Shown piece after piece: positions 1 to 64,000 of a stretch of DNA of 64,000 nt. A program made the translations under genes and the position numbers. Below the pieces are notes generated by a model. It was not told the origin of the DNA, made no database searches, and worked only from the letters and a program-made list of their open reading frames with translations. The stretch spans positions 105,955-169,954 of the forward strand of contig NZ_LMUT01000005.1 in the NCBI RefSeq assembly GCF_009765785.1, written 5' to 3'. This stretch comes from Granulicella sp. L46. GTDB taxonomy: Bacteria > Acidobacteriota > Terriglobia > Terriglobales > Acidobacteriaceae. The stretch's first letter is position 1; each line of letters starts with the position of its first letter.

Positions 1-2
1 CG

Positions 3-200
3 CTGGTATTGACGGTGCTGGGAACGGTTGTGGATTTGCAGGTTGGACGCTGGGCTGCGGCGTTCTTTGGGCTACCGTCGAGCGCGGTGCATCACGGGTT
101 GTTGGCGCTTTGGATTGCGCCGTCGTTTGGGTTGCTGGTGTTGTTTCCGATGCTGCCGTTGTTGTCGGCGAAAGGGAATGGGAAGGGAAGGACGATATGA
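3..200 (+). CDS. C-terminal fragment of a membrane protein (5' cut by window edge)
   Basis: The reading frame is open from the left edge to a TGA and encodes about 65 residues. It holds two hydrophobic stretches separated by a short loop and ends in a basic tail (KGNGKGR). The stop overlaps the start of the next gene in an ATGA arrangement, so the two are probably translationally coupled in one operon. Too little is visible to name a family. An internal start giving a tiny 63-residue protein is possible, but truncation by the window edge is the simpler reading. Confidence 0.5.
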   Translation: MVLTVLGTVVDLQVGRWAAAFFGLPSSAVHHGLLALWIAPSFGLLVLFPMLPLLSAKGNGKGRTI

Positions 201-646
201 AGAAGTTTATGGAGTTGGTGCCGAAGGGCGTGAAGGTTACCGCGGTGGTTTGGATGTGCGCGATTGTGGTGTTGGGGATTGTGGCTGGCTGGATGTTTCC
301 GCATTGGGGAGATAGCGGGAGTTGCCACATGGGGGCGGTGGCAAGCGTGGCGATTGGCGCGATCGGCGGGCTGGTGATGGGCGCGTTTATGGCGGCGTGG
401 ACGCTTTGCCTGGGGTATGTGTATGCGGATGCGAAGCGGCGGGGGATGCGGCCGGTGCTGTGGACGCTGATTGCGGCGCTGTTTCCTCACCTGTTCGGGT
501 TCCTGCTGTACTTTGCGCTGCGGCAGCCGATGACGCCACGATGCCCGAAGTGCGGGCAGCCTGTGACGCTGGACCAGCGATTCTGCTCGTGGTGCGGAAC
601 GCCGGCGCCGGTGGCTTCCGGGGCGGAGTCTGGGCCCGCAGTTTGA
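197..646 (+). CDS. Small membrane protein with C-terminal zinc ribbon
   Basis: This 149-residue protein has an N-terminal transmembrane helix (about residues 16-37), further hydrophobic segments to about residue 110, and a cytosolic C-terminal zinc-ribbon motif CPKCGQ...FCSWCG typical of zinc_ribbon_2 domains. The chosen ATG overlaps the upstream stop (ATGA). A start 29 codons earlier would lie inside the upstream gene. The four cysteines should bind one zinc ion; the biological role is unknown. Proteins of this design (membrane anchor plus zinc ribbon) are common as uncharacterised genes in Acidobacteriota. Confidence 0.75.
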   Translation: MKKFMELVPKGVKVTAVVWMCAIVVLGIVAGWMFPHWGDSGSCHMGAVASVAIGAIGGLVMGAFMAAWTLCLGYVYADAKRRGMRPVLWTLIAALFPHLFGFLLYFALRQPMTPRCPKCGQPVTLDQRFCSWCGTPAPVASGAESGPAV

Positions 647-816
647 GGAGGTTAGGATGCTAGCCTTCTGGGCTGAAAAAAATGAGCGAAATCACTGCCA
701 ATCGTTGTTGAACGGGACTATTATGCTGTCGAACCGCCTCTCCTACCCCCCGAGCCCGGGAAGAACCTGACTTGCTCGGTATCAGGACGGCTCAATACTG
801 AGTCTTGAGGTGTTGT

Positions 817-1089
817 ATGGAAATGCTACGTGTTTTGGTCATTGCGTGGGGAGCTGTTGGGGCCGCGTTGCTGGTGCTGCTTGGATACCGTGGAACGCTG
901 ACACGGTATGAAGAAGACCAGATCTTTCTGAGTGATGCGGTCAGCATGGAGTCTCAGCAACAGACCGACATTCAGCGGAAGCTGCTGAGAATCCGACCGG
1001 CTCTGGTTACCATGGTATGGACGATTGGTGCGCTGACGGCCGTGATTCTTGTGGTGTTTGTCAAGGACATGGTGTCGCACCTGCTGTAG
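817..1089 (+). CDS. Small two-helix membrane protein, paralogue of the gene at 30609-30887
   Basis: The product is 90 residues, with a hydrophobic helix at about 5-24, a polar central segment and a second helix at about 64-84. The motif YRGTLT at 24-29 and the pattern E-x-DQ-x-FLS at 33-39 recur at the same residue positions in the 92-residue protein encoded at 30609-30887 on the minus strand, so the two are clear paralogues. The ATG was chosen because GAGG lies six bases upstream; a TTG four codons earlier is less likely. I recognise no named family. The intact frame and the conserved paralogue argue that it is real. Confidence 0.75.
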   Translation: MEMLRVLVIAWGAVGAALLVLLGYRGTLTRYEEDQIFLSDAVSMESQQQTDIQRKLLRIRPALVTMVWTIGALTAVILVVFVKDMVSHLL

Positions 1090-1249
1090 AGAGTTTGTAC
1101 AGGGTAGGGGTAGCCGGAGCGGCGGGCTCCGGCGCGGCGCACTGCCGCACTTTCGGGCCATCGCGTGAGGCTTCGCGCGATTGGGGAGAGTCTTTTATAG
1201 AATCGGGAAGAGCCCAGGTGATTGACGGGGTTGCGATCGAGACTGGGTA

Positions 1250-2107
1250 GTGGGGTGCGTGCTGGACGCAGGGAAGCCATCGAGGACGGCGTTGGGGGTG
1301 GCGATCCGCAGAGCCACGCATCAGTTGTACGATGCAGAGCCGCGGGTGCTGGACGATCCGATAGCAGTGCCGCTGCTGCGCAAGACGTATGGGGCAAAGC
1401 TGGATGAGGCGGCGGGGACGTTCAACGAACGATCGTCGCTGGGAATGCGGGCGTGGATGGTGTCGCGCAGCCGGTTTGCCGAGGACAAGCTGGCGGAGGC
1501 GGTGAGACGCGGGGCGGAGCAGTATGTGCTGCTGGGGGCGGGGCTGGACACGTTTGCGCATCGCAATCCGCATGCCGGGGTGAGGGTGTTCGAGGTGGAC
1601 CATCCGGCGACGCAGGCGTGGAAGCGATGGCTGGTGGCGGAGAGTGGTCTGCCGGAGGTGGATGACGTGCAGTATGTGCCGGTGGACTTTGAGCGGCAGA
1701 GCCTGGCGGCGGAGCTGGAGGCTGGGGGCCTCGATGGCTCGAAGCCAACGATGTTTGCGTGGCTGGGGGTGGTGCTGTATCTGACGCATCCTGCGTTTCG
1801 GGGCACGCTGGATTGGATCAGCGGATTTCCCGAGGGGAGTGGTGTGGTGATGGATTATGCGCTGCCGCGGCATGCGCTGCCGGAGGAAGAGCTAGAGGGC
1901 CGGGATCTGCTGTCGGCGAGGGTTGCGAGTATTGGCGAACCGTTTCAGCTTTTCTTCACACCGGAAGAGATGGGGGCGGAGCTGGCTGCGTTTCAGGAGA
2001 TTGAGGATGTGGACACGAACGAGATCAACGCCCGGTATCTGGCGAATCGGACGGATCGATTGAGCCTGGGAGGCAAGGGCGGGCGAATGGTGTGTGCGTG
2101 GCGGTGA
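1250..2107 (+). CDS. Class I SAM-dependent methyltransferase, leucine carboxyl methyltransferase-like (TIGR00027-type)
   Basis: The 285-residue protein matches the bacterial leucine carboxyl methyltransferase-like family. It carries the glycine motif LLGAGLDTFAHR, which forms the S-adenosylmethionine pocket, followed by the acidic loop VFEVDHPATQAWKR that contacts the cofactor ribose, and the family N-terminus with RRATHQLYD and DDPIA. These enzymes transfer a methyl group, but the substrate of most members, including this one, is unknown. GTG at 1250 is the earliest start in frame; GTG at 1259 is an alternative. The gene ends just before the epimerase gene, so the two may be co-transcribed. 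Confidence 0.85.
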   Translation: MGCVLDAGKPSRTALGVAIRRATHQLYDAEPRVLDDPIAVPLLRKTYGAKLDEAAGTFNERSSLGMRAWMVSRSRFAEDKLAEAVRRGAEQYVLLGAGLDTFAHRNPHAGVRVFEVDHPATQAWKRWLVAESGLPEVDDVQYVPVDFERQSLAAELEAGGLDGSKPTMFAWLGVVLYLTHPAFRGTLDWISGFPEGSGVVMDYALPRHALPEEELEGRDLLSARVASIGEPFQLFFTPEEMGAELAAFQEIEDVDTNEINARYLANRTDRLSLGGKGGRMVCAWR

Positions 2108-2141
2108 GAGGGATGCGGGGTGGGTTGTATGCTGGACACCT

Positions 2142-3209
2142 ATGGGAATCGTCGATTCGGGAACGCAGGTAAAGACTGAGATGTTTGGGACGCTGGCTGG
2201 TGGCGGCGTTGTGCAGAAGTACACGCTGACGAGCGCTGAGGTTGAGTTGGAGCTGATCTCGTATGGCGCGCGGGTGGTGGCGTTGAAGACGAAAGATCGC
2301 GATGGAGTTTGGGGCGATGTGACGTTGGGGTATGGCGAGCTGAAGCCTTACGTGGAGAACACGAATGCGTTCTTTGGGGTGATTGCGGGACGGTATGCGA
2401 ATCGGATTGCGAATGGGCGGTTTGAGCTCGAGGGCAAGACGGTGCAGACGACGATTAATGACGGCGAGAATATGCTGCATGGCGGGGTGGAGGGGTTTGA
2501 TCAGCGGAACTGGGAGGGCGAGGTGGTGGCCGATGGCGTGGAGTTTGCGCTGGTGAGTCCGGATGGCGATCAGGGGTATCCGGGGGCGCTGACGGTGCGG
2601 GTTCGGTACACGCTGAAGGGGAGTGTGGTGCGGATTGATTACTCGGCGAAGAGCGATAAGACGACGGTGGTGAACCTGACGAATCATGCGTACTTCAATT
2701 TGGATGGAGAGGCTTCGGGGACGATTCTGGGAGAGGAACTGACGCTGGAGGCGGATGCGTATACGCCGGTGACGGATGCGGCGGCGATTCCTACAGGAGA
2801 GATTGCGAAGGTGGAAGGGACGCCGTTTGATTTTCGTAAGGCTACGGTCATTGGGTCGCGGATTGGCGAGACGAACGACCAGCTGACGTTTGGGCGTGGG
2901 TATGACCATAACTGGGTGGTGCGGGGGAAGGCTGGGGAGTTGAGGCCGGCGGCGAAGGTGGTTGCGCCGAAGTCGGGGCGGGTGCTGGTGGTGGAGACTA
3001 CGGAGCCGGCTATTCAGTTTTATTCGGGGAATTTTTTGGATGGAACGCTGGTGGGGAAGTCGGGCGTGGCGTATGTGCAGCGGAGTGGGTTTTGTTTGGA
3101 GACGCAGGCGTTTCCGGATGCGCCGAATCACGGGAATTTCCCTAGCGCGACGTTGAAGGCGGGGGAGGAGTATACGAGCGTGACTACTTGGGAGTTTGGG
3201 GTGGAGTAG
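2142..3209 (+). CDS. galM: Aldose 1-epimerase (galactose mutarotase)
   Basis: This enzyme interconverts the alpha and beta anomers of hexoses such as glucose and galactose. With the ATG at 2142 it has 355 residues, near the usual size. Family landmarks are FGVIAGRYANRI, NMLHGG (catalytic-site His near 113), LTNHAYFNLDG (His near 182) and the glutamate in FCLETQAFPDAPN (near 320) that acts as catalytic base. A further ATG at 2181 (MFGTLAGG) would also give a full domain, so the exact start is uncertain. A GTG/ATG farther upstream would overlap the methyltransferase gene. Confidence 0.93.
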   Translation: MGIVDSGTQVKTEMFGTLAGGGVVQKYTLTSAEVELELISYGARVVALKTKDRDGVWGDVTLGYGELKPYVENTNAFFGVIAGRYANRIANGRFELEGKTVQTTINDGENMLHGGVEGFDQRNWEGEVVADGVEFALVSPDGDQGYPGALTVRVRYTLKGSVVRIDYSAKSDKTTVVNLTNHAYFNLDGEASGTILGEELTLEADAYTPVTDAAAIPTGEIAKVEGTPFDFRKATVIGSRIGETNDQLTFGRGYDHNWVVRGKAGELRPAAKVVAPKSGRVLVVETTEPAIQFYSGNFLDGTLVGKSGVAYVQRSGFCLETQAFPDAPNHGNFPSATLKAGEEYTSVTTWEFGVE

Positions 3210-3932
3210 GGTTGGCGCGGACGGATTGTTTCTGGCAAAGACAAAGGCGGAATGCAGGGACTCTCCGCTGCGCTGCGCTTCAGTCGAGATGACGGCGGTG
3301 TTGGTGGGCGAAGAGGATTCCGGGGGCTAAAGCCCTGAGGTTTGGGCTGGGATATTGTCCGGGCTGAAGCCCGGACCTATCTCAGGAGCAAGCGCAACGG
3401 CGGATGAGGGCGGCTGGTGGGTGGGGTGTAGGTGGGAAGAACGGGAGACAGCAGGTTCCTCGCTGCGCTCGGAATGACAGCCAGAAAGGCAAGTGCAATG
3501 GCGAAAGCGGAATACAGGGGTCTCTCCGCTACGGCGGCTGTGCCGCCTTCGGTCGAGATGACGGAGTGGTGGGTTAGGAGTTTGCCAAGAACGGGAGACA
3601 GCGGGTTCCTCGCTGCGCTCGGAATGACAGCCAGAAAGGCAAGTGCAAGTACAGGAACAACAGCAACAGCAACGACAAATACGGTGGTCCTTCACTGCGT
3701 TCAGGATGACGGCGGGAAACTTGCAACCGCAACAGCAACAGCAGGTTCCTCGCTGCGCTCGGAATGACAGCCAGAAAGGCAAGAGCAAAGGCAGGAGCAA
3801 AGGCAGGAGCAAAGGCAAGAGTAACGGCAGGAGCAAAGGCAAAGGCGGAATGCAGGGATCTCTCCACTGCGTCTTCGCTGCGTTGCGACTTCGGTCGAGA
3901 TGACGGCGGTGTTGGTGGGCGAAGAGGTTGGA
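3210..3932. repeat. Non-coding cluster of interspersed repeat copies
   Basis: No gene is visible in these 723 bases. Instead there are at least seven copies of two related short repeats. Type A has the core CTCGCTGCGCTCGGAATGAC (about 3450-3490, 3602-3650, 3742-3781; a variant at 3689-3716). Type B ends in GGTCGAGATGACGG (about 3253-3309, 3521-3562, 3856-3909). The outermost type B copies share a long flanking tail, GGTGTTGGTGGGCGAAGAGG, so the cluster is bounded by near-identical direct repeats. Such elements translate to 'SERSEEP' or 'SAARN' in open frames and resemble REP-like elements scattered in many acidobacterial genomes. Confidence 0.8.
3775..3848. repeat. Tandem array of a 12-bp unit
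   Basis: Directly after a type A repeat copy the sequence becomes a degenerate tandem array of about six units of the form AAAGGCARGAGC (R is A or G). The unit resembles the repeat tail AGAAAGGCAAGTGCAA, so the array looks like a local slippage expansion of that tail. It has no start or stop context and lies between genes. Confidence 0.7.
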
Positions 3933-4526
3933 TTAGTGGGAGCTGGCTATCTGGCGGTCCAGGGTGTCTAGCTGTTGGGGGTCTAGTTGCTGGCGGATCT
4001 GGAGAAAGGTGTGGGCGTATTCCTTTTCGAGGTCGCTGCGGGCCTGGGAGACGCGGTCGATGGCGGCGAAGACTTTGGTTTCGTCTTGAAGATCGGTGCG
4101 GGAGAGGCTGGCGAGGCCGATCTGTTCGCGCTGGAGGTTGGTGTAGAGGTTGGTGATGGTGGGCCAGTTGGTCTCGAAGATGTTGTCCATGCGGTGCTGC
4201 TGATCGGAGGAGAGGTTGAGCTTTTTGACGGTGCCGTGATCGTCCCACCAGCGACCGTTGAGGCCTAACTGCAGGCCCATGCGGGGTTGACCGTGGGAGT
4301 CGAACCTGGGGTGTTCGAAGCGGCCGGGGTTGCCGGGTGCGGGGGCGTGCATGCCGCGCTCGCCCATCATGCCGCCGGGATTGCCGGTTCCCATGGGATG
4401 GCCGCCGCCTCCGTGCTGGGCCAGGGCGGGGGTTGAAGCGAGGGTCACGAACAGACACAACGGCGCAGCTACCAGCAGGGCAAAGCGCCCGGCGACGATG
4501 CGTCGAGATGTGAGGTTAAGGGTCAA
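3933..4526 (-). CDS. Spy/CpxP-like periplasmic protein
   Basis: The 197-residue product begins with a signal peptide ending near TPALAQ. A Gly/His/Met/Pro-rich linker follows, then an all-alpha C-terminal half with LTxxQ-type motifs (LSSDQQHRMD near 110 and LDPQQLDTLD near 180). These are the hallmarks of the Spy/CpxP/zinc-resistance family of periplasmic chaperones and metal sensors. It is the last gene of a three-gene minus-strand operon with an ECF sigma factor and its anti-sigma factor and lies 19 bases after the latter. This suggests an envelope-stress response in which the sigma factor drives its own chaperone; that link is inference. Confidence 0.75.
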   Translation of the reverse strand: MTLNLTSRRIVAGRFALLVAAPLCLFVTLASTPALAQHGGGGHPMGTGNPGGMMGERGMHAPAPGNPGRFEHPRFDSHGQPRMGLQLGLNGRWWDDHGTVKKLNLSSDQQHRMDNIFETNWPTITNLYTNLQREQIGLASLSRTDLQDETKVFAAIDRVSQARSDLEKEYAHTFLQIRQQLDPQQLDTLDRQIASSH

Positions 4527-4545
4527 GCGTCCTCAGCAGTCTGAA

Positions 4546-5175
4546 TTAGTCCTGGATCGAAGCCGGGGGCCCGGGATTGGGTGCGGTCGGGGATTGGAGG
4601 CCGAGGGCCGCGGGTGAATCGGTGGCGGGATCGAGAGAGGCGTCGATGTTATGAAGCATTTGATTGTCGGCGGAGACCTGGGCGGCGGAGTGGGCGGCGC
4701 GCGGAGGAGGGGCGATGCTGGCGGTCTCGGTGAGCGCGGGAGCCTTGGGCGCGACGGATGGTTGCTGAATTGGAGCCGGTTGGGCCGATGCAGCGGGCGC
4801 GGGCTGGGGTGTGTTCAGGACGGAGAACTGGTGGGTGGCATTGATGAAGGCGAAGCCGAGGGCCATCGAGAGCGTGGCGGTCGCCCAGGCTGTGTGACGC
4901 TGCCAACTGGGGCGTTGCGAGGGGATGGGGATGGGTAGAGTGGCGGAGCGGCGCTCGCTCCAGGCGGTGGAGACTTGCTGGAAGCTGGCGATGGGCGAGC
5001 GGGCAGCAGCAACGCGCTCGGCGCAGAGAGTGCAGGCGGCGAGGTGCGCGGCAGGGGTGGCGGCGAGGTCGCCGATGAGGAGGTCGTCAATCTGGTCCGG
5101 CGTCAGGTGGTGCGTGAGACGCGCGGCGGAAGACTCGGCGGCGATGAAGGCGAGTTGGTCCGGATGATTGTTCAT
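4546..5175 (-). CDS. Membrane anti-sigma factor with zinc-finger-like HxxxCxxC motif
   Basis: The 209-residue protein has a cytoplasmic N-terminal domain with the motif HLAACTLC (about residues 44-51), typical of zf-HC2/ZAS anti-sigma domains. A single transmembrane segment follows near 92-112, then a Pro/Ala-rich periplasmic tail. Its ATG overlaps the TGA of the sigma-factor gene (ATGA), the usual coupling of sigma and anti-sigma production. It should sequester the sigma factor until an envelope signal releases it. The specific signal cannot be told from sequence. Confidence 0.82.
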   Translation of the reverse strand: MNNHPDQLAFIAAESSAARLTHHLTPDQIDDLLIGDLAATPAAHLAACTLCAERVAAARSPIASFQQVSTAWSERRSATLPIPIPSQRPSWQRHTAWATATLSMALGFAFINATHQFSVLNTPQPAPAASAQPAPIQQPSVAPKAPALTETASIAPPPRAAHSAAQVSADNQMLHNIDASLDPATDSPAALGLQSPTAPNPGPPASIQD

Positions 5176-5855
5176 AGGGTTTCTCCGGCAGGATGGGATT
5201 CAGGTGATGCGGTGTGTTGCGAACTCCGTGCTCGGCGGCGCGGTTTGGGGTTACGGGCTTGGTCGGGTGTGGCTGACTGGGCGGCGCGAACCTGGGCGCG
5301 CACGGATTTGAGCGCGCGGTGGAGATGAGTCTTGACGGTGTTGACGGGGATGTTGGTGATGGCGGCGATCTCGGAGAGCTCGAGGTCTTCAGAGAAACGC
5401 ATGAGGAAGACGGTGCGCTGGTTGGGCGAGAGGTTCTGGAGGGCGGCGTAGACCTGGGCGGCCTTTTCTTTGACCAGGAGACGGGACTCGGGGGAGCTCT
5501 CGGGGCTGGGGAGGAAGTTGGCGGCGTCGGTGATGTCGATGGCGGTGGCGCGGGCCTGGCGCCAGAAGCGGAACTTCTGCAGGCGCTGCTGATCGCGAAT
5601 GAGATTGACGGCGATGCTGGTGAGCCAGGTACTGACGGAGCAGTCGCCGCGGAAACGTTCGCGGGCGTTGTAGGCCTTGAGGAAGCAATCCTGGGTGATG
5701 GATTCGGCGAGGTCAGCGTCGCCGACGGAGAAGGCAACAAAGCGCAGCAGCCGTGGCCTGTGGGTGCGGACCAGGGTGTCCATGTCGTCCAGCTCCGAGG
5801 CGGTGCGCTCGGTGGCGGGGACGTTGGCGATGGATGCGTCGAGAGCTAACTGCAT
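5172..5855 (-). CDS. ECF-family RNA polymerase sigma factor
   Basis: The protein has 227 residues and contains sigma70 region 2 (about 25-95, with the ITQDCFLKAYNARERF core-binding helix and FRGDCSVSTWLTSIAVNL) and region 4 (about 135-190, with LSEIAAITNIPVNTVKTHLHRAL as the DNA-binding helix-turn-helix). The C-terminal tail is basic and probably disordered. A strong GGAG-type site lies about 20 bases upstream of the ATG, farther than usual, so translation initiation may be weak or the start may differ. It heads the operon with the anti-sigma and Spy-like genes. Confidence 0.9.
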   Translation of the reverse strand: MQLALDASIANVPATERTASELDDMDTLVRTHRPRLLRFVAFSVGDADLAESITQDCFLKAYNARERFRGDCSVSTWLTSIAVNLIRDQQRLQKFRFWRQARATAIDITDAANFLPSPESSPESRLLVKEKAAQVYAALQNLSPNQRTVFLMRFSEDLELSEIAAITNIPVNTVKTHLHRALKSVRAQVRAAQSATPDQARNPKPRRRARSSQHTASPESHPAGETL

Positions 5856-5990
5856 ATGGTTGGAGACGTGCGGGCCTCTCCTTCAGGTTACATAAAAGAT
5901 GAGGGAATTCGGGGGGAAGTTTCAGGGTGGGGGTTCGTCTTCTGGACGATTGGCTCGCCGCGCTCGCGGGAGCCGCTGCGCGACTCGAAA

Positions 5991-6026
5991 TACGGGGGTC
6001 CTTCACTTCGCTCAGGATGACGGCGG
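5991..6026. repeat. Interspersed repeat copy (type A)
   Basis: The sequence GGTCCTTCACTTCGCTCAGGATGACGG, found between the sigma factor and permease genes, is one more copy of the short element seen at 3689-3716 and 16991-17024. It lies 18 bases downstream of the permease stop codon. Confidence 0.7.
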
Positions 6027-6044
6027 GTGGTGGTGGGGAGGGGG

Positions 6045-7307
6045 CTAATGGGATGCTTTGTCAGAGGCTTGGGCGGATTCGGCGGCGTGGGCGGCGGACT
6101 CGGCTGCGGAGGCTGCCGAGGCTTCGGCGGCGTGGGCGGCGGCGGCGGCCTCCTTGGATTCGGTGTAGGCGACGGCGGCGGCCTCCTTGGATTCGGTGTA
6201 GGCGACGGCGGCGGCCTGGGCGGCGGCCTGAGCGGCTTCGGCGGCGTCCTGCTGAACGAAGTACTCGTCGATGATGACGGCGATAAGGGCGGCGGTGGGG
6301 ATGGCGACGAGAGCTCCGACGATGCCAGCGAGGTCTGAACCTACGAGCAGGGCGACGATGACCGAGAGACCGAGGAGGTTGACGCGGCTGCGCATGATGC
6401 GGGGGGTGAGGAAGCCGTTTTCTATTTGGATATAGATGACGTAGAAGATGAGGACGCCAGCCATCTTGGTCCAGGAATCGGTCGCGGCTACGCAGGCTGC
6501 GAGCACGATGGTGATGAGACCGCCGGCGATGGGAATGATGTTGAGCAAACCCATGAGTACGCCGAGGAGAACGAAATATTTTACATGCAGGAGGCCGAAG
6601 ACGATGGTGCTGCAAACGCCGAGGATGAGCATGAGGGCGAGTTGACCGATGAGCCAGCTGCTCATGCGCGCTTCGCCGATGACGAGGGTTTTGGCGAGGC
6701 GGTCGCGAGAACCGTCGGGGACGAAGGAGAGGAGGTAGTAGTAGACAGCGTCGCCTTCGAGCATGAAGTAGATGCAGAGGATGAAGGCGGTGATGAGGTC
6801 GAGGAAGTGGCCGAGCCAGAGCGGAGCGGTAGCGAAGATGTATTGCGCGGTGGCTGCGAGGGCGGCTTCACTTTTTGCGGCGAGAGAGTCGACGCCGAAT
6901 TTGTCTGCCATGGGCAGATGTTTGAGTTTGGCAATGAGGCTGGGGATGCGTGGGGGAAGGTCAGTAGCAAAGTGCTGGATGTCTTTGGCTACGGGGGGAA
7001 GGGCTACATAGAGGAAGACGGTAAGAGCGGCGAAGACGGAGAAGACGAGGGCAACGATCGCGACCGGACGCGAGGGCGAGTATTTGCGGATGCGCAGGCA
7101 CATGATGCGCTGCACGATGGGGCCGAGGACGACGGCGAAGAGCGCGCTGACGTAAACGATCTCAAGAACCTGGCGAAGGCGCCAGGCTAGCGCGAGGCAG
7201 AGAGCGATCCCAAAGGCGAAGAGGATGTAGCCGCGCACGGTGGAGACTTGCGTCGCGTGATCGTCAGCGGGATTGGAGTTGTAGGGCTGCAGCGACAGCG
7301 GGCACAC
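6045..7307 (-). CDS. AI-2E family transporter (PF01594-type permease)
   Basis: The 420-residue integral membrane protein has the AI-2E exporter-superfamily layout. There are two N-terminal helices, a helix near 85-105, a long amphipathic segment with DLPPRIPSLIAKLKHLP, then a C-terminal bundle including GLLNIIPIAGGLITIVLAA and the signature ENGFLTPRIMRSRVNLLGLSVI. Members move small molecules or ions, and the substrate here is unknown. The last 60 residues are an unusual Ala/Glu-rich tail containing two tandem copies of YTESKEAAA. The GTG start sits right behind AAGGAGT, so the true start may be slightly downstream. Confidence 0.88.
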   Translation of the reverse strand: MCPLSLQPYNSNPADDHATQVSTVRGYILFAFGIALCLALAWRLRQVLEIVYVSALFAVVLGPIVQRIMCLRIRKYSPSRPVAIVALVFSVFAALTVFLYVALPPVAKDIQHFATDLPPRIPSLIAKLKHLPMADKFGVDSLAAKSEAALAATAQYIFATAPLWLGHFLDLITAFILCIYFMLEGDAVYYYLLSFVPDGSRDRLAKTLVIGEARMSSWLIGQLALMLILGVCSTIVFGLLHVKYFVLLGVLMGLLNIIPIAGGLITIVLAACVAATDSWTKMAGVLIFYVIYIQIENGFLTPRIMRSRVNLLGLSVIVALLVGSDLAGIVGALVAIPTAALIAVIIDEYFVQQDAAEAAQAAAQAAAVAYTESKEAAAVAYTESKEAAAAAHAAEASAASAAESAAHAAESAQASDKASH

Positions 7308-7399
7308 TCCTTGGTTGGGCGGATGCGGTTGTAACGGATGCTCTCACTTGGATGCAAGGGTGCGCAACTTGGCTGGCTACTGTTATTTAGTGGGTGTGG

Positions 7400-8179
7400 T
7401 TACTTGTTGGGTGCAGGAGGGATGAGTTTGATCTGGAAGATGGTGGGCCACTCTTTGCCGGTGACGAAGAGGCGGTCGTGCTGGGCGTCGTAGGCGATGC
7501 CGTTGAGGACGGCTTCGTCGTCGAGATGGAGCATGGGGGAGAGGAGGCCGGTGAGGTCGATCCAGGCGATGACATGGCCGTCGCGGGGATTGATGCGGGC
7601 GATGCGGTTGGTGTGCCAGACGTTGGCGTAGATCTCTCCGTGGATGTACTCGAGCTCGTTGAGGAGGGTGACGGGTGAGCCCTGGTCGGTGACGGTGATG
7701 TTGCGGACTTCGTGGAAGTCTTTGGGATCGCGGAAGCGGAGGGTGGCGGTGCCGTCGGAGGTGATGATGTGGGTGCCGTCGTGAGTCATGCCCCAGCCTT
7801 CGCCGGTGTAGGTAAAGTTGGCGAGCTTGTCGAGGGTGGCGCGGTTGTAGACGAAGCCTGCGTTGGTTTGCCAGGTCCACTCGTAGAGGTTGGAGCCCCA
7901 GTCGACGATGCCTTCGCCGAAGTATTGCGGGGCGAGGTCGATGTGCTGGGTGATGCGGCCGGTGGCGGGGTCGGTGACCAGGATTTGGGAGTGGCCCTTG
8001 ATGCCGGTGCCTTCGTAGAAGAGGCCGTTGAGGTAGAAGAAGCCTTCGGTGTAGGAGGAGGTGGAGTGGGGGAAGGTGGCGACAACTTTGTAGCTGTAGA
8101 CGGGGGTGGGCGAGGTTTGGGCCGGCGCGGAGGGGAGGGCGAAGAGCAAGGTGAGGGCGAGGAGGATGGCGCGGCGCAT
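7400..8179 (-). CDS. Glutaminyl-peptide cyclotransferase (Glu_cyclase_2 type), exported
   Basis: This 259-residue protein has a clear signal peptide ending near SAPAQ, followed by a five-bladed beta-propeller sequence typical of the plant-type glutaminyl cyclase family. Visible motifs are YTEGFFYLNG, EGTG, EWTWQ, EGWGMTHDG, LNELEYIHGEIYANVW and VLNGIAYD. The enzyme converts N-terminal glutamine into pyroglutamate in the periplasm, which protects proteins from aminopeptidases. It is 92 bases downstream of the permease start on the same strand and is probably transcribed from the intergenic region at 8180-8374. Confidence 0.9.
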   Translation of the reverse strand: MRRAILLALTLLFALPSAPAQTSPTPVYSYKVVATFPHSTSSYTEGFFYLNGLFYEGTGIKGHSQILVTDPATGRITQHIDLAPQYFGEGIVDWGSNLYEWTWQTNAGFVYNRATLDKLANFTYTGEGWGMTHDGTHIITSDGTATLRFRDPKDFHEVRNITVTDQGSPVTLLNELEYIHGEIYANVWHTNRIARINPRDGHVIAWIDLTGLLSPMLHLDDEAVLNGIAYDAQHDRLFVTGKEWPTIFQIKLIPPAPNK

Positions 8180-8374
8180 GAAGGTGAGGATATCGCAGAG
8201 GGGTAAGAATTACTGATTGCGCAATAGATGATCGTCGAGTTTAATCGCCGTCAGGAAGTGACTCGCAGTGCTTTGTTGTTTACGAACATTTTCGAGTGTG
8301 TGAAGGGTCTCCTTCTTATTTAGCTGAGTATGGGATGCTGCGGTCCAACGCCGGTATAGCTCATCGAGGTCAAC

Positions 8375-9748
8375 ATGAATACTAGGATTTGTCGGCTTCT
8401 CGTCTTTATTTTTTGGGGTGCTTTCGGATATCAAGTGTGCGCGCAAGGGCCGGGGGGAAGACCTGGCTCGGTGACGCTGTTTAATAATGTGCGTGTGTTG
8501 AACAGGGCGGGAGAACTTACTGCGCCTACGAATGTGCTGGTTCGGGGCAACTTGATTGAGCGGATTACGACGTCTCCGATTCCGACGGACCGGATGGCGA
8601 CTACGAAGATCATCGAGGGCGGCGGGAGGACGTTGATGCCGGGGATGATCGATGCACATACGCACATCATGATGCAGGAGATTCCGATGTCCGTGGCGAT
8701 GACTGCGGACATTGGATACATCACGCTGGTGGCGGGCAAGGCGGCGACGGACACGTTGATGCGTGGGTTTACCAGTATTCGCGATCTGGGTGGGCCGTCG
8801 TTTGGGCTGAAGATGGCGATCGACCAGGGGCTGTTGCCGGGGCCTCGCATTTATCCATCGGGGGCGTTCATTTCGCAGACCAGCGGGCATGGTGATTTCC
8901 GGATGCCTTATGAGATTCCGCGGGTGATTGGAGGACCGTTGAGCCACGCGGAAGTGATAGGAGTGGCTGCGATTGCGGATGGTCCTGATGAGGTGCTGCT
9001 GCGCTCGCGCGAACAGCTGATGAAGGGAGCTTCGCAGGTTAAGCTGATGGCGGGCGGCGGGGTAACGTCTGTGTACGATCCGCTCGACGTGGCGCAGTAC
9101 ACGGAGCCGGAGATTCATGCGGCGGTGCTGGCGGCGGACAACTGGGGCACGTACGTGACGGTGCATGCGTATACGCCGAAAGCGATTCAGACGGCGATTG
9201 CGGCGGGAGTGAGGTGCATCGATCATGGACAGCTCGCGGATGATGCGAGTGCGAAGCTGATGGCAGAGAAGGGGATTTGGTGGAGTCTGCAGCCGTTCCT
9301 CGATGCCGATGATGAGAGCGCTGTTTTGCCGAACCCGGCGAACCAGGCGAAGAGGCTGCAGATGAGAGCGGGGATCGACACGGCTTACAAGTTAGCGAAG
9401 AAATACAAGATTAAGACAGCGTGGGGGACGGACACGCTGTTTGACGCAAAGCTTGCAACGCGGCAGGGCGCGCAATTGACCACGCTGGTGCGCTGGTACA
9501 CGCCGTCGGAGGTATTGAAGATGGCGACGGCGGACAATGCTGAGCTGTTGGCGCTGTCGGGGCCACGCAATCCTTATCCGGGAAAACTGGGCGTGGTGGA
9601 AGAGGGAGCGTTGGCGGATCTGCTGCTGGTGGATGGCGATCCGGTGGCGGATATTAAGTTGATCGAAGATCCTGGGAAGAACTTCGTGGTGATTATGAAA
9701 GACGGTGTCATTTACAAGAACATTGTGAACGCGGAGGGGCCGCGATAG
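8375..9748 (+). CDS. Exported metal-dependent amidohydrolase (imidazolonepropionase-like)
   Basis: The 457-residue protein has an N-terminal signal sequence ending near VCAQ and then the amidohydrolase composite and TIM-barrel domains. Metal-site landmarks occur in the family order: DAHTH after strand 1, QVKLMAGGG with the likely carboxylated lysine, VTVHAYT, CIDHGQ, and the late aspartate in AWGTDTLF. Members hydrolyse amide or peptide-like bonds, and several exported relatives act as prolidases or dipeptidases. The substrate is not deducible here. It is transcribed divergently from the glutaminyl cyclase gene and ends before a bidirectional terminator. Confidence 0.88.
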   Translation: MNTRICRLLVFIFWGAFGYQVCAQGPGGRPGSVTLFNNVRVLNRAGELTAPTNVLVRGNLIERITTSPIPTDRMATTKIIEGGGRTLMPGMIDAHTHIMMQEIPMSVAMTADIGYITLVAGKAATDTLMRGFTSIRDLGGPSFGLKMAIDQGLLPGPRIYPSGAFISQTSGHGDFRMPYEIPRVIGGPLSHAEVIGVAAIADGPDEVLLRSREQLMKGASQVKLMAGGGVTSVYDPLDVAQYTEPEIHAAVLAADNWGTYVTVHAYTPKAIQTAIAAGVRCIDHGQLADDASAKLMAEKGIWWSLQPFLDADDESAVLPNPANQAKRLQMRAGIDTAYKLAKKYKIKTAWGTDTLFDAKLATRQGAQLTTLVRWYTPSEVLKMATADNAELLALSGPRNPYPGKLGVVEEGALADLLLVDGDPVADIKLIEDPGKNFVVIMKDGVIYKNIVNAEGPR

Positions 9749-9784
9749 AGGTGCGGGTGGCGATGGAGAAGCAGATTCGCCAGG

Positions 9785-9942
9785 AGAATGACAGAAAGAA
9801 AAGCAAGGACAAGAACGGGAGACAGCAGGTTCCTCGTTTCGCTCGGAATGACAATTTCCGTTGGAAATTGTCGAAGAATGGCAACGGCAGAGGCAAAAGA
9901 AGAAGCGGATTCCCAGAGGGAATGACCGAAAGAAAAGCAACA
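9785..9942. repeat. Interspersed repeat copies with nested palindrome
   Basis: This intergenic stretch after the amidohydrolase gene contains two copies of AATGACMGAAAGAAAAGCAA (M is A or C), at about 9786-9806 and 9920-9940. Between them is a type A copy with the core GGTTCCTCGTTTCGCTCGG at 9828-9846. A perfect palindrome AATTTCC-GTT-GGAAATT lies at 9853-9869. The same elements recur at 3450-3780, 40870-40910 and 62376-62420. Confidence 0.7.
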
Positions 9943-9975
9943 GCGAAGCCCGGCTGGTAAACGGCAACGATGTTG

Positions 9976-10003
9976 AAAGCCCCCGGGGTTAGCGGGGGCT
10001 TTT
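9976..10003. terminator. Bidirectional terminator between amidohydrolase and aroK
   Basis: The hairpin AAAGCCCCC / GGGGGCTTT has a nine-base loop and is followed on the plus strand by a short T tract. It lies between the converging amidohydrolase and shikimate kinase genes and overlaps the aroK stop codon. Confidence 0.75.
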
Positions 10004-10606
10004 GATGGCGGCGAGGACGGCTTCGACGGTTTGGTCGAGGGAGAGGTCTGTGGTGTGGATGGTGTGGGCGGCGATGCGCTCGTAGTGGGGGCGGCGGAGG
10101 CGGAAGCGGCGCTCGGCGAGGTTGAGGTCGGCGAGGTTGGGGCGGGCGGTGGCAGAGGGGTCGGTTGCCTGGACGGCGCAGCGGGCGACGAGGGTGTCGA
10201 AGTTGGCGCAGAGGTAGACGACGGCGGTGTGGGGTGTCTGCTCGAGGAGCAGGCGGTTGCCGAGCTCTTCGGGGGCTCCGCCGCCGAGGGCGAGGACGAG
10301 GCGGCGCTCGCCTAGCAGAGAGGCTAGCGTGGAGGATTCGAGGTGGCGGAAGTGGGCTTCGCCATTCTCGGCGAAGATCTGGGGGACGGTGCGTTGGTGG
10401 CGAGTTTCGATCTCGCGGTCGAGATCGAGGAAGCGCCAGCCGAGGCGCTCGGCGAGGAGAGCGCCGGCGGTGGTTTTTCCGGAGCCCATGAAGCCGGTGA
10501 GGATGATGCGATCGAGGGTGTCGCGTTTGGGGATGGAATGGTTCGTGGCGGGTTTGGGTTTGGTGGGCATGGCCTGGGTTGGTTCGATAAGGGTGGCTGT
10601 ACTCAT
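9989..10606 (-). CDS. aroK: Shikimate kinase
   Basis: This enzyme phosphorylates shikimate at the 3-hydroxyl with ATP, the fifth step of the chorismate pathway to Phe, Tyr and Trp. With the ATG at 10606 the protein has 205 residues: a disordered leader of about 30, then the P-loop GFMGSGKTT (38-46), the shikimate-binding DLD (61-63), FRHLE, the glycine triplet ALGGGAPEE and a lid region with RPNLADLNLAERRFRLRR. A GGAG six bases upstream fixes this start, and a longer frame would run through the upstream terminator. A leader peptide and attenuator precede it, so regulation by aromatic amino acid supply is likely. Confidence 0.93.
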   Translation of the reverse strand: MSTATLIEPTQAMPTKPKPATNHSIPKRDTLDRIILTGFMGSGKTTAGALLAERLGWRFLDLDREIETRHQRTVPQIFAENGEAHFRHLESSTLASLLGERRLVLALGGGAPEELGNRLLLEQTPHTAVVYLCANFDTLVARCAVQATDPSATARPNLADLNLAERRFRLRRPHYERIAAHTIHTTDLSLDQTVEAVLAAIKSPR

Positions 10607-10650
10607 TGTCGTCTCCGTTGGTGGTTCGGTGAAGCAAAGTTTGTTGGGGC

Positions 10651-10682
10651 AAAAGAAAAACCGCAGACCTTGTGGGCTGCGG
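10651..10682 (-). terminator. Intrinsic terminator in the aroK leader (attenuator)
   Basis: Read on the minus strand, the stem CCGCAG/CTGCGG is extended inward by CC/GG around a small loop and is followed by TTTTTCTTTT. It lies between the leader peptide stop codon and the aroK ribosome-binding site and so would abort transcription before the gene. Bases of its 5' arm and loop (10666-10674) can alternatively pair with 10728-10736 in the leader peptide coding region, giving a mutually exclusive antiterminator. Confidence 0.85.
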
Positions 10683-10706
10683 CTCGGTGGATGGCTTGGG
10701 TTCTCG

Positions 10707-10799
10707 TTAGGGGTGATCAGAGAAGCGCACAAGGCCGCCGGGCCGCTGGGGATACCAGTAGCAATAGCTAAATCGGCCGGTGGTGGGGCGCAGGTTCAT
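10707..10799 (-). CDS. Aromatic-rich leader peptide of aroK
   Basis: The frame starts at ATG 10799, ends at TAA 10709-10707 and encodes 30 residues. Residues 10-16 read FSYCYWY, so Phe, Tyr, Tyr, Trp and Tyr codons fall within seven positions, followed by PQRPGG. It lies upstream of the aroK terminator. Its stop codon is about 20 bases beyond the antiterminator segment 10728-10736, so a ribosome finishing translation would cover that segment and let the terminator form. A ribosome stalled on the aromatic codons would leave it free. No Shine-Dalgarno sequence is visible, which agrees with a nearly leaderless transcript. Confidence 0.8.
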   Translation of the reverse strand: MNLRPTTGRFSYCYWYPQRPGGLVRFSDHP

Positions 10800-10807
10800 C
10801 GAGATTG

Positions 10808-10836
10808 ATGGTAGCGCGATGAGGAGCTAATGGCAA
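10808..10836 (-). promoter_or_regulatory. Predicted sigma70-type promoter of the aroK leader
   Basis: On the minus strand TTGCCA (10836-10831) and TACCAT (10813-10808) are separated by exactly 17 bases. The expected transcription start falls at about 10801-10799, essentially on the leader peptide ATG. The match to consensus is moderate and the assignment rests on position as well as sequence. Confidence 0.5.
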
Positions 10837-10932
10837 GAAGCAATTCTGCGTGCAACGCAGGCTGTAACTCTTGACAGTAGTGTGGGGGCCTATGCGGCCT
10901 ATAGATTTTCTTCCCGAGCCCGGACGAAGGTT

Positions 10933-11616
10933 CTATGCGCGGGGCAGCGTCAGGATATGGAAAACCGGAATGCAGAGTAGAAGAGTAGCGACTACGAGTA
11001 GTGCTAATCGGACACCGCGAGTTTTGAAACGCTGACTGATTGCCATCAACAGGAGCACCGTTGCCAGCGTCACGGTTACTCGCACGTACTGGTCGGAGAG
11101 CTGTCGGTCTCGAGTGCCTTGCTCGAATACTTCCGTAGCTTGGTCATTCAATTTGGCAGCTTCTTCCGTCTTGGAGCTTCGGTATGCCGTCATCGACTGA
11201 GGACCTGGCGGAGCATTTGGGTTGTTGATGGGGTCAGTGTTCTTCCAAGCTTCAAAGGAGGGACGAAATTCAGGAAGCAAACGCCGTTCAAAAAGATCGG
11301 CGAGTTTCTTGTCGCCGTGCGCTTCCGCTTTCAGCCACTCAACCACGGTCGAAGAGTTATACAAACGCTCCTGATTCGCGTAGGTGGCAGCTCCCTCGGC
11401 TTGAACCCGCAGTTTGCTTGCCTGGCCATAGAGCTCTGACTGATGCCCGGTCCAAAGCGCTGCCTGATAACCACTCCAGGCAGTGGTAATAGCGACTATG
11501 GCGAGGATTAAGGCCTCGACGATCTCCAATATTTCGTGCCCCACGGACTGTGATGGTTCTTTGCGCTCGCTTAGGTGGTGAGCGATTTCGATGTTAGAAC
11601 CTCCAGCCTCGGGCAT
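10933..11616 (-). CDS. Conserved membrane protein of unknown function
   Basis: The 227-residue protein has a membrane segment near 30-50 (LILAIVAITTAWSGYQAALW), a long soluble, probably periplasmic or coiled region of about 130 residues, and two closing helices near 178-196 and 203-222. The stretch TTAWSGYQAALWTGHQSELY followed by a basic, alpha-helical segment is characteristic of an uncharacterised bacterial family that I know only as hypothetical membrane proteins. It stands alone on the minus strand, upstream of the aroK leader. No function is assigned. Confidence 0.75.
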   Translation of the reverse strand: MPEAGGSNIEIAHHLSERKEPSQSVGHEILEIVEALILAIVAITTAWSGYQAALWTGHQSELYGQASKLRVQAEGAATYANQERLYNSSTVVEWLKAEAHGDKKLADLFERRLLPEFRPSFEAWKNTDPINNPNAPPGPQSMTAYRSSKTEEAAKLNDQATEVFEQGTRDRQLSDQYVRVTVTLATVLLLMAISQRFKTRGVRLALLVVATLLLCIPVFHILTLPRA

Positions 11617-11744
11617 TCGGAAGGTCTCCTCTTAGAGCGTCCTATGGTAAATCACGGGTCGAACTTTAGCATATGCCGGCAGTGTTGAGAGGCCGCGCTG
11701 TGTTGCCGAAAACACCGTTTTGCGGGGAGTGGCCTTCGTTAGTC

Positions 11745-12470
11745 TCACATCTGCGAGAGTTGATAATTGAAGTTCTTGATCGCAACTGTCATCTGTTTGC
11801 TGACCCCGTTGACCAGTACGCTGGAAACATAGTTGACTCCAACCGGCAGCTTGGAAAATTGCACGGCGAGGGTGACAGTATCGGTCGGCGCGGTTAGATA
11901 AGTGGCGACCTGCAGCGACAGAATCGACTTCGACGCCTGATCGAATACGAGAGTCATTGAGTCTCCCGGTTTGATGTAATTCCTGATCACCAGAGTAATT
12001 GTGCCGGGGGCTCCGCCTAGTTGAATCGAAATATTGCCCGTCGCGTAAGCCCGCTGCAATAGCTGCGGGTCTGGCGGTGCATATTGCTTTACGAGCCCGG
12101 CGACGTCCTGGCCGTACTGCTGAAACTCACCGGTCTTCTTTGCGACAATCCTCTGCTTCAATCTTCCACCCGAGGGAGGGGGTGCGGAGGTTGAACCTAA
12201 TTCAATCTTCTGCTGCTGTCCATCGGGGCCGAGACTGACCTGGTAGCTTACCGTCTTCTTAACCTCGCCCTTCAGGCTGATCACTTGTTGCTCCTGCCAG
12301 GTGTAGCGAGCGAGGGCCTGTTTGTTTGCCGCAGCAGCTTGTTTGACTGCCTGCACTTTCGCCATCAATTCTGGATTTTGTGCGTAGGCTACGGGGACAG
12401 CAAATACCAGACCGGAAGCGATGGCTGAAAGGACGACTGCCGAAACCGTGGATGTCAGATGAGTCTTCAT
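11745..12470 (-). CDS. Exported protein of unknown function
   Basis: The 241-residue product starts at an ATG preceded by GAGG at a good distance and has a signal peptide ending near PVAYAQ. The mature part contains a short helical segment (AVKQAAAANKQALARYTWQEQ), a beta-rich middle with VISLKGEVKKTVSYQVSLGPDGQQQK, and a C-terminal half rich in strands (PTDTVTLAVQFSKLP). It resembles lipoprotein-like or outer-membrane-associated unknowns of Acidobacteriota, but I do not recognise a named domain. A longer frame extending upstream lacks a ribosome-binding site. Confidence 0.7.
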   Translation of the reverse strand: MKTHLTSTVSAVVLSAIASGLVFAVPVAYAQNPELMAKVQAVKQAAAANKQALARYTWQEQQVISLKGEVKKTVSYQVSLGPDGQQQKIELGSTSAPPPSGGRLKQRIVAKKTGEFQQYGQDVAGLVKQYAPPDPQLLQRAYATGNISIQLGGAPGTITLVIRNYIKPGDSMTLVFDQASKSILSLQVATYLTAPTDTVTLAVQFSKLPVGVNYVSSVLVNGVSKQMTVAIKNFNYQLSQM

Positions 12471-12634
12471 ATTTTTCCTCGTTAGAAAATTGGATAGCTG
12501 CAGGTTTCGGGCGGCAATGCCCAGCGAATCGTTGGTTTTCCGAATGATTGCCGACCCAGTGTACGCCTCGGTCGGCGCGCAACGTCGATGGAAGCCACCG
12601 GCACAAACACCGTCAGGCGTTGTTTGGGATAAAG

Positions 12635-12742
12635 CTAGCGACCCTCTTTGCGGTTGCGGATTATCAAACGGGAGACGAAAAATACAAAGAACACCAAACC
12701 GGCGCCCAGCAGGAAACCGTACCAAAACTCATTGGTTAGCAT
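12635..12742 (-). CDS. Possible 35-residue membrane peptide
   Basis: This short frame starts at ATG 12742 and encodes a single hydrophobic helix (FLLGAGLVFFVFFVSRLII) followed by a basic tail RNRKEGR, a typical single-pass topology. No clear Shine-Dalgarno site precedes it and no homologue is known to me. The topology is persuasive but the frame is short, so it may be fortuitous. Confidence 0.3.
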   Translation of the reverse strand: MLTNEFWYGFLLGAGLVFFVFFVSRLIIRNRKEGR

Positions 12743-13049
12743 GCTGAGGAGAATAGCATCCGTCACAAAACGGTTGATTGGGTGGTGGGCGGTTTGCTGT
12801 TTTACAGCGAAGAAATATCTGGCCTTCAACACTCGTTCGCAAAATCTGGTTTTCGGCAAGGTCAGCTTAAGTTTCCGAAGACACCGTTTGTGAGCGAGGG
12901 TGCCACTTGCTTCGGGCCGAATTTCTCGGAGGAGCTTTCTGTCTTTGCTCGGTCCGAACCCGAGCGATGCCTCAGTCACCGTGACATCACTGTGACAACT
13001 TTTTCGACAGGCCTGATATACGCTGATCGCAGAAGCATAGAGGTGCCCC
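12743..13049. other. Intergenic stretch with no supported gene
   Basis: This 307-base gap before the cytochrome gene has only overlapping frames without ribosome-binding sites. It probably carries the cytochrome promoter. TGACATCACTGTGACA near 12981-12996 is an imperfect inverted sequence upstream of it, but no regulator can be assigned. Confidence 0.4.
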
Positions 13050-14279
13050 TTGGGAAGGCGTTTTATCCAATCGCTGCTCGAAGCGTTGATGCTTCTCTGC
13101 TCGTTATTCTTGACGATGCCCGACGCGCTTGCGCAAGAAGCGAAGGCGAAATTTGTTGGATCTGCGACCTGCGAACACTGCCATGCAAAGGAGTTCAAAG
13201 GATGGGAAAAAACCCGCATGGCGAATGTCGTTCGCGATCCGCACACACATCCTGACGCGGTCTTGGGAGACTTCTCAACGGCCGATCCGGTCCGGACGTT
13301 CGGACTCGATGAGGTGGCGTTCGTGTACGGCAGCCGATGGAAGCAGAGGTACTTTACCAAGCGCGGTGATGACTACTTTCCGCTCCCGGCTCAATGGGAC
13401 GTTGCGAAAAAGCATTGGTTGCCATACCACGCTGAGACGGGCACCGATTGGTGGCTGCCGTTCTACGGTCCCAGCAACTTTGATCGACCTACGGGACCAA
13501 CGTGCGACGGTTGCCACTCCGTGAACTATGACATCGCAACAAAGACGGTCACGGAGTGGAATGTCGGGTGCGAGAAGTGCCACGGGCCAGGAAGCCTTCA
13601 TGCGGCGCATCCAACGAAACAGAATATCGTCAATCCCGAGACGTTGGACTACGTGCGTGGCAATGACACCTGTATCCAATGCCATAGCCAGGGTCGTCCG
13701 GTAACAGCTTCGGCGGACGGGAAGGTCTATGACTGGCCGGTGGGGTATCTGCCCGGGCAGCGCCTGGCGGATATTTGGAAGCTGGAAGACCTGAAGCCGG
13801 GTGTGACGAACTTCTATCAATATGCCGACATGACGGCGCACAAGAACCGGATGCAGGGCAACGACTTCGTGCAGAGCACGATGTACCACCGGGAGCTGCG
13901 TTGCTTCGACTGCCACGATGTCCACAGCACTGCGAACGTAGCGAGCCTGAAGCTGCCGGGGAACGCGCTCTGTCTGAGCTGCCACGCGGCAGAGATGGAA
14001 AATGCTGCAGGACTTAAGGGAACGGTGAGCGCTCACACTCATCATGCGGAGGGGAGTGCCGGCAGTGAGTGCGTGGCTTGCCATATGCCGAAGATCGAGG
14101 CCACGATCAAAGACAACTTCGTCCATGCACATACGTTCCGCTTCATCACGCCGAGCTTGACGGAGAGTTCGGGTGTACCCAATCCCTGTACGAGCTGCCA
14201 TGTAGGGAAGTCAAATGCGTGGGCAAAGAAAGAGTTGCAAAGCTGGACAACAACTTCGCCGTGGCGTGTTGGACAGTAG
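13050..14279 (+). CDS. Octaheme c-type cytochrome (cytochrome c554-like)
   Basis: The 409-residue exported protein contains eight CxxCH haem-attachment motifs at about residues 41, 152, 174, 208, 285, 308, 341 and 380. The spacing fits the cytochrome c554/multihaem family, in which haems are packed in pairs for electron transfer in the periplasm. The signal peptide ends near DALAQ. TTG at 13050 is preceded by AGAGG at good spacing; an ATG at residue 15 would shorten the signal sequence. No reductase partner or quinol oxidase lies next to it, so donor and acceptor are unknown. Related proteins serve nitrogen or metal redox chemistry. Confidence 0.88.
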   Translation: MGRRFIQSLLEALMLLCSLFLTMPDALAQEAKAKFVGSATCEHCHAKEFKGWEKTRMANVVRDPHTHPDAVLGDFSTADPVRTFGLDEVAFVYGSRWKQRYFTKRGDDYFPLPAQWDVAKKHWLPYHAETGTDWWLPFYGPSNFDRPTGPTCDGCHSVNYDIATKTVTEWNVGCEKCHGPGSLHAAHPTKQNIVNPETLDYVRGNDTCIQCHSQGRPVTASADGKVYDWPVGYLPGQRLADIWKLEDLKPGVTNFYQYADMTAHKNRMQGNDFVQSTMYHRELRCFDCHDVHSTANVASLKLPGNALCLSCHAAEMENAAGLKGTVSAHTHHAEGSAGSECVACHMPKIEATIKDNFVHAHTFRFITPSLTESSGVPNPCTSCHVGKSNAWAKKELQSWTTTSPWRVGQ

Positions 14280-14409
14280 CTCGCGAAGCTCCCGCAAAGT
14301 TGGGTTTCGAGCAACTGCAGTGGCTGGTAATTGGGAATGGGCCGATGAGATTGTTGAGGGGCTATTGATTCTTTGGCGTTGGTTTGTCGGCTGCTTGAGG
14401 TTAAAAGCG

Positions 14410-14459
14410 AATTCCCTTCGTAGGCGAACAGGCGGGTGCCTGAGGGTACGAAGGGAATT
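14410..14459. terminator. Long inverted repeat between converging genes
   Basis: A perfect 13-bp inverted repeat, AATTCCCTTCGTA / TACGAAGGGAATT, encloses a nested CAGGC-GGGT-GCCTG hairpin. It lies between the cytochrome gene and the end of the minus-strand sigma module. On the minus strand it is followed by CGCTTTT. It probably acts as a bidirectional terminator, although the T tract is weak. Confidence 0.6.
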
Positions 14460-14472
14460 GGTGGAAGGGTGG

Positions 14473-14772
14473 CTAGTTTTCTTTAGTGGTGGGGGGTTCT
14501 TCTTTTAGCTTGCTGGCGATGTTGGACCAGACGGCGTCGCTGGGTTCGGAGCCGGAACCTTCGCCGCTGGGTTCGAAGAGGCTCTTGGCTTGTTCGGCGA
14601 TGGTTTCGAGGTCACGGACCAGGGAGGCGCAGTCTGGATGAGCTTTGAAGAAGTTGGCGAAGCGGGGGTCTTTGCTGATGGAGCCGCCGCCGGACTCGAA
14701 GAGCTCGGGGAGATATTCTTCAAACTCTGCGGTGGTCATGTTGTCGAGATTGGCTGAAGCGAGATCTTTCAT
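14473..14772 (-). CDS. Small soluble partner of the adjacent ECF sigma factor (putative)
   Basis: The 99-residue acidic protein has no membrane segment and no complete HxxxCxxC zinc motif, but contains FFKAHPDCASLVRDLETIA, which resembles the helix around the cysteine of anti-sigma domains. Its ATG overlaps the TGA of the sigma gene (ATGA), the arrangement typical of sigma/anti-sigma pairs. A role as a soluble anti-sigma or regulatory partner is inferred from context only. The rest, a Glu/Ser/Pro-rich tail, is featureless. Confidence 0.65.
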   Translation of the reverse strand: MKDLASANLDNMTTAEFEEYLPELFESGGGSISKDPRFANFFKAHPDCASLVRDLETIAEQAKSLFEPSGEGSGSEPSDAVWSNIASKLKEEPPTTKEN

Positions 14773-15464
14773 CGTGTGATCCCCTTCTGCGCTGCGGGCT
14801 CTGCGAGGCTGTCTGCAGATTGAACTGAAGCGGGTTGAAGGGCCTGGGACTCGCGAAGGAGTTCGCGAAGCTTGAGGCGGGCCTTGTGGAGCTGGGACTT
14901 GCTGTTGCCGGTGGAGCATTCGAGCATGGTGGCGATCTCATTGTGCTCGAAGCCTTCGACGTCGTGGAGTACGAAGACCATGCGGTAACCGGGGGGAAGC
15001 AGGGCGACGGCGCGCTCGAGCGTGACGCGGTCGACCGAACCCGAGAGCATGGTGTCGCGGGAGCCGAAGTCGCGCTTTGGCGCGTCTTCTTCAGAGGGGT
15101 TGATGGTCTCTTCGAGCGAGACGAGCTGGAGGCCCTTCTTGCGCAGATGCATGAGCACGAGGTTGACGGTGAGGCGGTGCAGCCAGGTGGAGAAGGCGCT
15201 CTCGCCGCGGAAGCTGCCGAGCTTGCGGAAGAGGTGAAGGAAGGCCTCCTGGGTCATGTCCTCGGCTTCGGAGACGTTGCCGAGCATGCGCAGGCAAAGG
15301 GTGTAGACGCGGCGTTTGTGGAGGGCGTAGAGCTTGGCAAAGGCATCGGGGTCGCCATTTTTGGCGCGCTCGATGGCTTCAGCTTCACCGGCAATTGGAG
15401 CGTTCCGCTTGAAAAAGCCGGGGTTCGGTTTCGTCTGCATTCTAGGTAGGCCTTGAAGTTCCAT
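14769..15464 (-). CDS. ECF-family RNA polymerase sigma factor
   Basis: The 231-residue protein has sigma70 region 2 (about 35-105, with DMTQEAFLHLFRKLGSFRGE and FSTWLHRLTVNLVL) and region 4 (about 150-205, with LLPPGYRMVFVLHDVEGFEHNE and the helix-turn-helix EIATMLECSTGNSKSQLHKA). The pattern resembles the RpoE-like group. The ATG at 15464 is used; ATG at 15440 is a credible alternative. It is followed by the overlapping 99-residue partner gene. The 250 bases upstream hold no other gene and presumably contain the promoter. Confidence 0.92.
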   Translation of the reverse strand: MELQGLPRMQTKPNPGFFKRNAPIAGEAEAIERAKNGDPDAFAKLYALHKRRVYTLCLRMLGNVSEAEDMTQEAFLHLFRKLGSFRGESAFSTWLHRLTVNLVLMHLRKKGLQLVSLEETINPSEEDAPKRDFGSRDTMLSGSVDRVTLERAVALLPPGYRMVFVLHDVEGFEHNEIATMLECSTGNSKSQLHKARLKLRELLRESQALQPASVQSADSLAEPAAQKGITR

Positions 15465-15716
15465 GAATTTGTCCGCTCTCGGCTAAATCGAACGGCGCAG
15501 GTTCTTCACGTACTCAGGAGTTGAACGCTGCGCGATAGATAAAGGTTTCAAGAGCTTGGACTGAGGAATGAGCCGGAGGGTTGTCCGGTGGATTCCTGGG
15601 GTGGCTAAGGTGATAGCAGGAAAGGGTTTGTTGTTGATTCAAGTGTACCCTAACTGCCGGAAGGCGGTTGTCAGTTCTCAGTTCTCGGTTGATTAGTAGA
15701 GCTGAAGCTTGCGGGG

Positions 15717-16892
15717 TCAGCTGCCGAGGAAGCGGGCGTAGAGGGAGCGGGCCAGGCCCGGGTCGGTGGTGCCTTGGATGAGGGCGCGGCCGTCAGGAAA
15801 GACGGTGAGGGTGTAGGGGTCGTAGGTGAAGCGGAGGAGGAGGCCGTTGGCTCTTACCTGGCCTAAGGGTTGGAGGCGGGTTTCGAGCTCGGCTAGGTTT
15901 AGGGGGTGGTTGTGTTGGTGGATCTGAACGGAGTTGCGGCCGCAGAGGGTGATGTGGGGGCGCTGCTCTCCGGCTAGGGCGCGGAAGATGCGCTGGCCGC
16001 AGACTTCGCAGTCGGCGCGGGGAGTGGAGGTGTTGATTTCGGAGCGGGTGTTTGCCCAGAGGTCGAAGGAGAGGAGGGTGCGGCGCATGCGATCGGGTTG
16101 GTGGGTTAAGAACTTTAGGGCTTCGGTGACCTGGAGGGAGGCGGCGAGGTTGACGGCGGTGGAGAGGATGCCGGCGGTGTCACAGGTTTCGATGTTGCCG
16201 GAGGGGGCCGAGGGGAAGATGCAGGCGAGGCAGGCGGTTGCAGGGGATAGGGGATAGGGGATAGAGGATAGCGGTACGTCGCTTCGCTCCGTCTGCAAAT
16301 ACGGGGGTTCTTCGCTGCGCTCAGAATGACGGTGTGCAACTTCGGAAGGGATTGGTCGGGGGAGGATGTTCATGGTGGCGGCGTAGGCGCCTACGGCGGC
16401 GGCGTAGATCCAGGGGCGGTGGTCGCGGACGCAGAGGTCGTTGATGAGGTAGCGGGTTTCGAAGTTATCGGTGCAGTCGAGGACGATGTCGGCGGAGAGG
16501 AGGCCGGGGGCGTTTTGGGGGACGAGGTCGGTGATGTGCGCGTCGATGTGGACGCTGGAGTTGATGCGGGCGAGGTGGCGGCGGGCGGCTTCGGCCTTGG
16601 GGAGGGAGGCGCGGGCGTCGTCTTCGTCGAAGAGCATTTGGCGCTGGAGGTTGGAGGGCTCTACGAAGTCGCGGTCGATGAGGGTGAGACGGCCGACGCC
16701 GGCGCGGGCTAAGAGGCTGGCGGTGGCGGCTCCGGTGGCTCCTACGCCGACGATGGCTACGTGGGCGCGGGCGAGGAGTTGCTGGCCGGCTTGGCCGATG
16801 GGGGCGAAGAGGATTTGGCGGGAGTAGCGGTCTGCATCTGAGATTGGGTCTGGGATGGGGGTGGTCAGGTCGTGGGTGGTCAACGCAGACAT
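15717..16892 (-). CDS. ThiF/MoeB/HesA-family adenylyltransferase with repeat-derived insertion
   Basis: The 391-residue E1-like enzyme activates the C-terminus of a sulfur-carrier protein by adenylation (MoaD or ThiS in known relatives). It has the RYSRQILF start, the ATP loop VGVGATGAATASLLARAGVG, LIDRDFVEPSNLQRQ, the DCTDNFETRYLIND motif, the zinc ligands ACLAC and CEVC, and ETCDTAGI, and a C-terminal domain ending LYARFLGS. Between MNILPRP and ATACLACIFP, about 38 extra residues are encoded by an interspersed repeat (reading RHSERSEEP) and a 7-bp tandem repeat. The frame remains open, so the protein may be made with a surface loop or may be impaired. Confidence 0.82.
   Translation of the reverse strand: MSALTTHDLTTPIPDPISDADRYSRQILFAPIGQAGQQLLARAHVAIVGVGATGAATASLLARAGVGRLTLIDRDFVEPSNLQRQMLFDEDDARASLPKAEAARRHLARINSSVHIDAHITDLVPQNAPGLLSADIVLDCTDNFETRYLINDLCVRDHRPWIYAAAVGAYAATMNILPRPIPSEVAHRHSERSEEPPYLQTERSDVPLSSIPYPLSPATACLACIFPSAPSGNIETCDTAGILSTAVNLAASLQVTEALKFLTHQPDRMRRTLLSFDLWANTRSEINTSTPRADCEVCGQRIFRALAGEQRPHITLCGRNSVQIHQHNHPLNLAELETRLQPLGQVRANGLLLRFTYDPYTLTVFPDGRALIQGTTDPGLARSLYARFLGS
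16244..16271. repeat. 7-bp tandem repeat (GGGATAG) inside a coding frame
   Basis: Three perfect GGGATAG units are followed by one AGGATAG unit within the ThiF/MoeB-like gene. The unit length is not a multiple of three, so gain or loss of one copy would shift the reading frame. Confidence 0.8.
16297..16334. repeat. Interspersed repeat copy (type A) inside a coding frame
   Basis: The segment GGGGTTCTTCGCTGCGCTCA followed by GAATGACGG is a copy of the dispersed element, lying within the ThiF/MoeB-like gene and read there as HSERSEEPP. The adjoining ACGTCGCTTCGCTCCGTCTG also looks repeat-derived. Confidence 0.8.
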
Positions 16893-17274
16893 AAGCGAAG
16901 TATACGGTTTGCGGAGGGCGGGCTCGGGTCTGCCACAGGTTCTGCGAGTGCGTGTGAGAAAGAGAATGAGGGTTGTGGGTGAGATGAGAGCCTCGGGGTC
17001 CTTCGGCTGCGCTCAGGATGACAGGTCTCTTGGGTCAGGTTCGTCGATGGGAATCCGGAGGGGGTCGGTAAGGGGGAGCGAACCCGCGGAGCGTGGATTG
17101 CATCTGTAAAATGAAACCCATACGGGATGCGTGAAAGCCGTGTGTTTTGAGGCTGTGCGGAACGGGCCGCAGGATGATGGATTGACGAGAGACAGGGCGG
17201 CTTTCGAATTTGCGAAATTGAAGGTTGAGAGGATAGCGGCGTTGGCGCGGAGCGAGTGGTTGGGCGAGCGCGAG
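16893..17274. other. Divergent intergenic region with one repeat copy
   Basis: This 382-base region separates the minus-strand ThiF/MoeB-like gene from the BamA-like gene. It contains an interspersed repeat copy at 16991-17024 (GGGTCCTTCGGCTGCGCTCA followed by GGATGACAG). The BamA-like frame is open from 17131, but the preferred start is 17275. The promoters of both genes presumably lie here; I see no convincing consensus boxes. Confidence 0.5.
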
Positions 17275-20200
17275 ATGAAGCGACTCTCCGCGCGCCTGCT
17301 GGGGGTTGAGGGTGGGACGCGTCCGTGGGGATGGACGCGATGGGCGATGCTGCTGGTGCTGGGATGCGTGGGAACGGCTGTGCGGGCGCAGACGGTGGAC
17401 ACGGTTGCTCCGCCGGCGCCGCATCCGAGCGCGGAGAATCAGAGCGCACAGGTGACCGATGCACTTCCTGCGTTGCAGACGAGCCTGTGGGCGAAGGCGG
17501 GCACAACGGTGACGGCCGTCCGGTTTGTGGGAGTGGTGTTTGGGGAGAAGAATGCGATTGTTGGGGAGTTGTCGCAGAAGGTGGGCGAGCCGCTGAATCC
17601 GGACAAGGTGCGGGCGGATTTGCGGCGTCTGTTTGCGTCGGGGCTTTACGTGAATATCAGCACAAGCGTGGTGCCGGAGGGGAAGGGTGTGGCGCTGGTG
17701 TATTCCGGGCAGCCACAGTATTTTGTGGGGCGGGTGACGATTGACGGGGTGAAGAGTGAACGGCTGGCGTCGTTGCTGGAGTTTGCGACACGGCTGGAGC
17801 CGGGAGTACCGTTTGCGAATGGCGCGCTTACTACGGCAGTGGAGGCGGTGAAGGAGTCGTTGGCGGAGAACGGATTTTTTATTCCGAAGGTGACGCTGGC
17901 GACCGATGTGGATGATGTGAATCGTCAGGTAAATGCGACATTCACAATCGAGACGGGACCGCAGGCGCGGGTTGGCACGGTGGAGGTTGGGGGAACGGAT
18001 GCGGGGATCGATGTGGCGACGTTCCGGAAGAAGGGGCGTCTGAATTGCAGCTGGCTGACGACGTCGTGGGATAAGTTGTTTGGCCGCGCATGCGATCTGA
18101 AGGTGACGCGCGAGACGACCAGCAATGCGCTGTCGGGCGTGCGGGAGTACTACCAGAAGCAGGAACGGCTGGAAGGAACGATCAGCCTGCAGAAGTCGAT
18201 CTACGCGGCGCCGCGGCGGCAGGTGGATTACGATTTCTCGGCGAACCAGGGGCCGGTGGTGCAGGTGGTGGTGAATGGGGTGAAGCTGTCGAAGTCGCGC
18301 GTCAAGCTGCTGGTTCCGGTGTATGCGGAAGGCGCGGTGGATATCGATCTGCTGAATGAAGGTGCGTTCAACATCAAGGACTTCCTGCAGCAGAGTGGGT
18401 ACTTCGACGTCACGGACAAGGTGGAGATACTGGGCGCGGGGACGGCGCAGGTGCAGGTGGTGTACACGGTGGATCCGGGCAGGAAGCACAAGGTGACCGA
18501 GGTGAAGCTGCAGGGGAACAAGTATTTCGACGACAGCACGCTGGAGGACGTGATGCGGGTGAAGAAGGCCGACGCGTACCAGCGCAGCGGACGATATAGC
18601 GCGCAGCTGCTGGCGGCAGATGTGAGCTCGATTGAGGCGTTGTATCGTGCGAACGGATTCAGCGCGGTGAACGTGACGTCGGAGGTGAAGGACGAGGACA
18701 AGGGGCCGCATGGAGCGGACTTGAAAGAGGCACAGATCCAGGTGGTGTTCACGATCCATGAGGGGCCGCAACAGAAGTTTGGCAACGTGGAATTGACGGG
18801 CGTGGCGGAGGAGCGCAGGAAGGATATTTTGGCGATGCTGAGTTCGAAGACGGGACAACCGTTTTCGCTGATTACCCTGTCGGGCGACCGCGACGCGATT
18901 CTCAACTACTACCTGGCGCACGGATTCGATCAAGCGCGGGTGGAGCTTGCGCAGGCCAAGGAGAATACGAATGAATCGCGCACCGATGTGGAACTGACGG
19001 TGAGCGAAGGGCAGAGGGTCATGGTGCAGAACGTACTGCTCTCGGGGATTGTGCACGCGCGGCCGAAGGTGGTGCAGGGTCAGATTCTGGTGCACGCAGG
19101 CGATCCGCTGGATCAGTCGGCGTTGTTGCAGACGCAGAGAAATCTTTACAACCTGGCGCTGTTCAGTGAAGTGAATACAGCGGTGCAGGATCCAATGGGG
19201 AATGCGCCGGAGAAGAATGTGCTGGTGCAAGTAACCGAAGCTAAGCGGTGGGATATTACGTACGGGTTTGGGATCGAGGCGCAGACGGGGACGCCGACCC
19301 TCATTACGGGCGAGACGCAGGGAGGGACGGCGGCGCAGAACGGGAAGGCGGGGGTGAGTCCGCGGGTATCGCTGGATGTGTCGCGGATTAATCTGCGCGG
19401 GACGCAGGACTCGCTGACGCTGCGCACGGCGTACGGGTTGCTGGAAAAGATAGCGACGCTGAGTTTCAATGTGCCGCAGCTGTTTGGGAACAGGAGGCTG
19501 ACGGGAAGCCTTTCGGGCGGCTACTCGAATGTGCAGAACATTACGACGTTCGCGTCGTCGACGCTGCAGGGCGATGTGCGGATGGTGCAGAAGGCGAAGC
19601 GGGCGGACACGTTTATTTACGACTTTGAGTATCGGCGGGTGTCGGTGGATCCGAACTCGCTGGCGATCACGCCGAATTTGATTCCGCAGTTGTCGGAGCC
19701 GGCGATTGTGGGAGGGCCGCAGGTGACGTGGATCCATGACACGCGGGATCCGAGCCCTCTGAATGCGGGAAAGGGAAACTATTTTTCGTTGACGGAATTT
19801 CTGGCGGCAACCCAATTCGGATCGGAGGTTGGGTTCAACAAGTTGGACGGGACGGAGTCGACGTATTACACGTTCGGGAAGCGGAAGTACGTGTTTGCGC
19901 GCAGTCTGCGGATTGGATTTGAAAAGTCGTGGGGGCCGAATCCGAATGCGTTTAATGGCGGCGACCAGATTGGGGTGCAACCGACGGCTTGCGCAGGACC
20001 ACTACTGGAGACCAATCCGACGTGCAATGCGGTGCCGCTGCCGGAGCGGCTGTATGTGGGTGGAGCGACGTCGCATCGCGGGTTCGGGATCAATGACGGA
20101 GGGCCGCGCGATGGCACGACAGGGTATCCGGTGGGTGGAGGAGGAGCGGTGGTGAACACGTTCGAACTGCGTATGCCTCCGCCAACGCTGCCGCTGGTGG

Positions 20201-20568
20201 GCAGCAGCATCTCGTTTGTGTTGTTTTGGGATATGGGCAATGCGTTTCAGTATTCGGGAGATATGTTCAAGAGCATCGAACATTTTCATCAGCCGGACAA
20301 GGCACAGTGCAGGGACCTGGCGGGGCCGCTCGCGGCCGCTGGCGGCAATGCGTCGGAAGCGGTGGGCACCTGCAACTTCAACTATTACTCGGACGCGGTG
20401 GGGCTGGGCATTCGGTATGGGACGCCAGTGGGACCGATTCGCGTGGACTTCAGCTGGAACTTGAATCCGCCAATTTATCCGGTGTTTGACGACTATACGG
20501 GCGCTGCGCCTTATGTGGGGCAGGCTAGCCACTTCAACTTCTTCTTCAGTATTGGACAGAGCTTCTAA
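17275..20568 (+). CDS. BamA/TamA-like outer-membrane protein (POTRA domains plus surface-antigen barrel)
   Basis: The 1097-residue protein has a signal sequence ending near AVRAQ and several POTRA-like repeats (about 80-700; for example HKVTEVKLQGNKYF and GNVELTGVAEERRKDI). A C-terminal 16-strand Omp85 barrel follows, with the family motifs VGGATSHRGFG, a late FWDMGNAF and the final strand IRVDFSWNL...FFFSIGQSF. Omp85 proteins insert beta-barrels into the outer membrane. At about 1100 residues it is longer than classical BamA (about 800) or TamA (about 580), owing to extra POTRA or linker sequence. Its neighbours, a SurA-N-like protein and TamB, favour a TamA-type role. The start at 17275 gives the best signal peptide. 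Confidence 0.88.
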   Translation: MKRLSARLLGVEGGTRPWGWTRWAMLLVLGCVGTAVRAQTVDTVAPPAPHPSAENQSAQVTDALPALQTSLWAKAGTTVTAVRFVGVVFGEKNAIVGELSQKVGEPLNPDKVRADLRRLFASGLYVNISTSVVPEGKGVALVYSGQPQYFVGRVTIDGVKSERLASLLEFATRLEPGVPFANGALTTAVEAVKESLAENGFFIPKVTLATDVDDVNRQVNATFTIETGPQARVGTVEVGGTDAGIDVATFRKKGRLNCSWLTTSWDKLFGRACDLKVTRETTSNALSGVREYYQKQERLEGTISLQKSIYAAPRRQVDYDFSANQGPVVQVVVNGVKLSKSRVKLLVPVYAEGAVDIDLLNEGAFNIKDFLQQSGYFDVTDKVEILGAGTAQVQVVYTVDPGRKHKVTEVKLQGNKYFDDSTLEDVMRVKKADAYQRSGRYSAQLLAADVSSIEALYRANGFSAVNVTSEVKDEDKGPHGADLKEAQIQVVFTIHEGPQQKFGNVELTGVAEERRKDILAMLSSKTGQPFSLITLSGDRDAILNYYLAHGFDQARVELAQAKENTNESRTDVELTVSEGQRVMVQNVLLSGIVHARPKVVQGQILVHAGDPLDQSALLQTQRNLYNLALFSEVNTAVQDPMGNAPEKNVLVQVTEAKRWDITYGFGIEAQTGTPTLITGETQGGTAAQNGKAGVSPRVSLDVSRINLRGTQDSLTLRTAYGLLEKIATLSFNVPQLFGNRRLTGSLSGGYSNVQNITTFASSTLQGDVRMVQKAKRADTFIYDFEYRRVSVDPNSLAITPNLIPQLSEPAIVGGPQVTWIHDTRDPSPLNAGKGNYFSLTEFLAATQFGSEVGFNKLDGTESTYYTFGKRKYVFARSLRIGFEKSWGPNPNAFNGGDQIGVQPTACAGPLLETNPTCNAVPLPERLYVGGATSHRGFGINDGGPRDGTTGYPVGGGGAVVNTFELRMPPPTLPLVGSSISFVLFWDMGNAFQYSGDMFKSIEHFHQPDKAQCRDLAGPLAAAGGNASEAVGTCNFNYYSDAVGLGIRYGTPVGPIRVDFSWNLNPPIYPVFDDYTGAAPYVGQASHFNFFFSIGQSF

Positions 20569-20570
20569 CG

Positions 20571-21443
20571 ATGATGCGACGCGCGGCACAACTCGAGAGC
20601 AGGCAATGGGGCGGAGGGACGCTGCTATTGTTGTGCGCGCTGTTGATGTGGGTGCCGCGGTGTATCGCGCAGAACGCACCGGTGGTGCCCGTGGTGCCGA
20701 CCGGGACTACGGCCGCGCCTGCGGTGCCCGCGTTGCCTGCGGGATCGGTGCCTTCGGTGGCGCAGTCGCAGGCAGGGCCGACGAAGATCGTGGAGCCGAC
20801 GCTGCCGGGGATGCCGCCGGCCCAGGGTGAAGAGGTTGATCGGGTGGTGGCGATCGTGAATAGCCAGCTGATTCTGGACAGCGATGTGGATAGGGAGCGA
20901 CGGTTTGCGGCGTTGCTGCCGTATCGCGAGGCGAGCGGGCCCTATAACCGGGACGAGGCGATCGAACGGCTGATCAATCGGGATTTGATTCTGCAGCAGG
21001 TGCAGTTGCAGCCGGCTGGCGAGGTCACGGAGCAGGCGGCGGCGAAGGATCTCGATGCGCTGCGGAAGTCGATACCGGCTTGCGCGGAGTATCACTGCGA
21101 GACGGAGGAAGGCTGGGACAAGTTCCTGGCGAGCGAGGGATTTACCGAAGAGAGTTTGACCACCCTGTGGCGGCAGCGGATGGAGGTGCTGGCGTTTATT
21201 GAGCAGCGCTTCCGCATGGGAATACGGATTTTGCCGGCCGAGATACAGGAGTACTACACGAAGACGATGCTGCCAGAGTATGCCGCGCAACACGTGACGC
21301 CTCCGCCGATGCGCACGATCTCGAGGCGAATCCAGGAGGTGCTTCTGCAGCAGAGGGTGTCGAAGCTGCTGGATGATTGGCTGGCCAGTTTGCGCGCGCA
21401 GGGTAACGTGGTGGTGTTGCATCCGGGAGAGGAGGCGCGATGA
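20571..21443 (+). CDS. SurA N-terminal-domain periplasmic protein without a PPIase domain
   Basis: The 290-residue protein has a signal sequence ending near RCIAQ, a Pro/Ala/Val-rich linker, and then a chaperone-type domain beginning DRVVAIVNSQLILDSDV. The latter matches the SurA/SurA_N_3 core of periplasmic folding factors, followed by DEAIERLINRDLILQQ. No parvulin PPIase domain is present; the protein ends soon after a helical segment, RISRRIQEVLLQQRVSKLLD, that normally closes the SurA core. The gene starts two bases after the Omp85 gene and overlaps TamB by ATGA, so the three form one operon for outer-membrane assembly. Confidence 0.78.
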   Translation: MMRRAAQLESRQWGGGTLLLLCALLMWVPRCIAQNAPVVPVVPTGTTAAPAVPALPAGSVPSVAQSQAGPTKIVEPTLPGMPPAQGEEVDRVVAIVNSQLILDSDVDRERRFAALLPYREASGPYNRDEAIERLINRDLILQQVQLQPAGEVTEQAAAKDLDALRKSIPACAEYHCETEEGWDKFLASEGFTEESLTTLWRQRMEVLAFIEQRFRMGIRILPAEIQEYYTKTMLPEYAAQHVTPPPMRTISRRIQEVLLQQRVSKLLDDWLASLRAQGNVVVLHPGEEAR

Positions 21444-24400
21444 GTGACGATGCGAAATTGCCGCCGCCCGACGAGACTGTGACAACGGGAGAGACGACAT
21501 CGACTGCGCATGTGACCAGGAAGAGGCACCGTGTGCTGCGGGGGTTTGCATGGGTTGGGTTGGTGCTGGTGGGGCTGGTGGCAGTGCTGGCGCTGGTGGC
21601 TACGTGGTATACGGGCACGGCGGACTTTCAGCGTCGCGTGGGCGGCGAGGTGGTGAGCACGCTGGAGAACGCTACGGGTGGGCGCGTGGAGTTGCGATAC
21701 ATTTCGTTTAACTTGTGGCACCTAGCGGTCGAGGCGGATGGGCTGGTGATTCACGGAACGGAGGCGCCAGGAGAGATGCCGTACTTGTCGGCGTCGAAGA
21801 TTTTTCTGCGCCTGCACCTCAACATGATCCTGACGCATGTGCGGGGGTTGGGGCCGCAGTCGCGGATCAGCTTGCGGTACCTGCGGGTGGAGCAGCCGCA
21901 CTTTCACTTGATCATGGATAAGAACGGACACAGCAACGCGCCGGTGCCCAAGCATCGGAGTACCAGCAACAAGTCGGTGGAGGATACGTTGCTGGATCTG
22001 CGAGCGCGCAAGGTTGAGCTGGTAGATGGATTGGCGGTGGTGAATGATAAGGCGGTTCCGTTCAATGTAGCGGCGAAGGATGTGAGCGCGGAGGCGCATT
22101 ATGAGCGAAAGGCTGATCACTATGGAATAACGATCGACCTGGCGGATCTGCGGACGAAGCTGGCCAACGAGAAAGAGGTGCAGTCGAAGATGCATCTGAC
22201 GGCGGAGTTGGGGCGTGACATGTTTGCGCTGAAGAGCCTGGATTTCTCGACGACTCCGGACGGTGGCTTATTAACCCATTTGACTGCCGATGCCCTGGTG
22301 CAGCACTTCGCCAGCCCGGAGTGGCAGGCTTCGGTAACGGGCAATGTCGATGTGAAGCAGTTGGGCTATCTGACCGATGTGGAGGGGCTGAAGGGGGGAA
22401 CGCTTGATCTGAAGGTGAATGGGCACAGCTGCTCGGTGACGCCGCAGGTGGCGCAGAAGAATCCGCACTTCTGGCAAGGGCACAAGCATCTGCCGCCGAG
22501 TGCGAAGGTGTTGCCGCCGGATCCGAACTGCGCGGCGGGATATCTCCTGGTGGGCTCGATGAAGATGCACGACATTGCGTATCGTGACGAAAACGTGCGG
22601 CTGCAGGGCATCAATGGTGGAGCGGATCTGCACATTACGCCGACGGAACTTTTGTTTACCGCGCTGAGCGGGTATCTGCCGGGTGGGGGCGATGCGAAGG
22701 GGCAGTTGAAGATCGAGAACTGGCTGGGTGAGGCTTCGCCGGATTCTGCGGCCAGCTCTCCGACGACGGTTGCGGCAGCGACGACGGTGAACTCGGGGGC
22801 GAAGAGCATTGGGGCGAAGGCTCCCATCACTTCGTTGAAGTCGGCGCCGGTGCAGAGCGCGCATGCGTATCTGACGGTGGTGGTGGAACGCATACCGCTG
22901 CGCACGATCATGGATGCGACGGCGACTCCAGGCTATGGCGACTTGGGATTCGACACGTCGATCACGGGGCCGACGACGGTGGAGTGGGGCGGACCGGAGA
23001 AGGATATTTCTGACACGGTGCAGGTGCAGGCGCATTTGACGTTCGCTCCAACGGGAGTGAGGCGGAAGGGCGCGCTATCGAATGTGCCGGTGAGTGGGGA
23101 GGTGGTGGGACATTACGACGGCCGCATCGAGGTCGTGAATATTGCGCAGCTCACGCTGCGGAGTCCGTCGGCCACACTCACAACGAATGGGGTGTTGGGT
23201 GTGAATGTGGGAGACCCTCTGACGAATCTGCAGGTGAATTTGCAGACGCGGGATCTGGGCGAGTTCGATCAGCTGTTGCAGACGCTGGCGTTTGAGGGGA
23301 ATGGCAGAAAGGGCGCGGCGGCGATTCCAGTGGTGCTGCATGGGAATGCGAATTTTGTGGGCACGGCGAAGGGTGCGATTCGCAATATGGAGGTGAAGGG
23401 TCATTTGACCGCGAATGACCTGGTGCTGCAGGCGAGTGAATTCGGGGAGGATGTACCGGATGTACATATCGATTCGCTGGTGACCAATGCGGACTATTCG
23501 CCGAATGGGGGCGTGACGGTGGTGTCGTCCACGATTGAGCGCGGCACGGCGGTGCTGAATTTGGTGGGGACGGTGAAGCCTCATCACGAGATTTTGCATG
23601 GGGCAGGGACGTATGCGTGGGACAAGGAGATGGAGATTGATGCGTCGGCGAAGCTTGCGAATGGGCAGGCGACGGATGTCTTGCAGATTGCCGGAATGCA
23701 GGCGAAGGTTCCGGTTACGGGCACGGTGAATTTGGATCTGAGCGGGAGCGGTACGATCCACAACATCATTGGCGGCGGCATGGTGACGCTGACCAACGGT
23801 GTGGCGTACGGGGAAAATTACCAGAAGATTGCGGTGGATATAGCAGCCGAGGGACAGCAGGTGAGCCTGACCAAGGTGCTGCTGGAGGCGCATGGGCTTT
23901 CAATCACGGGGAGTGCGGGGTACAACCTGGGCACGAAGCTGATTCGCGCGCAGGCGAGCGGCAACAATCTGCAGCTATCGAAGTTCGATACGATTCGCAA
24001 GGCAGAGCCGGATGCGGATGGGGTGCTGTCGTTTACGGCGATTGCGAATGGAACGTTGCAGGAGCCGGATCTGCATGCGCGGCTGACGCTCGAGAAAATC
24101 TCGGTGCAGGGTAAGCCGCTAGGTGGGTTGGAGGCGAAGGCCGATAGTGCGGGTTCGAATTTGAACTACGAACTGCAGTCGAAGCTGGTGGGTGCGCAGT
24201 TGAATGGGAGCGGTGAGACGTCGCTGTTGGGCGACTATGAGACGAAGGCGAAGCTCACGATAAGCGGGCTGGATATTGCGAATGTGATTACGCTGATGGC
24301 ACCGGGGTCGTTCAAAGGGAGCTCGGCGATTGCGGGAACAATTAATGTGTCGGGCCCAGCGGCGACGCCGAAGGTGATGGTGGGGTCGGCTGAGTTTAAT

Positions 24401-25843
24401 GAACTCGACTTAAAGCTGCAGGGGGTGGAGTTGAAGGCGGCAGAGCCGGCGCGTGCGAGCTTGCGCAATGGCACAGTGACCCTGGATCAGATCCATGTGA
24501 TCGGTCAGGACACGGACCTTCTTGTGTACGGCACAGCGGTCGTCTTCGGCGATCCAAATCCGCTGGGTGGACGGATGGCGGTGCATGCGAATGGCAGCAT
24601 CAGCATGGCGTTGGCGAAGACCTTCAATCCAGATTTGATTAGTTCGGGCAAGGTGACGTTCAACGTGGCTGCTGGTGGGCGGATGAAGAAGCCGACGTTT
24701 ACGGGTGATGTGCGGTTCCAGAATGTCAATCTTTCCATCGAAGGGATTGCGAACGGGCTGAGCAATCTGAATGGGACACTGGTGTTCAACGAAGACCGGC
24801 TGGAGGTGCAAACCATGACGGCGATGACGGGCGGCGGGCAGCTAAAGATCGGCGGCTACCTGGCGTACCAGAAGGGCCTGTTTGCAGACCTTACGGCTAC
24901 CGGCGACGTGGTGCGCGTGCGCTACAACGGTTTAAGTGCGACAGCGAATGCGAGCTTTCGACTGCAGGGACAGCCGCAGTCGATGCTGCTTTCGGGGAAT
25001 ATTCTGGTGACGAGATTTGGTGTGGGCGCGGATGTGGACTTCGCCGCGCTGTCTGCTGCAGGAGGCGTGCAGGCGCCGCCGGATCCGGATTCAGCGCTAA
25101 ACAAGATTCGGCTGGATGTACACATTACGAGCTCGCCGCAACTGGATTTTCAGAACTCGTACGCGAAGCTGGCGGGGTCGGTGAATCTGACGGTGCGTGG
25201 GACGCTGGCGCAGCCGAGTGTGTTGGGGCGGATCCAGATTACGGATGGGAGCGCGACGTATCTCGGTACAAAGTATGAGCTGCAACGAGGAACGATTTAT
25301 TTCAGCAACCCGGTGCGGATCGATCCGACCATCGATCTGGACGCGACGGCGCGGGTGGAGAACTACGACTTGACGATCGGCGTGCATGGAACGGTGACGA
25401 ATCTGAAGCCGACGTATCGATCGGAACCGCCGCTGACGGAGGCGGATATTTTCAACCTGCTGGCGCTGGGACGAACACAGGAGGAGGCCCAGTTGTACCA
25501 GGAGCAGCAGTCGCAGATAGGGGCGGATCCGACGACGAGCGCGCTGCTGGGCGGAGCGCTGAATGCCACGGTGGCGAGCCGCGTAGGTAAGCTGTTTGGC
25601 GCGGGGTCGGTGAAGATCGATCCGGCGTTTATTGGCACGCTGGGTAATTCGTCGGCACGGATTACGGTGTCGGAACCGCTGTCGAAGCAGTTGACGCTGG
25701 TGTTTGCGACGAATGTGAACGAGACGGCGCAGCAGTTGATCCAGGTGCAGTACCAGTTGAATCAGCAGTATTCGATTGTGGCGACGCGCGATGAGTCGGG
25801 CGTGTTCTCGTTCGTGTTCAAGATTCGGAAGCGGTATAAATAA
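21440..25843 (+). CDS. tamB: Translocation/assembly module TamB-like protein
   Basis: The 1467-residue protein has one N-terminal transmembrane anchor (about 32-54) followed by a very long beta-helical, AsmA/DUF490-type periplasmic body. The C-terminal TamB domain is recognisable from GRIQITDGSATYLGTKYEL, GTIYFSNPVRIDPTIDLDA, TYRSEPPLTEADIFNLLALG and a final segment with FATNVNETAQQLIQVQYQLN. TamB bridges the inner and outer membranes, aids outer-membrane protein or phospholipid traffic, and partners an Omp85 protein, here the product two genes upstream. The ATG overlaps the upstream stop codon. Confidence 0.9.
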   Translation: MSDDAKLPPPDETVTTGETTSTAHVTRKRHRVLRGFAWVGLVLVGLVAVLALVATWYTGTADFQRRVGGEVVSTLENATGGRVELRYISFNLWHLAVEADGLVIHGTEAPGEMPYLSASKIFLRLHLNMILTHVRGLGPQSRISLRYLRVEQPHFHLIMDKNGHSNAPVPKHRSTSNKSVEDTLLDLRARKVELVDGLAVVNDKAVPFNVAAKDVSAEAHYERKADHYGITIDLADLRTKLANEKEVQSKMHLTAELGRDMFALKSLDFSTTPDGGLLTHLTADALVQHFASPEWQASVTGNVDVKQLGYLTDVEGLKGGTLDLKVNGHSCSVTPQVAQKNPHFWQGHKHLPPSAKVLPPDPNCAAGYLLVGSMKMHDIAYRDENVRLQGINGGADLHITPTELLFTALSGYLPGGGDAKGQLKIENWLGEASPDSAASSPTTVAAATTVNSGAKSIGAKAPITSLKSAPVQSAHAYLTVVVERIPLRTIMDATATPGYGDLGFDTSITGPTTVEWGGPEKDISDTVQVQAHLTFAPTGVRRKGALSNVPVSGEVVGHYDGRIEVVNIAQLTLRSPSATLTTNGVLGVNVGDPLTNLQVNLQTRDLGEFDQLLQTLAFEGNGRKGAAAIPVVLHGNANFVGTAKGAIRNMEVKGHLTANDLVLQASEFGEDVPDVHIDSLVTNADYSPNGGVTVVSSTIERGTAVLNLVGTVKPHHEILHGAGTYAWDKEMEIDASAKLANGQATDVLQIAGMQAKVPVTGTVNLDLSGSGTIHNIIGGGMVTLTNGVAYGENYQKIAVDIAAEGQQVSLTKVLLEAHGLSITGSAGYNLGTKLIRAQASGNNLQLSKFDTIRKAEPDADGVLSFTAIANGTLQEPDLHARLTLEKISVQGKPLGGLEAKADSAGSNLNYELQSKLVGAQLNGSGETSLLGDYETKAKLTISGLDIANVITLMAPGSFKGSSAIAGTINVSGPAATPKVMVGSAEFNELDLKLQGVELKAAEPARASLRNGTVTLDQIHVIGQDTDLLVYGTAVVFGDPNPLGGRMAVHANGSISMALAKTFNPDLISSGKVTFNVAAGGRMKKPTFTGDVRFQNVNLSIEGIANGLSNLNGTLVFNEDRLEVQTMTAMTGGGQLKIGGYLAYQKGLFADLTATGDVVRVRYNGLSATANASFRLQGQPQSMLLSGNILVTRFGVGADVDFAALSAAGGVQAPPDPDSALNKIRLDVHITSSPQLDFQNSYAKLAGSVNLTVRGTLAQPSVLGRIQITDGSATYLGTKYELQRGTIYFSNPVRIDPTIDLDATARVENYDLTIGVHGTVTNLKPTYRSEPPLTEADIFNLLALGRTQEEAQLYQEQQSQIGADPTTSALLGGALNATVASRVGKLFGAGSVKIDPAFIGTLGNSSARITVSEPLSKQLTLVFATNVNETAQQLIQVQYQLNQQYSIVATRDESGVFSFVFKIRKRYK

Positions 25844-25897
25844 CGGATTGTTCAGGCGGATGTTAGGGTGCGGCCGCAGCAATTACGATAGATAGAG

Positions 25898-26764
25898 ATG
25901 GAAAACGTTCTTCGTAGTACGCGCGTTACGCTGGAGATGATCAAGTGGGAACACTCGATCTTCGCGCTGCCGTTTGCTTTGACGGGCGCGGTGCTGGCCG
26001 CGAATGGATGGCCGACGCTGCGGGTGCTGGGGCTGATCGTGTTGTGCATGGTGTCTGCGCGGTCGGCAGCGATGGCGTTCAATCGGCTGGTGGACGCGCG
26101 ACTCGATGCGGAGAATCCACGAACGGCGATGCGGGCGATTCCGGCGGGGCATTTGTCGTCGGGATTTGTGTTGGTGTTTACGATTGTGGCGTCGTGCGTG
26201 TTCCTGGTGGGAGCGGCGCTGCTGAATCGGTTGACGTTGGAATGTGCGCCATTGGCGTTGGTGGTGGTGCTGGCTTACAGCTACATGAAGCGGGTGACGC
26301 GGTGGTCGCACCTGGTGCTGGGACTGGCGCTGGGGATTGCTCCAGCGGCAGCATGGATTGCGGTGCGAGGAACCTTTTCGCCGCGGGCGGCGCTGTTGAC
26401 TGCCATCGTGATTCTCTGGGTTGGCGGCTTTGATGTGCTGTATGCGTGCCAGGATTTTGATTATGACCGCAAGGTTGGGCTCTTCAGTGTGCCAGCGGCG
26501 TTTGGGCTGGAACGCGCGTTCTGGATTGCGCGAGTGATGCACCTGGGGGTGGTGGTGCTGCTGTTCGTAATGCTGCATGTGTTTGGGCTGGGCGTGATTG
26601 CGTTGGTAGGGATGTGCATTGTGGTGGTGCTGCTGGCTTATGAGCACATGATTGTGAGCCCGACGGATTTAACGCGCATGAACGCTGCGTTCTTTACGTT
26701 GAATGGGATTATTTCGGTGGTGTTCTTTGTGTCGGTGGCGGTGGATGTGCTGCACCGACGCTAG
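25898..26764 (+). CDS. UbiA-family prenyltransferase (4-hydroxybenzoate polyprenyltransferase-like, MqnP/UbiA type)
   Basis: The 288-residue membrane enzyme has about eight to nine helices and both Asp-rich prenyl diphosphate-Mg motifs: NRLVDARLDAENPRT near residue 60-75 and DFDYDRKVGLFSVP near 187-200. It attaches a polyprenyl chain to an aromatic acid during quinone synthesis. Acidobacteriota make menaquinone, and relatives of this type are annotated as MqnP of the futalosine pathway, but no other menaquinone gene is nearby, so the exact substrate is inferred. It lies 54 bases after tamB and is followed by a strong terminator. Confidence 0.87.
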   Translation: MENVLRSTRVTLEMIKWEHSIFALPFALTGAVLAANGWPTLRVLGLIVLCMVSARSAAMAFNRLVDARLDAENPRTAMRAIPAGHLSSGFVLVFTIVASCVFLVGAALLNRLTLECAPLALVVVLAYSYMKRVTRWSHLVLGLALGIAPAAAWIAVRGTFSPRAALLTAIVILWVGGFDVLYACQDFDYDRKVGLFSVPAAFGLERAFWIARVMHLGVVVLLFVMLHVFGLGVIALVGMCIVVVLLAYEHMIVSPTDLTRMNAAFFTLNGIISVVFFVSVAVDVLHRR

Positions 26765-26772
26765 GTAGACGG

Positions 26773-26814
26773 GTTAAACGAAGAGGCCCGCTGATGCGGG
26801 CCTCTTCGCTTAAC
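26773..26814. terminator. Bidirectional terminator
   Basis: The 13-bp stem CGAAGAGGCCCGC / GCGGGCCTCTTCG has a TGAT loop and is extended outward by GTTAA/TTAAC. It lies between the converging prenyltransferase and CsbD-like genes. Confidence 0.85.
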
Positions 26815-26849
26815 CTCGGTTCGGTCAATCTCTGTGACTTTGATTGGGA

Positions 26850-27194
26850 CTAGCGGTCGTGTTTGGCGCGGAAGTCTTCGACGCTGTCCTGGATTTTGTT
26901 CTTGACGTTCTGTGCGGTCGAGGCAATGGACTCACGGACGTCGTGAGCCTTGTGTTCCCCCTCGTTCTCGTGGATTGCGCGGGATTCATTGGCGCGCGCG
27001 CGGGCATCGGCGGCTGTGTCGCTCGTTGCTGATTTGACCGATCCCCAGGCTTGCTCGGCGTGGCCTTTGACCTGCTGCGCTGTCCCTTTGTTGGCGAGGT
27101 TGTCGTTGTGGGTGGCTTCACCGACGGACTGCTTTACCTTGCCGGCGACTTCATCAAACTTGCCCTTCAGTTTGTTTTCGGTTGCAGTGCTCAT
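26850..27194 (-). CDS. CsbD-family stress protein
   Basis: The 114-residue, highly charged protein begins with the CsbD hallmark NKLKGKFDEVAGKVKQSVGE and contains NDNLANKGTAQQVKGHAEQAWG, followed by a long Ala/Glu/Lys/His-rich helical tail that is longer than in the minimal CsbD proteins of about 65 residues. CsbD-like proteins are abundant under general or envelope stress; their biochemical function is unknown. The start shown is the usual MS/T-type start, with AAGG upstream; a longer frame adds 27 unrelated residues. A 49-residue stress-associated membrane protein gene lies just upstream on the same strand. Confidence 0.88.
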   Translation of the reverse strand: MSTATENKLKGKFDEVAGKVKQSVGEATHNDNLANKGTAQQVKGHAEQAWGSVKSATSDTAADARARANESRAIHENEGEHKAHDVRESIASTAQNVKNKIQDSVEDFRAKHDR

Positions 27195-27313
27195 AGCCCA
27201 AATTCCCTTCTCAAGCAGGACGCCAGGAAATAATTCTGCTTGCGTAACATTTATGCGGCCAGGACATGGGGTCATATCCGGGCCGCGGTTTGATTCATTG
27301 GCTGCGGGTTGGC

Positions 27314-27463
27314 TTAGAGTGCTCGCCTACCCGACAGCAGGTTGAAGATAAGAACGATAACGGCGAGAACTAGCAGAAGGTGTACCCAGCCGCCGAGCGT
27401 ATAACCGCTGACGAGGCCGAGAAGCCAAAGAATTACCAGGATGACAGTGATCGTCCAAAGCAT
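27314..27463 (-). CDS. lmo0937-like small membrane protein (DUF5670 type)
   Basis: This 49-residue protein is a textbook member of the lmo0937 family. It begins MLWTITVILVILWLLGLVSG, has the central YTLGGWVHLLLVLAVIVLI, and ends in a short basic tail. Two hydrophobic helices span the membrane. The ATG has AGGAG six bases upstream. The family is widespread and often sits next to CsbD-type genes, as here. Its function is unknown but expression is commonly stress-related. Confidence 0.9.
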   Translation of the reverse strand: MLWTITVILVILWLLGLVSGYTLGGWVHLLLVLAVIVLIFNLLSGRRAL

Positions 27464-27611
27464 GACGCGCTCCTAAGTGATCGTGCGGCCAGGGTTGCGC
27501 CACCCGAGAGTCCCGCCGACAGCATCGCAGCGTTCGTTATGGTAAGTTGCGGGGCGGAGAGGCGAGGTTGTCCTGTGCGTGGGAGAATCTTTATGAGGGC
27601 GCGGGAGTTGC

Positions 27612-28478
27612 ATGGTGAGTGAAGGAAATTTGCAGGAGCGGACAATCGGCGCGGGTTTAGGTCGGATTGCGATCCAGGGCGAGCGCGGATCGAACAGCCA
27701 CATGGCTGCGGTGGAGATGCTGGGCGATGTGGAGGTGGTGCCGTGCGGCGTCTCGGCCGAGGTGATCGATGCGGTGCTGACGCAGCGGGTGGACGCGGCG
27801 GTGTTGCCGATTGAGAACAGCCTGCATGGATCGGTGGCGGAACACTATGATCTGCTACTGGCGAACCCGGTGAGGATTGACGGCGAGAGCCTGTTGCGGA
27901 TTCGACACAATTTGATTGCCGCGCCGGGGGTGAAGTTGGAGGAGATTCGGAGTGTGCTGTCGCATCCAGTGGCGCTGTCGCAGTGCCGGAAGTTTCTGGG
28001 GGAGTTCAAGCAGGCGAAGACCGTGCCGTTCTACGACACCGCCGGGAGTGTGAAGCATTTGATGGAGGCTGGGCTGCGGGATACCGCGGGGGTGGCTCCA
28101 GAACTGGCGGCGAAGGAGTACGGAGCCGAGGCGCTGGTGGCGGGGATTGAAGACCACGCGCAGAATTTTACGCGGTTTCATTTGCTGCGCCGGGATGTAG
28201 ATGCGCGGGTGGAGGGCTTCGGCGTGGCGAATAAGTTGACGCTGGCCTTTGCTGTGGAGCATCGGCCGGGGACGCTGGTTGCGGCGTTGGAGCAGCTGCG
28301 CGATGCGGGGGTGGATTTGACGAAGATCGAGTCTCGGCCGGTGCCGGGAAAGCCGTGGGAGTATGTGTTTTATGTGGAGTTGCGCTATGCGGATGAGGCG
28401 ATGGCGGATCGCGCGGTTCGCTCGCTGGCTCCGCATTGCGGGATGGTGAAGGAGTTGGGGCGGTACGCGGCTGCGTGA
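27612..28478 (+). CDS. pheA: Prephenate dehydratase
   Basis: The enzyme decarboxylates and dehydrates prephenate to phenylpyruvate, the committed step to phenylalanine. The 288-residue monofunctional protein has the catalytic PDT domain (about 18-195, with IAIQGERGSNSH, LPIENSLHGSV, CRKFLGEF and the diagnostic NFTRFHLL) and a C-terminal ACT domain (about 210-285, with RPGTLVAALEQLRDAGVDL and KIESRPV), which binds Phe for feedback inhibition. No chorismate mutase domain is fused. No leader peptide or attenuator is visible upstream, in contrast to aroK. Confidence 0.95.
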   Translation: MVSEGNLQERTIGAGLGRIAIQGERGSNSHMAAVEMLGDVEVVPCGVSAEVIDAVLTQRVDAAVLPIENSLHGSVAEHYDLLLANPVRIDGESLLRIRHNLIAAPGVKLEEIRSVLSHPVALSQCRKFLGEFKQAKTVPFYDTAGSVKHLMEAGLRDTAGVAPELAAKEYGAEALVAGIEDHAQNFTRFHLLRRDVDARVEGFGVANKLTLAFAVEHRPGTLVAALEQLRDAGVDLTKIESRPVPGKPWEYVFYVELRYADEAMADRAVRSLAPHCGMVKELGRYAAA

Positions 28479-28581
28479 GACGTTGGTGGGTTTTGCGTCC
28501 GTATTCTCCTTGCGTCAGTGAGTGGCGAACCATATAGTTCTTCCATCCATATAGTTCCCCATTCATGCCAAGGAGAGTTTC

Positions 28582-29052
28582 ATGAAGCGTGTCATTGCGG
28601 TCCTTCTCTGTCTATTGTTCCCAGTCGCCGCGTTTGCAAGTGATGAGAATTCCTACAAGATCAACTACGACGGCGGGTCGCTTCCGGGAATTAAAGCTGG
28701 CACGGACGCAAAGCTGTTCATTGATCCAAACCAGATTCGGATCGTCCATGGCAAGGACACATTGGTGACGATCCCGGCGGGTAGCGTCACAGAGATTTCG
28801 TATGGGCAGGATGTGCACCGCCGCGTCGGAGCTGCGATTGGGCTTGCGATTTTTTCCTTTGGATTGGGGGCGCTCCTGGCTCTCAGCAAATCGAAGAAAC
28901 ACTTTGTCGGCCTCACCTGGGCTAATGGTGACCAGAAGGGTGGTTTCGCGATGCAGTGTGACAAGAGCGATTACCGCGGGGTGCTTGCTGCTCTGGAGGG
29001 AATTACCGGCAAGAAGGCCGTCGACTCTGACGCTATGAACGTTAAGAACTAG
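28582..29052 (+). CDS. Exported or membrane protein of unknown function
   Basis: The 156-residue product has a signal peptide ending near AAFAS, a beta-rich region of about 60 residues (INYDGGSLPGIKAGTDAKLF...VTIPAGSVTEISYG), and a hydrophobic helix near 85-103 (GAAIGLAIFSFGLGALLAL), followed by a small C-terminal domain. AAGGAGAG stands at good distance before the ATG; the same AAGGAGAGTTTC precedes the S53 peptidase start. I know this type only as a hypothetical protein of Acidobacteriota. A strong terminator follows. Confidence 0.75.
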   Translation: MKRVIAVLLCLLFPVAAFASDENSYKINYDGGSLPGIKAGTDAKLFIDPNQIRIVHGKDTLVTIPAGSVTEISYGQDVHRRVGAAIGLAIFSFGLGALLALSKSKKHFVGLTWANGDQKGGFAMQCDKSDYRGVLAALEGITGKKAVDSDAMNVKN

Positions 29053-29080
29053 CGAAACCGAACGATCGTTTTCCAAACAA

Positions 29081-29130
29081 CTGCATTGCCATCTACTCCT
29101 GTTGGGAGATGACAATGCAGCTTTGTTTTT
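29081..29130 (+). terminator. Rho-independent terminator
   Basis: The stem CTGCATTG-C-CATCT / AGATG-A-CAATGCAG has a 12-base loop and is followed by CTTTGTTTTT. It ends the gene at 28582 and may also act on the converging aminotransferase gene. Confidence 0.88.
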
Positions 29131-29148
29131 GTGCCAAGGAAGCAAAAT

Positions 29149-30342
29149 TCAAGCTGAGACTGGGGTGGTCATGACTTTTTCGAAGGCGGTCTGGAAGAGT
29201 TCCATTTCGTGGGGCGTGCCTACTGTGATGCGAACGTAGGTTGGCCAGACGGGCCAGGTGCGGCCGATGTAGACGTCTTGCTGGCGCATGGCGGCCATGA
29301 CTTGGCGGCCGGGGCGGCCGGTGTCGATCATGAAGCAGTTGGAGACGGACGGGATGTATTTGTAGCCCTTGCTGTCGAGCCAGACGAAGGTGGAGGTGCG
29401 GGTGTCGGTGACGATTTTACGCCGGGTAGGAACGAGGTCGGACTGCTTGAGGCTGGCGGAGGCGGCGGCGATGGCGGTAACCGGGAGTGGGTTGCGGCCG
29501 TAGAGGCTGAGTTTTTCGAGGAGATCGGGGCGTCCGAAGGCGACGCCGCAGCGGATTCCGGCCATGCCGTAGATCTTGGAGAAGGTGCGGAGGACGACGA
29601 TGTCCTTGCCGAGGGCGACCTGGTCGGTTACCGACGGGGAGCCGCTGAGGTGGATGTAAGCCTCGTCGACGAGGAGGATGGAGCCGGCTGGTTTGTGTTC
29701 GAGTGCCCAAAGGATGTCATCCTTTGGTGTCAATGTCCCGGTGGGATTGTTCGGACTGCAGATATAGATGACGCCCGCATTGGGATCGGCGGCGATCATC
29801 GCACGGACGTCGTGGGCGTAGGTGCGGGTCAGGGGGACTTTGATGACCTTGGCTCCGGCGGCGTTGGCGGCGACCATTCCGGCCTCATAGCTGGGGTCGG
29901 CGGTGACATAGCTGCGCGTGGGAGAGGTGAAGGCGAGGGTGGCAAACTGCAGAGGCTCGCTGGATCCTGCGTAGATGGCGAGATGATTGGCGGGGACGCC
30001 GAATTCAGCGGCGAGCTGCGCCGTTAGCTCGGCTTCGCAGCCGGTCGCATCGTAACGTCCGCCGGTGCGCGCGATGGTGGTGATGGCGGCGAGCGCGGCG
30101 TCACAGGGACCGAGCGGATTCTCGTTCGCGTTGATCATGACTGCGTTGGGGTTGGTGATGTGGGGAAAGTCGTCGGGAGCTTTCGGCGCTGCGGCTTGTT
30201 GCGCTGCGCGGGCGAGATGGCCCTCGGAGATGAGAGGGAACGTGGCGGCGAGACCGGCCAGTTGCAGGAAAGAACGGCGGGAGGATCCTAAAGACGAACC
30301 GCGGGAAGATTCGAAAGACGGACATCGATGGGATGACGACAT
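29149..30342 (-). CDS. Tat-exported HisC-like pyridoxal-phosphate aminotransferase
   Basis: The 397-residue protein belongs to fold-type I aminotransferases close to histidinol-phosphate aminotransferase. It shows NENPLGP, SPNNPTG (about 196-202), LVDEAY (about 225-229) and the Schiff-base lysine in TFSKIYGMAGIR (about 256). Unlike biosynthetic HisC, it begins with a twin-arginine signal, SSRRSFLQLAGLAATFPL. It should therefore be folded with its cofactor in the cytoplasm and exported to the periplasm. The substrate is unknown. No his operon genes are nearby. The start shown has AGG eight bases upstream; a start 15 codons earlier is possible. Confidence 0.85.
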   Translation of the reverse strand: MSSSHRCPSFESSRGSSLGSSRRSFLQLAGLAATFPLISEGHLARAAQQAAAPKAPDDFPHITNPNAVMINANENPLGPCDAALAAITTIARTGGRYDATGCEAELTAQLAAEFGVPANHLAIYAGSSEPLQFATLAFTSPTRSYVTADPSYEAGMVAANAAGAKVIKVPLTRTYAHDVRAMIAADPNAGVIYICSPNNPTGTLTPKDDILWALEHKPAGSILLVDEAYIHLSGSPSVTDQVALGKDIVVLRTFSKIYGMAGIRCGVAFGRPDLLEKLSLYGRNPLPVTAIAAASASLKQSDLVPTRRKIVTDTRTSTFVWLDSKGYKYIPSVSNCFMIDTGRPGRQVMAAMRQQDVYIGRTWPVWPTYVRITVGTPHEMELFQTAFEKVMTTPVSA

Positions 30343-30509
30343 GGCGGTCACCTGCAGAGTGGTTTTATGGTGCGGGGCTGCAAACACTTTATCGCATGTA
30401 TGCAGTCAGGAAGCGGAGAGAGAGGATGCCGTCGAAATCCTGAAGTGAGAGCTGGCGTCTAGCTAGCCGCAAAAGGCGATGAACTTCGAGAGAACCTGGT
30501 GACGGAAAA

Positions 30510-30536
30510 TGAAAAGCCTACTCACGGGGAGTAGGC
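30510..30536 (-). terminator. Rho-independent terminator of the 92-residue membrane protein gene
   Basis: Read on the minus strand, GCCTACTC / GAGTAGGC has a five-base loop and is followed by TTTTCATTTT. It lies about 70 bases after the stop of the gene at 30609-30887. Confidence 0.8.
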
Positions 30537-30608
30537 TACTGGACTTTCAACAGGCCATGCTGCGCGGTAACCCAACACGTCGGTGGGCCAGTCGTCAGAC
30601 ATCTAAAC

Positions 30609-30887
30609 CTAGGAACGCGACTTGGCGACCATTTGCGCGACCCAGATACCGAAGACGAGCACGGTCATGAGGGCGGCAACGCCACCGGCACCAGCGCAGA
30701 AGGGCTGGATGAAGTTAACCCGGCGGATGATCTCCTCGTTCTCTTCCTGGGCCATCGGAAGAGCGGTCTCGCTTAGAAAAAGCTGATCTGTTTCGTGCTG
30801 CGTGAGAGTGCCACGGTAGACCATCAGACCAACGAAAGCAGTAACGCAAATGCCCCAGATTACGGCCACGATATGAAGTGTGTTCAT
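30609..30887 (-). CDS. Small two-helix membrane protein, paralogue of the gene at 817-1089
   Basis: The 92-residue protein has hydrophobic helices at about 5-24 and 63-86. It shares with the gene at 817-1089 the conserved W11, YRGTLT at 24-29 and the acidic E-x-DQ-x-FLS segment at 32-39, without gaps. The start at ATG 30887 follows GGGGAACACC; a longer frame is not needed. The loop after the first helix is the conserved part and may be the functional site. No family name is known to me. Confidence 0.75.
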   Translation of the reverse strand: MNTLHIVAVIWGICVTAFVGLMVYRGTLTQHETDQLFLSETALPMAQEENEEIIRRVNFIQPFCAGAGGVAALMTVLVFGIWVAQMVAKSRS

Positions 30888-31056
30888 GGTGTTCCCCAGA
30901 AAAAAAGGATGGCCTAGTCCCAAATACCGCAGAGATCACAGTCGGCGTGAGCCCGACGGTAGGTAGGGCCGGCAAGCAAAGAATACGCCCAAAAGTGCTT
31001 TGTTGCTAACATTTTATGGTAACTTACCTTGGTTCATCGGTTTTATGAACTTTAGT

Positions 31057-31221
31057 TTACATATTGTGGAAAACTATGATAGTCGCGGTTCCGATAGCGA
31101 ACACGATGAGGGTCAAAAGCCCAAAAAGGAACCAGACGGCGCGACGGAGGGCTCCGTCGCTGGGCTGGGTGATGCCGAAGGTTCGAAAGAAGGCGGTTGC
31201 GAGGGCTTCCAAGAATCGCAT
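31057..31221 (-). CDS. Putative 54-residue single-pass membrane protein
   Basis: The frame encodes an amphipathic N-terminus with FRTFGITQPSDGALRRAV and a C-terminal hydrophobic helix, WFLFGLLTLIVFAIGTATIIV. The FGITQ motif before a basic patch and a helix recurs in the 57-residue protein at 40967-41140, which supports both as members of a small-protein family. The ribosome-binding site is poor (AGG very close to the ATG). Confidence 0.5.
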   Translation of the reverse strand: MRFLEALATAFFRTFGITQPSDGALRRAVWFLFGLLTLIVFAIGTATIIVFHNM

Positions 31222-31356
31222 ACCTGGATGGTACGCCGTTGAATTGCAGGGGGTCCGCGGTCGGATTGCAGACGGGGGCAAGTTCCCTGTCGGGGTTGGT
31301 AGGGGGTAAAGAATCCAGCGCGGTACAGGAACATCCAATATGGGAATGGTTGTGGC

Positions 31357-31385
31357 TTGCTGCAACCAACGCCCGGGGCTAGACT
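31357..31385 (+). promoter_or_regulatory. Possible promoter of the Fe-S carrier gene
   Basis: TTGCTG and TAGACT are separated by exactly 17 bases and would start transcription near 31392, about 55 bases before the ATG. The match is moderate. Confidence 0.35.
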
Positions 31386-31447
31386 GGGAAGAAGGTCTGT
31401 CCGGACGCAGAACCGAAACAAGCCTGAGATTTGAGGAGATACCCATT

Positions 31448-31834
31448 ATGTCTACCGCCGCCGTTAATCCGACCGTAGAAGTTGTGAATGCGCCTGCACC
31501 GCCGTCGTCGCCGGTTGTGCTTACGCCCGCCGCGATCGCGAAGGTGAAGGAGATTATGGCGACGCAGGATCCGGTGCCGGCAGGGCTGCGCATCGGTGTT
31601 GCGGGTGGTGGGTGTTCGGGGTTCCAGTACTCGATGTCGTTTGAGAACGCGGCTGGGATGATGGACAAGATTGCGCGGTTTGACGACCTGAAGGTTTTCG
31701 TGGACGCGACGAGCGCGATGTATCTGAACGGATGCACGGTGGACTATGTGGAGACGCTCGAAGCTGCGGGATTCAAGTTTGAGAATCCCCAGGTGAAGTC
31801 GACCTGCGGTTGTGGTTCGAGCTTCAGCGTGTAA
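31448..31834 (+). CDS. erpA: A-type iron-sulfur cluster insertion protein (IscA/ErpA family)
   Basis: The 128-residue protein carries the three invariant cysteines of A-type carriers: Cys56 in GGGCSGFQY and Cys120/Cys122 in STCGCGSSF. It also has the usual LTPAAIAKVKEIM start and DYVETLEAAGFKFENP before the last motif. It accepts Fe-S clusters from a scaffold and hands them to target enzymes. The gene is monocistronic, with a ribosome-binding AGGAG upstream and a near-perfect terminator downstream. Whether it is functionally ErpA, IscA or SufA cannot be settled from sequence alone. Confidence 0.92.
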   Translation: MSTAAVNPTVEVVNAPAPPSSPVVLTPAAIAKVKEIMATQDPVPAGLRIGVAGGGCSGFQYSMSFENAAGMMDKIARFDDLKVFVDATSAMYLNGCTVDYVETLEAAGFKFENPQVKSTCGCGSSFSV

Positions 31835-31856
31835 CCAATCGAGATTGTTAGCAAAG

Positions 31857-31887
31857 AGGCCTCGCCAAATTATGGCGAGGCCTTTTT
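31857..31887 (+). terminator. Rho-independent terminator
   Basis: An 11-bp stem AGGCCTCGCCA / TGGCGAGGCCT with an AATTA loop is followed by a T tract, directly behind the Fe-S carrier gene. Confidence 0.93.
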
Positions 31888-31912
31888 GCGTGGGGTAGAG
31901 CTTAGGTGGGGT

Positions 31913-32276
31913 CTAGTTCAGGTGTCTGTGGACGGCGCTAATCAGTTTGGCGGGACCTTCGCTTGCTTCCATGATGGTATCGGCGGATTTGGAGCCACAG
32001 CCTGATGAGCCGGAGACGAGGGCGATGGTTTGGATCCGCGGCCAACGCTCGTGGGTGATGGCCAGGCGTCTGCGCACTCCTGGATGGAGAGCGAATGGCA
32101 GAGCAGCATGACATCTATCGAGGTTCGGAGAGCAGCTGTTGGATGTCGGGGAGGCTGGAGGCGGTTCGAACCTGGAAGCCGGCCTTTTCAAGGATGAGGC
32201 CGCGGGTGTGAACGAGCTGGTAGTCCCGCCCAAACACTAGCACGGAAGCGGGAGTGAGCATGGGCATGCGCGGCAT
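31913..32276 (-). pseudogene. Frameshifted receiver-domain-like gene
   Basis: Read on the minus strand, the first segment starts near 32276-32261 and encodes VLVFGRDYQLVHTRGLILEK and GFQVRTASSLPDIQQLL, the opening of a CheY-like receiver, then stops. The continuation DVMLLCHSLSIQEC lies in a second frame, and RRLAITHERWPRIQTIALV followed by GSSGCGSKSADTIMEASEG in a third, ending at 31913. The three pieces join into one degenerate receiver domain of about 120 residues of a type frequent in Acidobacteriota. Two frameshifts therefore disrupt it, unless they are sequencing errors. Confidence 0.65.
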
Positions 32277-32493
32277 CCTTTACACCGAATCGAAATATAC
32301 AACCATGGAAGATATGCGCTCGCAAGCATCCTGTCTGTTCAATTAAGAACACTTTCTATCTATCAGCCGACCCAGCATGGAATAAAAGAGTATGGTCTAC
32401 ATCACCCGTCGAGGTGCTAACGACGGGCTGGACCCCGGTGCGTGAAAGCCGCTGAACTGTATTGCGGACTCCCTTGCGAACGGATGTGAAGGA

Positions 32494-33372
32494 GTGCGCG
32501 CGGCCTTGAAATACCAAAATCTTTTTCTAGAATCGCTGTCGCGAGAGAGCCGGAATTCTCTTGTGCGGTTGTGCGTGGAGGTCGACCTACCGCTTAGGAA
32601 GTCGCTATATGAGCCGGGAATTGCGCCGATGTACGCGTATTTCATGACGTCGGGTATTGCGTCGGTGGTGGCGATGATGGAAAACGGGGGAATGGCCGAA
32701 GTTGGGCTGATTGGGCGGGAAGGGGTGGTGGGGAGCTTTCACCTTCTGGGGCCGGCGAAGGTGTCGACGAGCTGCTTTATTCAGTTGGAGGCGACGGCGC
32801 TGCGGATACGCTTTGCTGACCTGATGAACTGTTTCCGGGCGAACGAGGAGATTCGGGAGCGCTTGCTGGAGTTTGTGCAGGAGCAGGCGGTGAGTTTGAG
32901 CCAGCTGGCGGGATGCAATCGTCTGCATGACAACGAAGAGCGGCTGGCGCGGTGGCTGCTGATGGCGCAGGATCGAACGCAGACGGACACGCTGAACTTC
33001 ACGCAGGAGTTCCTGGCAATGATGCTGGGGTCGAGGCGGACAACGGTGACATTGATCGCGGGTGTGCTGCAACGCGAAGGGCTGATCAAGTATCAGCGCG
33101 GAAAAGTGAAGATTATCGATCGCGCGGCGTTGGAGGCGGCGTCGTGCGACTGTTATCAGATTACGAAAGAGCTGTATGCGAGCTTGTATAGCCACCCGGT
33201 GCTGGCGGGAGAGGTTGACATGGAGGCTTCGGGAGCACTGGCGGGCGAGAAGATGGCAAAGGTGGTTGCGCCGGCAGGAGGCAATGGGGCTGGCGGGACA
33301 GACACATTGGGACACAAAGATTTCGTGGGGCGCGGGGCGGCGGCGAAGAAGACGAAGACGCCAAAACGCTAG
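32494..33372 (+). CDS. Crp/Fnr-family transcriptional regulator
   Basis: The 292-residue protein has an N-terminal cyclic-nucleotide-binding-type beta-barrel (about 10-120, with LYEPGIAPMYAYFMTSGIAS and GREGVVGSFHLLG), a dimerisation helix, and a Crp-type winged helix (about 165-225, with LTQEFLA-type helix FTQEFLAMMLGSRRTTVTLI and LIKYQRGKVKIID). The residues for cAMP are not conserved, so the effector is unknown. The C-terminal 60 residues are Gly/Ala/Lys-rich and probably disordered. The GTG start lies close to AAGGAG; TTG at 32506 is an alternative. It precedes the pilus operon by 89 bases and could regulate it, but nothing proves this. Confidence 0.87.
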   Translation: MRAALKYQNLFLESLSRESRNSLVRLCVEVDLPLRKSLYEPGIAPMYAYFMTSGIASVVAMMENGGMAEVGLIGREGVVGSFHLLGPAKVSTSCFIQLEATALRIRFADLMNCFRANEEIRERLLEFVQEQAVSLSQLAGCNRLHDNEERLARWLLMAQDRTQTDTLNFTQEFLAMMLGSRRTTVTLIAGVLQREGLIKYQRGKVKIIDRAALEAASCDCYQITKELYASLYSHPVLAGEVDMEASGALAGEKMAKVVAPAGGNGAGGTDTLGHKDFVGRGAAAKKTKTPKR

Positions 33373-33461
33373 AATGCGGGTGGTTTACCGCATAGAGGCG
33401 AAACGGCGGGCTGAACGTCTAAGATGGCAGAGAGCCCTCTGTTTAGAGCCGAACTGCGCGC

Positions 33462-34655
33462 ATGAACGAATTTATTGTCAAACTCGCCGATGAACGTGGC
33501 CGTGTGCAGGAGCAGACGCATGCGGCGGCGACGGCCGAGGAGCTGCGGTCGAGGTTTACGCAGGCGGGTTACCTGGTGTATTCGGTAAAGCCGCGGTCTA
33601 CGCTGGGGCGGTCGGCGAAGAAGAAGGTTAAGCTGGACATATTTCTGATCTTCAACCAGCAGTTTTTAACGCTGATTCGGGCTGGTCTGCCGATATTGAG
33701 TTCGCTGGATTTGTTGGCGAAGCGGCAGAAGGATTTGAGCTTTCGGGCGCAGTTGGAGGATGTTGGCGGGCGGGTGAAGACGGGCGAGTCGATCTCGGCG
33801 GCGTTTGAGGCGCAGGGGACCGTGCCGCTGGTGTACACGACAACACTGCTGGCGGGAGAGCGGTCGGGAAATTTGGAAGAGGTTTTGCAGCGGTATTTGG
33901 ACTTCCAGCGGGTGGCGTTGACGTTCCGGAAGAAGCTGCGGGCGTCGCTGATTTATCCGGCGTTTTTGATTGTGATGGTGATTGGGCTGTTTACCTTCCT
34001 GATTACCTTTGTGGTGCCGCGGTTTGCGTCGCTGTATGCGCAGTTAGGGACGAAGCTGCCGACGCTGACGCTATGGCTGCTCACGCTGGGGCAGAATGCT
34101 CAGCATTATGGGCTGTATATTGCGCCGGTGTTGGTGCTGATCGGGTACCTGCTGGTGCGGTGGAGCAAGAGCGAGGCTGGGGCGGATTTGATCGACAGGG
34201 TTCGGATCAGGACGCCGATCCTGGGGACGGTGTGGCTGAAGTACCAGGTGGGGCTATTTTCTCGGACACTGGCTACGCTGCTGACGGGCGGGTTGCCGCT
34301 GGTGCCGAGTTTGGAGACGGCGGCGCGGTCGATTGAGTCGCGGTCGATTGCGAAGGCGGTGCGGGTGTCGGTGGAGACGGTGCGCGAGGGTAAAGGGCTA
34401 GCGTTGAGCTTGGAGCGGACGGGGGTGTTTCCTGAGCTGTCGATTGAGATGATTGAGGTTGGGGAGAGTACGGGCGCGCTGCCGCAGATGCTGAACTCGG
34501 TGGCGGAGTTTTTTGAGGAGGACGTGCAGACGTCGCTGGCTGCGATCATGAGTTTGGTGGAGCCGATTATTCTGATTGGGATGGGCGTGGTGGTGGTGAT
34601 TGTGTTGATTGCGCTGTATCTGCCGATATTTAGTTTGAATGGCGTTGGCGGGTAG
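33462..34655 (+). CDS. pilC: Type IV pilus inner-membrane platform protein PilC (GspF family)
   Basis: The 397-residue protein has two T2SSF domains, each with a cytoplasmic helical part and membrane helices: FNQQFLTLIRAGLPILSSLD near 65-85, AGERSGNLEEVL near 128, a first membrane helix near 165-190, then FSRTLATLLTGGLPLVPSLE and VGESTGALPQMLN, and the C-terminal helix near 368-390. It forms the platform on which the PilB ATPase works. It is the first gene of a pilus cluster, followed after 37 bases by pilB. Confidence 0.93.
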   Translation: MNEFIVKLADERGRVQEQTHAAATAEELRSRFTQAGYLVYSVKPRSTLGRSAKKKVKLDIFLIFNQQFLTLIRAGLPILSSLDLLAKRQKDLSFRAQLEDVGGRVKTGESISAAFEAQGTVPLVYTTTLLAGERSGNLEEVLQRYLDFQRVALTFRKKLRASLIYPAFLIVMVIGLFTFLITFVVPRFASLYAQLGTKLPTLTLWLLTLGQNAQHYGLYIAPVLVLIGYLLVRWSKSEAGADLIDRVRIRTPILGTVWLKYQVGLFSRTLATLLTGGLPLVPSLETAARSIESRSIAKAVRVSVETVREGKGLALSLERTGVFPELSIEMIEVGESTGALPQMLNSVAEFFEEDVQTSLAAIMSLVEPIILIGMGVVVVIVLIALYLPIFSLNGVGG

Positions 34656-34692
34656 GCAGTAGACTGTTGCGTTTTTGAGGAGTCCAAACATT

Positions 34693-36330
34693 ATGGCAAG
34701 TACAATTCCCGTCGCGATTCCGTATAGCAATGAGGCGCTTAGTGAGGTGGAGCGGGCGCAGATGCTGGCGCGACGCTATCACGCTGAGTTTGTCGATCTG
34801 AAGAACTTCAAGATCCAGGTGGAGCTGTTTAAGTCGGTGCCGGTGGACATGATGTTCCGCTATAACTTTGTGCCGCTGGAACAGAGTGAGGGGCGACTGG
34901 CGATTGCGGTGGCGGACCCGTCGAAGCTGATGGTGATTGACGAGATTGCGGGGCTGCTGGGGGCGCGGATTGTGACGCGCGTGGCCACGCTGAGCCAGAT
35001 TACCGACCTGCTGAAAAAGAATGAGCAGTCGCAGCGCGTGCTGGATGAGGCGAGCGAGGGGTTGGCGTTCGATGTGCTCTCGAACGAGGAGAATGCGGAA
35101 GAGAATATCTCGATTGAGAAGCTGACGGCGGACGATGATATTTCTCCGATTATCCGGCTGGTGGATACGACGATTTTTACGGCCCTCGAGCGGCGGGCTT
35201 CGGATATTCATTTGGAGACCTACGACGATTGCCTGCTGGTGAAGTACCGCATTGACGGCGTGCTGCAGCAGGCGATGGCCCCAATTGCGCGGGAGCATCA
35301 CCAGACGATTCTGTCGCGTATCAAGGTCATGAGTGAGCTGGATATTGCGGAGCGTCGCGTGCCGCAGGATGGACGCTTCCGGGTGCGGTATAAGGGGCGG
35401 CTGATAGACTTCCGCGTGAGTATTATGCCGACGGTGCATGGCGAAAATGCCGTGCTGCGCGTGCTGGATAAAGAGTCGATGTCGGAGAAGTTCAAGCAGC
35501 TTTCGCTGGATGTGGTGGGGTTTGCGGAGAAGGATTTGACGCGATTTCGGCGGTATATCAAGGAGCCGTACGGGATGGTGCTGGTGACGGGGCCAACGGG
35601 TTCGGGTAAGACGACGACCTTGTATGCGGCGCTGAATGAGATCAAGAGTGAAGAGGACAAGATCATCACGATTGAAGACCCGGTTGAGTATCAGATTCGC
35701 GGGATCACGCAGATTCCTGTGAACGAGAAGAAAGGCCTGACGTTTGCGCGCGGGTTGCGATCGATTTTGCGGCATGATCCGGACAAGATCCTGGTGGGCG
35801 AAATCCGTGATGCAGAGACGGCGCAGATTGCGATCAATTCCGCGCTGACAGGGCATCTTGTGTTCACGACGGTGCATGCGAACAACGTGGTGGATGTGTT
35901 GGGGCGCTTTCTGAACATGGGCGTGGAGCCTTACAACTTTGTGTCCGCGCTGAACTGCATTTTGGCGCAGCGGCTGGTGCGGCAGGTTTGCGAGTTCTGT
36001 GTGAAGGATGTGCACTACACGGATGCGGAACTGGAGCTGAACGGGTTGGTGCCTTCGGAGTGGCGGGACGTGGTGTTCAAGGAGGGGCCGGGTTGCATTG
36101 AGTGCGGTGGGACGGGATATCGCGGGCGGTCGGCAATTCATGAACTGCTGGAACTGGACGACGAGATTCGGGAGATGCTGCTGGAGAAGCGGCCGGGGTC
36201 GGAGATTCGGAAGAAGGCGAGGGACAAGGGCATGTCGTTCCTGCGAGACTCGGCTTTAGAGAGAGTGCGGGCGGGGATTACTACGCTGCGGGAGATTAAT
36301 AAGGTCACATTCATTGAGCAGGGGCGGTAA
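34693..36330 (+). CDS. pilB: Type IV pilus assembly ATPase PilB (GspE family)
   Basis: The 545-residue hexameric ATPase contains an N-terminal GspE-N domain, the catalytic core with Walker A GPTGSGKTTT (about 300), Asp box and Walker B LVGEIRDAETAQIA (about 367), the His box GHLVFTTVHANN, and a tetracysteine zinc motif CEFC...CIECGGTGYRGR (about 433-475). It powers pilin extrusion through PilC. AGGAG ten bases upstream supports ATG at 34693. The GspE-N motif and the zinc site favour extension ATPase PilB over retraction ATPase PilT. Confidence 0.95.
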   Translation: MASTIPVAIPYSNEALSEVERAQMLARRYHAEFVDLKNFKIQVELFKSVPVDMMFRYNFVPLEQSEGRLAIAVADPSKLMVIDEIAGLLGARIVTRVATLSQITDLLKKNEQSQRVLDEASEGLAFDVLSNEENAEENISIEKLTADDDISPIIRLVDTTIFTALERRASDIHLETYDDCLLVKYRIDGVLQQAMAPIAREHHQTILSRIKVMSELDIAERRVPQDGRFRVRYKGRLIDFRVSIMPTVHGENAVLRVLDKESMSEKFKQLSLDVVGFAEKDLTRFRRYIKEPYGMVLVTGPTGSGKTTTLYAALNEIKSEEDKIITIEDPVEYQIRGITQIPVNEKKGLTFARGLRSILRHDPDKILVGEIRDAETAQIAINSALTGHLVFTTVHANNVVDVLGRFLNMGVEPYNFVSALNCILAQRLVRQVCEFCVKDVHYTDAELELNGLVPSEWRDVVFKEGPGCIECGGTGYRGRSAIHELLELDDEIREMLLEKRPGSEIRKKARDKGMSFLRDSALERVRAGITTLREINKVTFIEQGR

Positions 36331-36433
36331 GGGGAGGATTGGGTCGATTTTCATAAACGGGACGTTGAATGGAACGTCCAACGACTCAGCAATGACCTCC
36401 TTAACCGTTGCAGGGTACTCTAGATAGAGCTCG

Positions 36434-37603
36434 ATGAATTTACTTCCCAAAGCTTCCGGAATCCGCCCACGTGTGGCGTGCGAGATTATGCCGCAGGGCG
36501 TCGTTGCAGGGTGCTCTGCGGACGCTGCGACGCCGTTGTCCGCGGTGGCACGGGTGACGCTGGTGGAGGGTGCGGTCGTACCGAGTCTGAAGCCGGGGAA
36601 TATTGTGGACAGGGTTGCGGTGACGGCGGCGATCCGGAGTGTGCTGGAGCAGATTGGCGCGCGAGCGAATGTGCGGGATGCGAACCTGACATTGGTGATT
36701 CCGGACTCGGCGGTGCGTGTGCTGCTGCTGGACTTTGAGGCGCTGCCTAGCCGCGAGGCTGAGGCGCTGCCGCTGGTGCGTTTTCGGCTGAAGAAGCTGC
36801 TGCCGTTCGATTCCGATGAGGCGATGGTGACGTACCAGACGATGAGCACCAGCAAGGGCGTGGTGCGGGTACTGGCTGTGGCGATTCCGCGGGATGTGCT
36901 GAGCGAGTACGAGACGGCGGCGCGGGAGGCGGGATTTGAGCCGGGGTGTGTGCTGCCGAGTACGCTGGCGTGTTTGGCCGCGGTGGGCGATGCTGAGCCT
37001 GCGCTGCTGGTGAACGCGAATTCACTTGGGGTGACGGCGGCGATCGTGCGCGGCGGTGTGTTGCTGCTGCATCGCAGCGTGGATTTGCAGGAGCATTCGG
37101 TGACGACAGCTACGCCGTTGGCGGGTGAGATCAGTCTTCCGTTGGTAGATGCGCATGAGACGGCTGGGGAGTGGGCGGCGCAGGAGCCGCTGCCGGAGCA
37201 CGGGCGGAATCCTTATGCCGACCAGGTAGAGGATGAAGCTGCGGTGCAGGATCCGGGCAGCATTACGGGGATCAAGTTGCCGGACGTTTATTTGGCAGGG
37301 CAGGGGAATGTGGGTGCGTCGGATCTGCAGCCGGTGCCGCTGTCGGCTGAAATTGCGCAGGCGGTGAGCGTGGCTGCTGCTTATTTTGAGGACACGCTGG
37401 CGGTCGCGCCGACCGAGGTGCTGAGTGCGGGTTCGTTGGGGGCGGAGAGGCTGGAGCGGATTCTCAAGACGTCGGGCGTGGGTGAGGAAGACGGATTGCG
37501 GGTGCGGGAGTTGGTGGACGCGGCAGCGTTGTTGCCGGATGCGGTGACGGCGAGTGCGCCGCGGGCGTGGCTTTCAGGAGTGGTGGGGGCGCTGCGGGGC
37601 TGA
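36434..37603 (+). CDS. pilM: Type IV pilus assembly protein PilM
   Basis: The 389-residue actin-like protein shows the PilM/competence ATPase pattern: AVRVLLLDFEALPSREAEAL, LVRFRLKKLLPFDSDEAMV, ending in a segment that precedes PilN. It forms a cytoplasmic ring that recruits PilN through the PilN N-terminus. It is more divergent than proteobacterial PilM and has an extra Glu/Pro-rich stretch near 240-280. Its stop overlaps the pilN start in a TGATG arrangement. The 103-base gap before it contains no gene. Confidence 0.82.
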   Translation: MNLLPKASGIRPRVACEIMPQGVVAGCSADAATPLSAVARVTLVEGAVVPSLKPGNIVDRVAVTAAIRSVLEQIGARANVRDANLTLVIPDSAVRVLLLDFEALPSREAEALPLVRFRLKKLLPFDSDEAMVTYQTMSTSKGVVRVLAVAIPRDVLSEYETAAREAGFEPGCVLPSTLACLAAVGDAEPALLVNANSLGVTAAIVRGGVLLLHRSVDLQEHSVTTATPLAGEISLPLVDAHETAGEWAAQEPLPEHGRNPYADQVEDEAAVQDPGSITGIKLPDVYLAGQGNVGASDLQPVPLSAEIAQAVSVAAAYFEDTLAVAPTEVLSAGSLGAERLERILKTSGVGEEDGLRVRELVDAAALLPDAVTASAPRAWLSGVVGALRG

Positions 37604-38352
37604 TGAAGATTACTGTCAATCTCGCCACGCGACCGTTCATTGAGCTTCGGCCGATCTTTCTGCGGCTGCGGATTTTTATGGCGGTGCTGGCAGTCGTGGC
37701 CCTGGGCGCGCTGGTGGCTAGCCACATTCTGCAGCGGAGGCTGGACGTTGCTCGGGCGCAGATCAATGCGGTGCACGCGAAGGTGGTGGCAGCGCAGGAT
37801 GAGAAGCGCAGAAATGAGCAGCGGATGCGCGAGCCGCAAAACGCGGCGGTACTGGCACGCGCGCACTTTCTGAATGCGCTGTTTTTGCGCAAGAGTTTTT
37901 CGTGGACCGCGGTGATGATGGATTTGGAGACGGTGTTGCCGGCGGGCGTGCAGGTGACGTCGATTGAGCCGGAGCCGACCAGCGATGGCGACGTGATGAT
38001 TCGGCTGCGAGTATCTGGGGATCGAGATCGCGCGGTGCAGCTGGTGAGGAATCTGGAGCGGTCGAAGCGATTTTTGGCGCCGCGATTGACGGGCGAGGCG
38101 ACGCAGGCGAAGGAGGCCGGATCGCAGGGCAACAACTTCAATGCGAACAGCCTGGCGCCTGCGGGGGTCGAGTTTGAGATTCTGGCGAACTACAACCCGC
38201 TGCCTCCCGGTGAATCGTATGCGAGCCCGAAGGCCGCGAAGAGTGATGCTGCGACGGATACGGACGAGCCGCGTGGCGGGGCGGTAAAGGGCGGGACGGC
38301 GAGCGGCAGACGGCATGGCGCGGCGATGCCCAGGAAGGCTGGTGCGCGATGA
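37603..38352 (+). CDS. pilN: Type IV pilus assembly protein PilN
   Basis: The 249-residue bitopic protein has a short cytoplasmic N-terminus with the PilM-binding motif ITVNLATRPF (INLLP-like), a membrane helix near 26-48, a coiled coil near 48-85, and a periplasmic ferredoxin-like domain, with VTSIEPEPTSDGDVMIRLRV. The C-terminal 40 residues are Ala/Gly/Asp/Lys-rich and extra to the family. It pairs with PilO in the inner-membrane alignment complex. Overlaps with pilM (TGATG) and pilO (ATGA) show tight coupling. Confidence 0.85.
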   Translation: MKITVNLATRPFIELRPIFLRLRIFMAVLAVVALGALVASHILQRRLDVARAQINAVHAKVVAAQDEKRRNEQRMREPQNAAVLARAHFLNALFLRKSFSWTAVMMDLETVLPAGVQVTSIEPEPTSDGDVMIRLRVSGDRDRAVQLVRNLERSKRFLAPRLTGEATQAKEAGSQGNNFNANSLAPAGVEFEILANYNPLPPGESYASPKAAKSDAATDTDEPRGGAVKGGTASGRRHGAAMPRKAGAR

Positions 38353-39053
38353 GCCTGACTGCAATGGTTACGCCGCCGCCCAATCGTTCGTTGCCGGAGC
38401 GCACGGTGCCGAGGTTGACTGCGCGAGCGCGAGCGTTGATGACTGCGCTGAACCTGCACCTTGCCGGGGTTGCGGTGCTGGCGCTGCTGGTTCTGTATTT
38501 GATCGTGCACCTAATTTTTGTTTGGCAGGGGTTGAACGCAAACAATGCCGACGCGCTGGATCAACAGCGGGTGCAGTTGACCGCGGCGCAGATCTCGGCG
38601 AAGCCTTTGCGGGGGCTGGATACGAAGCTGGTGGCGTCGACGCATGACGCGAATGCGTTTTATGAGACGCGCCTGCCGTATGCGAATTCGCAGGTGCTGG
38701 CAGAGATTGGTGCGTTGACGCATAAAGCAGGCGTGCGCTGGACGCACGCGCAGTATGCGTATAACCCGCAGCTCTCGGGCAGCGACGGGCTCACCCAGAT
38801 GAGCATTGATGCGAGTGTCTCAGGGGATTATCGGCCGATTGTGGAGTTTATCAATGCGGTTGAGCGGGACAGACTTTTCTTTGTGATCAATGGCATCAAC
38901 TTGACGGGACAGCAGACCGGGCAGGTGAACCTACGCATACGGCTGACGACGTATCTGCGGCCAGGGAATGCGGATGAGCTGTCTGCAGAGGTGCCGGCGG
39001 CTGCGGCGAATGACGCTGGGAAGCATGACGGCGAGATGGGAGGCCGGCCATGA
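38349..39053 (+). CDS. pilO: Type IV pilus assembly protein PilO-like
   Basis: The 234-residue protein has a membrane helix near 37-60, a coiled-coil stretch and a PilO-type periplasmic domain (ALTHKAGVRWTHAQYAY, SIDASVSGDYRPIVEFINAV and ERDRLFFVINGINL). It dimerises with PilN. The ATG overlaps the pilN stop, and its own TGA overlaps the next start. Assignment rests on position between PilN- and PilP-like genes and on topology. Confidence 0.82.
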   Translation: MSLTAMVTPPPNRSLPERTVPRLTARARALMTALNLHLAGVAVLALLVLYLIVHLIFVWQGLNANNADALDQQRVQLTAAQISAKPLRGLDTKLVASTHDANAFYETRLPYANSQVLAEIGALTHKAGVRWTHAQYAYNPQLSGSDGLTQMSIDASVSGDYRPIVEFINAVERDRLFFVINGINLTGQQTGQVNLRIRLTTYLRPGNADELSAEVPAAAANDAGKHDGEMGGRP

Positions 39054-39727
39054 GTGCTGCTCCAGCGAGAGACAAGAAGCAGATTGTGGTGGTCTCCATC
39101 TTTGGAGTTCTGCTGCTGGTGTTTGTGGTGTATGCGTACAACAGTTTCTTTGGCGGATCGCCGAATCCTGCGGCGACGGCTCCGACGGCAACTGCGCCGG
39201 TGGTGACGCGGTCGAGTGAAAGTCGCGTGGAGACAGAGGGCACGACGATTCCTGCGGGGAATGCGAGGGCAGGGCAGGGCGGTGCGGCGCCGGGAGTTGC
39301 GGCGAAGCGGATGGCTAGTACGTCGTCGAGTCTTGACCCGACGTTGGATGAGTCGGCGATGTTGAGGACGGAGAGCCTGGTGTATTCGGGTACGGGGCGC
39401 AATATTTTCTCGTCGATTTCGGCGCCGCCGATGGTAATTCCGACCAATGTTCCGAAGGCGCGGCCGGGAGTTGTGCTGCCAGTGATGCCGCCTATGCCGG
39501 TTGGGCCGCCTCCGCCACCGCCGATCAATCTGAAGTATTTCGGGACGGCAGTCCGCATCAATGGGCGGCGGCAGGCGTTCCTGCTGCAGGGCGAGGATGT
39601 TTACCTGGCGTCCGAGGGTGACATTGTGGCGCGGAAGTACCGGATTGTCAGTATTGGCACGAACAATATCCAGGTGGAAGACCTGGTGTACAAGGACACA
39701 CAGGCGATCCCGCTGATTGGGCGTTGA
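39050..39727 (+). CDS. PilP/GspC-like pilus alignment protein
   Basis: The 225-residue protein has one N-terminal membrane helix (about 11-31), a long Thr/Ala/Ser/Gly/Pro-rich linker, and a C-terminal beta domain, LKYFGTAVRINGRRQAFLLQ followed by GDIVARKYRIVSIGTNNIQV. That domain matches the HR-type domain of PilP/GspC, which docks onto the secretin. Unlike lipoprotein PilP, it has a membrane helix and no lipobox, closer to GspC. Overlapping starts and stops on both sides place it in the pilus operon. Confidence 0.75.
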   Translation: MSAAPARDKKQIVVVSIFGVLLLVFVVYAYNSFFGGSPNPAATAPTATAPVVTRSSESRVETEGTTIPAGNARAGQGGAAPGVAAKRMASTSSSLDPTLDESAMLRTESLVYSGTGRNIFSSISAPPMVIPTNVPKARPGVVLPVMPPMPVGPPPPPPINLKYFGTAVRINGRRQAFLLQGEDVYLASEGDIVARKYRIVSIGTNNIQVEDLVYKDTQAIPLIGR

Positions 39728-39810
39728 GATTCATAGGGCGACCGGCTGAACTGAGACCACGGGCCTTCCGATTCGTCCAAATCTTGTCAGGGTGCGCGTT
39801 TTCCATTTCT

Positions 39811-40830
39811 ATGAACCGGCCTATTCAACTCGATTGCAAACAGACTGTAGGCAGTCGCGACGACGTGCGCCGAGGCGAAGAGGGTTTCATGCTGCTGGCG
39901 GTGGTGGTGATGGTCGCGATTTTGTTGATTGCGCTGTCGGTGGCTGCGCCTGTTGTTGCACGGCAGCTGCAGCGGGAGAAGGAGGTCGAGAGCCAGCATC
40001 GGATGAACGAGTACGTTCGCGCGATTCAACTGTATCAGCGGAAGTTTCCGGGGCAGTATCCGGCATCGATCAAGGTGCTGGAGAGTACCAACAACGTACG
40101 GTTTCTGCGGCATGTGTATGTTGATCCGCTTACCGGGAAGGCCGACTATAAACTGATTCACCTGGGCGAGCAGAAGACCAAGATTCACGTGTTTTTTGGG
40201 CAGGAGTTGGGCGGGCTTGCGGCTAGTTTAGGGTCGGCGGCGGGGATGCAGTCGGGTGGCGGCATGGCTCCGGGAGGGTTGGCGGGCGGATCTACCAATG
40301 TCACGTCAACGAATGCTTTGAACTCAGGGTTTGGGGGGGCGACGATTGGTGGGAGTAGCGGGACGAGTGGGTTGGGGTCGACGAGCGCATCGGGTACCAA
40401 CGGATCGCAGGGCAGCGGCAGCTCGACGGGCGCGAATGGGACTAATGGGACGAATGGAACTTCGGGTACGAGTGGGAGTTCGAGCTCAGACTCGTCGATT
40501 GGAAGCCTGGGCGTGATTGTGGGGGTTGGAACGGCGAAGAGTGGTTCATCCATCACCGAGCCGAACGCGCAGACCAACTATGAGGCGTGGGAGTTCTGGT
40601 ACGATCCGCGCATTGAGATGCTGAAGCAGGGCGTGAACGTTACGGGTGGCGGGATGACGGGAAGCGGGGCGCCGGGAAGCGGCATGGGCTCGCAATCGGC
40701 TAGCAGCTACGGGCAGAATGGGGTCACTGGCCAACCGAACTCGCCGACAAATACCACGCCGGGTGCGACGAGCGGCAACGGAACGAGTGGGTCGACTAAT
40801 CCGAATAGCTCTGTACCGAACCCGTTTTAA
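39811..40830 (+). CDS. Pseudopilin-like protein with Gly/Ser/Thr/Asn-rich insertion
   Basis: With ATG at 39811 the protein has 339 residues. A 25-residue charged leader ending in EEG is followed by FMLLAVVVMVAILLIALSVA, a prepilin-type N-terminal helix in which the usual Glu at mature position 5 is Ala. The following QREKEVESQHRMNEYVRAIQ and QYPASIKVLESTNNVRFLRH resemble GspG/type II pseudopilins. Residues about 150-240 are an unusual low-complexity tract of repeated NGT/SGT units, and the C-terminus has EAWEFWYDPRIEMLKQG. The frame is open from TTG 39724 with a TTGA overlap, so the start is uncertain. Confidence 0.72.
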   Translation: MNRPIQLDCKQTVGSRDDVRRGEEGFMLLAVVVMVAILLIALSVAAPVVARQLQREKEVESQHRMNEYVRAIQLYQRKFPGQYPASIKVLESTNNVRFLRHVYVDPLTGKADYKLIHLGEQKTKIHVFFGQELGGLAASLGSAAGMQSGGGMAPGGLAGGSTNVTSTNALNSGFGGATIGGSSGTSGLGSTSASGTNGSQGSGSSTGANGTNGTNGTSGTSGSSSSDSSIGSLGVIVGVGTAKSGSSITEPNAQTNYEAWEFWYDPRIEMLKQGVNVTGGGMTGSGAPGSGMGSQSASSYGQNGVTGQPNSPTNTTPGATSGNGTSGSTNPNSSVPNPF

Positions 40831-40869
40831 TCAGGGCTCGGAGGAGCGTACCCATGGCCGGCGAGCAAA

Positions 40870-40910
40870 CAGCAGATTCCCAGGGGGAATGACAGAAAGA
40901 AAAGCAAAAG
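40870..40910. repeat. Interspersed repeat copy
   Basis: The motif AACAGCAGATTCCCAGGGGG leads into AATGACAGAAAGAAAAGCAA, which recurs at 9786-9806, 9905-9942 and 62376-62418. The copy lies between the converging pseudopilin and DUF6677 transcription units. Confidence 0.7.
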
Positions 40911-40913
40911 CTT

Positions 40914-40935
40914 CGAGCCCCCAACAATGGGCTCG
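40914..40935 (-). terminator. Putative terminator of the DUF6677 operon
   Basis: On the minus strand the stem CGAGCCC / GGGCTCG is followed by AAGCTTTTGCTTTTC. It lies 32 bases after the stop codon of the 57-residue membrane protein gene. Confidence 0.6.
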
Positions 40936-40966
40936 ATTCAGTTGAGGCTGTCTGGTGCGGGTCGGG

Positions 40967-41140
40967 CTAGTGTTTGATGAGCCACATCGCCCAGCTGGCG
41001 ACGATGACGGCACCTACCAGAAGGACGAAGCAGAGGGCTCCGAAACGGAGCATCATTTTGGGGGCCGCGCGTTGGGTGATGCCGAAGACTATCGAGACGC
41101 AGAGCGCGAAGACGAGCATGGCGGAGAAGTGCGTCAGCAT
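40967..41140 (-). CDS. 57-residue membrane protein coupled to the DUF6677 gene
   Basis: The protein has two hydrophobic helices joined by VFGITQRAAPKMMLRFG. Its ATG overlaps the stop of the upstream gene (TAATG), so it is almost certainly translated. The FGITQ-plus-basic-patch-plus-helix layout matches the 54-residue frame at 31057-31221. Function unknown. Confidence 0.7.
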   Translation of the reverse strand: MLTHFSAMLVFALCVSIVFGITQRAAPKMMLRFGALCFVLLVGAVIVASWAMWLIKH

Positions 41141-41565
41141 TAGAGCGAGGCCTTTCTGCCATTGGCCAGGGAGTGCGCATCGACGGCTGCGATGATGTTG
41201 AGCAGGCCGCCGACGACCAGGAACTTGGTGCCATAGTCCCCCATGGCATTGATCACCGAGGTCGCTCCCCAGCCGAAGAAGCGGGCGAGGACGTAGAGCA
41301 GGCCTGTGCCAAGTTGGCCGACGAAGCCGAGCATGTCGAGCAGGTCGCCGGTGTTGGGCGTGTAGATTTTTCCGGAGAGACCAAGGCCGGTGAGGTACAT
41401 CGTCAGGATTGCGGCGAAGAGTAGAAGGGCGCGCACCCACTTGCCGACGAGGAAGTGTCCGGCGCCGGGAATGAGCCAGCCTGCGAGAAGGACCAGGGCG
41501 GGGAACATCGACTTCTCGCCGGGGATTGGTTGAGCGATTTGTTGCTGCTGAGAGGGTGATGCCAT
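41140..41565 (-). CDS. DUF6677-like membrane protein
   Basis: The 141-residue protein has a Gln/Pro/Ser N-terminus, then hydrophobic segments with the conserved LLAGWLIPGAGHFLVGKWVR, LTMYLTGLGLSGKIYTPNTG and, near the end, YGTKFLVVGGLLNIIAAVDA. I associate these with the DUF6677 family of Acidobacteriota. Membrane location is clear from about four helices; function is unknown. The start at 41565 has GAGAACG upstream; a start 18 codons earlier exists. It is translationally coupled to the downstream 57-residue gene. Confidence 0.8.
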   Translation of the reverse strand: MASPSQQQQIAQPIPGEKSMFPALVLLAGWLIPGAGHFLVGKWVRALLLFAAILTMYLTGLGLSGKIYTPNTGDLLDMLGFVGQLGTGLLYVLARFFGWGATSVINAMGDYGTKFLVVGGLLNIIAAVDAHSLANGRKASL

Positions 41566-41615
41566 CGTTCTCGATTCTATCGTCAATTGTGTTGACGGGG
41601 GGTAGAGGGTGGGGC

Positions 41616-42809
41616 TCAAATTCGCAGGAGCTCGCGCTGGATGGGGCCGGTGACGATGGCGCTGCCCGCATGCTCAGGGCTGCTCGGGCGGGTGATCATG
41701 TTGACCTCGCTGCGTATGCCGAACTCGCCGGGGAAGTAGATGCCCGGCTCGACGGAGAAACAGGTATTGGGCAGGAGAAGGCGCTCGTCGTGGGTCTCGA
41801 GGTTGTCGAGATGCGCGCCGTTGCCGTGGAGCGAGACTTCGATGTTGTGGCCGGTGCGGTGAGTGAAGAAGTCGCCGAAGCCGGCATCGCGAATGACGGC
41901 GCGGGCTGCGTCGTCGGCCTGCCAGCCGGCGATGGGGCGACCCTGGACGTAGGCGCGCTGGATGGCTTCGATGGCGGCATCGCGTGCGTCGCGAACGGTG
42001 TTGAAGATTAACTGCTCGCGGGTGGTGGGATCGCGGCCTACGACTCCGGTCCAGGTGATGTCGTACCAGATGGCCGTGGGATCATTTGCGAGCTTGGCCC
42101 AGATGTCGATGAGGATGAAGTCGCCGGTGCGGATGACGCGAGAGGTTTCTCGAGTGGGCTCGTAGTGTGAGTCGGCGGAGTTCGGGCCGGCGCTGCAGTT
42201 CGGACCGTGGTCGGTCCAGAGGCCGGATTTCTCCATTTCCTGCTTGAGGAACTCGACTACATCGAACTCGGTGATTGGGGTGTTGCTGCGGACGCTTTCA
42301 CCGATCTGCTTCCATCCGGAGGCGAGAACAGCGTCGAGACGGCGCTGGGCTTCGAAGTGCGTGGCGATTTGGTGGTCGGTGAGAACGGCTTCGAAGACGC
42401 TGACGAGATCGGCGGAGCTGATGACCTTCTTGCCCATGGAGCGGATCAGCTCGACGGTGCCGGCGTCTACCATCGCAACGTACATGATGGCATTGCGCGG
42501 GGAGTATTGCATGGCGATGGTGGCTGCGCCGTCGAGCATCGCTTCGAGCTTATTCTCGAGCTCCTGCCAGGAGGAGTAGGCGTCCTTGGTGCCGGGGAGG
42601 GAGTCGAGCTTGCCGGACTCGATGCGGTGCACGAGTTTACGCGGTTCGCCGTCTGCGGGGATGAAGTAAAACCAGCGGCGGGAGACGAAGCTGTCCTCAT
42701 CGAGCCCGAGGATGCGATAAGCAATGGGGTCGCGATGGTGGTGGTCGTAGAAGAGCCAACCGTCGAGCTTGTGTTCGCGCAGCGCGGATTGAATCGCGTT
42801 TAGATTCAT
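41616..42809 (-). CDS. M24-family metallopeptidase (Xaa-Pro aminopeptidase-like)
   Basis: With the ATG at 42809 the protein has 397 residues: a creatinase-like N-terminal domain (about 1-160), then the pita-bread catalytic domain. Metal ligands occur in the usual order: Asp in FILIDIWAK and WYDITWTG, His in HRTGHNIEVSLHGNGAHLDN, Glu in CFSVEPGIYFPGEFGIRSEV. It probably removes N-terminal residues before proline or cleaves X-Pro dipeptides in the cytosol, since no signal peptide is seen. An ATG two codons upstream is also possible. It is transcribed divergently from the S53 peptidase gene. Confidence 0.9.
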   Translation of the reverse strand: MNLNAIQSALREHKLDGWLFYDHHHRDPIAYRILGLDEDSFVSRRWFYFIPADGEPRKLVHRIESGKLDSLPGTKDAYSSWQELENKLEAMLDGAATIAMQYSPRNAIMYVAMVDAGTVELIRSMGKKVISSADLVSVFEAVLTDHQIATHFEAQRRLDAVLASGWKQIGESVRSNTPITEFDVVEFLKQEMEKSGLWTDHGPNCSAGPNSADSHYEPTRETSRVIRTGDFILIDIWAKLANDPTAIWYDITWTGVVGRDPTTREQLIFNTVRDARDAAIEAIQRAYVQGRPIAGWQADDAARAVIRDAGFGDFFTHRTGHNIEVSLHGNGAHLDNLETHDERLLLPNTCFSVEPGIYFPGEFGIRSEVNMITRPSSPEHAGSAIVTGPIQRELLRI

Positions 42810-42940
42810 GCACATTATCTTAGCTTTCACGGTCGCGGAGTGTCCTGTGTGAATCGTTTTCGGCGCGATTGGCGGGAGTTGGAGAAGTCGCATCTTATCG
42901 TAAGGATTTATCCGCAGATGTTTATCCCAAGGAGAGTTTC

Positions 42941-44542
42941 ATGGAAACCGCATCACGCTTTACAGCTCAGCACCGAGTGGCCCTGGCGGGCAGTGAGAAG
43001 AAGCCGTTTGCAGCGGAAGCTGCCCAGCCACAGTCGACTACTGCGCAGGCTGCGACGGAGACTGGGGAGATTACTGTGTCTGTGATCGTTGCGCCGAAGA
43101 CGCCGTTCACGATGGACGGGGATGGACCGCCGGAGCGACTTACGCGCGAGGAGTTTGAGGTCCGTCATGGAGCGAATCCTGCATCGGTGGAGCTGGTCCA
43201 GGCGTTTGCGAAGGAGTTTGGCTTGACGGTGGAGACTTCGCCGAGGGCTTGCCCGTGCACGGTGCGTCTTAGCGGCAGCCTGGCTGCGATCGAGAAGGCG
43301 TTCGGTGTTTCGCTCAGGACGGAAACCACGGAGGCTGGGACATTCCGCGTGCGCGAGGGAGCGATCTATCTTCCGGAGGAGCTGTATGGACATGTTGTGG
43401 CTGTGCTGGGTTTGGATAATCGGCCGCAAGCGCGGCCTCATTTTCGAATAGCGCAACCGCATGCTGATAACGTCTCGTACACGCCGGTGCAGGTGGGCGC
43501 GCTGTATGGGTTTCCGGCGGGAGCAACGGCCAGTGGACAGACGATTGGGCTGATCGAGCTTGGCGGGGGCTATCGCGAAGCCGACGTGACGGCTTACTTC
43601 AAGACGCTGGGCCTGCCGGCGCCGACGATTACGGCCGTCTCGGTGGACAAGGGGAAGAACACTCCTGGGGACGCGAACGGTGCGGATGGAGAGGTGATGC
43701 TGGATATCGAGGTGTGCGCTTCGATTGCGACGGGCGCCAAGGTCGCCGTGTATTTTGCGCCAAATACGGACCAGGGATTTATCGATGCGGTGACAACGGC
43801 GGTGCATGACACGACACATAAGCCGAGCGTGATCTCGATCAGCTGGGGAGGGCCGGAGTCGAGTTGGACGGCGCAGGCGTCGACTGCACTGAATGCGGCT
43901 TGCCAGGCAGCGGCTGCGGTGGGTGTCACGATTACGGTGGCGTGTGGAGACGATGGGTCGACGGATGGTGTAACGGGGAACAACGTGGATTTTCCGGCGT
44001 CGAGCCCGTATGTGCTGGCATGTGGGGGGACTACGCTGGAGGGTTCCGGCACGAAGATCAGCAGCGAGGTGGTGTGGAACGAGCTGGCGCTCGGCGAGGG
44101 AGCTACGGGCGGCGGCGTGAGCACGCTGTTTGCGCTGCCGACGTGGCAGAAGAGTTCGAAGGTGCCGGCGTCGACGACCTCGGCTGGTGGGCGCGGCGTG
44201 CCGGACGTTGCTGGCGATGCCGATCCTTCTACGGGTTATGAGGTTCGCGTCGATGGACAGACGATGGTCATCGGTGGCACCAGTGCGGTGGCGCCACTCT
44301 GGGCCGGGCTGATTGCGCTTGCGAACCAACAGATGGGCGTGGCGGCGGGCTTTGTGAATCCTGCGCTGTACGCGGCTGGAGCGAAGGATGCGTTCCGGGA
44401 TATCACTGGGGGTGATAACGGGGCATTTTCGGCAGGGCCCGGGTGGGACGCTTGCTCGGGGCAGGGGAGCCCGGTGGGCAGCGCGGTCATTGCGCTGCTG
44501 GGCGCTGGGTCAGGAGCGACAAATCAAAAACCTAAGAAGTGA
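42941..44542 (+). CDS. S53 sedolisin-family serine-carboxyl protease (kumamolisin-like) with prodomain
   Basis: The 533-residue protein has an activation prodomain (about 60-160, with ERLTREEFEVRHGANPASVE and AIEKAFGVSL) and a subtilisin-like catalytic domain. The Ser-Glu-Asp catalytic set is visible as Glu251 and Asp255 in GEVMLDIEV, the oxyanion-region CGDDGSTDG, and Ser448 in GGTSAVAPLWAG. The calcium site is DAFRDITGGDNG...GPGWDACSGQGSP. Sedolisins are acid-active endopeptidases, fitting an acidophilic soil bacterium. No classical signal peptide is evident, so the export route is unclear. The start follows an AAGGAGAG site. Confidence 0.92.
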   Translation: METASRFTAQHRVALAGSEKKPFAAEAAQPQSTTAQAATETGEITVSVIVAPKTPFTMDGDGPPERLTREEFEVRHGANPASVELVQAFAKEFGLTVETSPRACPCTVRLSGSLAAIEKAFGVSLRTETTEAGTFRVREGAIYLPEELYGHVVAVLGLDNRPQARPHFRIAQPHADNVSYTPVQVGALYGFPAGATASGQTIGLIELGGGYREADVTAYFKTLGLPAPTITAVSVDKGKNTPGDANGADGEVMLDIEVCASIATGAKVAVYFAPNTDQGFIDAVTTAVHDTTHKPSVISISWGGPESSWTAQASTALNAACQAAAAVGVTITVACGDDGSTDGVTGNNVDFPASSPYVLACGGTTLEGSGTKISSEVVWNELALGEGATGGGVSTLFALPTWQKSSKVPASTTSAGGRGVPDVAGDADPSTGYEVRVDGQTMVIGGTSAVAPLWAGLIALANQQMGVAAGFVNPALYAAGAKDAFRDITGGDNGAFSAGPGWDACSGQGSPVGSAVIALLGAGSGATNQKPKK

Positions 44543-44636
44543 ATAGGGGGGTGCTGCCGTGGCGCCAATTCCGGGCGAGAACGTACGCGGATATGCTCCT
44601 GAAATATACATCGTGGTACCGACGTAACCTAAGCGC

Positions 44637-44666
44637 TTGACAGGGGTACTCTGACGCTGCTAAAAA
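44637..44666 (+). promoter_or_regulatory. Predicted promoter of the TonB-dependent receptor gene
   Basis: A perfect TTGACA (44637-44642) is followed after 18 bases by TAAAAA (44661-44666). The expected start is near 44673, directly before the inverted-repeat operator, with GGAGG and the ATG 80 bases farther on. Confidence 0.65.
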
Positions 44667-44675
44667 TTCGACCGT

Positions 44676-44714
44676 TGCACAATCGTTTGCGCAAGGTGTG
44701 CAAACGATTGTGCA
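44676..44714. promoter_or_regulatory. Perfect 15-bp inverted repeat, probable LacI-family double operator
   Basis: TGCACAATCGTTTGC (44676-44690) and its exact reverse complement (44700-44714) flank nine bases. Each arm itself contains a CpG-centred near-palindrome (CAAACGATTG), the shape of LacI/PurR-family operators, and the two CpG centres are 21 bases apart, two helical turns. The site lies at about +3 to +41 of the predicted receptor transcript. A LacI-family regulator is encoded just after the receptor gene. Confidence 0.7.
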
Positions 44715-44758
44715 GACCCAGTTACGGGCAAACATACAGCAACACTTTCGGAGGCACT

Positions 44759-47700
44759 ATGCCGCACGCACGTCCATGCTTATCCAGTCCGAGCACGACC
44801 GTCGACGGAGCTTTTACGCTTCGCGCTTGGCTTCGCTACTCCGCCTTCTCGGCACTGGTTCTTCTCCTTGCGATGTTTACTACGAACTTCGCTCATGCCC
44901 AGTTCCGTACATCCGTTCAGGGTGTCGTCACCGATCCCACAGGCGCCGTCATTCCCGGCGCCACGCTTACGCTCAAGAACAACACCAACAATGAAACGGT
45001 TGTGCGGACGAGCGACAGCACAGGCACATTCAACTTCAATGCATTGCCCGCTGACACATTCACGCTGACTGTTGATCACACGGGGTTCCAGCAGAAGGTG
45101 TTGACGGATCTGACGTTCATCCCGGAGCAGGCGAACTCGCTCACGGTGCAGATGTCGCTGGGTGGAACTACGCAAGAAGTAACCGTTAATGCTTCAACGG
45201 TTTCGGCGATGGATACAGAGACTGCCAACATAGGCGGCACCATTACCGACAACCAGCTTCAACATATGCCTTCATGGAACCGCGATCCTCTCACCCTGAC
45301 CCAATTGGTACCGGGTGTGATCAGTGACGGTGCACAGTCGAACGGTGGCGGCGTCTATACCCCGCCGGGGCAGCAGAGCGGTGCGAACGGCAGCGGTTCG
45401 GGTGGCACGGCTCCAACGGAGAACGGACCGCCGGTGAACTCAAACGGCGGCCACATGGAGACCAACGGCATCTCGATCGACGGTATCAGCACATCGAGCG
45501 CGGTATGGGGTGGAAGCACGGTCATCACCCCCGACCTGGAGTCGGTGGCGAACGTGCGCGTGGTGAGCAACGACTATGACGCCGAAGTTGGTCGCTACAG
45601 TGGCGCACAGACCCTCGTGACCTCCAAGAGCGGAAGTAACACCATCCACGGCGGCCTGTTCATCAATATTCATAGGCCGGGGTTGAACGCTTACCAGCAC
45701 GGGCTTACGTTCGAAGGGAATTCGAGTAACCCACAGAGAGATACGGCACGCTTTAATCAGTATGGCGGTAGCGTGGGCGGTCCCATCTGGAAGAACAAGG
45801 TGTTTGCATTCTTCGCCTATGAGACATCGCCAAATAATTCGACCACTACTGGAACAGGCTGGTATGACACGTCGGCGTTTGACGCCCTGGGACCCTCGGG
45901 CAGCATCTCCTCGACGTATCTGACGTTTCCGGGAGCAGGTGTGACGGCTACAGGAATCATCCCAGCAACGTGCGCCGGCATTGGTCTGGTGGAAGGGGTG
46001 AACTGCAATACCATTGCCGGGCAGGGCTTGAATATTGGCTCTCCCCTTAATCCTGCGCTATATCCGCTGGGAACGCAGGACCCCACGGCAACGGGTACTT
46101 CGGTCAATCCGGGTGTCGGCGGTGGTTTGAGCAACGTGGCAGATATTGCGGACTTTGCTGTGACCAGCCCGTTTTCCTCTTACTACACGCAGTACAACGG
46201 TCGTATGGATGCTGACGTGACCAAGAAAGATCACGTAGCCTTTGCTATCTATTGGGTGCCGGCGGGCAGCACGGACTACAACCCCAATTCACGTACGTAC
46301 AATCTCTTCCATCACAATCAGATCAACGATGCGTTTTCAGTCATCTGGAACCATACGTTCGCTCCGACTTTCTTGAATGAAGCGCGTGCCAATGCAGCCG
46401 GCTGGCGCTGGAATGAGATTGCAGACAATCCCCAGGCACCGGTTGGATTACCACAAGACAACATCGATCAGATCGGATCGATCACACTCAATCAGTTTGG
46501 TTCCGCCCTGGGTAGCATTTTCAACCAGTGGACCTATGGCTACAAGGATGTAGCTACCAAGGTGATGGGTAACCAGACCATCAAGTTCGGTGCTGATTTC
46601 ACTAACCTTCATTACCTGAGCGATCCCATTGGACGTCCGACCTATAACTTCTACAACGTTTGGGATTTTCTGAACGACGCTCCGCGAGACGAGAACGGAG
46701 TCTTCAATACAGCAACGGGATTCCCGGGCGGAACGCGTCAGGACTTTCGGGAGAATATGTTTGGCGCCTTCGTTCAGGATGACTGGAAGATCCGGCCGAA
46801 TATAACGTTGCATGCCGGGATCCGCTACTCCTATTTTGGAGCGCCCTATACCACGCAAAATAATCTCGGTGTGGTGGTCTTCGGGTCAGGCGGGGACATC
46901 TTCACCGGACTTAGCATCCGGCAAGGTGGACATCTCTACACGCCTCAGAAGGGCAACTTCGGGCCGCAGCTTGCGATTGACTGGAGCCCGGAGATGTTCC
47001 ATAACAAGCTCGTTGTCCGGGGCGGGTATGGGTTGAACTTTAACCAGCAAGAGATTGCGATCACGGGGAACGCGGACCAGAATCCGCCGGCTCAAGGTTA
47101 TTACGACTTCCCAAGCGGATCGCCGACAGACATCAATCCGAACATTCTCTATGGGATTTCGAGCAGTCCGACGTCTCTAAACGGCTTCGCCTCAAATCCC
47201 GCGACGAAAACAACGTTCAACTCGGCTAATCTTCCGACCGGGGGTAGTGCGAGCGTCTTTGCGTTCGGCAACACGTCGGGCGGACTCCCCACGCCTTATA
47301 CCCAGCACTACTCGGTGGATATGGAGTATCAGATCGGGCAACAACTCGTGGCAAGCATTGGTTATCAAGGTAGCTCGTCGCACCACCTGAATACCCAGAC
47401 AAACGCAATGGCAACTGCGCTCGTTCGGGGTGTCGCGCTCAATCCTTTGATCACCAACCTGGACTACTATCCCAACGATGCCTCTTCCAATAACAACGCT
47501 TTCCTGGCGGAGTTGAAGCATCCGATGGCCCATCACTTCCAGGTGGACGCCCAGTTTATGTGGGCCAAGAGCATGGACAATGCTTCTGGACCGTATGAAG
47601 AGGATCCATACTATCCGGAAAACCCGTTTTACTCGTGGGGACGGTCCGACTTCAATGTTGGGAAGTCTTTCAAGGCGTTCGGTCTTTGGCAGCCTGTTTT

Positions 47701-48388
47701 CTTCAAGGGCAACAACAGATGGCTGGAGAAGATTGCGGGTGGCTGGTCGTTCAGCGGAATCTATAACATTCATACTGGATTTCCCTGGACACCAAATTTC
47801 GGAACGGCGCAATCGCTTTACTGCAACGCATATTGCGGCTACTACAATTTGCGTCCTCAGTATCTCGGCGGTGGCGGAACATCGACCAGCAATAACGCGT
47901 TCGTATCGGGTAGCAATTTCCCCGGTATCCTGACAAATCAGGTTTCTGCCAAAGCGGCCGTCAACAACCCTACCTGTGTTCCTGGCAACCCCCAGTATCC
48001 GAACTGTTTGACGGTCGTCGCTTACTCCAACAAGTACTTCAACGTGCCGAACTTCCAGGCGGCGATGACCGGACAATTCCCGGGAGTCAACGCAGCACTG
48101 CCTCCACTTCCGGGCATTGCGCGTAATTCTTACAATGGTCCAAAATATGAGGACTTTGACGCGTCGCTGACGAAGGCGTTTGGCCTTCCGAAGGCGCGGG
48201 TTCTGGGCGACAACGCGAGCATCGAAATTCGCTGCGACGCTTATAACCTGTTCAACAAGACCAACCTCAATGTTGCCTCGATCTCGAACAACATCAACAA
48301 TTCGAACTTCGGGAGTGTCAACCTGGGCAACTCGAACGTCATGCTTGGATCACGCACAGTGAGCTTCCAGGCGCGCTTCTCGTTCTAA
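44759..48388 (+). CDS. TonB-dependent receptor with carboxypeptidase-regulatory-like N-terminal domain (Oar-like)
   Basis: The 1209-residue outer-membrane protein has a signal peptide ending FAHAQ (about 48), a CarboxypepD_reg beta-sandwich (about 52-130, with GVVTDPTGAVIPGATLTLKN and LPADTFTLTVDHTGFQQ), a plug domain (about 145-280) and a large 22-strand barrel ending in the aromatic residue ARFSF required for Bam-dependent insertion. Oar-like receptors are greatly expanded in Acidobacteriota and probably import large carbohydrates or peptides. GGAGG four bases before the ATG supports the start. The adjacent LacI-type gene and operator suggest a sugar-derived inducer. Confidence 0.93.
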   Translation: MPHARPCLSSPSTTVDGAFTLRAWLRYSAFSALVLLLAMFTTNFAHAQFRTSVQGVVTDPTGAVIPGATLTLKNNTNNETVVRTSDSTGTFNFNALPADTFTLTVDHTGFQQKVLTDLTFIPEQANSLTVQMSLGGTTQEVTVNASTVSAMDTETANIGGTITDNQLQHMPSWNRDPLTLTQLVPGVISDGAQSNGGGVYTPPGQQSGANGSGSGGTAPTENGPPVNSNGGHMETNGISIDGISTSSAVWGGSTVITPDLESVANVRVVSNDYDAEVGRYSGAQTLVTSKSGSNTIHGGLFINIHRPGLNAYQHGLTFEGNSSNPQRDTARFNQYGGSVGGPIWKNKVFAFFAYETSPNNSTTTGTGWYDTSAFDALGPSGSISSTYLTFPGAGVTATGIIPATCAGIGLVEGVNCNTIAGQGLNIGSPLNPALYPLGTQDPTATGTSVNPGVGGGLSNVADIADFAVTSPFSSYYTQYNGRMDADVTKKDHVAFAIYWVPAGSTDYNPNSRTYNLFHHNQINDAFSVIWNHTFAPTFLNEARANAAGWRWNEIADNPQAPVGLPQDNIDQIGSITLNQFGSALGSIFNQWTYGYKDVATKVMGNQTIKFGADFTNLHYLSDPIGRPTYNFYNVWDFLNDAPRDENGVFNTATGFPGGTRQDFRENMFGAFVQDDWKIRPNITLHAGIRYSYFGAPYTTQNNLGVVVFGSGGDIFTGLSIRQGGHLYTPQKGNFGPQLAIDWSPEMFHNKLVVRGGYGLNFNQQEIAITGNADQNPPAQGYYDFPSGSPTDINPNILYGISSSPTSLNGFASNPATKTTFNSANLPTGGSASVFAFGNTSGGLPTPYTQHYSVDMEYQIGQQLVASIGYQGSSSHHLNTQTNAMATALVRGVALNPLITNLDYYPNDASSNNNAFLAELKHPMAHHFQVDAQFMWAKSMDNASGPYEEDPYYPENPFYSWGRSDFNVGKSFKAFGLWQPVFFKGNNRWLEKIAGGWSFSGIYNIHTGFPWTPNFGTAQSLYCNAYCGYYNLRPQYLGGGGTSTSNNAFVSGSNFPGILTNQVSAKAAVNNPTCVPGNPQYPNCLTVVAYSNKYFNVPNFQAAMTGQFPGVNAALPPLPGIARNSYNGPKYEDFDASLTKAFGLPKARVLGDNASIEIRCDAYNLFNKTNLNVASISNNINNSNFGSVNLGNSNVMLGSRTVSFQARFSF

Positions 48389-48410
48389 ACCGATGCTAGA
48401 TGAACGGCAG

Positions 48411-48434
48411 AGGGCGCGCTACGGCGCGCCCTTT
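48411..48434 (+). terminator. Rho-independent terminator of the receptor gene
   Basis: The stem AGGGCGCGC / GCGCGCCCT with a TACG tetraloop is followed by TTTG, 22 bases after the receptor stop codon and before the regulator gene. Confidence 0.8.
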
Positions 48435-48508
48435 GCATTACAGCTCTGCACCATGCATTACAGTTGAACGTGGATTCGCTTCGTGAGACTCATGGTCGAT
48501 TTGCCGCT

Positions 48509-49573
48509 ATGACTGAAGAACGCAAGATAAATGCAATCAAACACATGGGTTCCGGGCGCACCCTGAAGGAGTTGGCGAAGCACCTGGGGCTCTCGCAGAC
48601 CACTGTTTCACGGGTGATCAACAACTCTGGAAACGCGCACCGTATCTCGGAGACGACGCAGAAGCGCGTGCTCGCGGCTGCGGCTGAATTGAACTATAAG
48701 GCCAGTCCGTTGGCGCGCGGCTTGCGTAGCCGGCGGTCGCAGACGATCGGCGTGATGGTGCCGGAGATCAGCGGTGGCTACTCGGCGGCTGTTCTGAGCG
48801 GGATTGAAGACGTGCTGCTGATCAGCGGCTTCTTCTACTTCGTGGTGAGCCACCATCACCGTGAGGAGCTGCTGCGCGACTATCCTGCGCTGCTGCTTTC
48901 GCGGGCCGTTGAAGGCATCATTGCGGTTGACTCCGCGCTGAATGTTGAGCTGCCGGTGCCGATCGTAGCTGTGTCGGGCCACTTGCGTTCGCCGTCGATC
49001 CTGAATATTGAGCTGGATCATAATCTCGCGGCGCGCTATGCACTCGAGCACCTGCAGCGGTTGGGTCATCGCAAGATCGCGTTTATCAAGGGGCAGAGTT
49101 TCAGTTCTGATACGGAGGTCCGCTGGCAGGCGATCACGAGGGTCGCTGCCGAGCTCAAGATCGCGATTGAGCCGCACCTAGTGATTGCGTTGGAGGGCGA
49201 TGATCCGACGCCGGAGCCGGGGCGCGTTGCGACGCACAAGCTACTGGCAGAGGGTATGCCCTTCAGCGCGATCTTTGCGTTTAATGATCTGTCTGCGATG
49301 GGGGCGATTGTGGCCCTGCGCGAAGCCGGGGTGGATGTGCCATCGGAGGTGTCGGTGCTGGGCTTTGATGACGTGGTTGGGGCAGCGACGAATAATCCCC
49401 CGCTGACTACCGTGCGGCAGCCGCTGCAAGAGATGGGGAGGGCGGCTGCGACGGCTCTTCTGCACCGTATACGCCATCCGAAGGCGAGCGATGCGACGGC
49501 GCAAGCGTCCGAGTCGATTCTTGTGCTGCCGACGTTCGTGGAGCGCAAATCGACGGCACCTGCGCGCAGCTAA
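48509..49573 (+). CDS. LacI-family transcriptional regulator
   Basis: With ATG at 48509 the protein has 354 residues. It has the LacI helix-turn-helix and hinge near the N-terminus (RTLKELAKHLGLSQTTVSRV at about 17-36, then LNYKASPLARGLRSRRSQTIG) and a periplasmic-binding-protein-like ligand domain with FNDLSAMGAIVALREAGVDV and SVLGFDDVVGA, normally for sugars. A TTG start at 48464 and an ATG at 48545 are alternatives. It lies directly downstream of the TonB receptor and is the natural candidate to bind the palindrome at 44676-44714. The terminator between them implies a separate promoter. Confidence 0.9.
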   Translation: MTEERKINAIKHMGSGRTLKELAKHLGLSQTTVSRVINNSGNAHRISETTQKRVLAAAAELNYKASPLARGLRSRRSQTIGVMVPEISGGYSAAVLSGIEDVLLISGFFYFVVSHHHREELLRDYPALLLSRAVEGIIAVDSALNVELPVPIVAVSGHLRSPSILNIELDHNLAARYALEHLQRLGHRKIAFIKGQSFSSDTEVRWQAITRVAAELKIAIEPHLVIALEGDDPTPEPGRVATHKLLAEGMPFSAIFAFNDLSAMGAIVALREAGVDVPSEVSVLGFDDVVGAATNNPPLTTVRQPLQEMGRAAATALLHRIRHPKASDATAQASESILVLPTFVERKSTAPARS

Positions 49574-49589
49574 TCGCTTTGTCTTGTGA

Positions 49590-49898
49590 ATGATGCCGAT
49601 TGCAACGCTGACCCTCGAACTCGCGATTGAACATGCACAGTCGCTTAAGGACCGTCGCCAGGTGGTGCGGTCGCTGAAGGACAGGCTGCGGCACGGGTTT
49701 AATATCTCGATCGCAGAGCTGGACGATGCGTTGCTGTGGAACCGGGCAACGCTGGGGGTGGTCGCCATTTCGAATTCGACAGCCTACTTGAGCGGCCAGT
49801 TGCGCGAGGTGGAAACGGCGGCTCGCCGTCTGGCCGTGGGCCTGGGTTGTGAGATTGTGGACAGCTATATTGAAAGCGACCTGTCGCTGGATGATTAA
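49590..49898 (+). CDS. ylxP: DUF503 family protein (YlxP-like)
   Basis: The 102-residue protein has the DUF503 pattern: IATLTLELAIEHAQSLKDRR, VVRSLKDRLRHGFNISIAEL, and a C-terminal GCEIVDSYIES. YlxP is found next to rbfA and infB in many bacteria and is thought to act in ribosome or RNA metabolism, but its molecular role is unproven. It starts at the first of two consecutive ATG codons, 16 bases after the LacI gene, and is followed by rbfA, matching the conserved gene order. Confidence 0.9.
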   Translation: MMPIATLTLELAIEHAQSLKDRRQVVRSLKDRLRHGFNISIAELDDALLWNRATLGVVAISNSTAYLSGQLREVETAARRLAVGLGCEIVDSYIESDLSLDD

Positions 49899-49952
49899 AA
49901 GACAGATGTGGGTATTTCGCCGCCTCAGGGATGCTAACCTGTAGAGTCAGCC

Positions 49953-50372
49953 ATGCCCGAGCAACGAGCCAGAACGTATCACCGCGGTCGCGTCGTCAAC
50001 ACATTCGCCGAAGAAATCACAGCTATGCTGGAGGGCGAATTATCTGATCCGCGCATTGCGCCTTGTCATGTTACCGAGGTGGTTTTAGCGCCGGGCGGAA
50101 AGAGTTGTCGTGTCTTTATTGCTGTAGTGGGTACGGAGCAGGAAGAGTTGGCGACGCTGGAAGGATTGATGACGGCGCGCGGCTTTATACGCACCGAGAT
50201 TCGTCAACGCATGAACGTGCGTCATGTTCCGGAGATCACTTTCGCAATCGACCGCTCGGAAAAGATCAACTCACGCATGGATGAGCTGCTGGGGCGTATG
50301 GAAAAGCGCCGCAATAAACTTGCCGGTAAGGGTGCGAAGGAGACGTCGAAACCAGCCGAGCCAACTCAGTGA
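49953..50372 (+). CDS. rbfA: 30S ribosome-binding factor RbfA
   Basis: The 139-residue protein has the KH-like RbfA fold: the N-terminal RVVNTFAEEITAMLEGELSD, DPRIAPCHVTEVVLAPGGKS, and FIRTEIRQRMNVRHVPEITF with the typical helix-kink region. RbfA assists 16S rRNA 5'-end processing and 30S maturation at low temperature. A basic Lys/Glu tail follows. The stop codon lies inside the loop of a strong terminator hairpin. Order ylxP-rbfA-nrnA is conserved in many bacteria. Confidence 0.94.
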   Translation: MPEQRARTYHRGRVVNTFAEEITAMLEGELSDPRIAPCHVTEVVLAPGGKSCRVFIAVVGTEQEELATLEGLMTARGFIRTEIRQRMNVRHVPEITFAIDRSEKINSRMDELLGRMEKRRNKLAGKGAKETSKPAEPTQ

Positions 50373-50390
50373 GCTGGCTCGGAGTTTTTT
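50356..50390 (+). terminator. Rho-independent terminator embedded in the 3' end of rbfA
   Basis: The stem CCGAGCCA / TGGCTCGG, with an inner CTC/GAG extension, is followed by AGTTTTTT. Its left arm encodes the last RbfA residues (AEP) and the stop codon lies in the loop. nrnA begins eight bases after the T tract. Confidence 0.85.
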
Positions 50391-50397
50391 GTCTGCT

Positions 50398-51423
50398 ATG
50401 AAAAATAAGGCCTCGATTGCCGCCTTGCTCGAGCTTCTCCGCGAACGCAGCAGCTTCGTGATCAGCTCACACCTCCGTCCGGATGGGGACGCGATCGGCT
50501 CTGCGCTGGGATTGATGCATCTGTTGGAGGTGATGGGTAAGCAAGTCACGGTGTGCTTTGTGGATCCAGTTCCAGCGAACTTTCGGTTTCTTGATGGAAG
50601 CGATCGAGTTGCGAGCACCTTTCCGCCTGTGGATGCGGCGATCTTTCTCGAATGCGATTCGATTGAGCGCAGCAGTATTGATAGGCGCCAGTTTGAGGCG
50701 GCATCGCCGGCGCTGACGATCAACATTGATCATCACCGCAGCGGTCGCGAGTTTGCCAACTTTAACTGGATCGACCAGGAGGCGGCCGCTGTCGGTTGCA
50801 TGATTTACGACCTTGCAATGGCGGCAGGAATTCCGATCAGCCGTTCGATGGCTGAATGCCTTTACGCGGCGATTCTTACTGACACCGGCTCCTTCAACTA
50901 TCCGAGCACGAGTGCTTCTACCTTCGCGATGGCGGAGCATCTGGTGCAGAGTGGGGCCAATCCGAATCGCATAGCCGCGGATGTCTACTTTTCAAACCCG
51001 CCAAGCAAGGTGCGATTGCTTGGCATAGCGCTCAGCAACATCCAGATTGAGGGTGCGGTCTCGTGGAGTCATGTGACGGTGGAGGAGATGGAGCGTGTGG
51101 GTGCGAGCGTGGAGGACTGCGAGGGCGTGGCGAATCATCTGATTGGCATTGTGGGGGTCGAAGCGGCTGCTTTTCTGCGCGAATTGCCCGAGCAGAATCA
51201 ATTCCGGTTGAGTTTGCGAAGCCGGCGAGCGCTGGACGTGTCGGTAATTGCCGAGGCTTTTGGCGGCGGCGGGCATCGCAATGCAAGCGGCTGCAGCATG
51301 GAGGGGACGCTCGCGGAAGTGACTCGCCGCATCGTTGCACACATGCGTGAGGCCTGTTTACCCCTGCGGGACGAAGCTGCATCGATCGACGCTCCTACGC
51401 TGCCGTCGATTCTGTTAGCCTAA
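50398..51423 (+). CDS. nrnA: DHH-family bifunctional oligoribonuclease/PAP phosphatase NrnA
   Basis: The 341-residue protein has the DHH phosphoesterase core: SHLRPDGDAIGSALGLMHLL (about 24-43, with the metal Asp residues), FLECDSIER, INIDHHRSG with the DHH motif, DTGSFNYPST, and a DHHA1 domain with the substrate loop GGGGHRNASGCSM. NrnA degrades nanoRNAs of two to five nucleotides and dephosphorylates 3'-phosphoadenosine 5'-phosphate. ATG at 50398 is chosen; longer frames overlap rbfA. Because of the preceding terminator it may be expressed from readthrough or a promoter of its own. Confidence 0.92.
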   Translation: MKNKASIAALLELLRERSSFVISSHLRPDGDAIGSALGLMHLLEVMGKQVTVCFVDPVPANFRFLDGSDRVASTFPPVDAAIFLECDSIERSSIDRRQFEAASPALTINIDHHRSGREFANFNWIDQEAAAVGCMIYDLAMAAGIPISRSMAECLYAAILTDTGSFNYPSTSASTFAMAEHLVQSGANPNRIAADVYFSNPPSKVRLLGIALSNIQIEGAVSWSHVTVEEMERVGASVEDCEGVANHLIGIVGVEAAAFLRELPEQNQFRLSLRSRRALDVSVIAEAFGGGGHRNASGCSMEGTLAEVTRRIVAHMREACLPLRDEAASIDAPTLPSILLA

Positions 51424-51439
51424 GTTTCGCTTCGCGAAT

Positions 51440-53362
51440 ATGCAGCAGGCGGTTCAAGTAGACCTGCAAGGGCTTCGGCCAAAACGAGTTGCGCTTGCAA
51501 CTGAACTCTCTGATATCACTTTGACGGACCTCCCCCAATCCGCGCTTGCGCCTTCGGACTCAACCGCCGCAGCATCGTCGTCGACGCGGCCAGGCGGCGC
51601 GAACGGCGTCGTGCACTGGATACGTCATACTCATTTGGGCTATACCGCCACAGAGTTCGTTGTTCTGCTGCTGTTTGTTGGCTTCTTCCTCTTTTATGGC
51701 CTGATTCCGATTTTTGGTGGGGATCAGCTGGGGCTGGTGGGAGCGGATGAGCCGCGATATGCGCAGATTGCGCGCGAGATGCTTGCGGCCCATACCGCGA
51801 CATGCGATGCGGTGCACGCGAGTATCCTGCCGAACAGCCTAAGGGCTGCGTCGCTTCGAGCGTCGTACCAATGCCTGATGGGCGGCACGGTAACGCCGAT
51901 ACTGTATGGCAAGCCGTGGCTGGAAAAGCCGGCGCTCTATTACTGGCGGGCGATGGGTTATTATCGCGAGCTTGGCGTTTACGACTGGACGGCGCGTTTG
52001 GCTTCGGCCACGGGAGCGCTGGCTCTCATCATTCTGGCGTTCCTGCATCTTAAGCGCTTCCGGCCAGGGGGGCACCTCGATGCCGCACTCATTATGGTGT
52101 CGGCTATCGCGATGTTCGCGTTCTCGCGCGGCGCTTCGACAGACATGCAGCTGGCAGCGCCTTTTTGTATCGGCATGCTGGGCTGGTATGCGTGGTATGA
52201 GACGGGCAAGAAGTTCTGGCTGTTCGATCTTTATTTTTTTGGCGCCGCGGCCACGCTGGCAAAAGGTCCGGTAGCGCCCTTTCTTGCGCTGTCGATTATT
52301 TGTCTATTTCTGGGTCTGCGCCGTGAGTGGTCGGCCCTGCGCCGAACGATCTGGATTCCGGGAATTGTGCTGTACCTAGTCATGGTATTGCCCTGGTATA
52401 TCGCAGTGCAGCGCCGAAATCCCACGTTTTTAAACGAGTTTTTCTGGAAGCACAATCTAGAGCGTTACACGACCAATCTTTACCATCATCGCCAGCCGTT
52501 TTACTATTATCTGGTCGTGCTCATTCTGGGCATGATGCCGTGGACGGCGCTATCTGTTCGCGCGTTGGTCGACGGCTTGTCCACTTCTTTTGCGGAGTGG
52601 AAGGCTCGCTCCAAACGGCAGCGGTACGTAGGCCACGTTCGCGCCGGCGACGCGTTCCCGGAGTTCCTAGTGCTGTGGGCGCTCTTTCCAATTATTTTCT
52701 TCTCCTTCTCCGATTCCAAGCTTCCTGGCTACATTCTTCCTTCGATGCCGCCGCTGGCGATCCTCACGGGGGATTACCTGTTTCGGATTCGGAGGCAGGG
52801 CATCTCGAACTGGTTGTTGTACACCCATGGGGTGCTGACGGCCGTTCTAACTTTCGTTCTGATCCTTTGCCCGCAGTACATGGTCTACCAACGCTTGATT
52901 CCGGCGGCGGGGATATTGTCCGTGGCGATCGTGCTCGGTATTGCGGCGGGGCTGATGGTTGTCCTGGCGACACGTCATTACGGTGTGCGTATGCTGCGTT
53001 TGGTGACGATGATTCCGCTGGTGATTCTGCTGTATTTTCTGCTGGGCAGAAATGGGCGACTGCTAGATCTCAACTACTCCGCTCGTCCCCTGGCGCGGGA
53101 GATTCAGCAAGCCGATCCGAATGCAACGGTGGTCGCCGAATTCAATGTGCGCCGTGACCTGGTATATGGACTGGCTTTCTATCGCGATCAGCAAATCGTC
53201 AGCTACACCAGCGGGGGGGTTCCTGAAGGTGAACACCTGGTGGTATTTCCTACGCGCGATGAACCCTTGTTAGAGAATTATCTGAAGGGGAGATTTACAC
53301 AGCCACTGCTTCTGTATCAGGCGCAGGGGCTATCGGTGTATAGGGTCTATCCTCGGAGTTAG
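51440..53362 (+). CDS. ArnT-like glycosyltransferase of the PMT/GT39-GT83 superfamily
   Basis: The 640-residue integral membrane protein has about 12 helices after a 60-residue polar N-terminus. The first periplasmic loop carries the signature VGADEPRYAQIAREM with acidic and arginine residues shared by ArnT-type lipid A transferases, and later loops have GKPWLEKPALYYWR and a C-terminal domain with LPGYILPSMPPLAIL. These enzymes move a sugar from a polyprenyl phosphate carrier to lipid or protein on the periplasmic side. The acceptor here is unknown. It starts 16 bases after nrnA, so co-transcription is likely. Confidence 0.88.
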   Translation: MQQAVQVDLQGLRPKRVALATELSDITLTDLPQSALAPSDSTAAASSSTRPGGANGVVHWIRHTHLGYTATEFVVLLLFVGFFLFYGLIPIFGGDQLGLVGADEPRYAQIAREMLAAHTATCDAVHASILPNSLRAASLRASYQCLMGGTVTPILYGKPWLEKPALYYWRAMGYYRELGVYDWTARLASATGALALIILAFLHLKRFRPGGHLDAALIMVSAIAMFAFSRGASTDMQLAAPFCIGMLGWYAWYETGKKFWLFDLYFFGAAATLAKGPVAPFLALSIICLFLGLRREWSALRRTIWIPGIVLYLVMVLPWYIAVQRRNPTFLNEFFWKHNLERYTTNLYHHRQPFYYYLVVLILGMMPWTALSVRALVDGLSTSFAEWKARSKRQRYVGHVRAGDAFPEFLVLWALFPIIFFSFSDSKLPGYILPSMPPLAILTGDYLFRIRRQGISNWLLYTHGVLTAVLTFVLILCPQYMVYQRLIPAAGILSVAIVLGIAAGLMVVLATRHYGVRMLRLVTMIPLVILLYFLLGRNGRLLDLNYSARPLAREIQQADPNATVVAEFNVRRDLVYGLAFYRDQQIVSYTSGGVPEGEHLVVFPTRDEPLLENYLKGRFTQPLLLYQAQGLSVYRVYPRS

Positions 53363-53383
53363 GAAGTTAGAGGTCGAGCGCAG

Positions 53384-54466
53384 TTGAGCCAAACGCTGAG
53401 TCACTTCGCGCAACTCGAGATACTGGACCTTCGCCACTTCTCAGCGGCGCAGTTGAGGCCGTTACTGCGCGACGAGGCTGAGCGCTGGCAGCGGCGGTTG
53501 CACTGGGACTATGGCCGCGCCTCGAACATGCTGCTGGATTACCTGGATAGCCGAATTCTTCCGGGCTTTGTTGCGCTCCAGGCGGGAAACATCGTCGGCT
53601 ACGCCTTCTGCGTCTGCGAGGGAGCGAAGGCCGTGATTGGGGACGTCTACGCGTTCGGCGAGACCGAGTCCACGGAGAACCCGATCTGCGATACGCTTTT
53701 GCATCATCTGCTGGAGCTGGTGCAGGCTACGCCGGGAGTTGATCGTATCGAGTCGCAGCTGCTGATGTTTCCGGATGGGGCGCTCTGTGAGACGTTTCAG
53801 GCGCGCGGATTTGTGAGCTTCCCGCGGTGTTTTATGCTGCGCGACCTAGAAGCTCATCCATCGCGCATGGATACCGATCTCGCTTCGCTGCATCCTGGCA
53901 GGAGTCTGGTTCTACAAGCCTGGCAGCCGGAGTTTTACGAGGGAACCGCGCAGCTGATCCATCGTTGCTATGCCAACCATATGGATGCAGGCATCAACGA
54001 CCAGTATCGTACGCTGCACGGGGCGCAGCGGTTTCTGCACAACATTATCCGATTTCCCGGCTGCGGTGTGTTCGATCCGGAGAACTCCTGGGTGCTGCGG
54101 GACGCCGCAGCGTTGGCACACAGCAATGGCGGCAATGACACCACCCAACGGACTGCCCCCATCGAGGCGGTACTGCTTTGCTCCAAGGTGCGCAGCGATG
54201 TCGACCACATCACGCAAATTTGCATTACGCCGTCTCTGCGCAGTCATGGACTCGGTCAGATGATGCTGGAGCACTGTGCGCGTGAGGGTGCGAAGCGTGG
54301 GGTTCGTCAACTCTCGCTTACGGTGACAGAGGCTAACCTGCCAGCGCGCCATTTGTACGAGCGCAACGGATTTATAACCCTGCATCGGTTCGAAGCGATG
54401 GTCCGCGACACAAATGCGCCAGAGGGATCGTTTCGCTCGGAGTTCTCAAGCTTTAAGGCAAACTAG
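53384..54466 (+). CDS. GNAT-family N-acetyltransferase (two-domain)
   Basis: The 360-residue protein appears to hold two GNAT-like halves. The N-terminal half (about 15-165, with GYAFCVCEGAKAVIGDVYAF) is degenerate. The C-terminal half (about 185-345) has the acetyl-CoA motif ICITPSLRSHGLGQMMLEHC with the RxxGxG-like loop and the late motif LTVTEANLPARHLYERNGF. The substrate is not known. TTG at 53384 with AGAGG upstream is the apparent start; no ATG lies nearby. It lies 21 bases after the ArnT-like gene and converges on guaB. Confidence 0.82.
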   Translation: MSQTLSHFAQLEILDLRHFSAAQLRPLLRDEAERWQRRLHWDYGRASNMLLDYLDSRILPGFVALQAGNIVGYAFCVCEGAKAVIGDVYAFGETESTENPICDTLLHHLLELVQATPGVDRIESQLLMFPDGALCETFQARGFVSFPRCFMLRDLEAHPSRMDTDLASLHPGRSLVLQAWQPEFYEGTAQLIHRCYANHMDAGINDQYRTLHGAQRFLHNIIRFPGCGVFDPENSWVLRDAAALAHSNGGNDTTQRTAPIEAVLLCSKVRSDVDHITQICITPSLRSHGLGQMMLEHCAREGAKRGVRQLSLTVTEANLPARHLYERNGFITLHRFEAMVRDTNAPEGSFRSEFSSFKAN

Positions 54467-54479
54467 GTCTTGGAGAGGG

Positions 54480-56003
54480 CTATTCCACGTGGTAGTTGGG
54501 AGCCTCACGCGTGATGACGACGTCATGGACGTGGCTTTCGCGGAGGCCGGCGCCGGAGATGCGAACGAACTTCGCCTTCTCCTGGAGATCCTCGATGGTT
54601 GCGCAGCCGAGGTAGCCCATGCCGGAGCGGAGGCCGCCGACCAGCTGGTAGACCATCGCCTCGAGCGGTCCGCGGTGCGGTACGCGTCCTTCGATGCCTT
54701 CGGGGACGAACTTGGCAAGGCGATTGCCGCTCTCTTCTCGCGCGGTGATGGAGGGGCGGTCGCCGGATGAGAATTCGTCGATGTCGGCCTTGCTCTGGAA
54801 GTAGCGTTCACCGCCACCCTGGGCCATAGCGCTCAGGCTGCCCATGCCGCGATAGGTTTTGAAGCTGCGGCCCTGATAGAGGATGGTCTCGCCGGGGCTT
54901 TCATCCACGCCTGCGAAGAGCGATCCCATCATGCAGACGCTGGCGCCTGCGGCGATGGCCTTGGTAATGTCGCCCGAGTACTTGATGCCGCCGTCGGCGA
55001 TGATGGAGATGCCGCGTGATTTTGCGGCGCGATAGGACTCGGCGATAGCGGTGATCTGCGGCATACCGGCGCCGGTAACCATGCGCGTGGTGCAGATGGA
55101 GCCGGGGCCGATGCCGACTTTGACTGCGTCGGCACCGGCGTCGATGAGGGCCATGGTGCCTTCGTAGGTGGCCACGTTACCGGCGAGGAGATCAACTTCG
55201 GGGAAGCGCTTCTTGCATTCGGCAACAGCTTCGAGGACGCGGGTGGAATGGCCGTGCGAGGAGTCGATGGCGAGGGCGTCGACGCGGTACTTGACGAGCT
55301 CTGCGGCGCGTTCAAGGAAGTCGCCTGTGGCTCCGATCGCACCGGCGACGCGCAGGCGACCCTGCTCGTCCTTGCTGGCGTTGGGGTATTTCAATTTCTT
55401 CTGGATGTCTTTTACGGTGATCAGGCCCTTGAGTTCGTAGTCGTCATTGACGACGAGGAGCTTTTCGACGCGATGCTGGTGGAGGATGTGCTCGGCTTGT
55501 TCGAGGGTCGTGCCGACGGGAACGGTGATGAGGTCGGTCTTGGTCATCACGTCGCTGATGGGAATGTCGGTGCGCGAGACGAAGCGCAGATCGCGGTTGG
55601 TGAGGATGCCGACGAGCTTGCCTTTTTTGGTGACGGGCACGCCGGAGATCTTGAAGCGGCGCATGACTTCGAGCGCGTCGGAGATGGGGCGCTCGGGCTC
55701 GATGGTGACGGGGTCGACGATCATGCCGCTCTCGGAGCGCTTGACCTTGTCGATCTCGCCGGCCTGCTGTTCGATGGTCAGGTTGCGGTGGACGACGCCG
55801 AGACCACCCTGCTGGGCCATGGCGATGGCCAGACGCGATTCGGTCACGGTATCCATGGCAGCCGACATCAGCGGGGTAGCCAGTACTATTTTCTTAGTCA
55901 GCCGGGTCTGGGTGCTTGTCTGGGTGGGCACTACGTCAGAGTAGGCTGGAACCAGCAACACGTCGTCGAACGTGAGCGCTTCGGGGATTTGAGTAGGGAT
56001 CAT
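54480..56003 (-). CDS. guaB: Inosine-5'-monophosphate dehydrogenase
   Basis: GuaB oxidises IMP to XMP with NAD, the committed step to GMP. The 507-residue protein has the catalytic barrel start [17 protein letters not shown], two CBS domains inserted at about 95-205, the IMP/catalytic loop [17 protein letters not shown] with Cys304, the GMGSLSAM flap region and the C-terminal [13 protein letters not shown]. The CBS pair usually binds adenine nucleotides for regulation. It is the only minus-strand gene among the plus-strand translation genes here and shares a divergent promoter region with rimP. Confidence 0.96.
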
Positions 56004-56035
56004 ACTTCTCTATTGTTGCACTGGAGAGGCCAGAG

Positions 56036-56064
56036 TTGAACTTTCGGTGGACTTGGCCTAAAAT
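56036..56064 (+). promoter_or_regulatory. Predicted sigma70 promoter of the rimP-nusA-infB operon
   Basis: TTGAAC and TAAAAT are separated by exactly 17 bases. Transcription would start near 56071, giving a leader of about 190 bases before rimP. Confidence 0.7.
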
Positions 56065-56071
56065 TCCCTAA

Positions 56072-56263
56072 GCAGACGAATTTGTTCTGCCGCTGAAAGC
56101 AGCCGTCTGGCAAACGGTCGGTATCCGTGAGTACACCGGAAAAGTGGCGGAAGAGAGGAGTGGGCGAGAGCCCACTTTTTGTTTGCTTTAAACACAGGTT
56201 GGCGGACGGTGAAAGCACCCGCTCAACCCAAGCACGACAAGACGGGAAGTTGCCGTAAGCACT
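56072..56263 (+). ncRNA. rimP leader region with attenuator hairpin
   Basis: The long 5' leader of rimP contains near its middle GTGGGC-GAGA-GCCCAC followed by TTTTTG (56160-56181), an intrinsic-terminator shape. This arrangement corresponds to the known rimP-leader attenuator class proposed from comparative analysis of premature terminators upstream of rimP. The region before it (56085-56150) can form alternative pairings, for example CCGTCTGGCAAACGG. The signal sensed is unknown; autoregulation by operon proteins such as NusA is a reasonable guess. Confidence 0.65.
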
Positions 56264-56845
56264 ATGGCTTTGCAGATGGAGACAATTCGCGCCACGGCTG
56301 ACCGCGTTGCGGCCTCGCACCAGCTCGACCTGGTGGACCTGGAGTTCACGGGCGGGGCGAAGCATCGGATACTGCGGGTGTTTCTGGAGAAGAATGCAGA
56401 GGCGCGTGCCAAGTTTGCGGCGGAGGCAGCATCCAATGAGGAAGCAGGCCTTCCCAAGGGTGTTCCGGTTGAAACGCTTTCTGGGGTAACCCATGAAGAT
56501 TGTGCGAATTTTGCTCGCGACTTCGGAACCGTGCTGGATGTGGAAGATCTCATCCCTGGTTCGGAGTACACGCTGGAGGTGAGTTCTCCGGGGCTGGAGC
56601 GAAAGCTGCTGAAGGCTGTCGATTACGAGCGCTTTCGGGGCAGCCTGGCGAAGGTACAGACGTTTACAGCGATCGACAACAATCGCCATTTCACGGGCAG
56701 GTTGACGGCGTTTGATGGGAAGACGATTATGCTCGATCTTTCTGCGGTGAAGCAGAAGGGGAAGGCAAAGAAGACACAGACGGCGCAGACGGTCGAGATA
56801 CCGCTGGCAAATGTGGAGAAGGCGAACCTGGTGGCGGAGATTTAG
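56264..56845 (+). CDS. rimP: Ribosome maturation factor RimP
   Basis: The 193-residue protein has the N-terminal RimP domain (TADRVAASHQLDLVDLEFT, HRILRVFLEK, VTHEDCANFARDFGTVLD, and the signature YTLEVSSPGLERKL) and a C-terminal SH3-like domain ending in IPLANVEKANLVAEI. It is needed for 30S subunit maturation. A Lys-rich insertion (about 168-178) lies in the C-terminal domain. It is first in the operon with nusA and infB. Confidence 0.94.
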   Translation: MALQMETIRATADRVAASHQLDLVDLEFTGGAKHRILRVFLEKNAEARAKFAAEAASNEEAGLPKGVPVETLSGVTHEDCANFARDFGTVLDVEDLIPGSEYTLEVSSPGLERKLLKAVDYERFRGSLAKVQTFTAIDNNRHFTGRLTAFDGKTIMLDLSAVKQKGKAKKTQTAQTVEIPLANVEKANLVAEI

Positions 56846-56912
56846 GCAAGGTTTCAGACGGTAAGGAAATTGAATCATCGGCGGTAGATCGCCGAAAGAA
56901 GTGAGAGACGAC

Positions 56913-58550
56913 ATGGCAAGTGCTCTGTATCAGTCGATTGAGATTTTGGGACGCGAGAAGGGGATTGACCCTGAGATCGTGGTGAACGCGGTTGAAGACG
57001 CTATCGCGCTCGCGACCCGCAAGTACTACAAGACGGTCGAGAACATGCGCGGCGAGATGGACCGCGAGACCGGCGAGATTCGTGCGTACGTGTACAAGAC
57101 CGTGGTGGAGACGCCGGAGCTGGTCGAGGACCCGGACAACCAGCTGACGTTGGAACAGGCTCGCGAGCTGGCGCCTGAGGTTGAAGTAGGCGGAGAGTTG
57201 CGCTTCTATAAGGACACCACACCGCTGGGACGCATTGCCGCGCAGATGGCCAAGCAGGTCATCTTCCAGAAAGTTCGCGAGGCCGAGCGCGATACCGTGT
57301 TCAACGAGTATGCGCATCGTGCGGGTGAGATTCTGACGGCGACGGTCAAGCGGCTGGAGCCGATGGATGTGATCTTCGACCTGGGTAAGACCGAGGCGCG
57401 GATGCCGAAGCGTGAGCAGTCGCGGCTGGAGCAGTTTGCCGTTGGTGAGCGGGTGCGCGTGGTATTGCTGCGCGTTGATCGCGCGGCCAAAGGTCCCCAG
57501 GTGATCGTGTCGCGCGCGGCGCCGGCGCTGGTGCAGTCGCTGTTCCAGTCCGAAGTGCCCGAAATCTACGACGGCACGGTGACGATTCGCGCTATCGCCC
57601 GCGAGGCAGGGGAGCGCAGCAAGATTGCGGTGATGAGCCGCGATAAGGATGTTGATCCGGTTGGCGCGTGCGTTGGCATGAAGGGCATGCGCGTGCAGTC
57701 GATTATCCGCGAGTTGCGCGGCGAGAAGATCGACATCATTGAGTACTCGGACGAGATCACGACGTTTGCCGAGAAGGCGCTGCAGCCGGCGAAGGTCTCG
57801 CGCGTTTCGATTACGGATCTTGCGGAGAAGCAGCTCGAGGTCATCGTCGATGACACGCAGCTATCGCTGGCGATTGGCAAGAAGGGGCAGAATGTTCGCC
57901 TGGCGGCGAAACTGCTGCAGTGGAAGATCGACATTAAGAGCGAAGAAGAGAAGCGGCAGGAGGTCGAGCAGCAGATGCAGGCCATGGGCGGCGGACCTTC
58001 GACGCCGATTGAGCAGGTTGTCGAGCTGGGCGATTCTGTGATGGAGAAGCTGATTGCGGCCGGTATTACGACCGTCGAGGCGCTTGCCGATATGACCGCC
58101 GAAGAGCTCAGCGAGATCCCGGGCATTGGTGAGAAGACGGTCGAGAAGATTGCCGTCGCCGTTCGCCACTACTTCGGACAGTATGAAGAGGGTGAGGAGC
58201 GTCCGGTTCCGGTGCCTTCTGAGCCGGCTCTTGTAGAGGGCGAAGAAGCCATTGCCGCGGCGGCTGCATCCGATGAGGCGGGAGACGAGGTACATTCCAT
58301 GACCAATACGCCGGAAGAGATTCTTGCTGGGCAGGCAGCCGATGTGGGCTCAGCGGAAGAAGTCAGTGAGTTTTCAGCCGAGGATATCGCGGAGGCCGAG
58401 GATGAGTCTTCGGATATCGACGCGAATGACGATAACGACGCTCGCGAAGCGGGCATTGAACTGGATAACGACACCGTAGACGAACTGGTCGATCAGGCCC
58501 AGGAAGTCTCGGATGAAGGAATCGACGACGGCGAGCGCGACCGTGATTAG
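56913..58550 (+). CDS. nusA: Transcription termination/antitermination factor NusA
   Basis: The 545-residue protein has the N-terminal polymerase-binding domain (about 1-130), an S1 domain (about 135-200, GEILTATVKRLEPMDVIFDL), two KH domains (about 205-345, with DPVGACVGMKGMRVQSIIRE and LAIGKKGQNVRLAAKL), and a helix-hairpin-helix segment near 395-420 (LSEIPGIGEKTVEKI). The last 120 residues are a strongly acidic Glu/Asp/Ala tail. NusA binds RNA polymerase and modulates pausing and termination. It follows rimP by 67 bases. Confidence 0.95.
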   Translation: MASALYQSIEILGREKGIDPEIVVNAVEDAIALATRKYYKTVENMRGEMDRETGEIRAYVYKTVVETPELVEDPDNQLTLEQARELAPEVEVGGELRFYKDTTPLGRIAAQMAKQVIFQKVREAERDTVFNEYAHRAGEILTATVKRLEPMDVIFDLGKTEARMPKREQSRLEQFAVGERVRVVLLRVDRAAKGPQVIVSRAAPALVQSLFQSEVPEIYDGTVTIRAIAREAGERSKIAVMSRDKDVDPVGACVGMKGMRVQSIIRELRGEKIDIIEYSDEITTFAEKALQPAKVSRVSITDLAEKQLEVIVDDTQLSLAIGKKGQNVRLAAKLLQWKIDIKSEEEKRQEVEQQMQAMGGGPSTPIEQVVELGDSVMEKLIAAGITTVEALADMTAEELSEIPGIGEKTVEKIAVAVRHYFGQYEEGEERPVPVPSEPALVEGEEAIAAAAASDEAGDEVHSMTNTPEEILAGQAADVGSAEEVSEFSAEDIAEAEDESSDIDANDDNDAREAGIELDNDTVDELVDQAQEVSDEGIDDGERDRD

Positions 58551-58752
58551 TGCGGGCGCGTTCGGCGGAGTTTTTGGCCGTATTTCGAAAATCGCTGTAA
58601 AACCCAGCCAAACGGCTGAAAAGTTAACAGATTCAAGGGATAATAGCCTTGAACGAACTCCACCTTCGATTGAGGCTGATATGAACAGCTAAGTGCGCAG
58701 TGGAACTGAAAAGGGCCGAGCGGGTGACCGCCAGCCCCTACAAAAGGGATAG
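58551..58752 (+). other. Long untranslated gap before infB
   Basis: The 202-base gap between nusA and infB holds no open frame. In many bacteria a small ylxR gene lies here; none is seen. The sequence contains several short inverted segments (for example CCAGCC...GGCTG around 58602-58616), but no clear terminator with a T tract and no strong promoter. Confidence 0.45.
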
Positions 58753-61700
58753 ATGAGCAAAGTTCGCATCAACGATCTTGCACGTGAGTTAGAGGTCAAG
58801 AGCAAGTCCATTCTGGATGCTCTTACGGCGGTTGGCGTCACCGAGAAGAAGACGCATTCGAGCTCCATCGAAGAGGATGAGGCCGAGAAGGTGCGCGGCT
58901 ACTTCAGCCGTGGAGGCCGCACGAGTGCGTCCCGCGTGGCGCCTGTTGACACCAAGCCCAAGTTTGATCTTTCGCACGTCTCGAAGCCAGGCGATGCGCT
59001 GAAGGCGATTCTAGAGCGCAAGCAGGCAGAGACGGCAGCGCGCAATGCGCCTCCTCCGCGGCCAGCAGTGACCGTGGCGCCTCCGACAAACCGTCCGCCG
59101 GTTGTGGCGCGGCCCGCGTCGGCGCCCTCAGCAGCGCCGGTCGTGGCGCACGTTGCTGCGGCTACACCCGCGGCACCGGTTGCGGCTGCTGCGCCGCCTG
59201 CGGCTCCAGCTCCGCGGCGCATTGTGCCGATTCCAAGGCCTGCTGCACCCAATTACGTTGTTGCGCCCGCTATCGCGAGCCGTCCTGTCACGGGACCGGT
59301 TGTTGCGCGGCCGGCTGCGGCGTCTGCGTCACCGGCTGTCGCGGTTGTACCGCCTTCTGAGCCAGTGGTCGTGAAGCCCGCGGCGGTTGCGCCTCCGACG
59401 CCCGCTCCAGCGGCTGCTCCGGCCGCGGCTGCTCCGATTGCCGAGCCTGTTGCTCCTGCGGCTCCGGAACCGGTTGCGGCAGCTCCTGCAGCACCGGCTG
59501 CCAGTGTTCCGGCGCCGCGGCGCGTCGTGATGCCGCAGACTGGACCGCGACCGACGTACAGTGCGCCGCCTCCGCCTCCAGGCGGACCGCCGCGCACGCC
59601 TATCTTCCAGCGGCCACGTCCTGGATACCAGGGATCGAATCCTTCGGGTGGACCTGGAGGGCCTGGAGGACCGGGCTCGCGACCGGGAATGGCTGCGGGC
59701 GCTCGCCGTCCGATGCATCCGACGAGGACGTTTCCGGGCGGAACGGGCGGAGGTCCGGGAGGTCCGGGCTTTGCTCCGCGACCGGGCTTTGGCGCGGCAC
59801 GACCAGGTTTTGGGAATCGGCCAGGAGCTGCTCCGGGCGGGTTGATGCCTGCTCCGGGCGAGGCTCCGGGACCGAGCCGTCCGGTTCGGGCGGGATCGCG
59901 TGGCCGTGGCGCACCGCGTTATGAGAAGAACAAGGAAGTCGCACTCAAGGGATACAGCGTGCCGCGCTTTGGCGGGCCGCAGATTCCGCAGGGCGATGTG
60001 CCGATTACCAAGACGATTACGGTGACGGAAGGCATCTCGGTGAAGGACCTGGCCGTGATGCTGGATGTGCGCGGCAAGGACCTGATCGCTACGCTGCTGA
60101 TGAAGGGCGTGATGGTGACGGTGAACCAGTCGCTGGACGGCGAGCTGGTGAAGGAAGTGGCGCGCCAGTTTGGCGCCGATGCTACCGTCATCTCGGTCGA
60201 AGAGCAGTTGGAGAACGAGGCTATCGAAGGCTTGTTGGAAGATACGTCCAACATGGTCGAGGTGGTGCGTGCGCCGGTGGTTACGATCATGGGCCACGTC
60301 GATCACGGTAAGACGTCGTTGCTGGATGCGATCCGGTCTACCGATGTGGCGGCAGGTGAAGCTGGCGGAATCACGCAGCACATTGGCGCGTACAAGGTGA
60401 AGATCACGAAGCCGGATTCCCCTGCGTTCGGACGCGAGATCGTGTTCCTCGATACCCCTGGTCACGAGGCGTTTACGCGCATGCGTGCTCGCGGAGCGAA
60501 GATCACGGACATCGTTGTGATCGTGGTTGCGGCGGATGACGGCGTGATGCCGCAGACGCTGGAAGCGATTGATCACGCGCGTGCGGCGAAGGTGCCGATC
60601 ATCGTGGCGGTGAACAAGATCGATAAGCCGGACGCTGATCCGAGCCGGGTGATGAATCAACTGGCTGCTCGCGGCGTGCAGGCTACGTCGATGGGCGGAG
60701 ACACGGAGTTCGTGGAAGTATCGGCCAAGAAGCGGATTAACCTCGACCAGTTGGAAGAGATGATCTGCCTGGTTGCCGATGTGAACGAGCAGAAGGCTAC
60801 GCCGGAGCGTCCCGCGGTTGGTACGGTCATCGAAGCGAAGCTCGATCGTGGTCGCGGTGCGGTTGCGTCGATCCTGGTGCAGAACGGAACGTTGCGTACG
60901 GGCGATAGCTATATCGTCGGCAACACGTTTGGTAAGGTGCGCGCGATGTTCAACGATCGCGGGCAGGAGATCAAGGAAGCTGGACCATCGACTCCGGTCG
61001 AGATCCTCGGACTTGAGAGCATTCCGGATGCTGGCGATACGTTCCTCGTGATGGCGGACCGCGACAAGGCCAAGGGCATTGCGCAGTACCGCAAGATGAA
61101 GGAGCGCGAGGCGCAGCTGGCGAAGAGCTCGCGGGTGTCGCTCGAAGGGCTTGCGGAACAGATCAAGCAGGCGGGCGTCAAGGACCTCAACCTCATCCTC
61201 AAGGGCGATGTGCAGGGTTCGGTCGAAGTGCTGGCCGATTCGCTGCAGAGAATGTCGACCGAAAAGGTTCGTGTGAAGGTGCTGCATTCGGGCGTTGGCG
61301 CGATCACCGAGTCGGACATTCTGCTGGCTTCGGCTTCCAATGCTGTCGTCATCGGATTCAACGTTCGGCCGGACCGCAAGGCTACCGATGTTGCGGAGCG
61401 CGAGAACGTCGAGATCCGGTTGCACTCGATTATTTACGAGCTGCAGGACCAGATTACGAAGGCGATGTATGGATTGCTCGAGCCGGTCTTCAAGGAAAAT
61501 TATGCTGGCCGCGCGACTGTCATCAACGTCTTCAAGATCACCAAGGTTGGCCAGATTGCCGGCTCGCAGGTGACCGATGGTCTGATCCGGCGCGACAACC
61601 AGGTGCGCGTGCTGCGTGACGGCGAAGAGGTCTGGAAGGGCAAGATTTCGTCGCTCAAGCGGTTCAAGGACGATGTGTCCGAGGTGCGCTCGGGTGTTGA

Positions 61701-61920
61701 GTGCGGTATCGATCTGGCTGGGTTCAAGGACATCAAGGTTGGCGACGTCATTGAGGCGTTCACGACCGAGAAGATGGCCGATGAGCTGGGCCGGAACTCT
61801 GCGGAGGCGAAGAAGGAGCGCGACGTTGCGGCTCTGAAGGCAGCCAAGGATGCCGAGAATGAAGTTGCCAAGGCTGAAGCGGATACCGCGAAGGCTGAGG
61901 CGGAAGCCGCTAACGCTTAG
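58753..61920 (+). CDS. infB: Translation initiation factor IF-2
   Basis: The 1055-residue protein has an IF2-N domain at the start ([20 protein letters not shown]) and a long Ala/Pro/Val-rich then Gly/Pro/Arg-rich linker (about 90-390). A second IF2-N-like segment follows (about 425-475), then the G domain with GHVDHGKT (about 514), DTPGHEAF and NKID, the beta-barrel domain II and the fMet-tRNA-binding C-terminus ([20 protein letters not shown]). A charged Ala/Glu/Lys helix forms the tail. It positions initiator tRNA on the 30S subunit. The linker is longer than in the E. coli protein. Confidence 0.96.
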
Positions 61921-61940
61921 GGCTTTTGGTTGTGAGGGAA

Positions 61941-61970
61941 GGCCGGGAGAAATCCCGGCCTTTTTGTTTG
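61941..61970 (+). terminator. Rho-independent terminator of infB
   Basis: The stem GGCCGGGA / TCCCGGCC with a GAAA tetraloop is followed by TTTTTGTTTG, 20 bases after the infB stop codon. Confidence 0.95.
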
Positions 61971-62539
61971 TGGGGAGGTTGTACCCCCCTCCCCCCCGGC
62001 GGTCATACCTGTCCTCTAAAGTAGCCTATTCATGTGGGTTAGGGGTGAAAGTACCCCCGGGGTTACCCGCTCTCTGGCTGTAAAGTAGGGCAGCCGGAGA
62101 CTTTACGGGTAAAGTCTGGCACCCATTGAAGTTAGGGCGGTGCTGGGGCTGCGGCACCTTGGGGAGCGCCCCCTTGGTAGGTTGGGGGGGAAGGGCTAGT
62201 TCTATTGTAGAGGTTGGGTGGGGGTAACTATGCCAACTTGTTGGGAGAGAAATCGCCAGTGTTGGTAGGGGTTTTGGCGATTTCGGAAGGTGATGGGGGA
62301 TTGACATGCGGATTTTGGGCGGTTTTCGCGGGTGAATTTGGGGATTTATTTTTGGGGCGGGATGGAAGTAGGGAAGAAGCAGATTCCCAAAGGGAATGAC
62401 AGAAAGAAAGGCAAGGGCAACAGCTAAAGCGGGCCCTTCGGCTGCGCTCAGATGACAGAGTCTGGGTCGGTTTGAGAGTCGTGGGTGATATATCTGGCTG
62501 CACGGTTTAATTGCAGAAGAGAGTGTGTGGAGGATTGGG
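61971..62539. other. Non-coding region with palindrome and repeat copies
   Basis: No gene is supported in these 569 bases. They hold homopolymer-like C and G tracts (about 61984-62000 and 62180-62191), recurrent TAAAGT motifs and a near-perfect palindrome AGACTTTAC-GG-GTAAAGTCT at 62098-62117. Two interspersed repeat copies lie at about 62376-62420 (AGATTCCCAAAGGGAATGAC and its AGAAAG tail) and 62430-62458 (CCCTTCGGCTGCGCTCAGAT). The amidase promoter is presumably near the right end. Confidence 0.6.
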
Positions 62540-64000
62540 ATGGCGCGTTCGCGTAGGGAGTTTTTGGCGAAGGGTTCGATGGGGTTGGTGGGGGCGGCGA
62601 TGGTTGCGAAGGCGTCGGGCGGGCAGACGCCACAGGCTGCTGGGCCGCAGGTTCCGGTGGGGCCTCAGATTCCTAGTACGCCGGGTGCTCCTGGGGCGTT
62701 TGGGACGGCGCCGGTTACGGGGCCGGAGGTTTCGGTGGAGACGTTTGTGCAGGCGGAGAAGCTGGTGCAGGTGGAGATGTCGGGGAAGGATCTGGCGGAG
62801 GCTGCGGGGAACTGGCGGCAGAGTATGGCGGCGGTGTATGAGAGGCGGGTGGGGCCGCGGAAGCTGGCGATCGGGTATGACGTGGCGCCGGCTACGGTGT
62901 GGAATCCGCTGATGCCGAAGGTGCAGGGCGTGGCTTGGACGAACGTTGAGCCGCAGGTAGACGCAAACGGTCGAGTTCTTCGGGGAGACGCGGGCGGAGG
63001 TCCGCGCGGGGTTGATCGTCTGCCTGCGAAGGATGAGGACATCGCATTTGCTTCGGTGGCGCAGTTGTCATGGTGGATTCTGTCGAAGCAGATTACGTCA
63101 GAGCGGTTGACGGGGATTTATCTGGAGAGGCTGGAGCGGTTCAACAAGGAGTTGAATTGCGTGATTACGCTGACGCGGGAACATGCGCTGACGCAGGCGC
63201 GGGCCGCCGATGCGGAGATTGCTGCGGGGAAATATCGCGGGCCGCTGCATGGGATTCCCTGGGGAGCTAAGGATTTGCTGGATACGGCGGGGATCAAGAC
63301 GACTTGGGGGGCTGAGCCGTTTCGGGATCGCGTGCCGGTGGAGGACGCTACCGTAACGAAGCGGTTGAATGAGGCGGGCGCGGTGCTGGTGGCGAAATTG
63401 AGCCTGGGCGCCTTGGCGTTGAATGATGTGTGGTTTGGGGGGCAGACGAAGAATCCGTGGAACCTGGATGAGGGGGCGTCGGGGAGTAGTGCGGGGCCCG
63501 GTGCGGCGGTGGCGGCGGGGCTGGTGGGGTTTGCGATTGGGTCGGAGACGCAGGGGTCGATTGTGTCGCCGAGTATGCGGGATGGCGTGACGGGGTTGCG
63601 GCCGACGTTTGGGCGCGTGCCGCGGACTGGCGCGATGACGCTTAGCTGGACGTGCGACAAGTTGGGGGTGATGGCGCGCGGGGTGGAGGACACGATGCTG
63701 GTGCTGGAGTCGATCAAAGGGCCGGATGAGAAGGATGTGGCTTGTATTCCGGCGGGGTTACGGTTTCATGCGGGGAAGAGTGTGGCGGGGCTGAAGGTGG
63801 GATATTTTCCGGAGTGGATGAAGACGGCTCCTGCTACGGAGGTTGATCGCGCTGCGCTGGAGACGGTGAAGAAGTTGGGGATGGTGCCGGTGGAGGTGTC
63901 GCTACCGGATTGGCCTTATGACTCGCTGAACATTATTTTGTTTGCGGAGAGTGCGGCGGCGTTTGAGGAGATCACGCTGAACCATCAGGTCGATGAGTTG
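62540..64000 (+). CDS. Tat-exported amidase, amidase-signature family (3' end beyond window)
   Basis: The frame is open to the right edge (487 residues visible). The N-terminus has a twin-arginine signal, SRREFLAKGSMGLVGAAM, so the enzyme is probably exported folded. The amidase-signature core follows. LHGIPWGAKDLLDTAG contains the catalytic Lys, and the serine cluster EGASGSSAGPGAAVAAGLVG continues into FAIGSETQGSIVSPS, giving the cis-Ser and nucleophilic Ser. Such enzymes hydrolyse amides; substrates vary widely and cannot be deduced. A Pro/Gly-rich spacer of about 50 residues separates the signal from the domain. GGAGG lies upstream of the ATG. Confidence 0.88.
   Translation, partial: MARSRREFLAKGSMGLVGAAMVAKASGGQTPQAAGPQVPVGPQIPSTPGAPGAFGTAPVTGPEVSVETFVQAEKLVQVEMSGKDLAEAAGNWRQSMAAVYERRVGPRKLAIGYDVAPATVWNPLMPKVQGVAWTNVEPQVDANGRVLRGDAGGGPRGVDRLPAKDEDIAFASVAQLSWWILSKQITSERLTGIYLERLERFNKELNCVITLTREHALTQARAADAEIAAGKYRGPLHGIPWGAKDLLDTAGIKTTWGAEPFRDRVPVEDATVTKRLNEAGAVLVAKLSLGALALNDVWFGGQTKNPWNLDEGASGSSAGPGAAVAAGLVGFAIGSETQGSIVSPSMRDGVTGLRPTFGRVPRTGAMTLSWTCDKLGVMARGVEDTMLVLESIKGPDEKDVACIPAGLRFHAGKSVAGLKVGYFPEWMKTAPATEVDRAALETVKKLGMVPVEVSLPDWPYDSLNIILFAESAAAFEEITLNHQVDEL

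Follow-up and report, generated by a model that had tools for sequence, protein, structure and literature searches.

Introduction

Enterobacterial trpL and pheL leaders, which precede trpEDCBA and pheA, respectively, combine regulatory codons in a short leader peptide with an intrinsic terminator and the logic of alternative 1:2, 2:3, and 3:4 pairing. In Corynebacterium glutamicum, an aroR leader before aroF (DAHP synthase) was reportedly described by Neshat et al. in 2014. Passages of two articles (PMC11802643, PMC7356990) describe this leader, with Phe-Tyr-Phe, as attenuating a common-pathway gene; a passage of PMC3890552 also mentions a C. glutamicum leader before aroF, and trpL and pheL are named as attenuators in a passage of PMC11802643. 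For actinobacterial trp attenuators, an excerpt of PMC1262725 gives GC-rich complementary triples (gGCC-rGCy-GGCC) common to the antiterminator and the terminator. In Sinorhizobium meliloti, the 5' end of the rnTrpL attenuator RNA is the ATG of the peTrpL leader ORF, according to a section of PMC7298713. A survey states in one passage that almost none of the predicted Acidobacteria attenuators had an associated function (PMC2965389). Among the matches listed from the open PMC literature, neither an attenuator before aroK nor, for Acidobacteriota, a named gene under leader-peptide attenuation was reported. In this study, we analyzed the region in front of aroK in a 64,000-nucleotide stretch of Granulicella sp. 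L46 DNA (hereafter the window). Judged from its sequence, this region very probably acts as a ribosome-mediated transcription attenuator that reads aminoacyl-tRNA(Phe), aminoacyl-tRNA(Tyr), and aminoacyl-tRNA(Trp).

Materials and methods

Elements were collected with two covariance models, R1 and R2; R2 was built on 73 elements. Alignment A5 omits six opposite-strand or partial matches and ten near-duplicate sources. Three loci (L117, L126, and L240), having neither an aromatic leader nor an aromatic gene, were dropped as false model matches. The first downstream gene was called by tblastn with four reference proteins. The codon table covers 117 of the 118 elements (L073, an aroK element, is without a leader by the length rule), and start codons were set by hand for seven leaders (L218, L225, L229, L231, L234, L242, and L243).

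Pairing between cognate arms was compared with pairing between arms swapped among loci, first in 32 representatives (L103, which contains N, was left out). The test was then repeated with one element per genus (n = 35), using the first GCGG as the segment-2 anchor and no energies. L239, which has no start, was left out of the later swap tests.

Results

Anatomy of the aroK leader region

All features described here lie on the minus strand. aroK (9989-10606) encodes a 205-aa shikimate kinase (PF01202, E 8.7e-38, above the Pfam cut-off); its best NCBIfam models are shikimate kinases, yet it scores below their cut-offs. A 30-codon leader peptide ORF, MNLRPTTGRFSYCYWYPQRPGGLVRFSDHP, precedes aroK at 10799-10707, as the preliminary description had reported, and carries the regulatory codons F-S-Y-C-Y-W-Y as codons 10-16 (10752-10772). 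Stretches of seven codons with at least five F/Y/W are scarce: the six reading frames of the window contain 108,878 stop-free stretches of this length, of which five, two of them overlapping, have such a composition, and FSYCYWY is one of the five. Upstream of the ORF is a promoter-like site (10808-10836; -35 TTGCCA, 17-nt spacer, -10 TACCAT) with similar boxes at the same spot in relatives. The distance from the end of its -10 box to the leader ATG is 8 nt.

Four RNA segments can be assigned. Segment 1, GCTACTGG (10755-10762), holds the Tyr-Trp codons and is the partner of segment 2, which has a 1:2 hairpin version, CCAGCGGC (10742-10749), and an antiterminator version, GCGGCCCGG (10738-10746). 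Segment 3, CCGAGCCGC (10679-10687), is the antiterminator partner and also the base of the terminator 5' arm. The 3:4 terminator hairpin, GCCGCAGCC ... GGTCTGCGG (10661-10683), is followed by the T-run TTTTTCTTTT (10651-10660), which ends at 10651. Both sequence and folding place an intrinsic terminator between the leader and the gene, where it had been noted before: the folding energy of the 39-nt stretch is -16.5 kcal/mol, compared with a shuffle mean of -7.0 (z -4.0; 0/200 shuffles as good). It was absent from the output of a simple terminator scan of the window.

The same anatomy bears on a translational outcome, in which the hairpins would govern ribosome access to aroK or the ORF would merely couple translation. 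The leader is indeed close to the gene, its stop ending about 100 nt before the aroK ATG. However, the aroK start, GGAGACGACAATG, lies outside the helices, and in 118/118 elements of the family described below, an 8-nt span at the end of the 3:4 stem contains at least five T. We regard a translational outcome as extremely unlikely and transcription attenuation as the preferred reading.

Farther upstream is a gene for a 227-aa protein (10933-11616) with a hydrophobic C-terminus by eye and no Pfam match at E ≤ 0.001. Between this gene and the aroK promoter-like site, the hairpin CTGCGTTGCACGCAG (10846-10860) appeared terminator-like in the scan.

Conservation and pairing within the genus

The 251-bp leader stretch matched 18 of 61 genomes (its own and relatives), all of one genus (the Granulicella group). 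Three diverged leader copies (L020, L030, and L034) were found by inspecting the region upstream of aroK in other genus genomes. Leader, arms, and terminator precede aroK in 21 of the 28 genus genomes; five (G005, G008, G017, G018, and G024) lack the leader in front of aroK, and two incomplete genomes (G010 and G019) yielded no aroK. The genus-type motif was absent at 16 aroK loci outside the genus (of 22; the other six had no script-recognizable kinase motif).

The aromatic run and its position are kept in the 21 genus sequences, and AGCGGC directly follows the aromatic codons in 21/21. In L001, L002, L003, and L015, a different frame is read (QRPGG or QRPAD in place of PAARR) and the nucleotides, including those of the antiterminator version of segment 2, are largely kept; therefore, the stretch after the aromatic codons seems to be selected as RNA. 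CGATTTA (Arg-Phe plus A; 10769-10775 in the window) is common to the 21 leaders of the genus. Phe is encoded in leaders by TTT 211 times and by TTC 150 times.

The alignment of related aroK upstream regions, which had been suggested as a check, retained the leader, the aromatic codons, and the terminator, but not the antiterminator originally proposed. That pairing, 10728-10736 with 10666-10674, forms 9/9 pairs in the window, 7-8/9 in L002-L009, and 4-6/9 in L010-L018. On these 18 genus sequences (own plus 17), it was rejected as a conserved antiterminator; it is a true pairing but probably not the working antiterminator. The conserved antiterminator is instead predicted to be the 2:3 helix, GCGGCCCGG with CCGAGCCGC, just past the aromatic codons. 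The competing 1:2 hairpin, which contains the Tyr/Trp codons, had been overlooked.

The 2:3 arms pair in 90.4% of cells in the 21 genus sequences, compared with 24-45% for slid versions, and both sides are changed in L030 and L034 (GCGGCTTTG with CGAAGCCGC). None of 500 shuffles reached its number of cells paired, doubly changed cells, or covariation score; 48/500 reached its doubly changed pair count, 45 its number of pair types, and a slid version (-3) has a covariation score as high as the true register. Six of the nine pairs are invariant in the aroK group. The 3:4 terminator pairs in 94.2% of cells with a G-C/A-U exchange in eight members, and 194/500 shuffles reached its doubly changed pair count. 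Covariation within the genus is modest.

Distribution of the family and downstream genes

Model R1 matched 96 of 300 family genomes, often twice per genome. Second matches were located upstream of trpB; others preceded a DAHP synthase, chorismate mutase, or aroK gene. Model R2 matched 201 of 397 genomes of the order; among the matches listed, 200 belonged to Acidobacteriaceae and the remaining one to a second family. In a phylum sample, 31 of 347 genomes matched R2, all of them Acidobacteriaceae. The only R2 match outside the main family among those listed (L232 in G048, of the second family of the order) is a chorismate mutase leader, MQFTRSFAAGFAYRFAYRYRATGG..., which may point to an older origin of the leader family.

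Of 52 loci in contig records that fit the leader pattern, 40 scored with R2 and 12 did not. The scoring records include Terriglobus albidus, Edaphobacter modestus, E. aggregans, Bryocella elongata, and Granulicella, and all 40 are labelled as Acidobacteria or a taxon of it, except L176 (Verrucomicrobia) and L198 ('bacterium'). L176 (CAJCIP010000070.1) carries the leader and is probably mislabelled.

In a chosen set of 118 elements (all genus matches found early, top matches, then further genera), the first downstream gene was aroK in 39, trpB in 34, DAHP synthase in 31, chorismate mutase in 12, and unassigned in two. Scores above the Pfam cut-off were obtained for examples of trpB (one), DAHP synthase (one), and chorismate mutase (two). 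The control of a lone shikimate kinase, as first envisaged, holds insofar as the element precedes aroK; such elements also precede trpB, DAHP synthase, and chorismate mutase genes. The attenuator belongs to a family for which no description was found in the literature searched.

The window's genome contains exactly two elements at E ≤ 5, that of aroK and one at G000:C19:7866-7996, between a trpF-like ORF and trpB. The row after the latter, on the same strand (L248:367-7552), comprises trpB, a small ORF, trpA, chorismate mutase (aroQ), DAHP synthase (aroF), proB, proA, and a tyrA-like (prephenate dehydrogenase-like) gene, and would form one transcript from trpB to tyrA. The NCBIfam cut-offs were passed by trpB, trpA, DAHP synthase, proB, and proA; chorismate mutase, prephenate dehydrogenase, and the truncated trpF at the edge of the stretch fell below them, and the chorismate mutase passed the Pfam cut-off. 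Two proline genes, proB and proA, are enclosed in an aromatic gene row. The trpB-to-tyrA order is the same in G022; at two Terriglobus-group loci (L250 and L251), only trpB-trpA-aroQ-aroF was found in 10.7 kb. Two more DAHP synthase genes of the window's genome (G000:C19:267246-267998 and G000:C5:322827-323579) are away from any R2 match.

Codon content and pathway branch

Chorismate mutase leads to Phe and Tyr only, and aroK and DAHP synthase serve all three aromatic amino acids. Codons for the pathway products are clustered in the short leader ORFs: F, Y, and W make up 23.3% of residues in 108 leaders, compared with 4.7% for three enzymes of the set. Ahead of the antiterminator arm, Trp codons were present in 38/38 aroK, 34/34 trpB, and 23/31 DAHP synthase leaders, and in 0/12 chorismate mutase leaders; eight of the 31 DAHP synthase leaders are without Trp. 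In one chorismate mutase leader (L220), Trp is the last residue, beyond the arm.

Counted by genus, the 72/72 aroK and trpB leaders with Trp in the run represent nine genera, and the chorismate mutase leaders represent seven genera of two families. The genera with Trp are 9/9 versus 0/7 (p 8.7e-5), a comparison in which codon content is confounded with lineage because no genus is shared between the two groups. DAHP synthase elements have Trp in most leaders of 16/22 genera, again versus 0/7 for chorismate mutase. The codons match the product of the gene that they would regulate, as would be expected if the leaders sense their own branch, though the gene groups come from different genera.

This pattern is relevant to two other explanations. 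A trans-acting factor, such as an RNA-binding protein, a T-box-like tRNA contact, or a small-molecule riboswitch, might pick the helix with the ORF being incidental, and the alternative helices alone would be equally usable by such a factor. A switch based on structure only is not expected to have Trp codons that track the branch; however, codon content goes with the gene, and aromatic residues are five times commoner in the leaders than in the three enzymes. Moreover, no Rfam family reached threshold: Rfam 15 gave no match at the leader (window 9000-12500, E ≤ 5), one chance-level snoRNA match elsewhere, and none on six member loci at E ≤ 1. A trans-acting factor is therefore a most improbable explanation.

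Nascent-peptide arrest is also very unlikely, if less so than a trans-acting factor or a translational outcome. Like TnaC, a leader peptide that senses a free amino acid inside the ribosome, the peptide (RF-S/T-Y-x-Y-W...) would sense a free aromatic amino acid in the ribosome and drive antitermination. It would agree with the conservation of residues beyond the aromatic ones, such as the Arg-Phe of CGATTTA in all 21 genus sequences and Arg-Tyr-Trp in many other leaders. The Arg codon of Arg-Tyr-Trp, however, is within the 1:2 arm, which could explain why Arg is conserved. The residues after the Trp-Tyr codons are out of frame in the four sequences with a shifted frame (L001, L002, L003, and L015), their nucleotides being largely kept, and the lack of Trp codons in 12/12 chorismate mutase leaders fits tRNA sensing by branch, as the attenuation reading holds.

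Covariation across genera

Cognate arms paired better than arms swapped between loci. In the 32 representatives, z was -7.9 for 1:2, -5.7 for 2:3, and -4.7 for 2:3 without its invariant core, values that favor cognate pairs since the segment-2 anchor was picked by pairing with its own segment 3. In the repeat (n = 35), z was -7.4 for 1:2, -7.6 for 2:3 with the core, and -6.5 without it, each with 0/20000 permutations. DAHP synthase leaders alone (n = 21) gave -4.9, -6.2, and -5.5, respectively. trpB leaders alone (n = 8 genera) gave -3.0 for 1:2 and no 2:3 covariation signal (z 0.0 and 0.2). Hence, except within trpB leaders alone, covariation supports an antiterminator that excludes the terminator, as well as a family-wide 1:2 protector hairpin that, in silico, a ribosome on the regulatory codons would disrupt.

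In 32 parsed elements, the Tyr codon UAC/UAU went with G/A on the opposite arm (25:2 vs 0:4, p 5e-4); therefore, codon and helix are kept together in those elements. RNAalifold on 73 elements predicted the terminator, with double changes in 8/11 of its pairs, and by itself predicted neither 1:2 nor 2:3.

Transcription and translation starts

A promoter-like site was found in 108 of 118 leaders and in none of the other ten. In these 108, the -35 box lies 16-18 nt upstream of the -10-like box, and in 103 the distance from the end of the -10-like box to the start is 6-12 nt (range permitted in the scan, 5-15). A promoter score of at least 7 was reached in 88 of 102 ATG leaders versus 10.0 expected in shuffles, a figure somewhat biased because the start choice used the same score. 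Shine-Dalgarno-like words occurred in 2/107 leaders versus 2.7 expected. Given the promoter position and no Shine-Dalgarno excess, leader mRNAs are probably leaderless or nearly so, with ORFs that begin at or near 5' ends placed by the promoter.

Proposed mechanism and folding

Ribosome-mediated attenuation by mixed Phe, Tyr, and Trp codons before aroK, the core of the preliminary description, is backed by conservation and covariation. From the anatomy and codon-gene association observed above, we infer the following course of transcription start, stalling, termination, and starvation response. RNA polymerase would start a few bases upstream of the leader ATG, and ribosome loading, at or close to the 5' end, would not involve a Shine-Dalgarno sequence. 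When charged tRNA is plentiful, the ribosome would pass the aromatic codons and cover segment 2, or 1:2 would re-form behind it; segment 3 would then join segment 4 as the terminator, and aroK would remain untranscribed. A shortage of any one of the three tRNAs would stall the ribosome in F-S-Y-C-Y-W, where it would hold 1:2 open and leave segment 2 largely free to take segment 3, so that the polymerase could read into aroK. The same scheme would apply to the trpB, aroF, and aroQ members, whose Trp codons would be retained or lost according to branch.

Of 76 measured Trp-containing leaders, 56 have a distance of 12 nt from the start of the first Trp codon to the GCGGC core; in the window, the corresponding distance to segment 2 is 11 nt. 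Because a stalled ribosome covers about 12 nt, counted from the first base of the A-site codon, the antiterminator arm would be left nearly free. In stall simulations of the window with the 3' arm unmade, 2:3 formed (7-8 pairs) with the ribosome at Phe, Tyr1, Tyr2, or Trp, and did not form at the last Tyr, where part of segment 2 is masked, or at the stop. Six of the 2:3 pairs also formed in the absence of a ribosome before the 3' arm was made. In the full transcript, the terminator was in the minimum of all seven simulated states, which, on this modelling, would mean that antitermination must be kinetic, chosen during transcription.

Discussion

A broader account covers the whole set of elements, and we favor it by a modest margin over its negation. 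It holds that one homologous leader-RNA family of Acidobacteriaceae, on leaderless or near-leaderless mRNAs, came by copying or movement to stand before genes for four entry points into the aromatic pathway, namely DAHP synthase, shikimate kinase, chorismate mutase, and tryptophan synthase. At each gene, it would respond to the charging of up to three tRNAs in the manner of an OR-gate, through a set of codons adjusted to the branch (with Trp lost before chorismate mutase). For soil bacteria, this provides a defined family with a predicted signal and mechanism, covarying helices, and a regulon. The presence or absence of Trp codons among related elements amounts to a natural experiment on multi-amino-acid sensing, and the same elements bear on how a leader is re-tuned when placed before another gene. 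The covariance models can be used to annotate the leader family.

The element shares the 1:2/2:3/3:4 logic, the codons in a short leader peptide, and the intrinsic terminator with enterobacterial trpL and pheL. Distinct from these, which sense a single amino acid, it would read three, with Tyr/Trp codons inside segment 1; it also has no Shine-Dalgarno sequence and, as placed by its promoter, would have almost no 5' UTR, and Rfam models do not match it. The GC-rich triple of actinobacterial trp attenuators has a likeness in GCGGC-GCCGC-TGCGG, although those attenuators, in the passages at hand, use UGG codons, precede trp operons and trpS, and belong to another phylum. As in S. meliloti rnTrpL, the RNA would begin at or near the leader ATG, 5' ends here being set by promoter position; the S. 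meliloti system, as far as the cited section goes, concerns Trp only, and its products act in trans. The closest precedent is C. glutamicum aroR, likened here from partial descriptions, in which a common-pathway gene is likewise attenuated by a leader with mixed aromatic codons. That leader has Phe and Tyr only and serves a DAHP synthase operon of an actinobacterium, whereas the present one combines Phe, Tyr, and Trp before aroK and has related elements before aroK, trpB, aroF, and aroQ.
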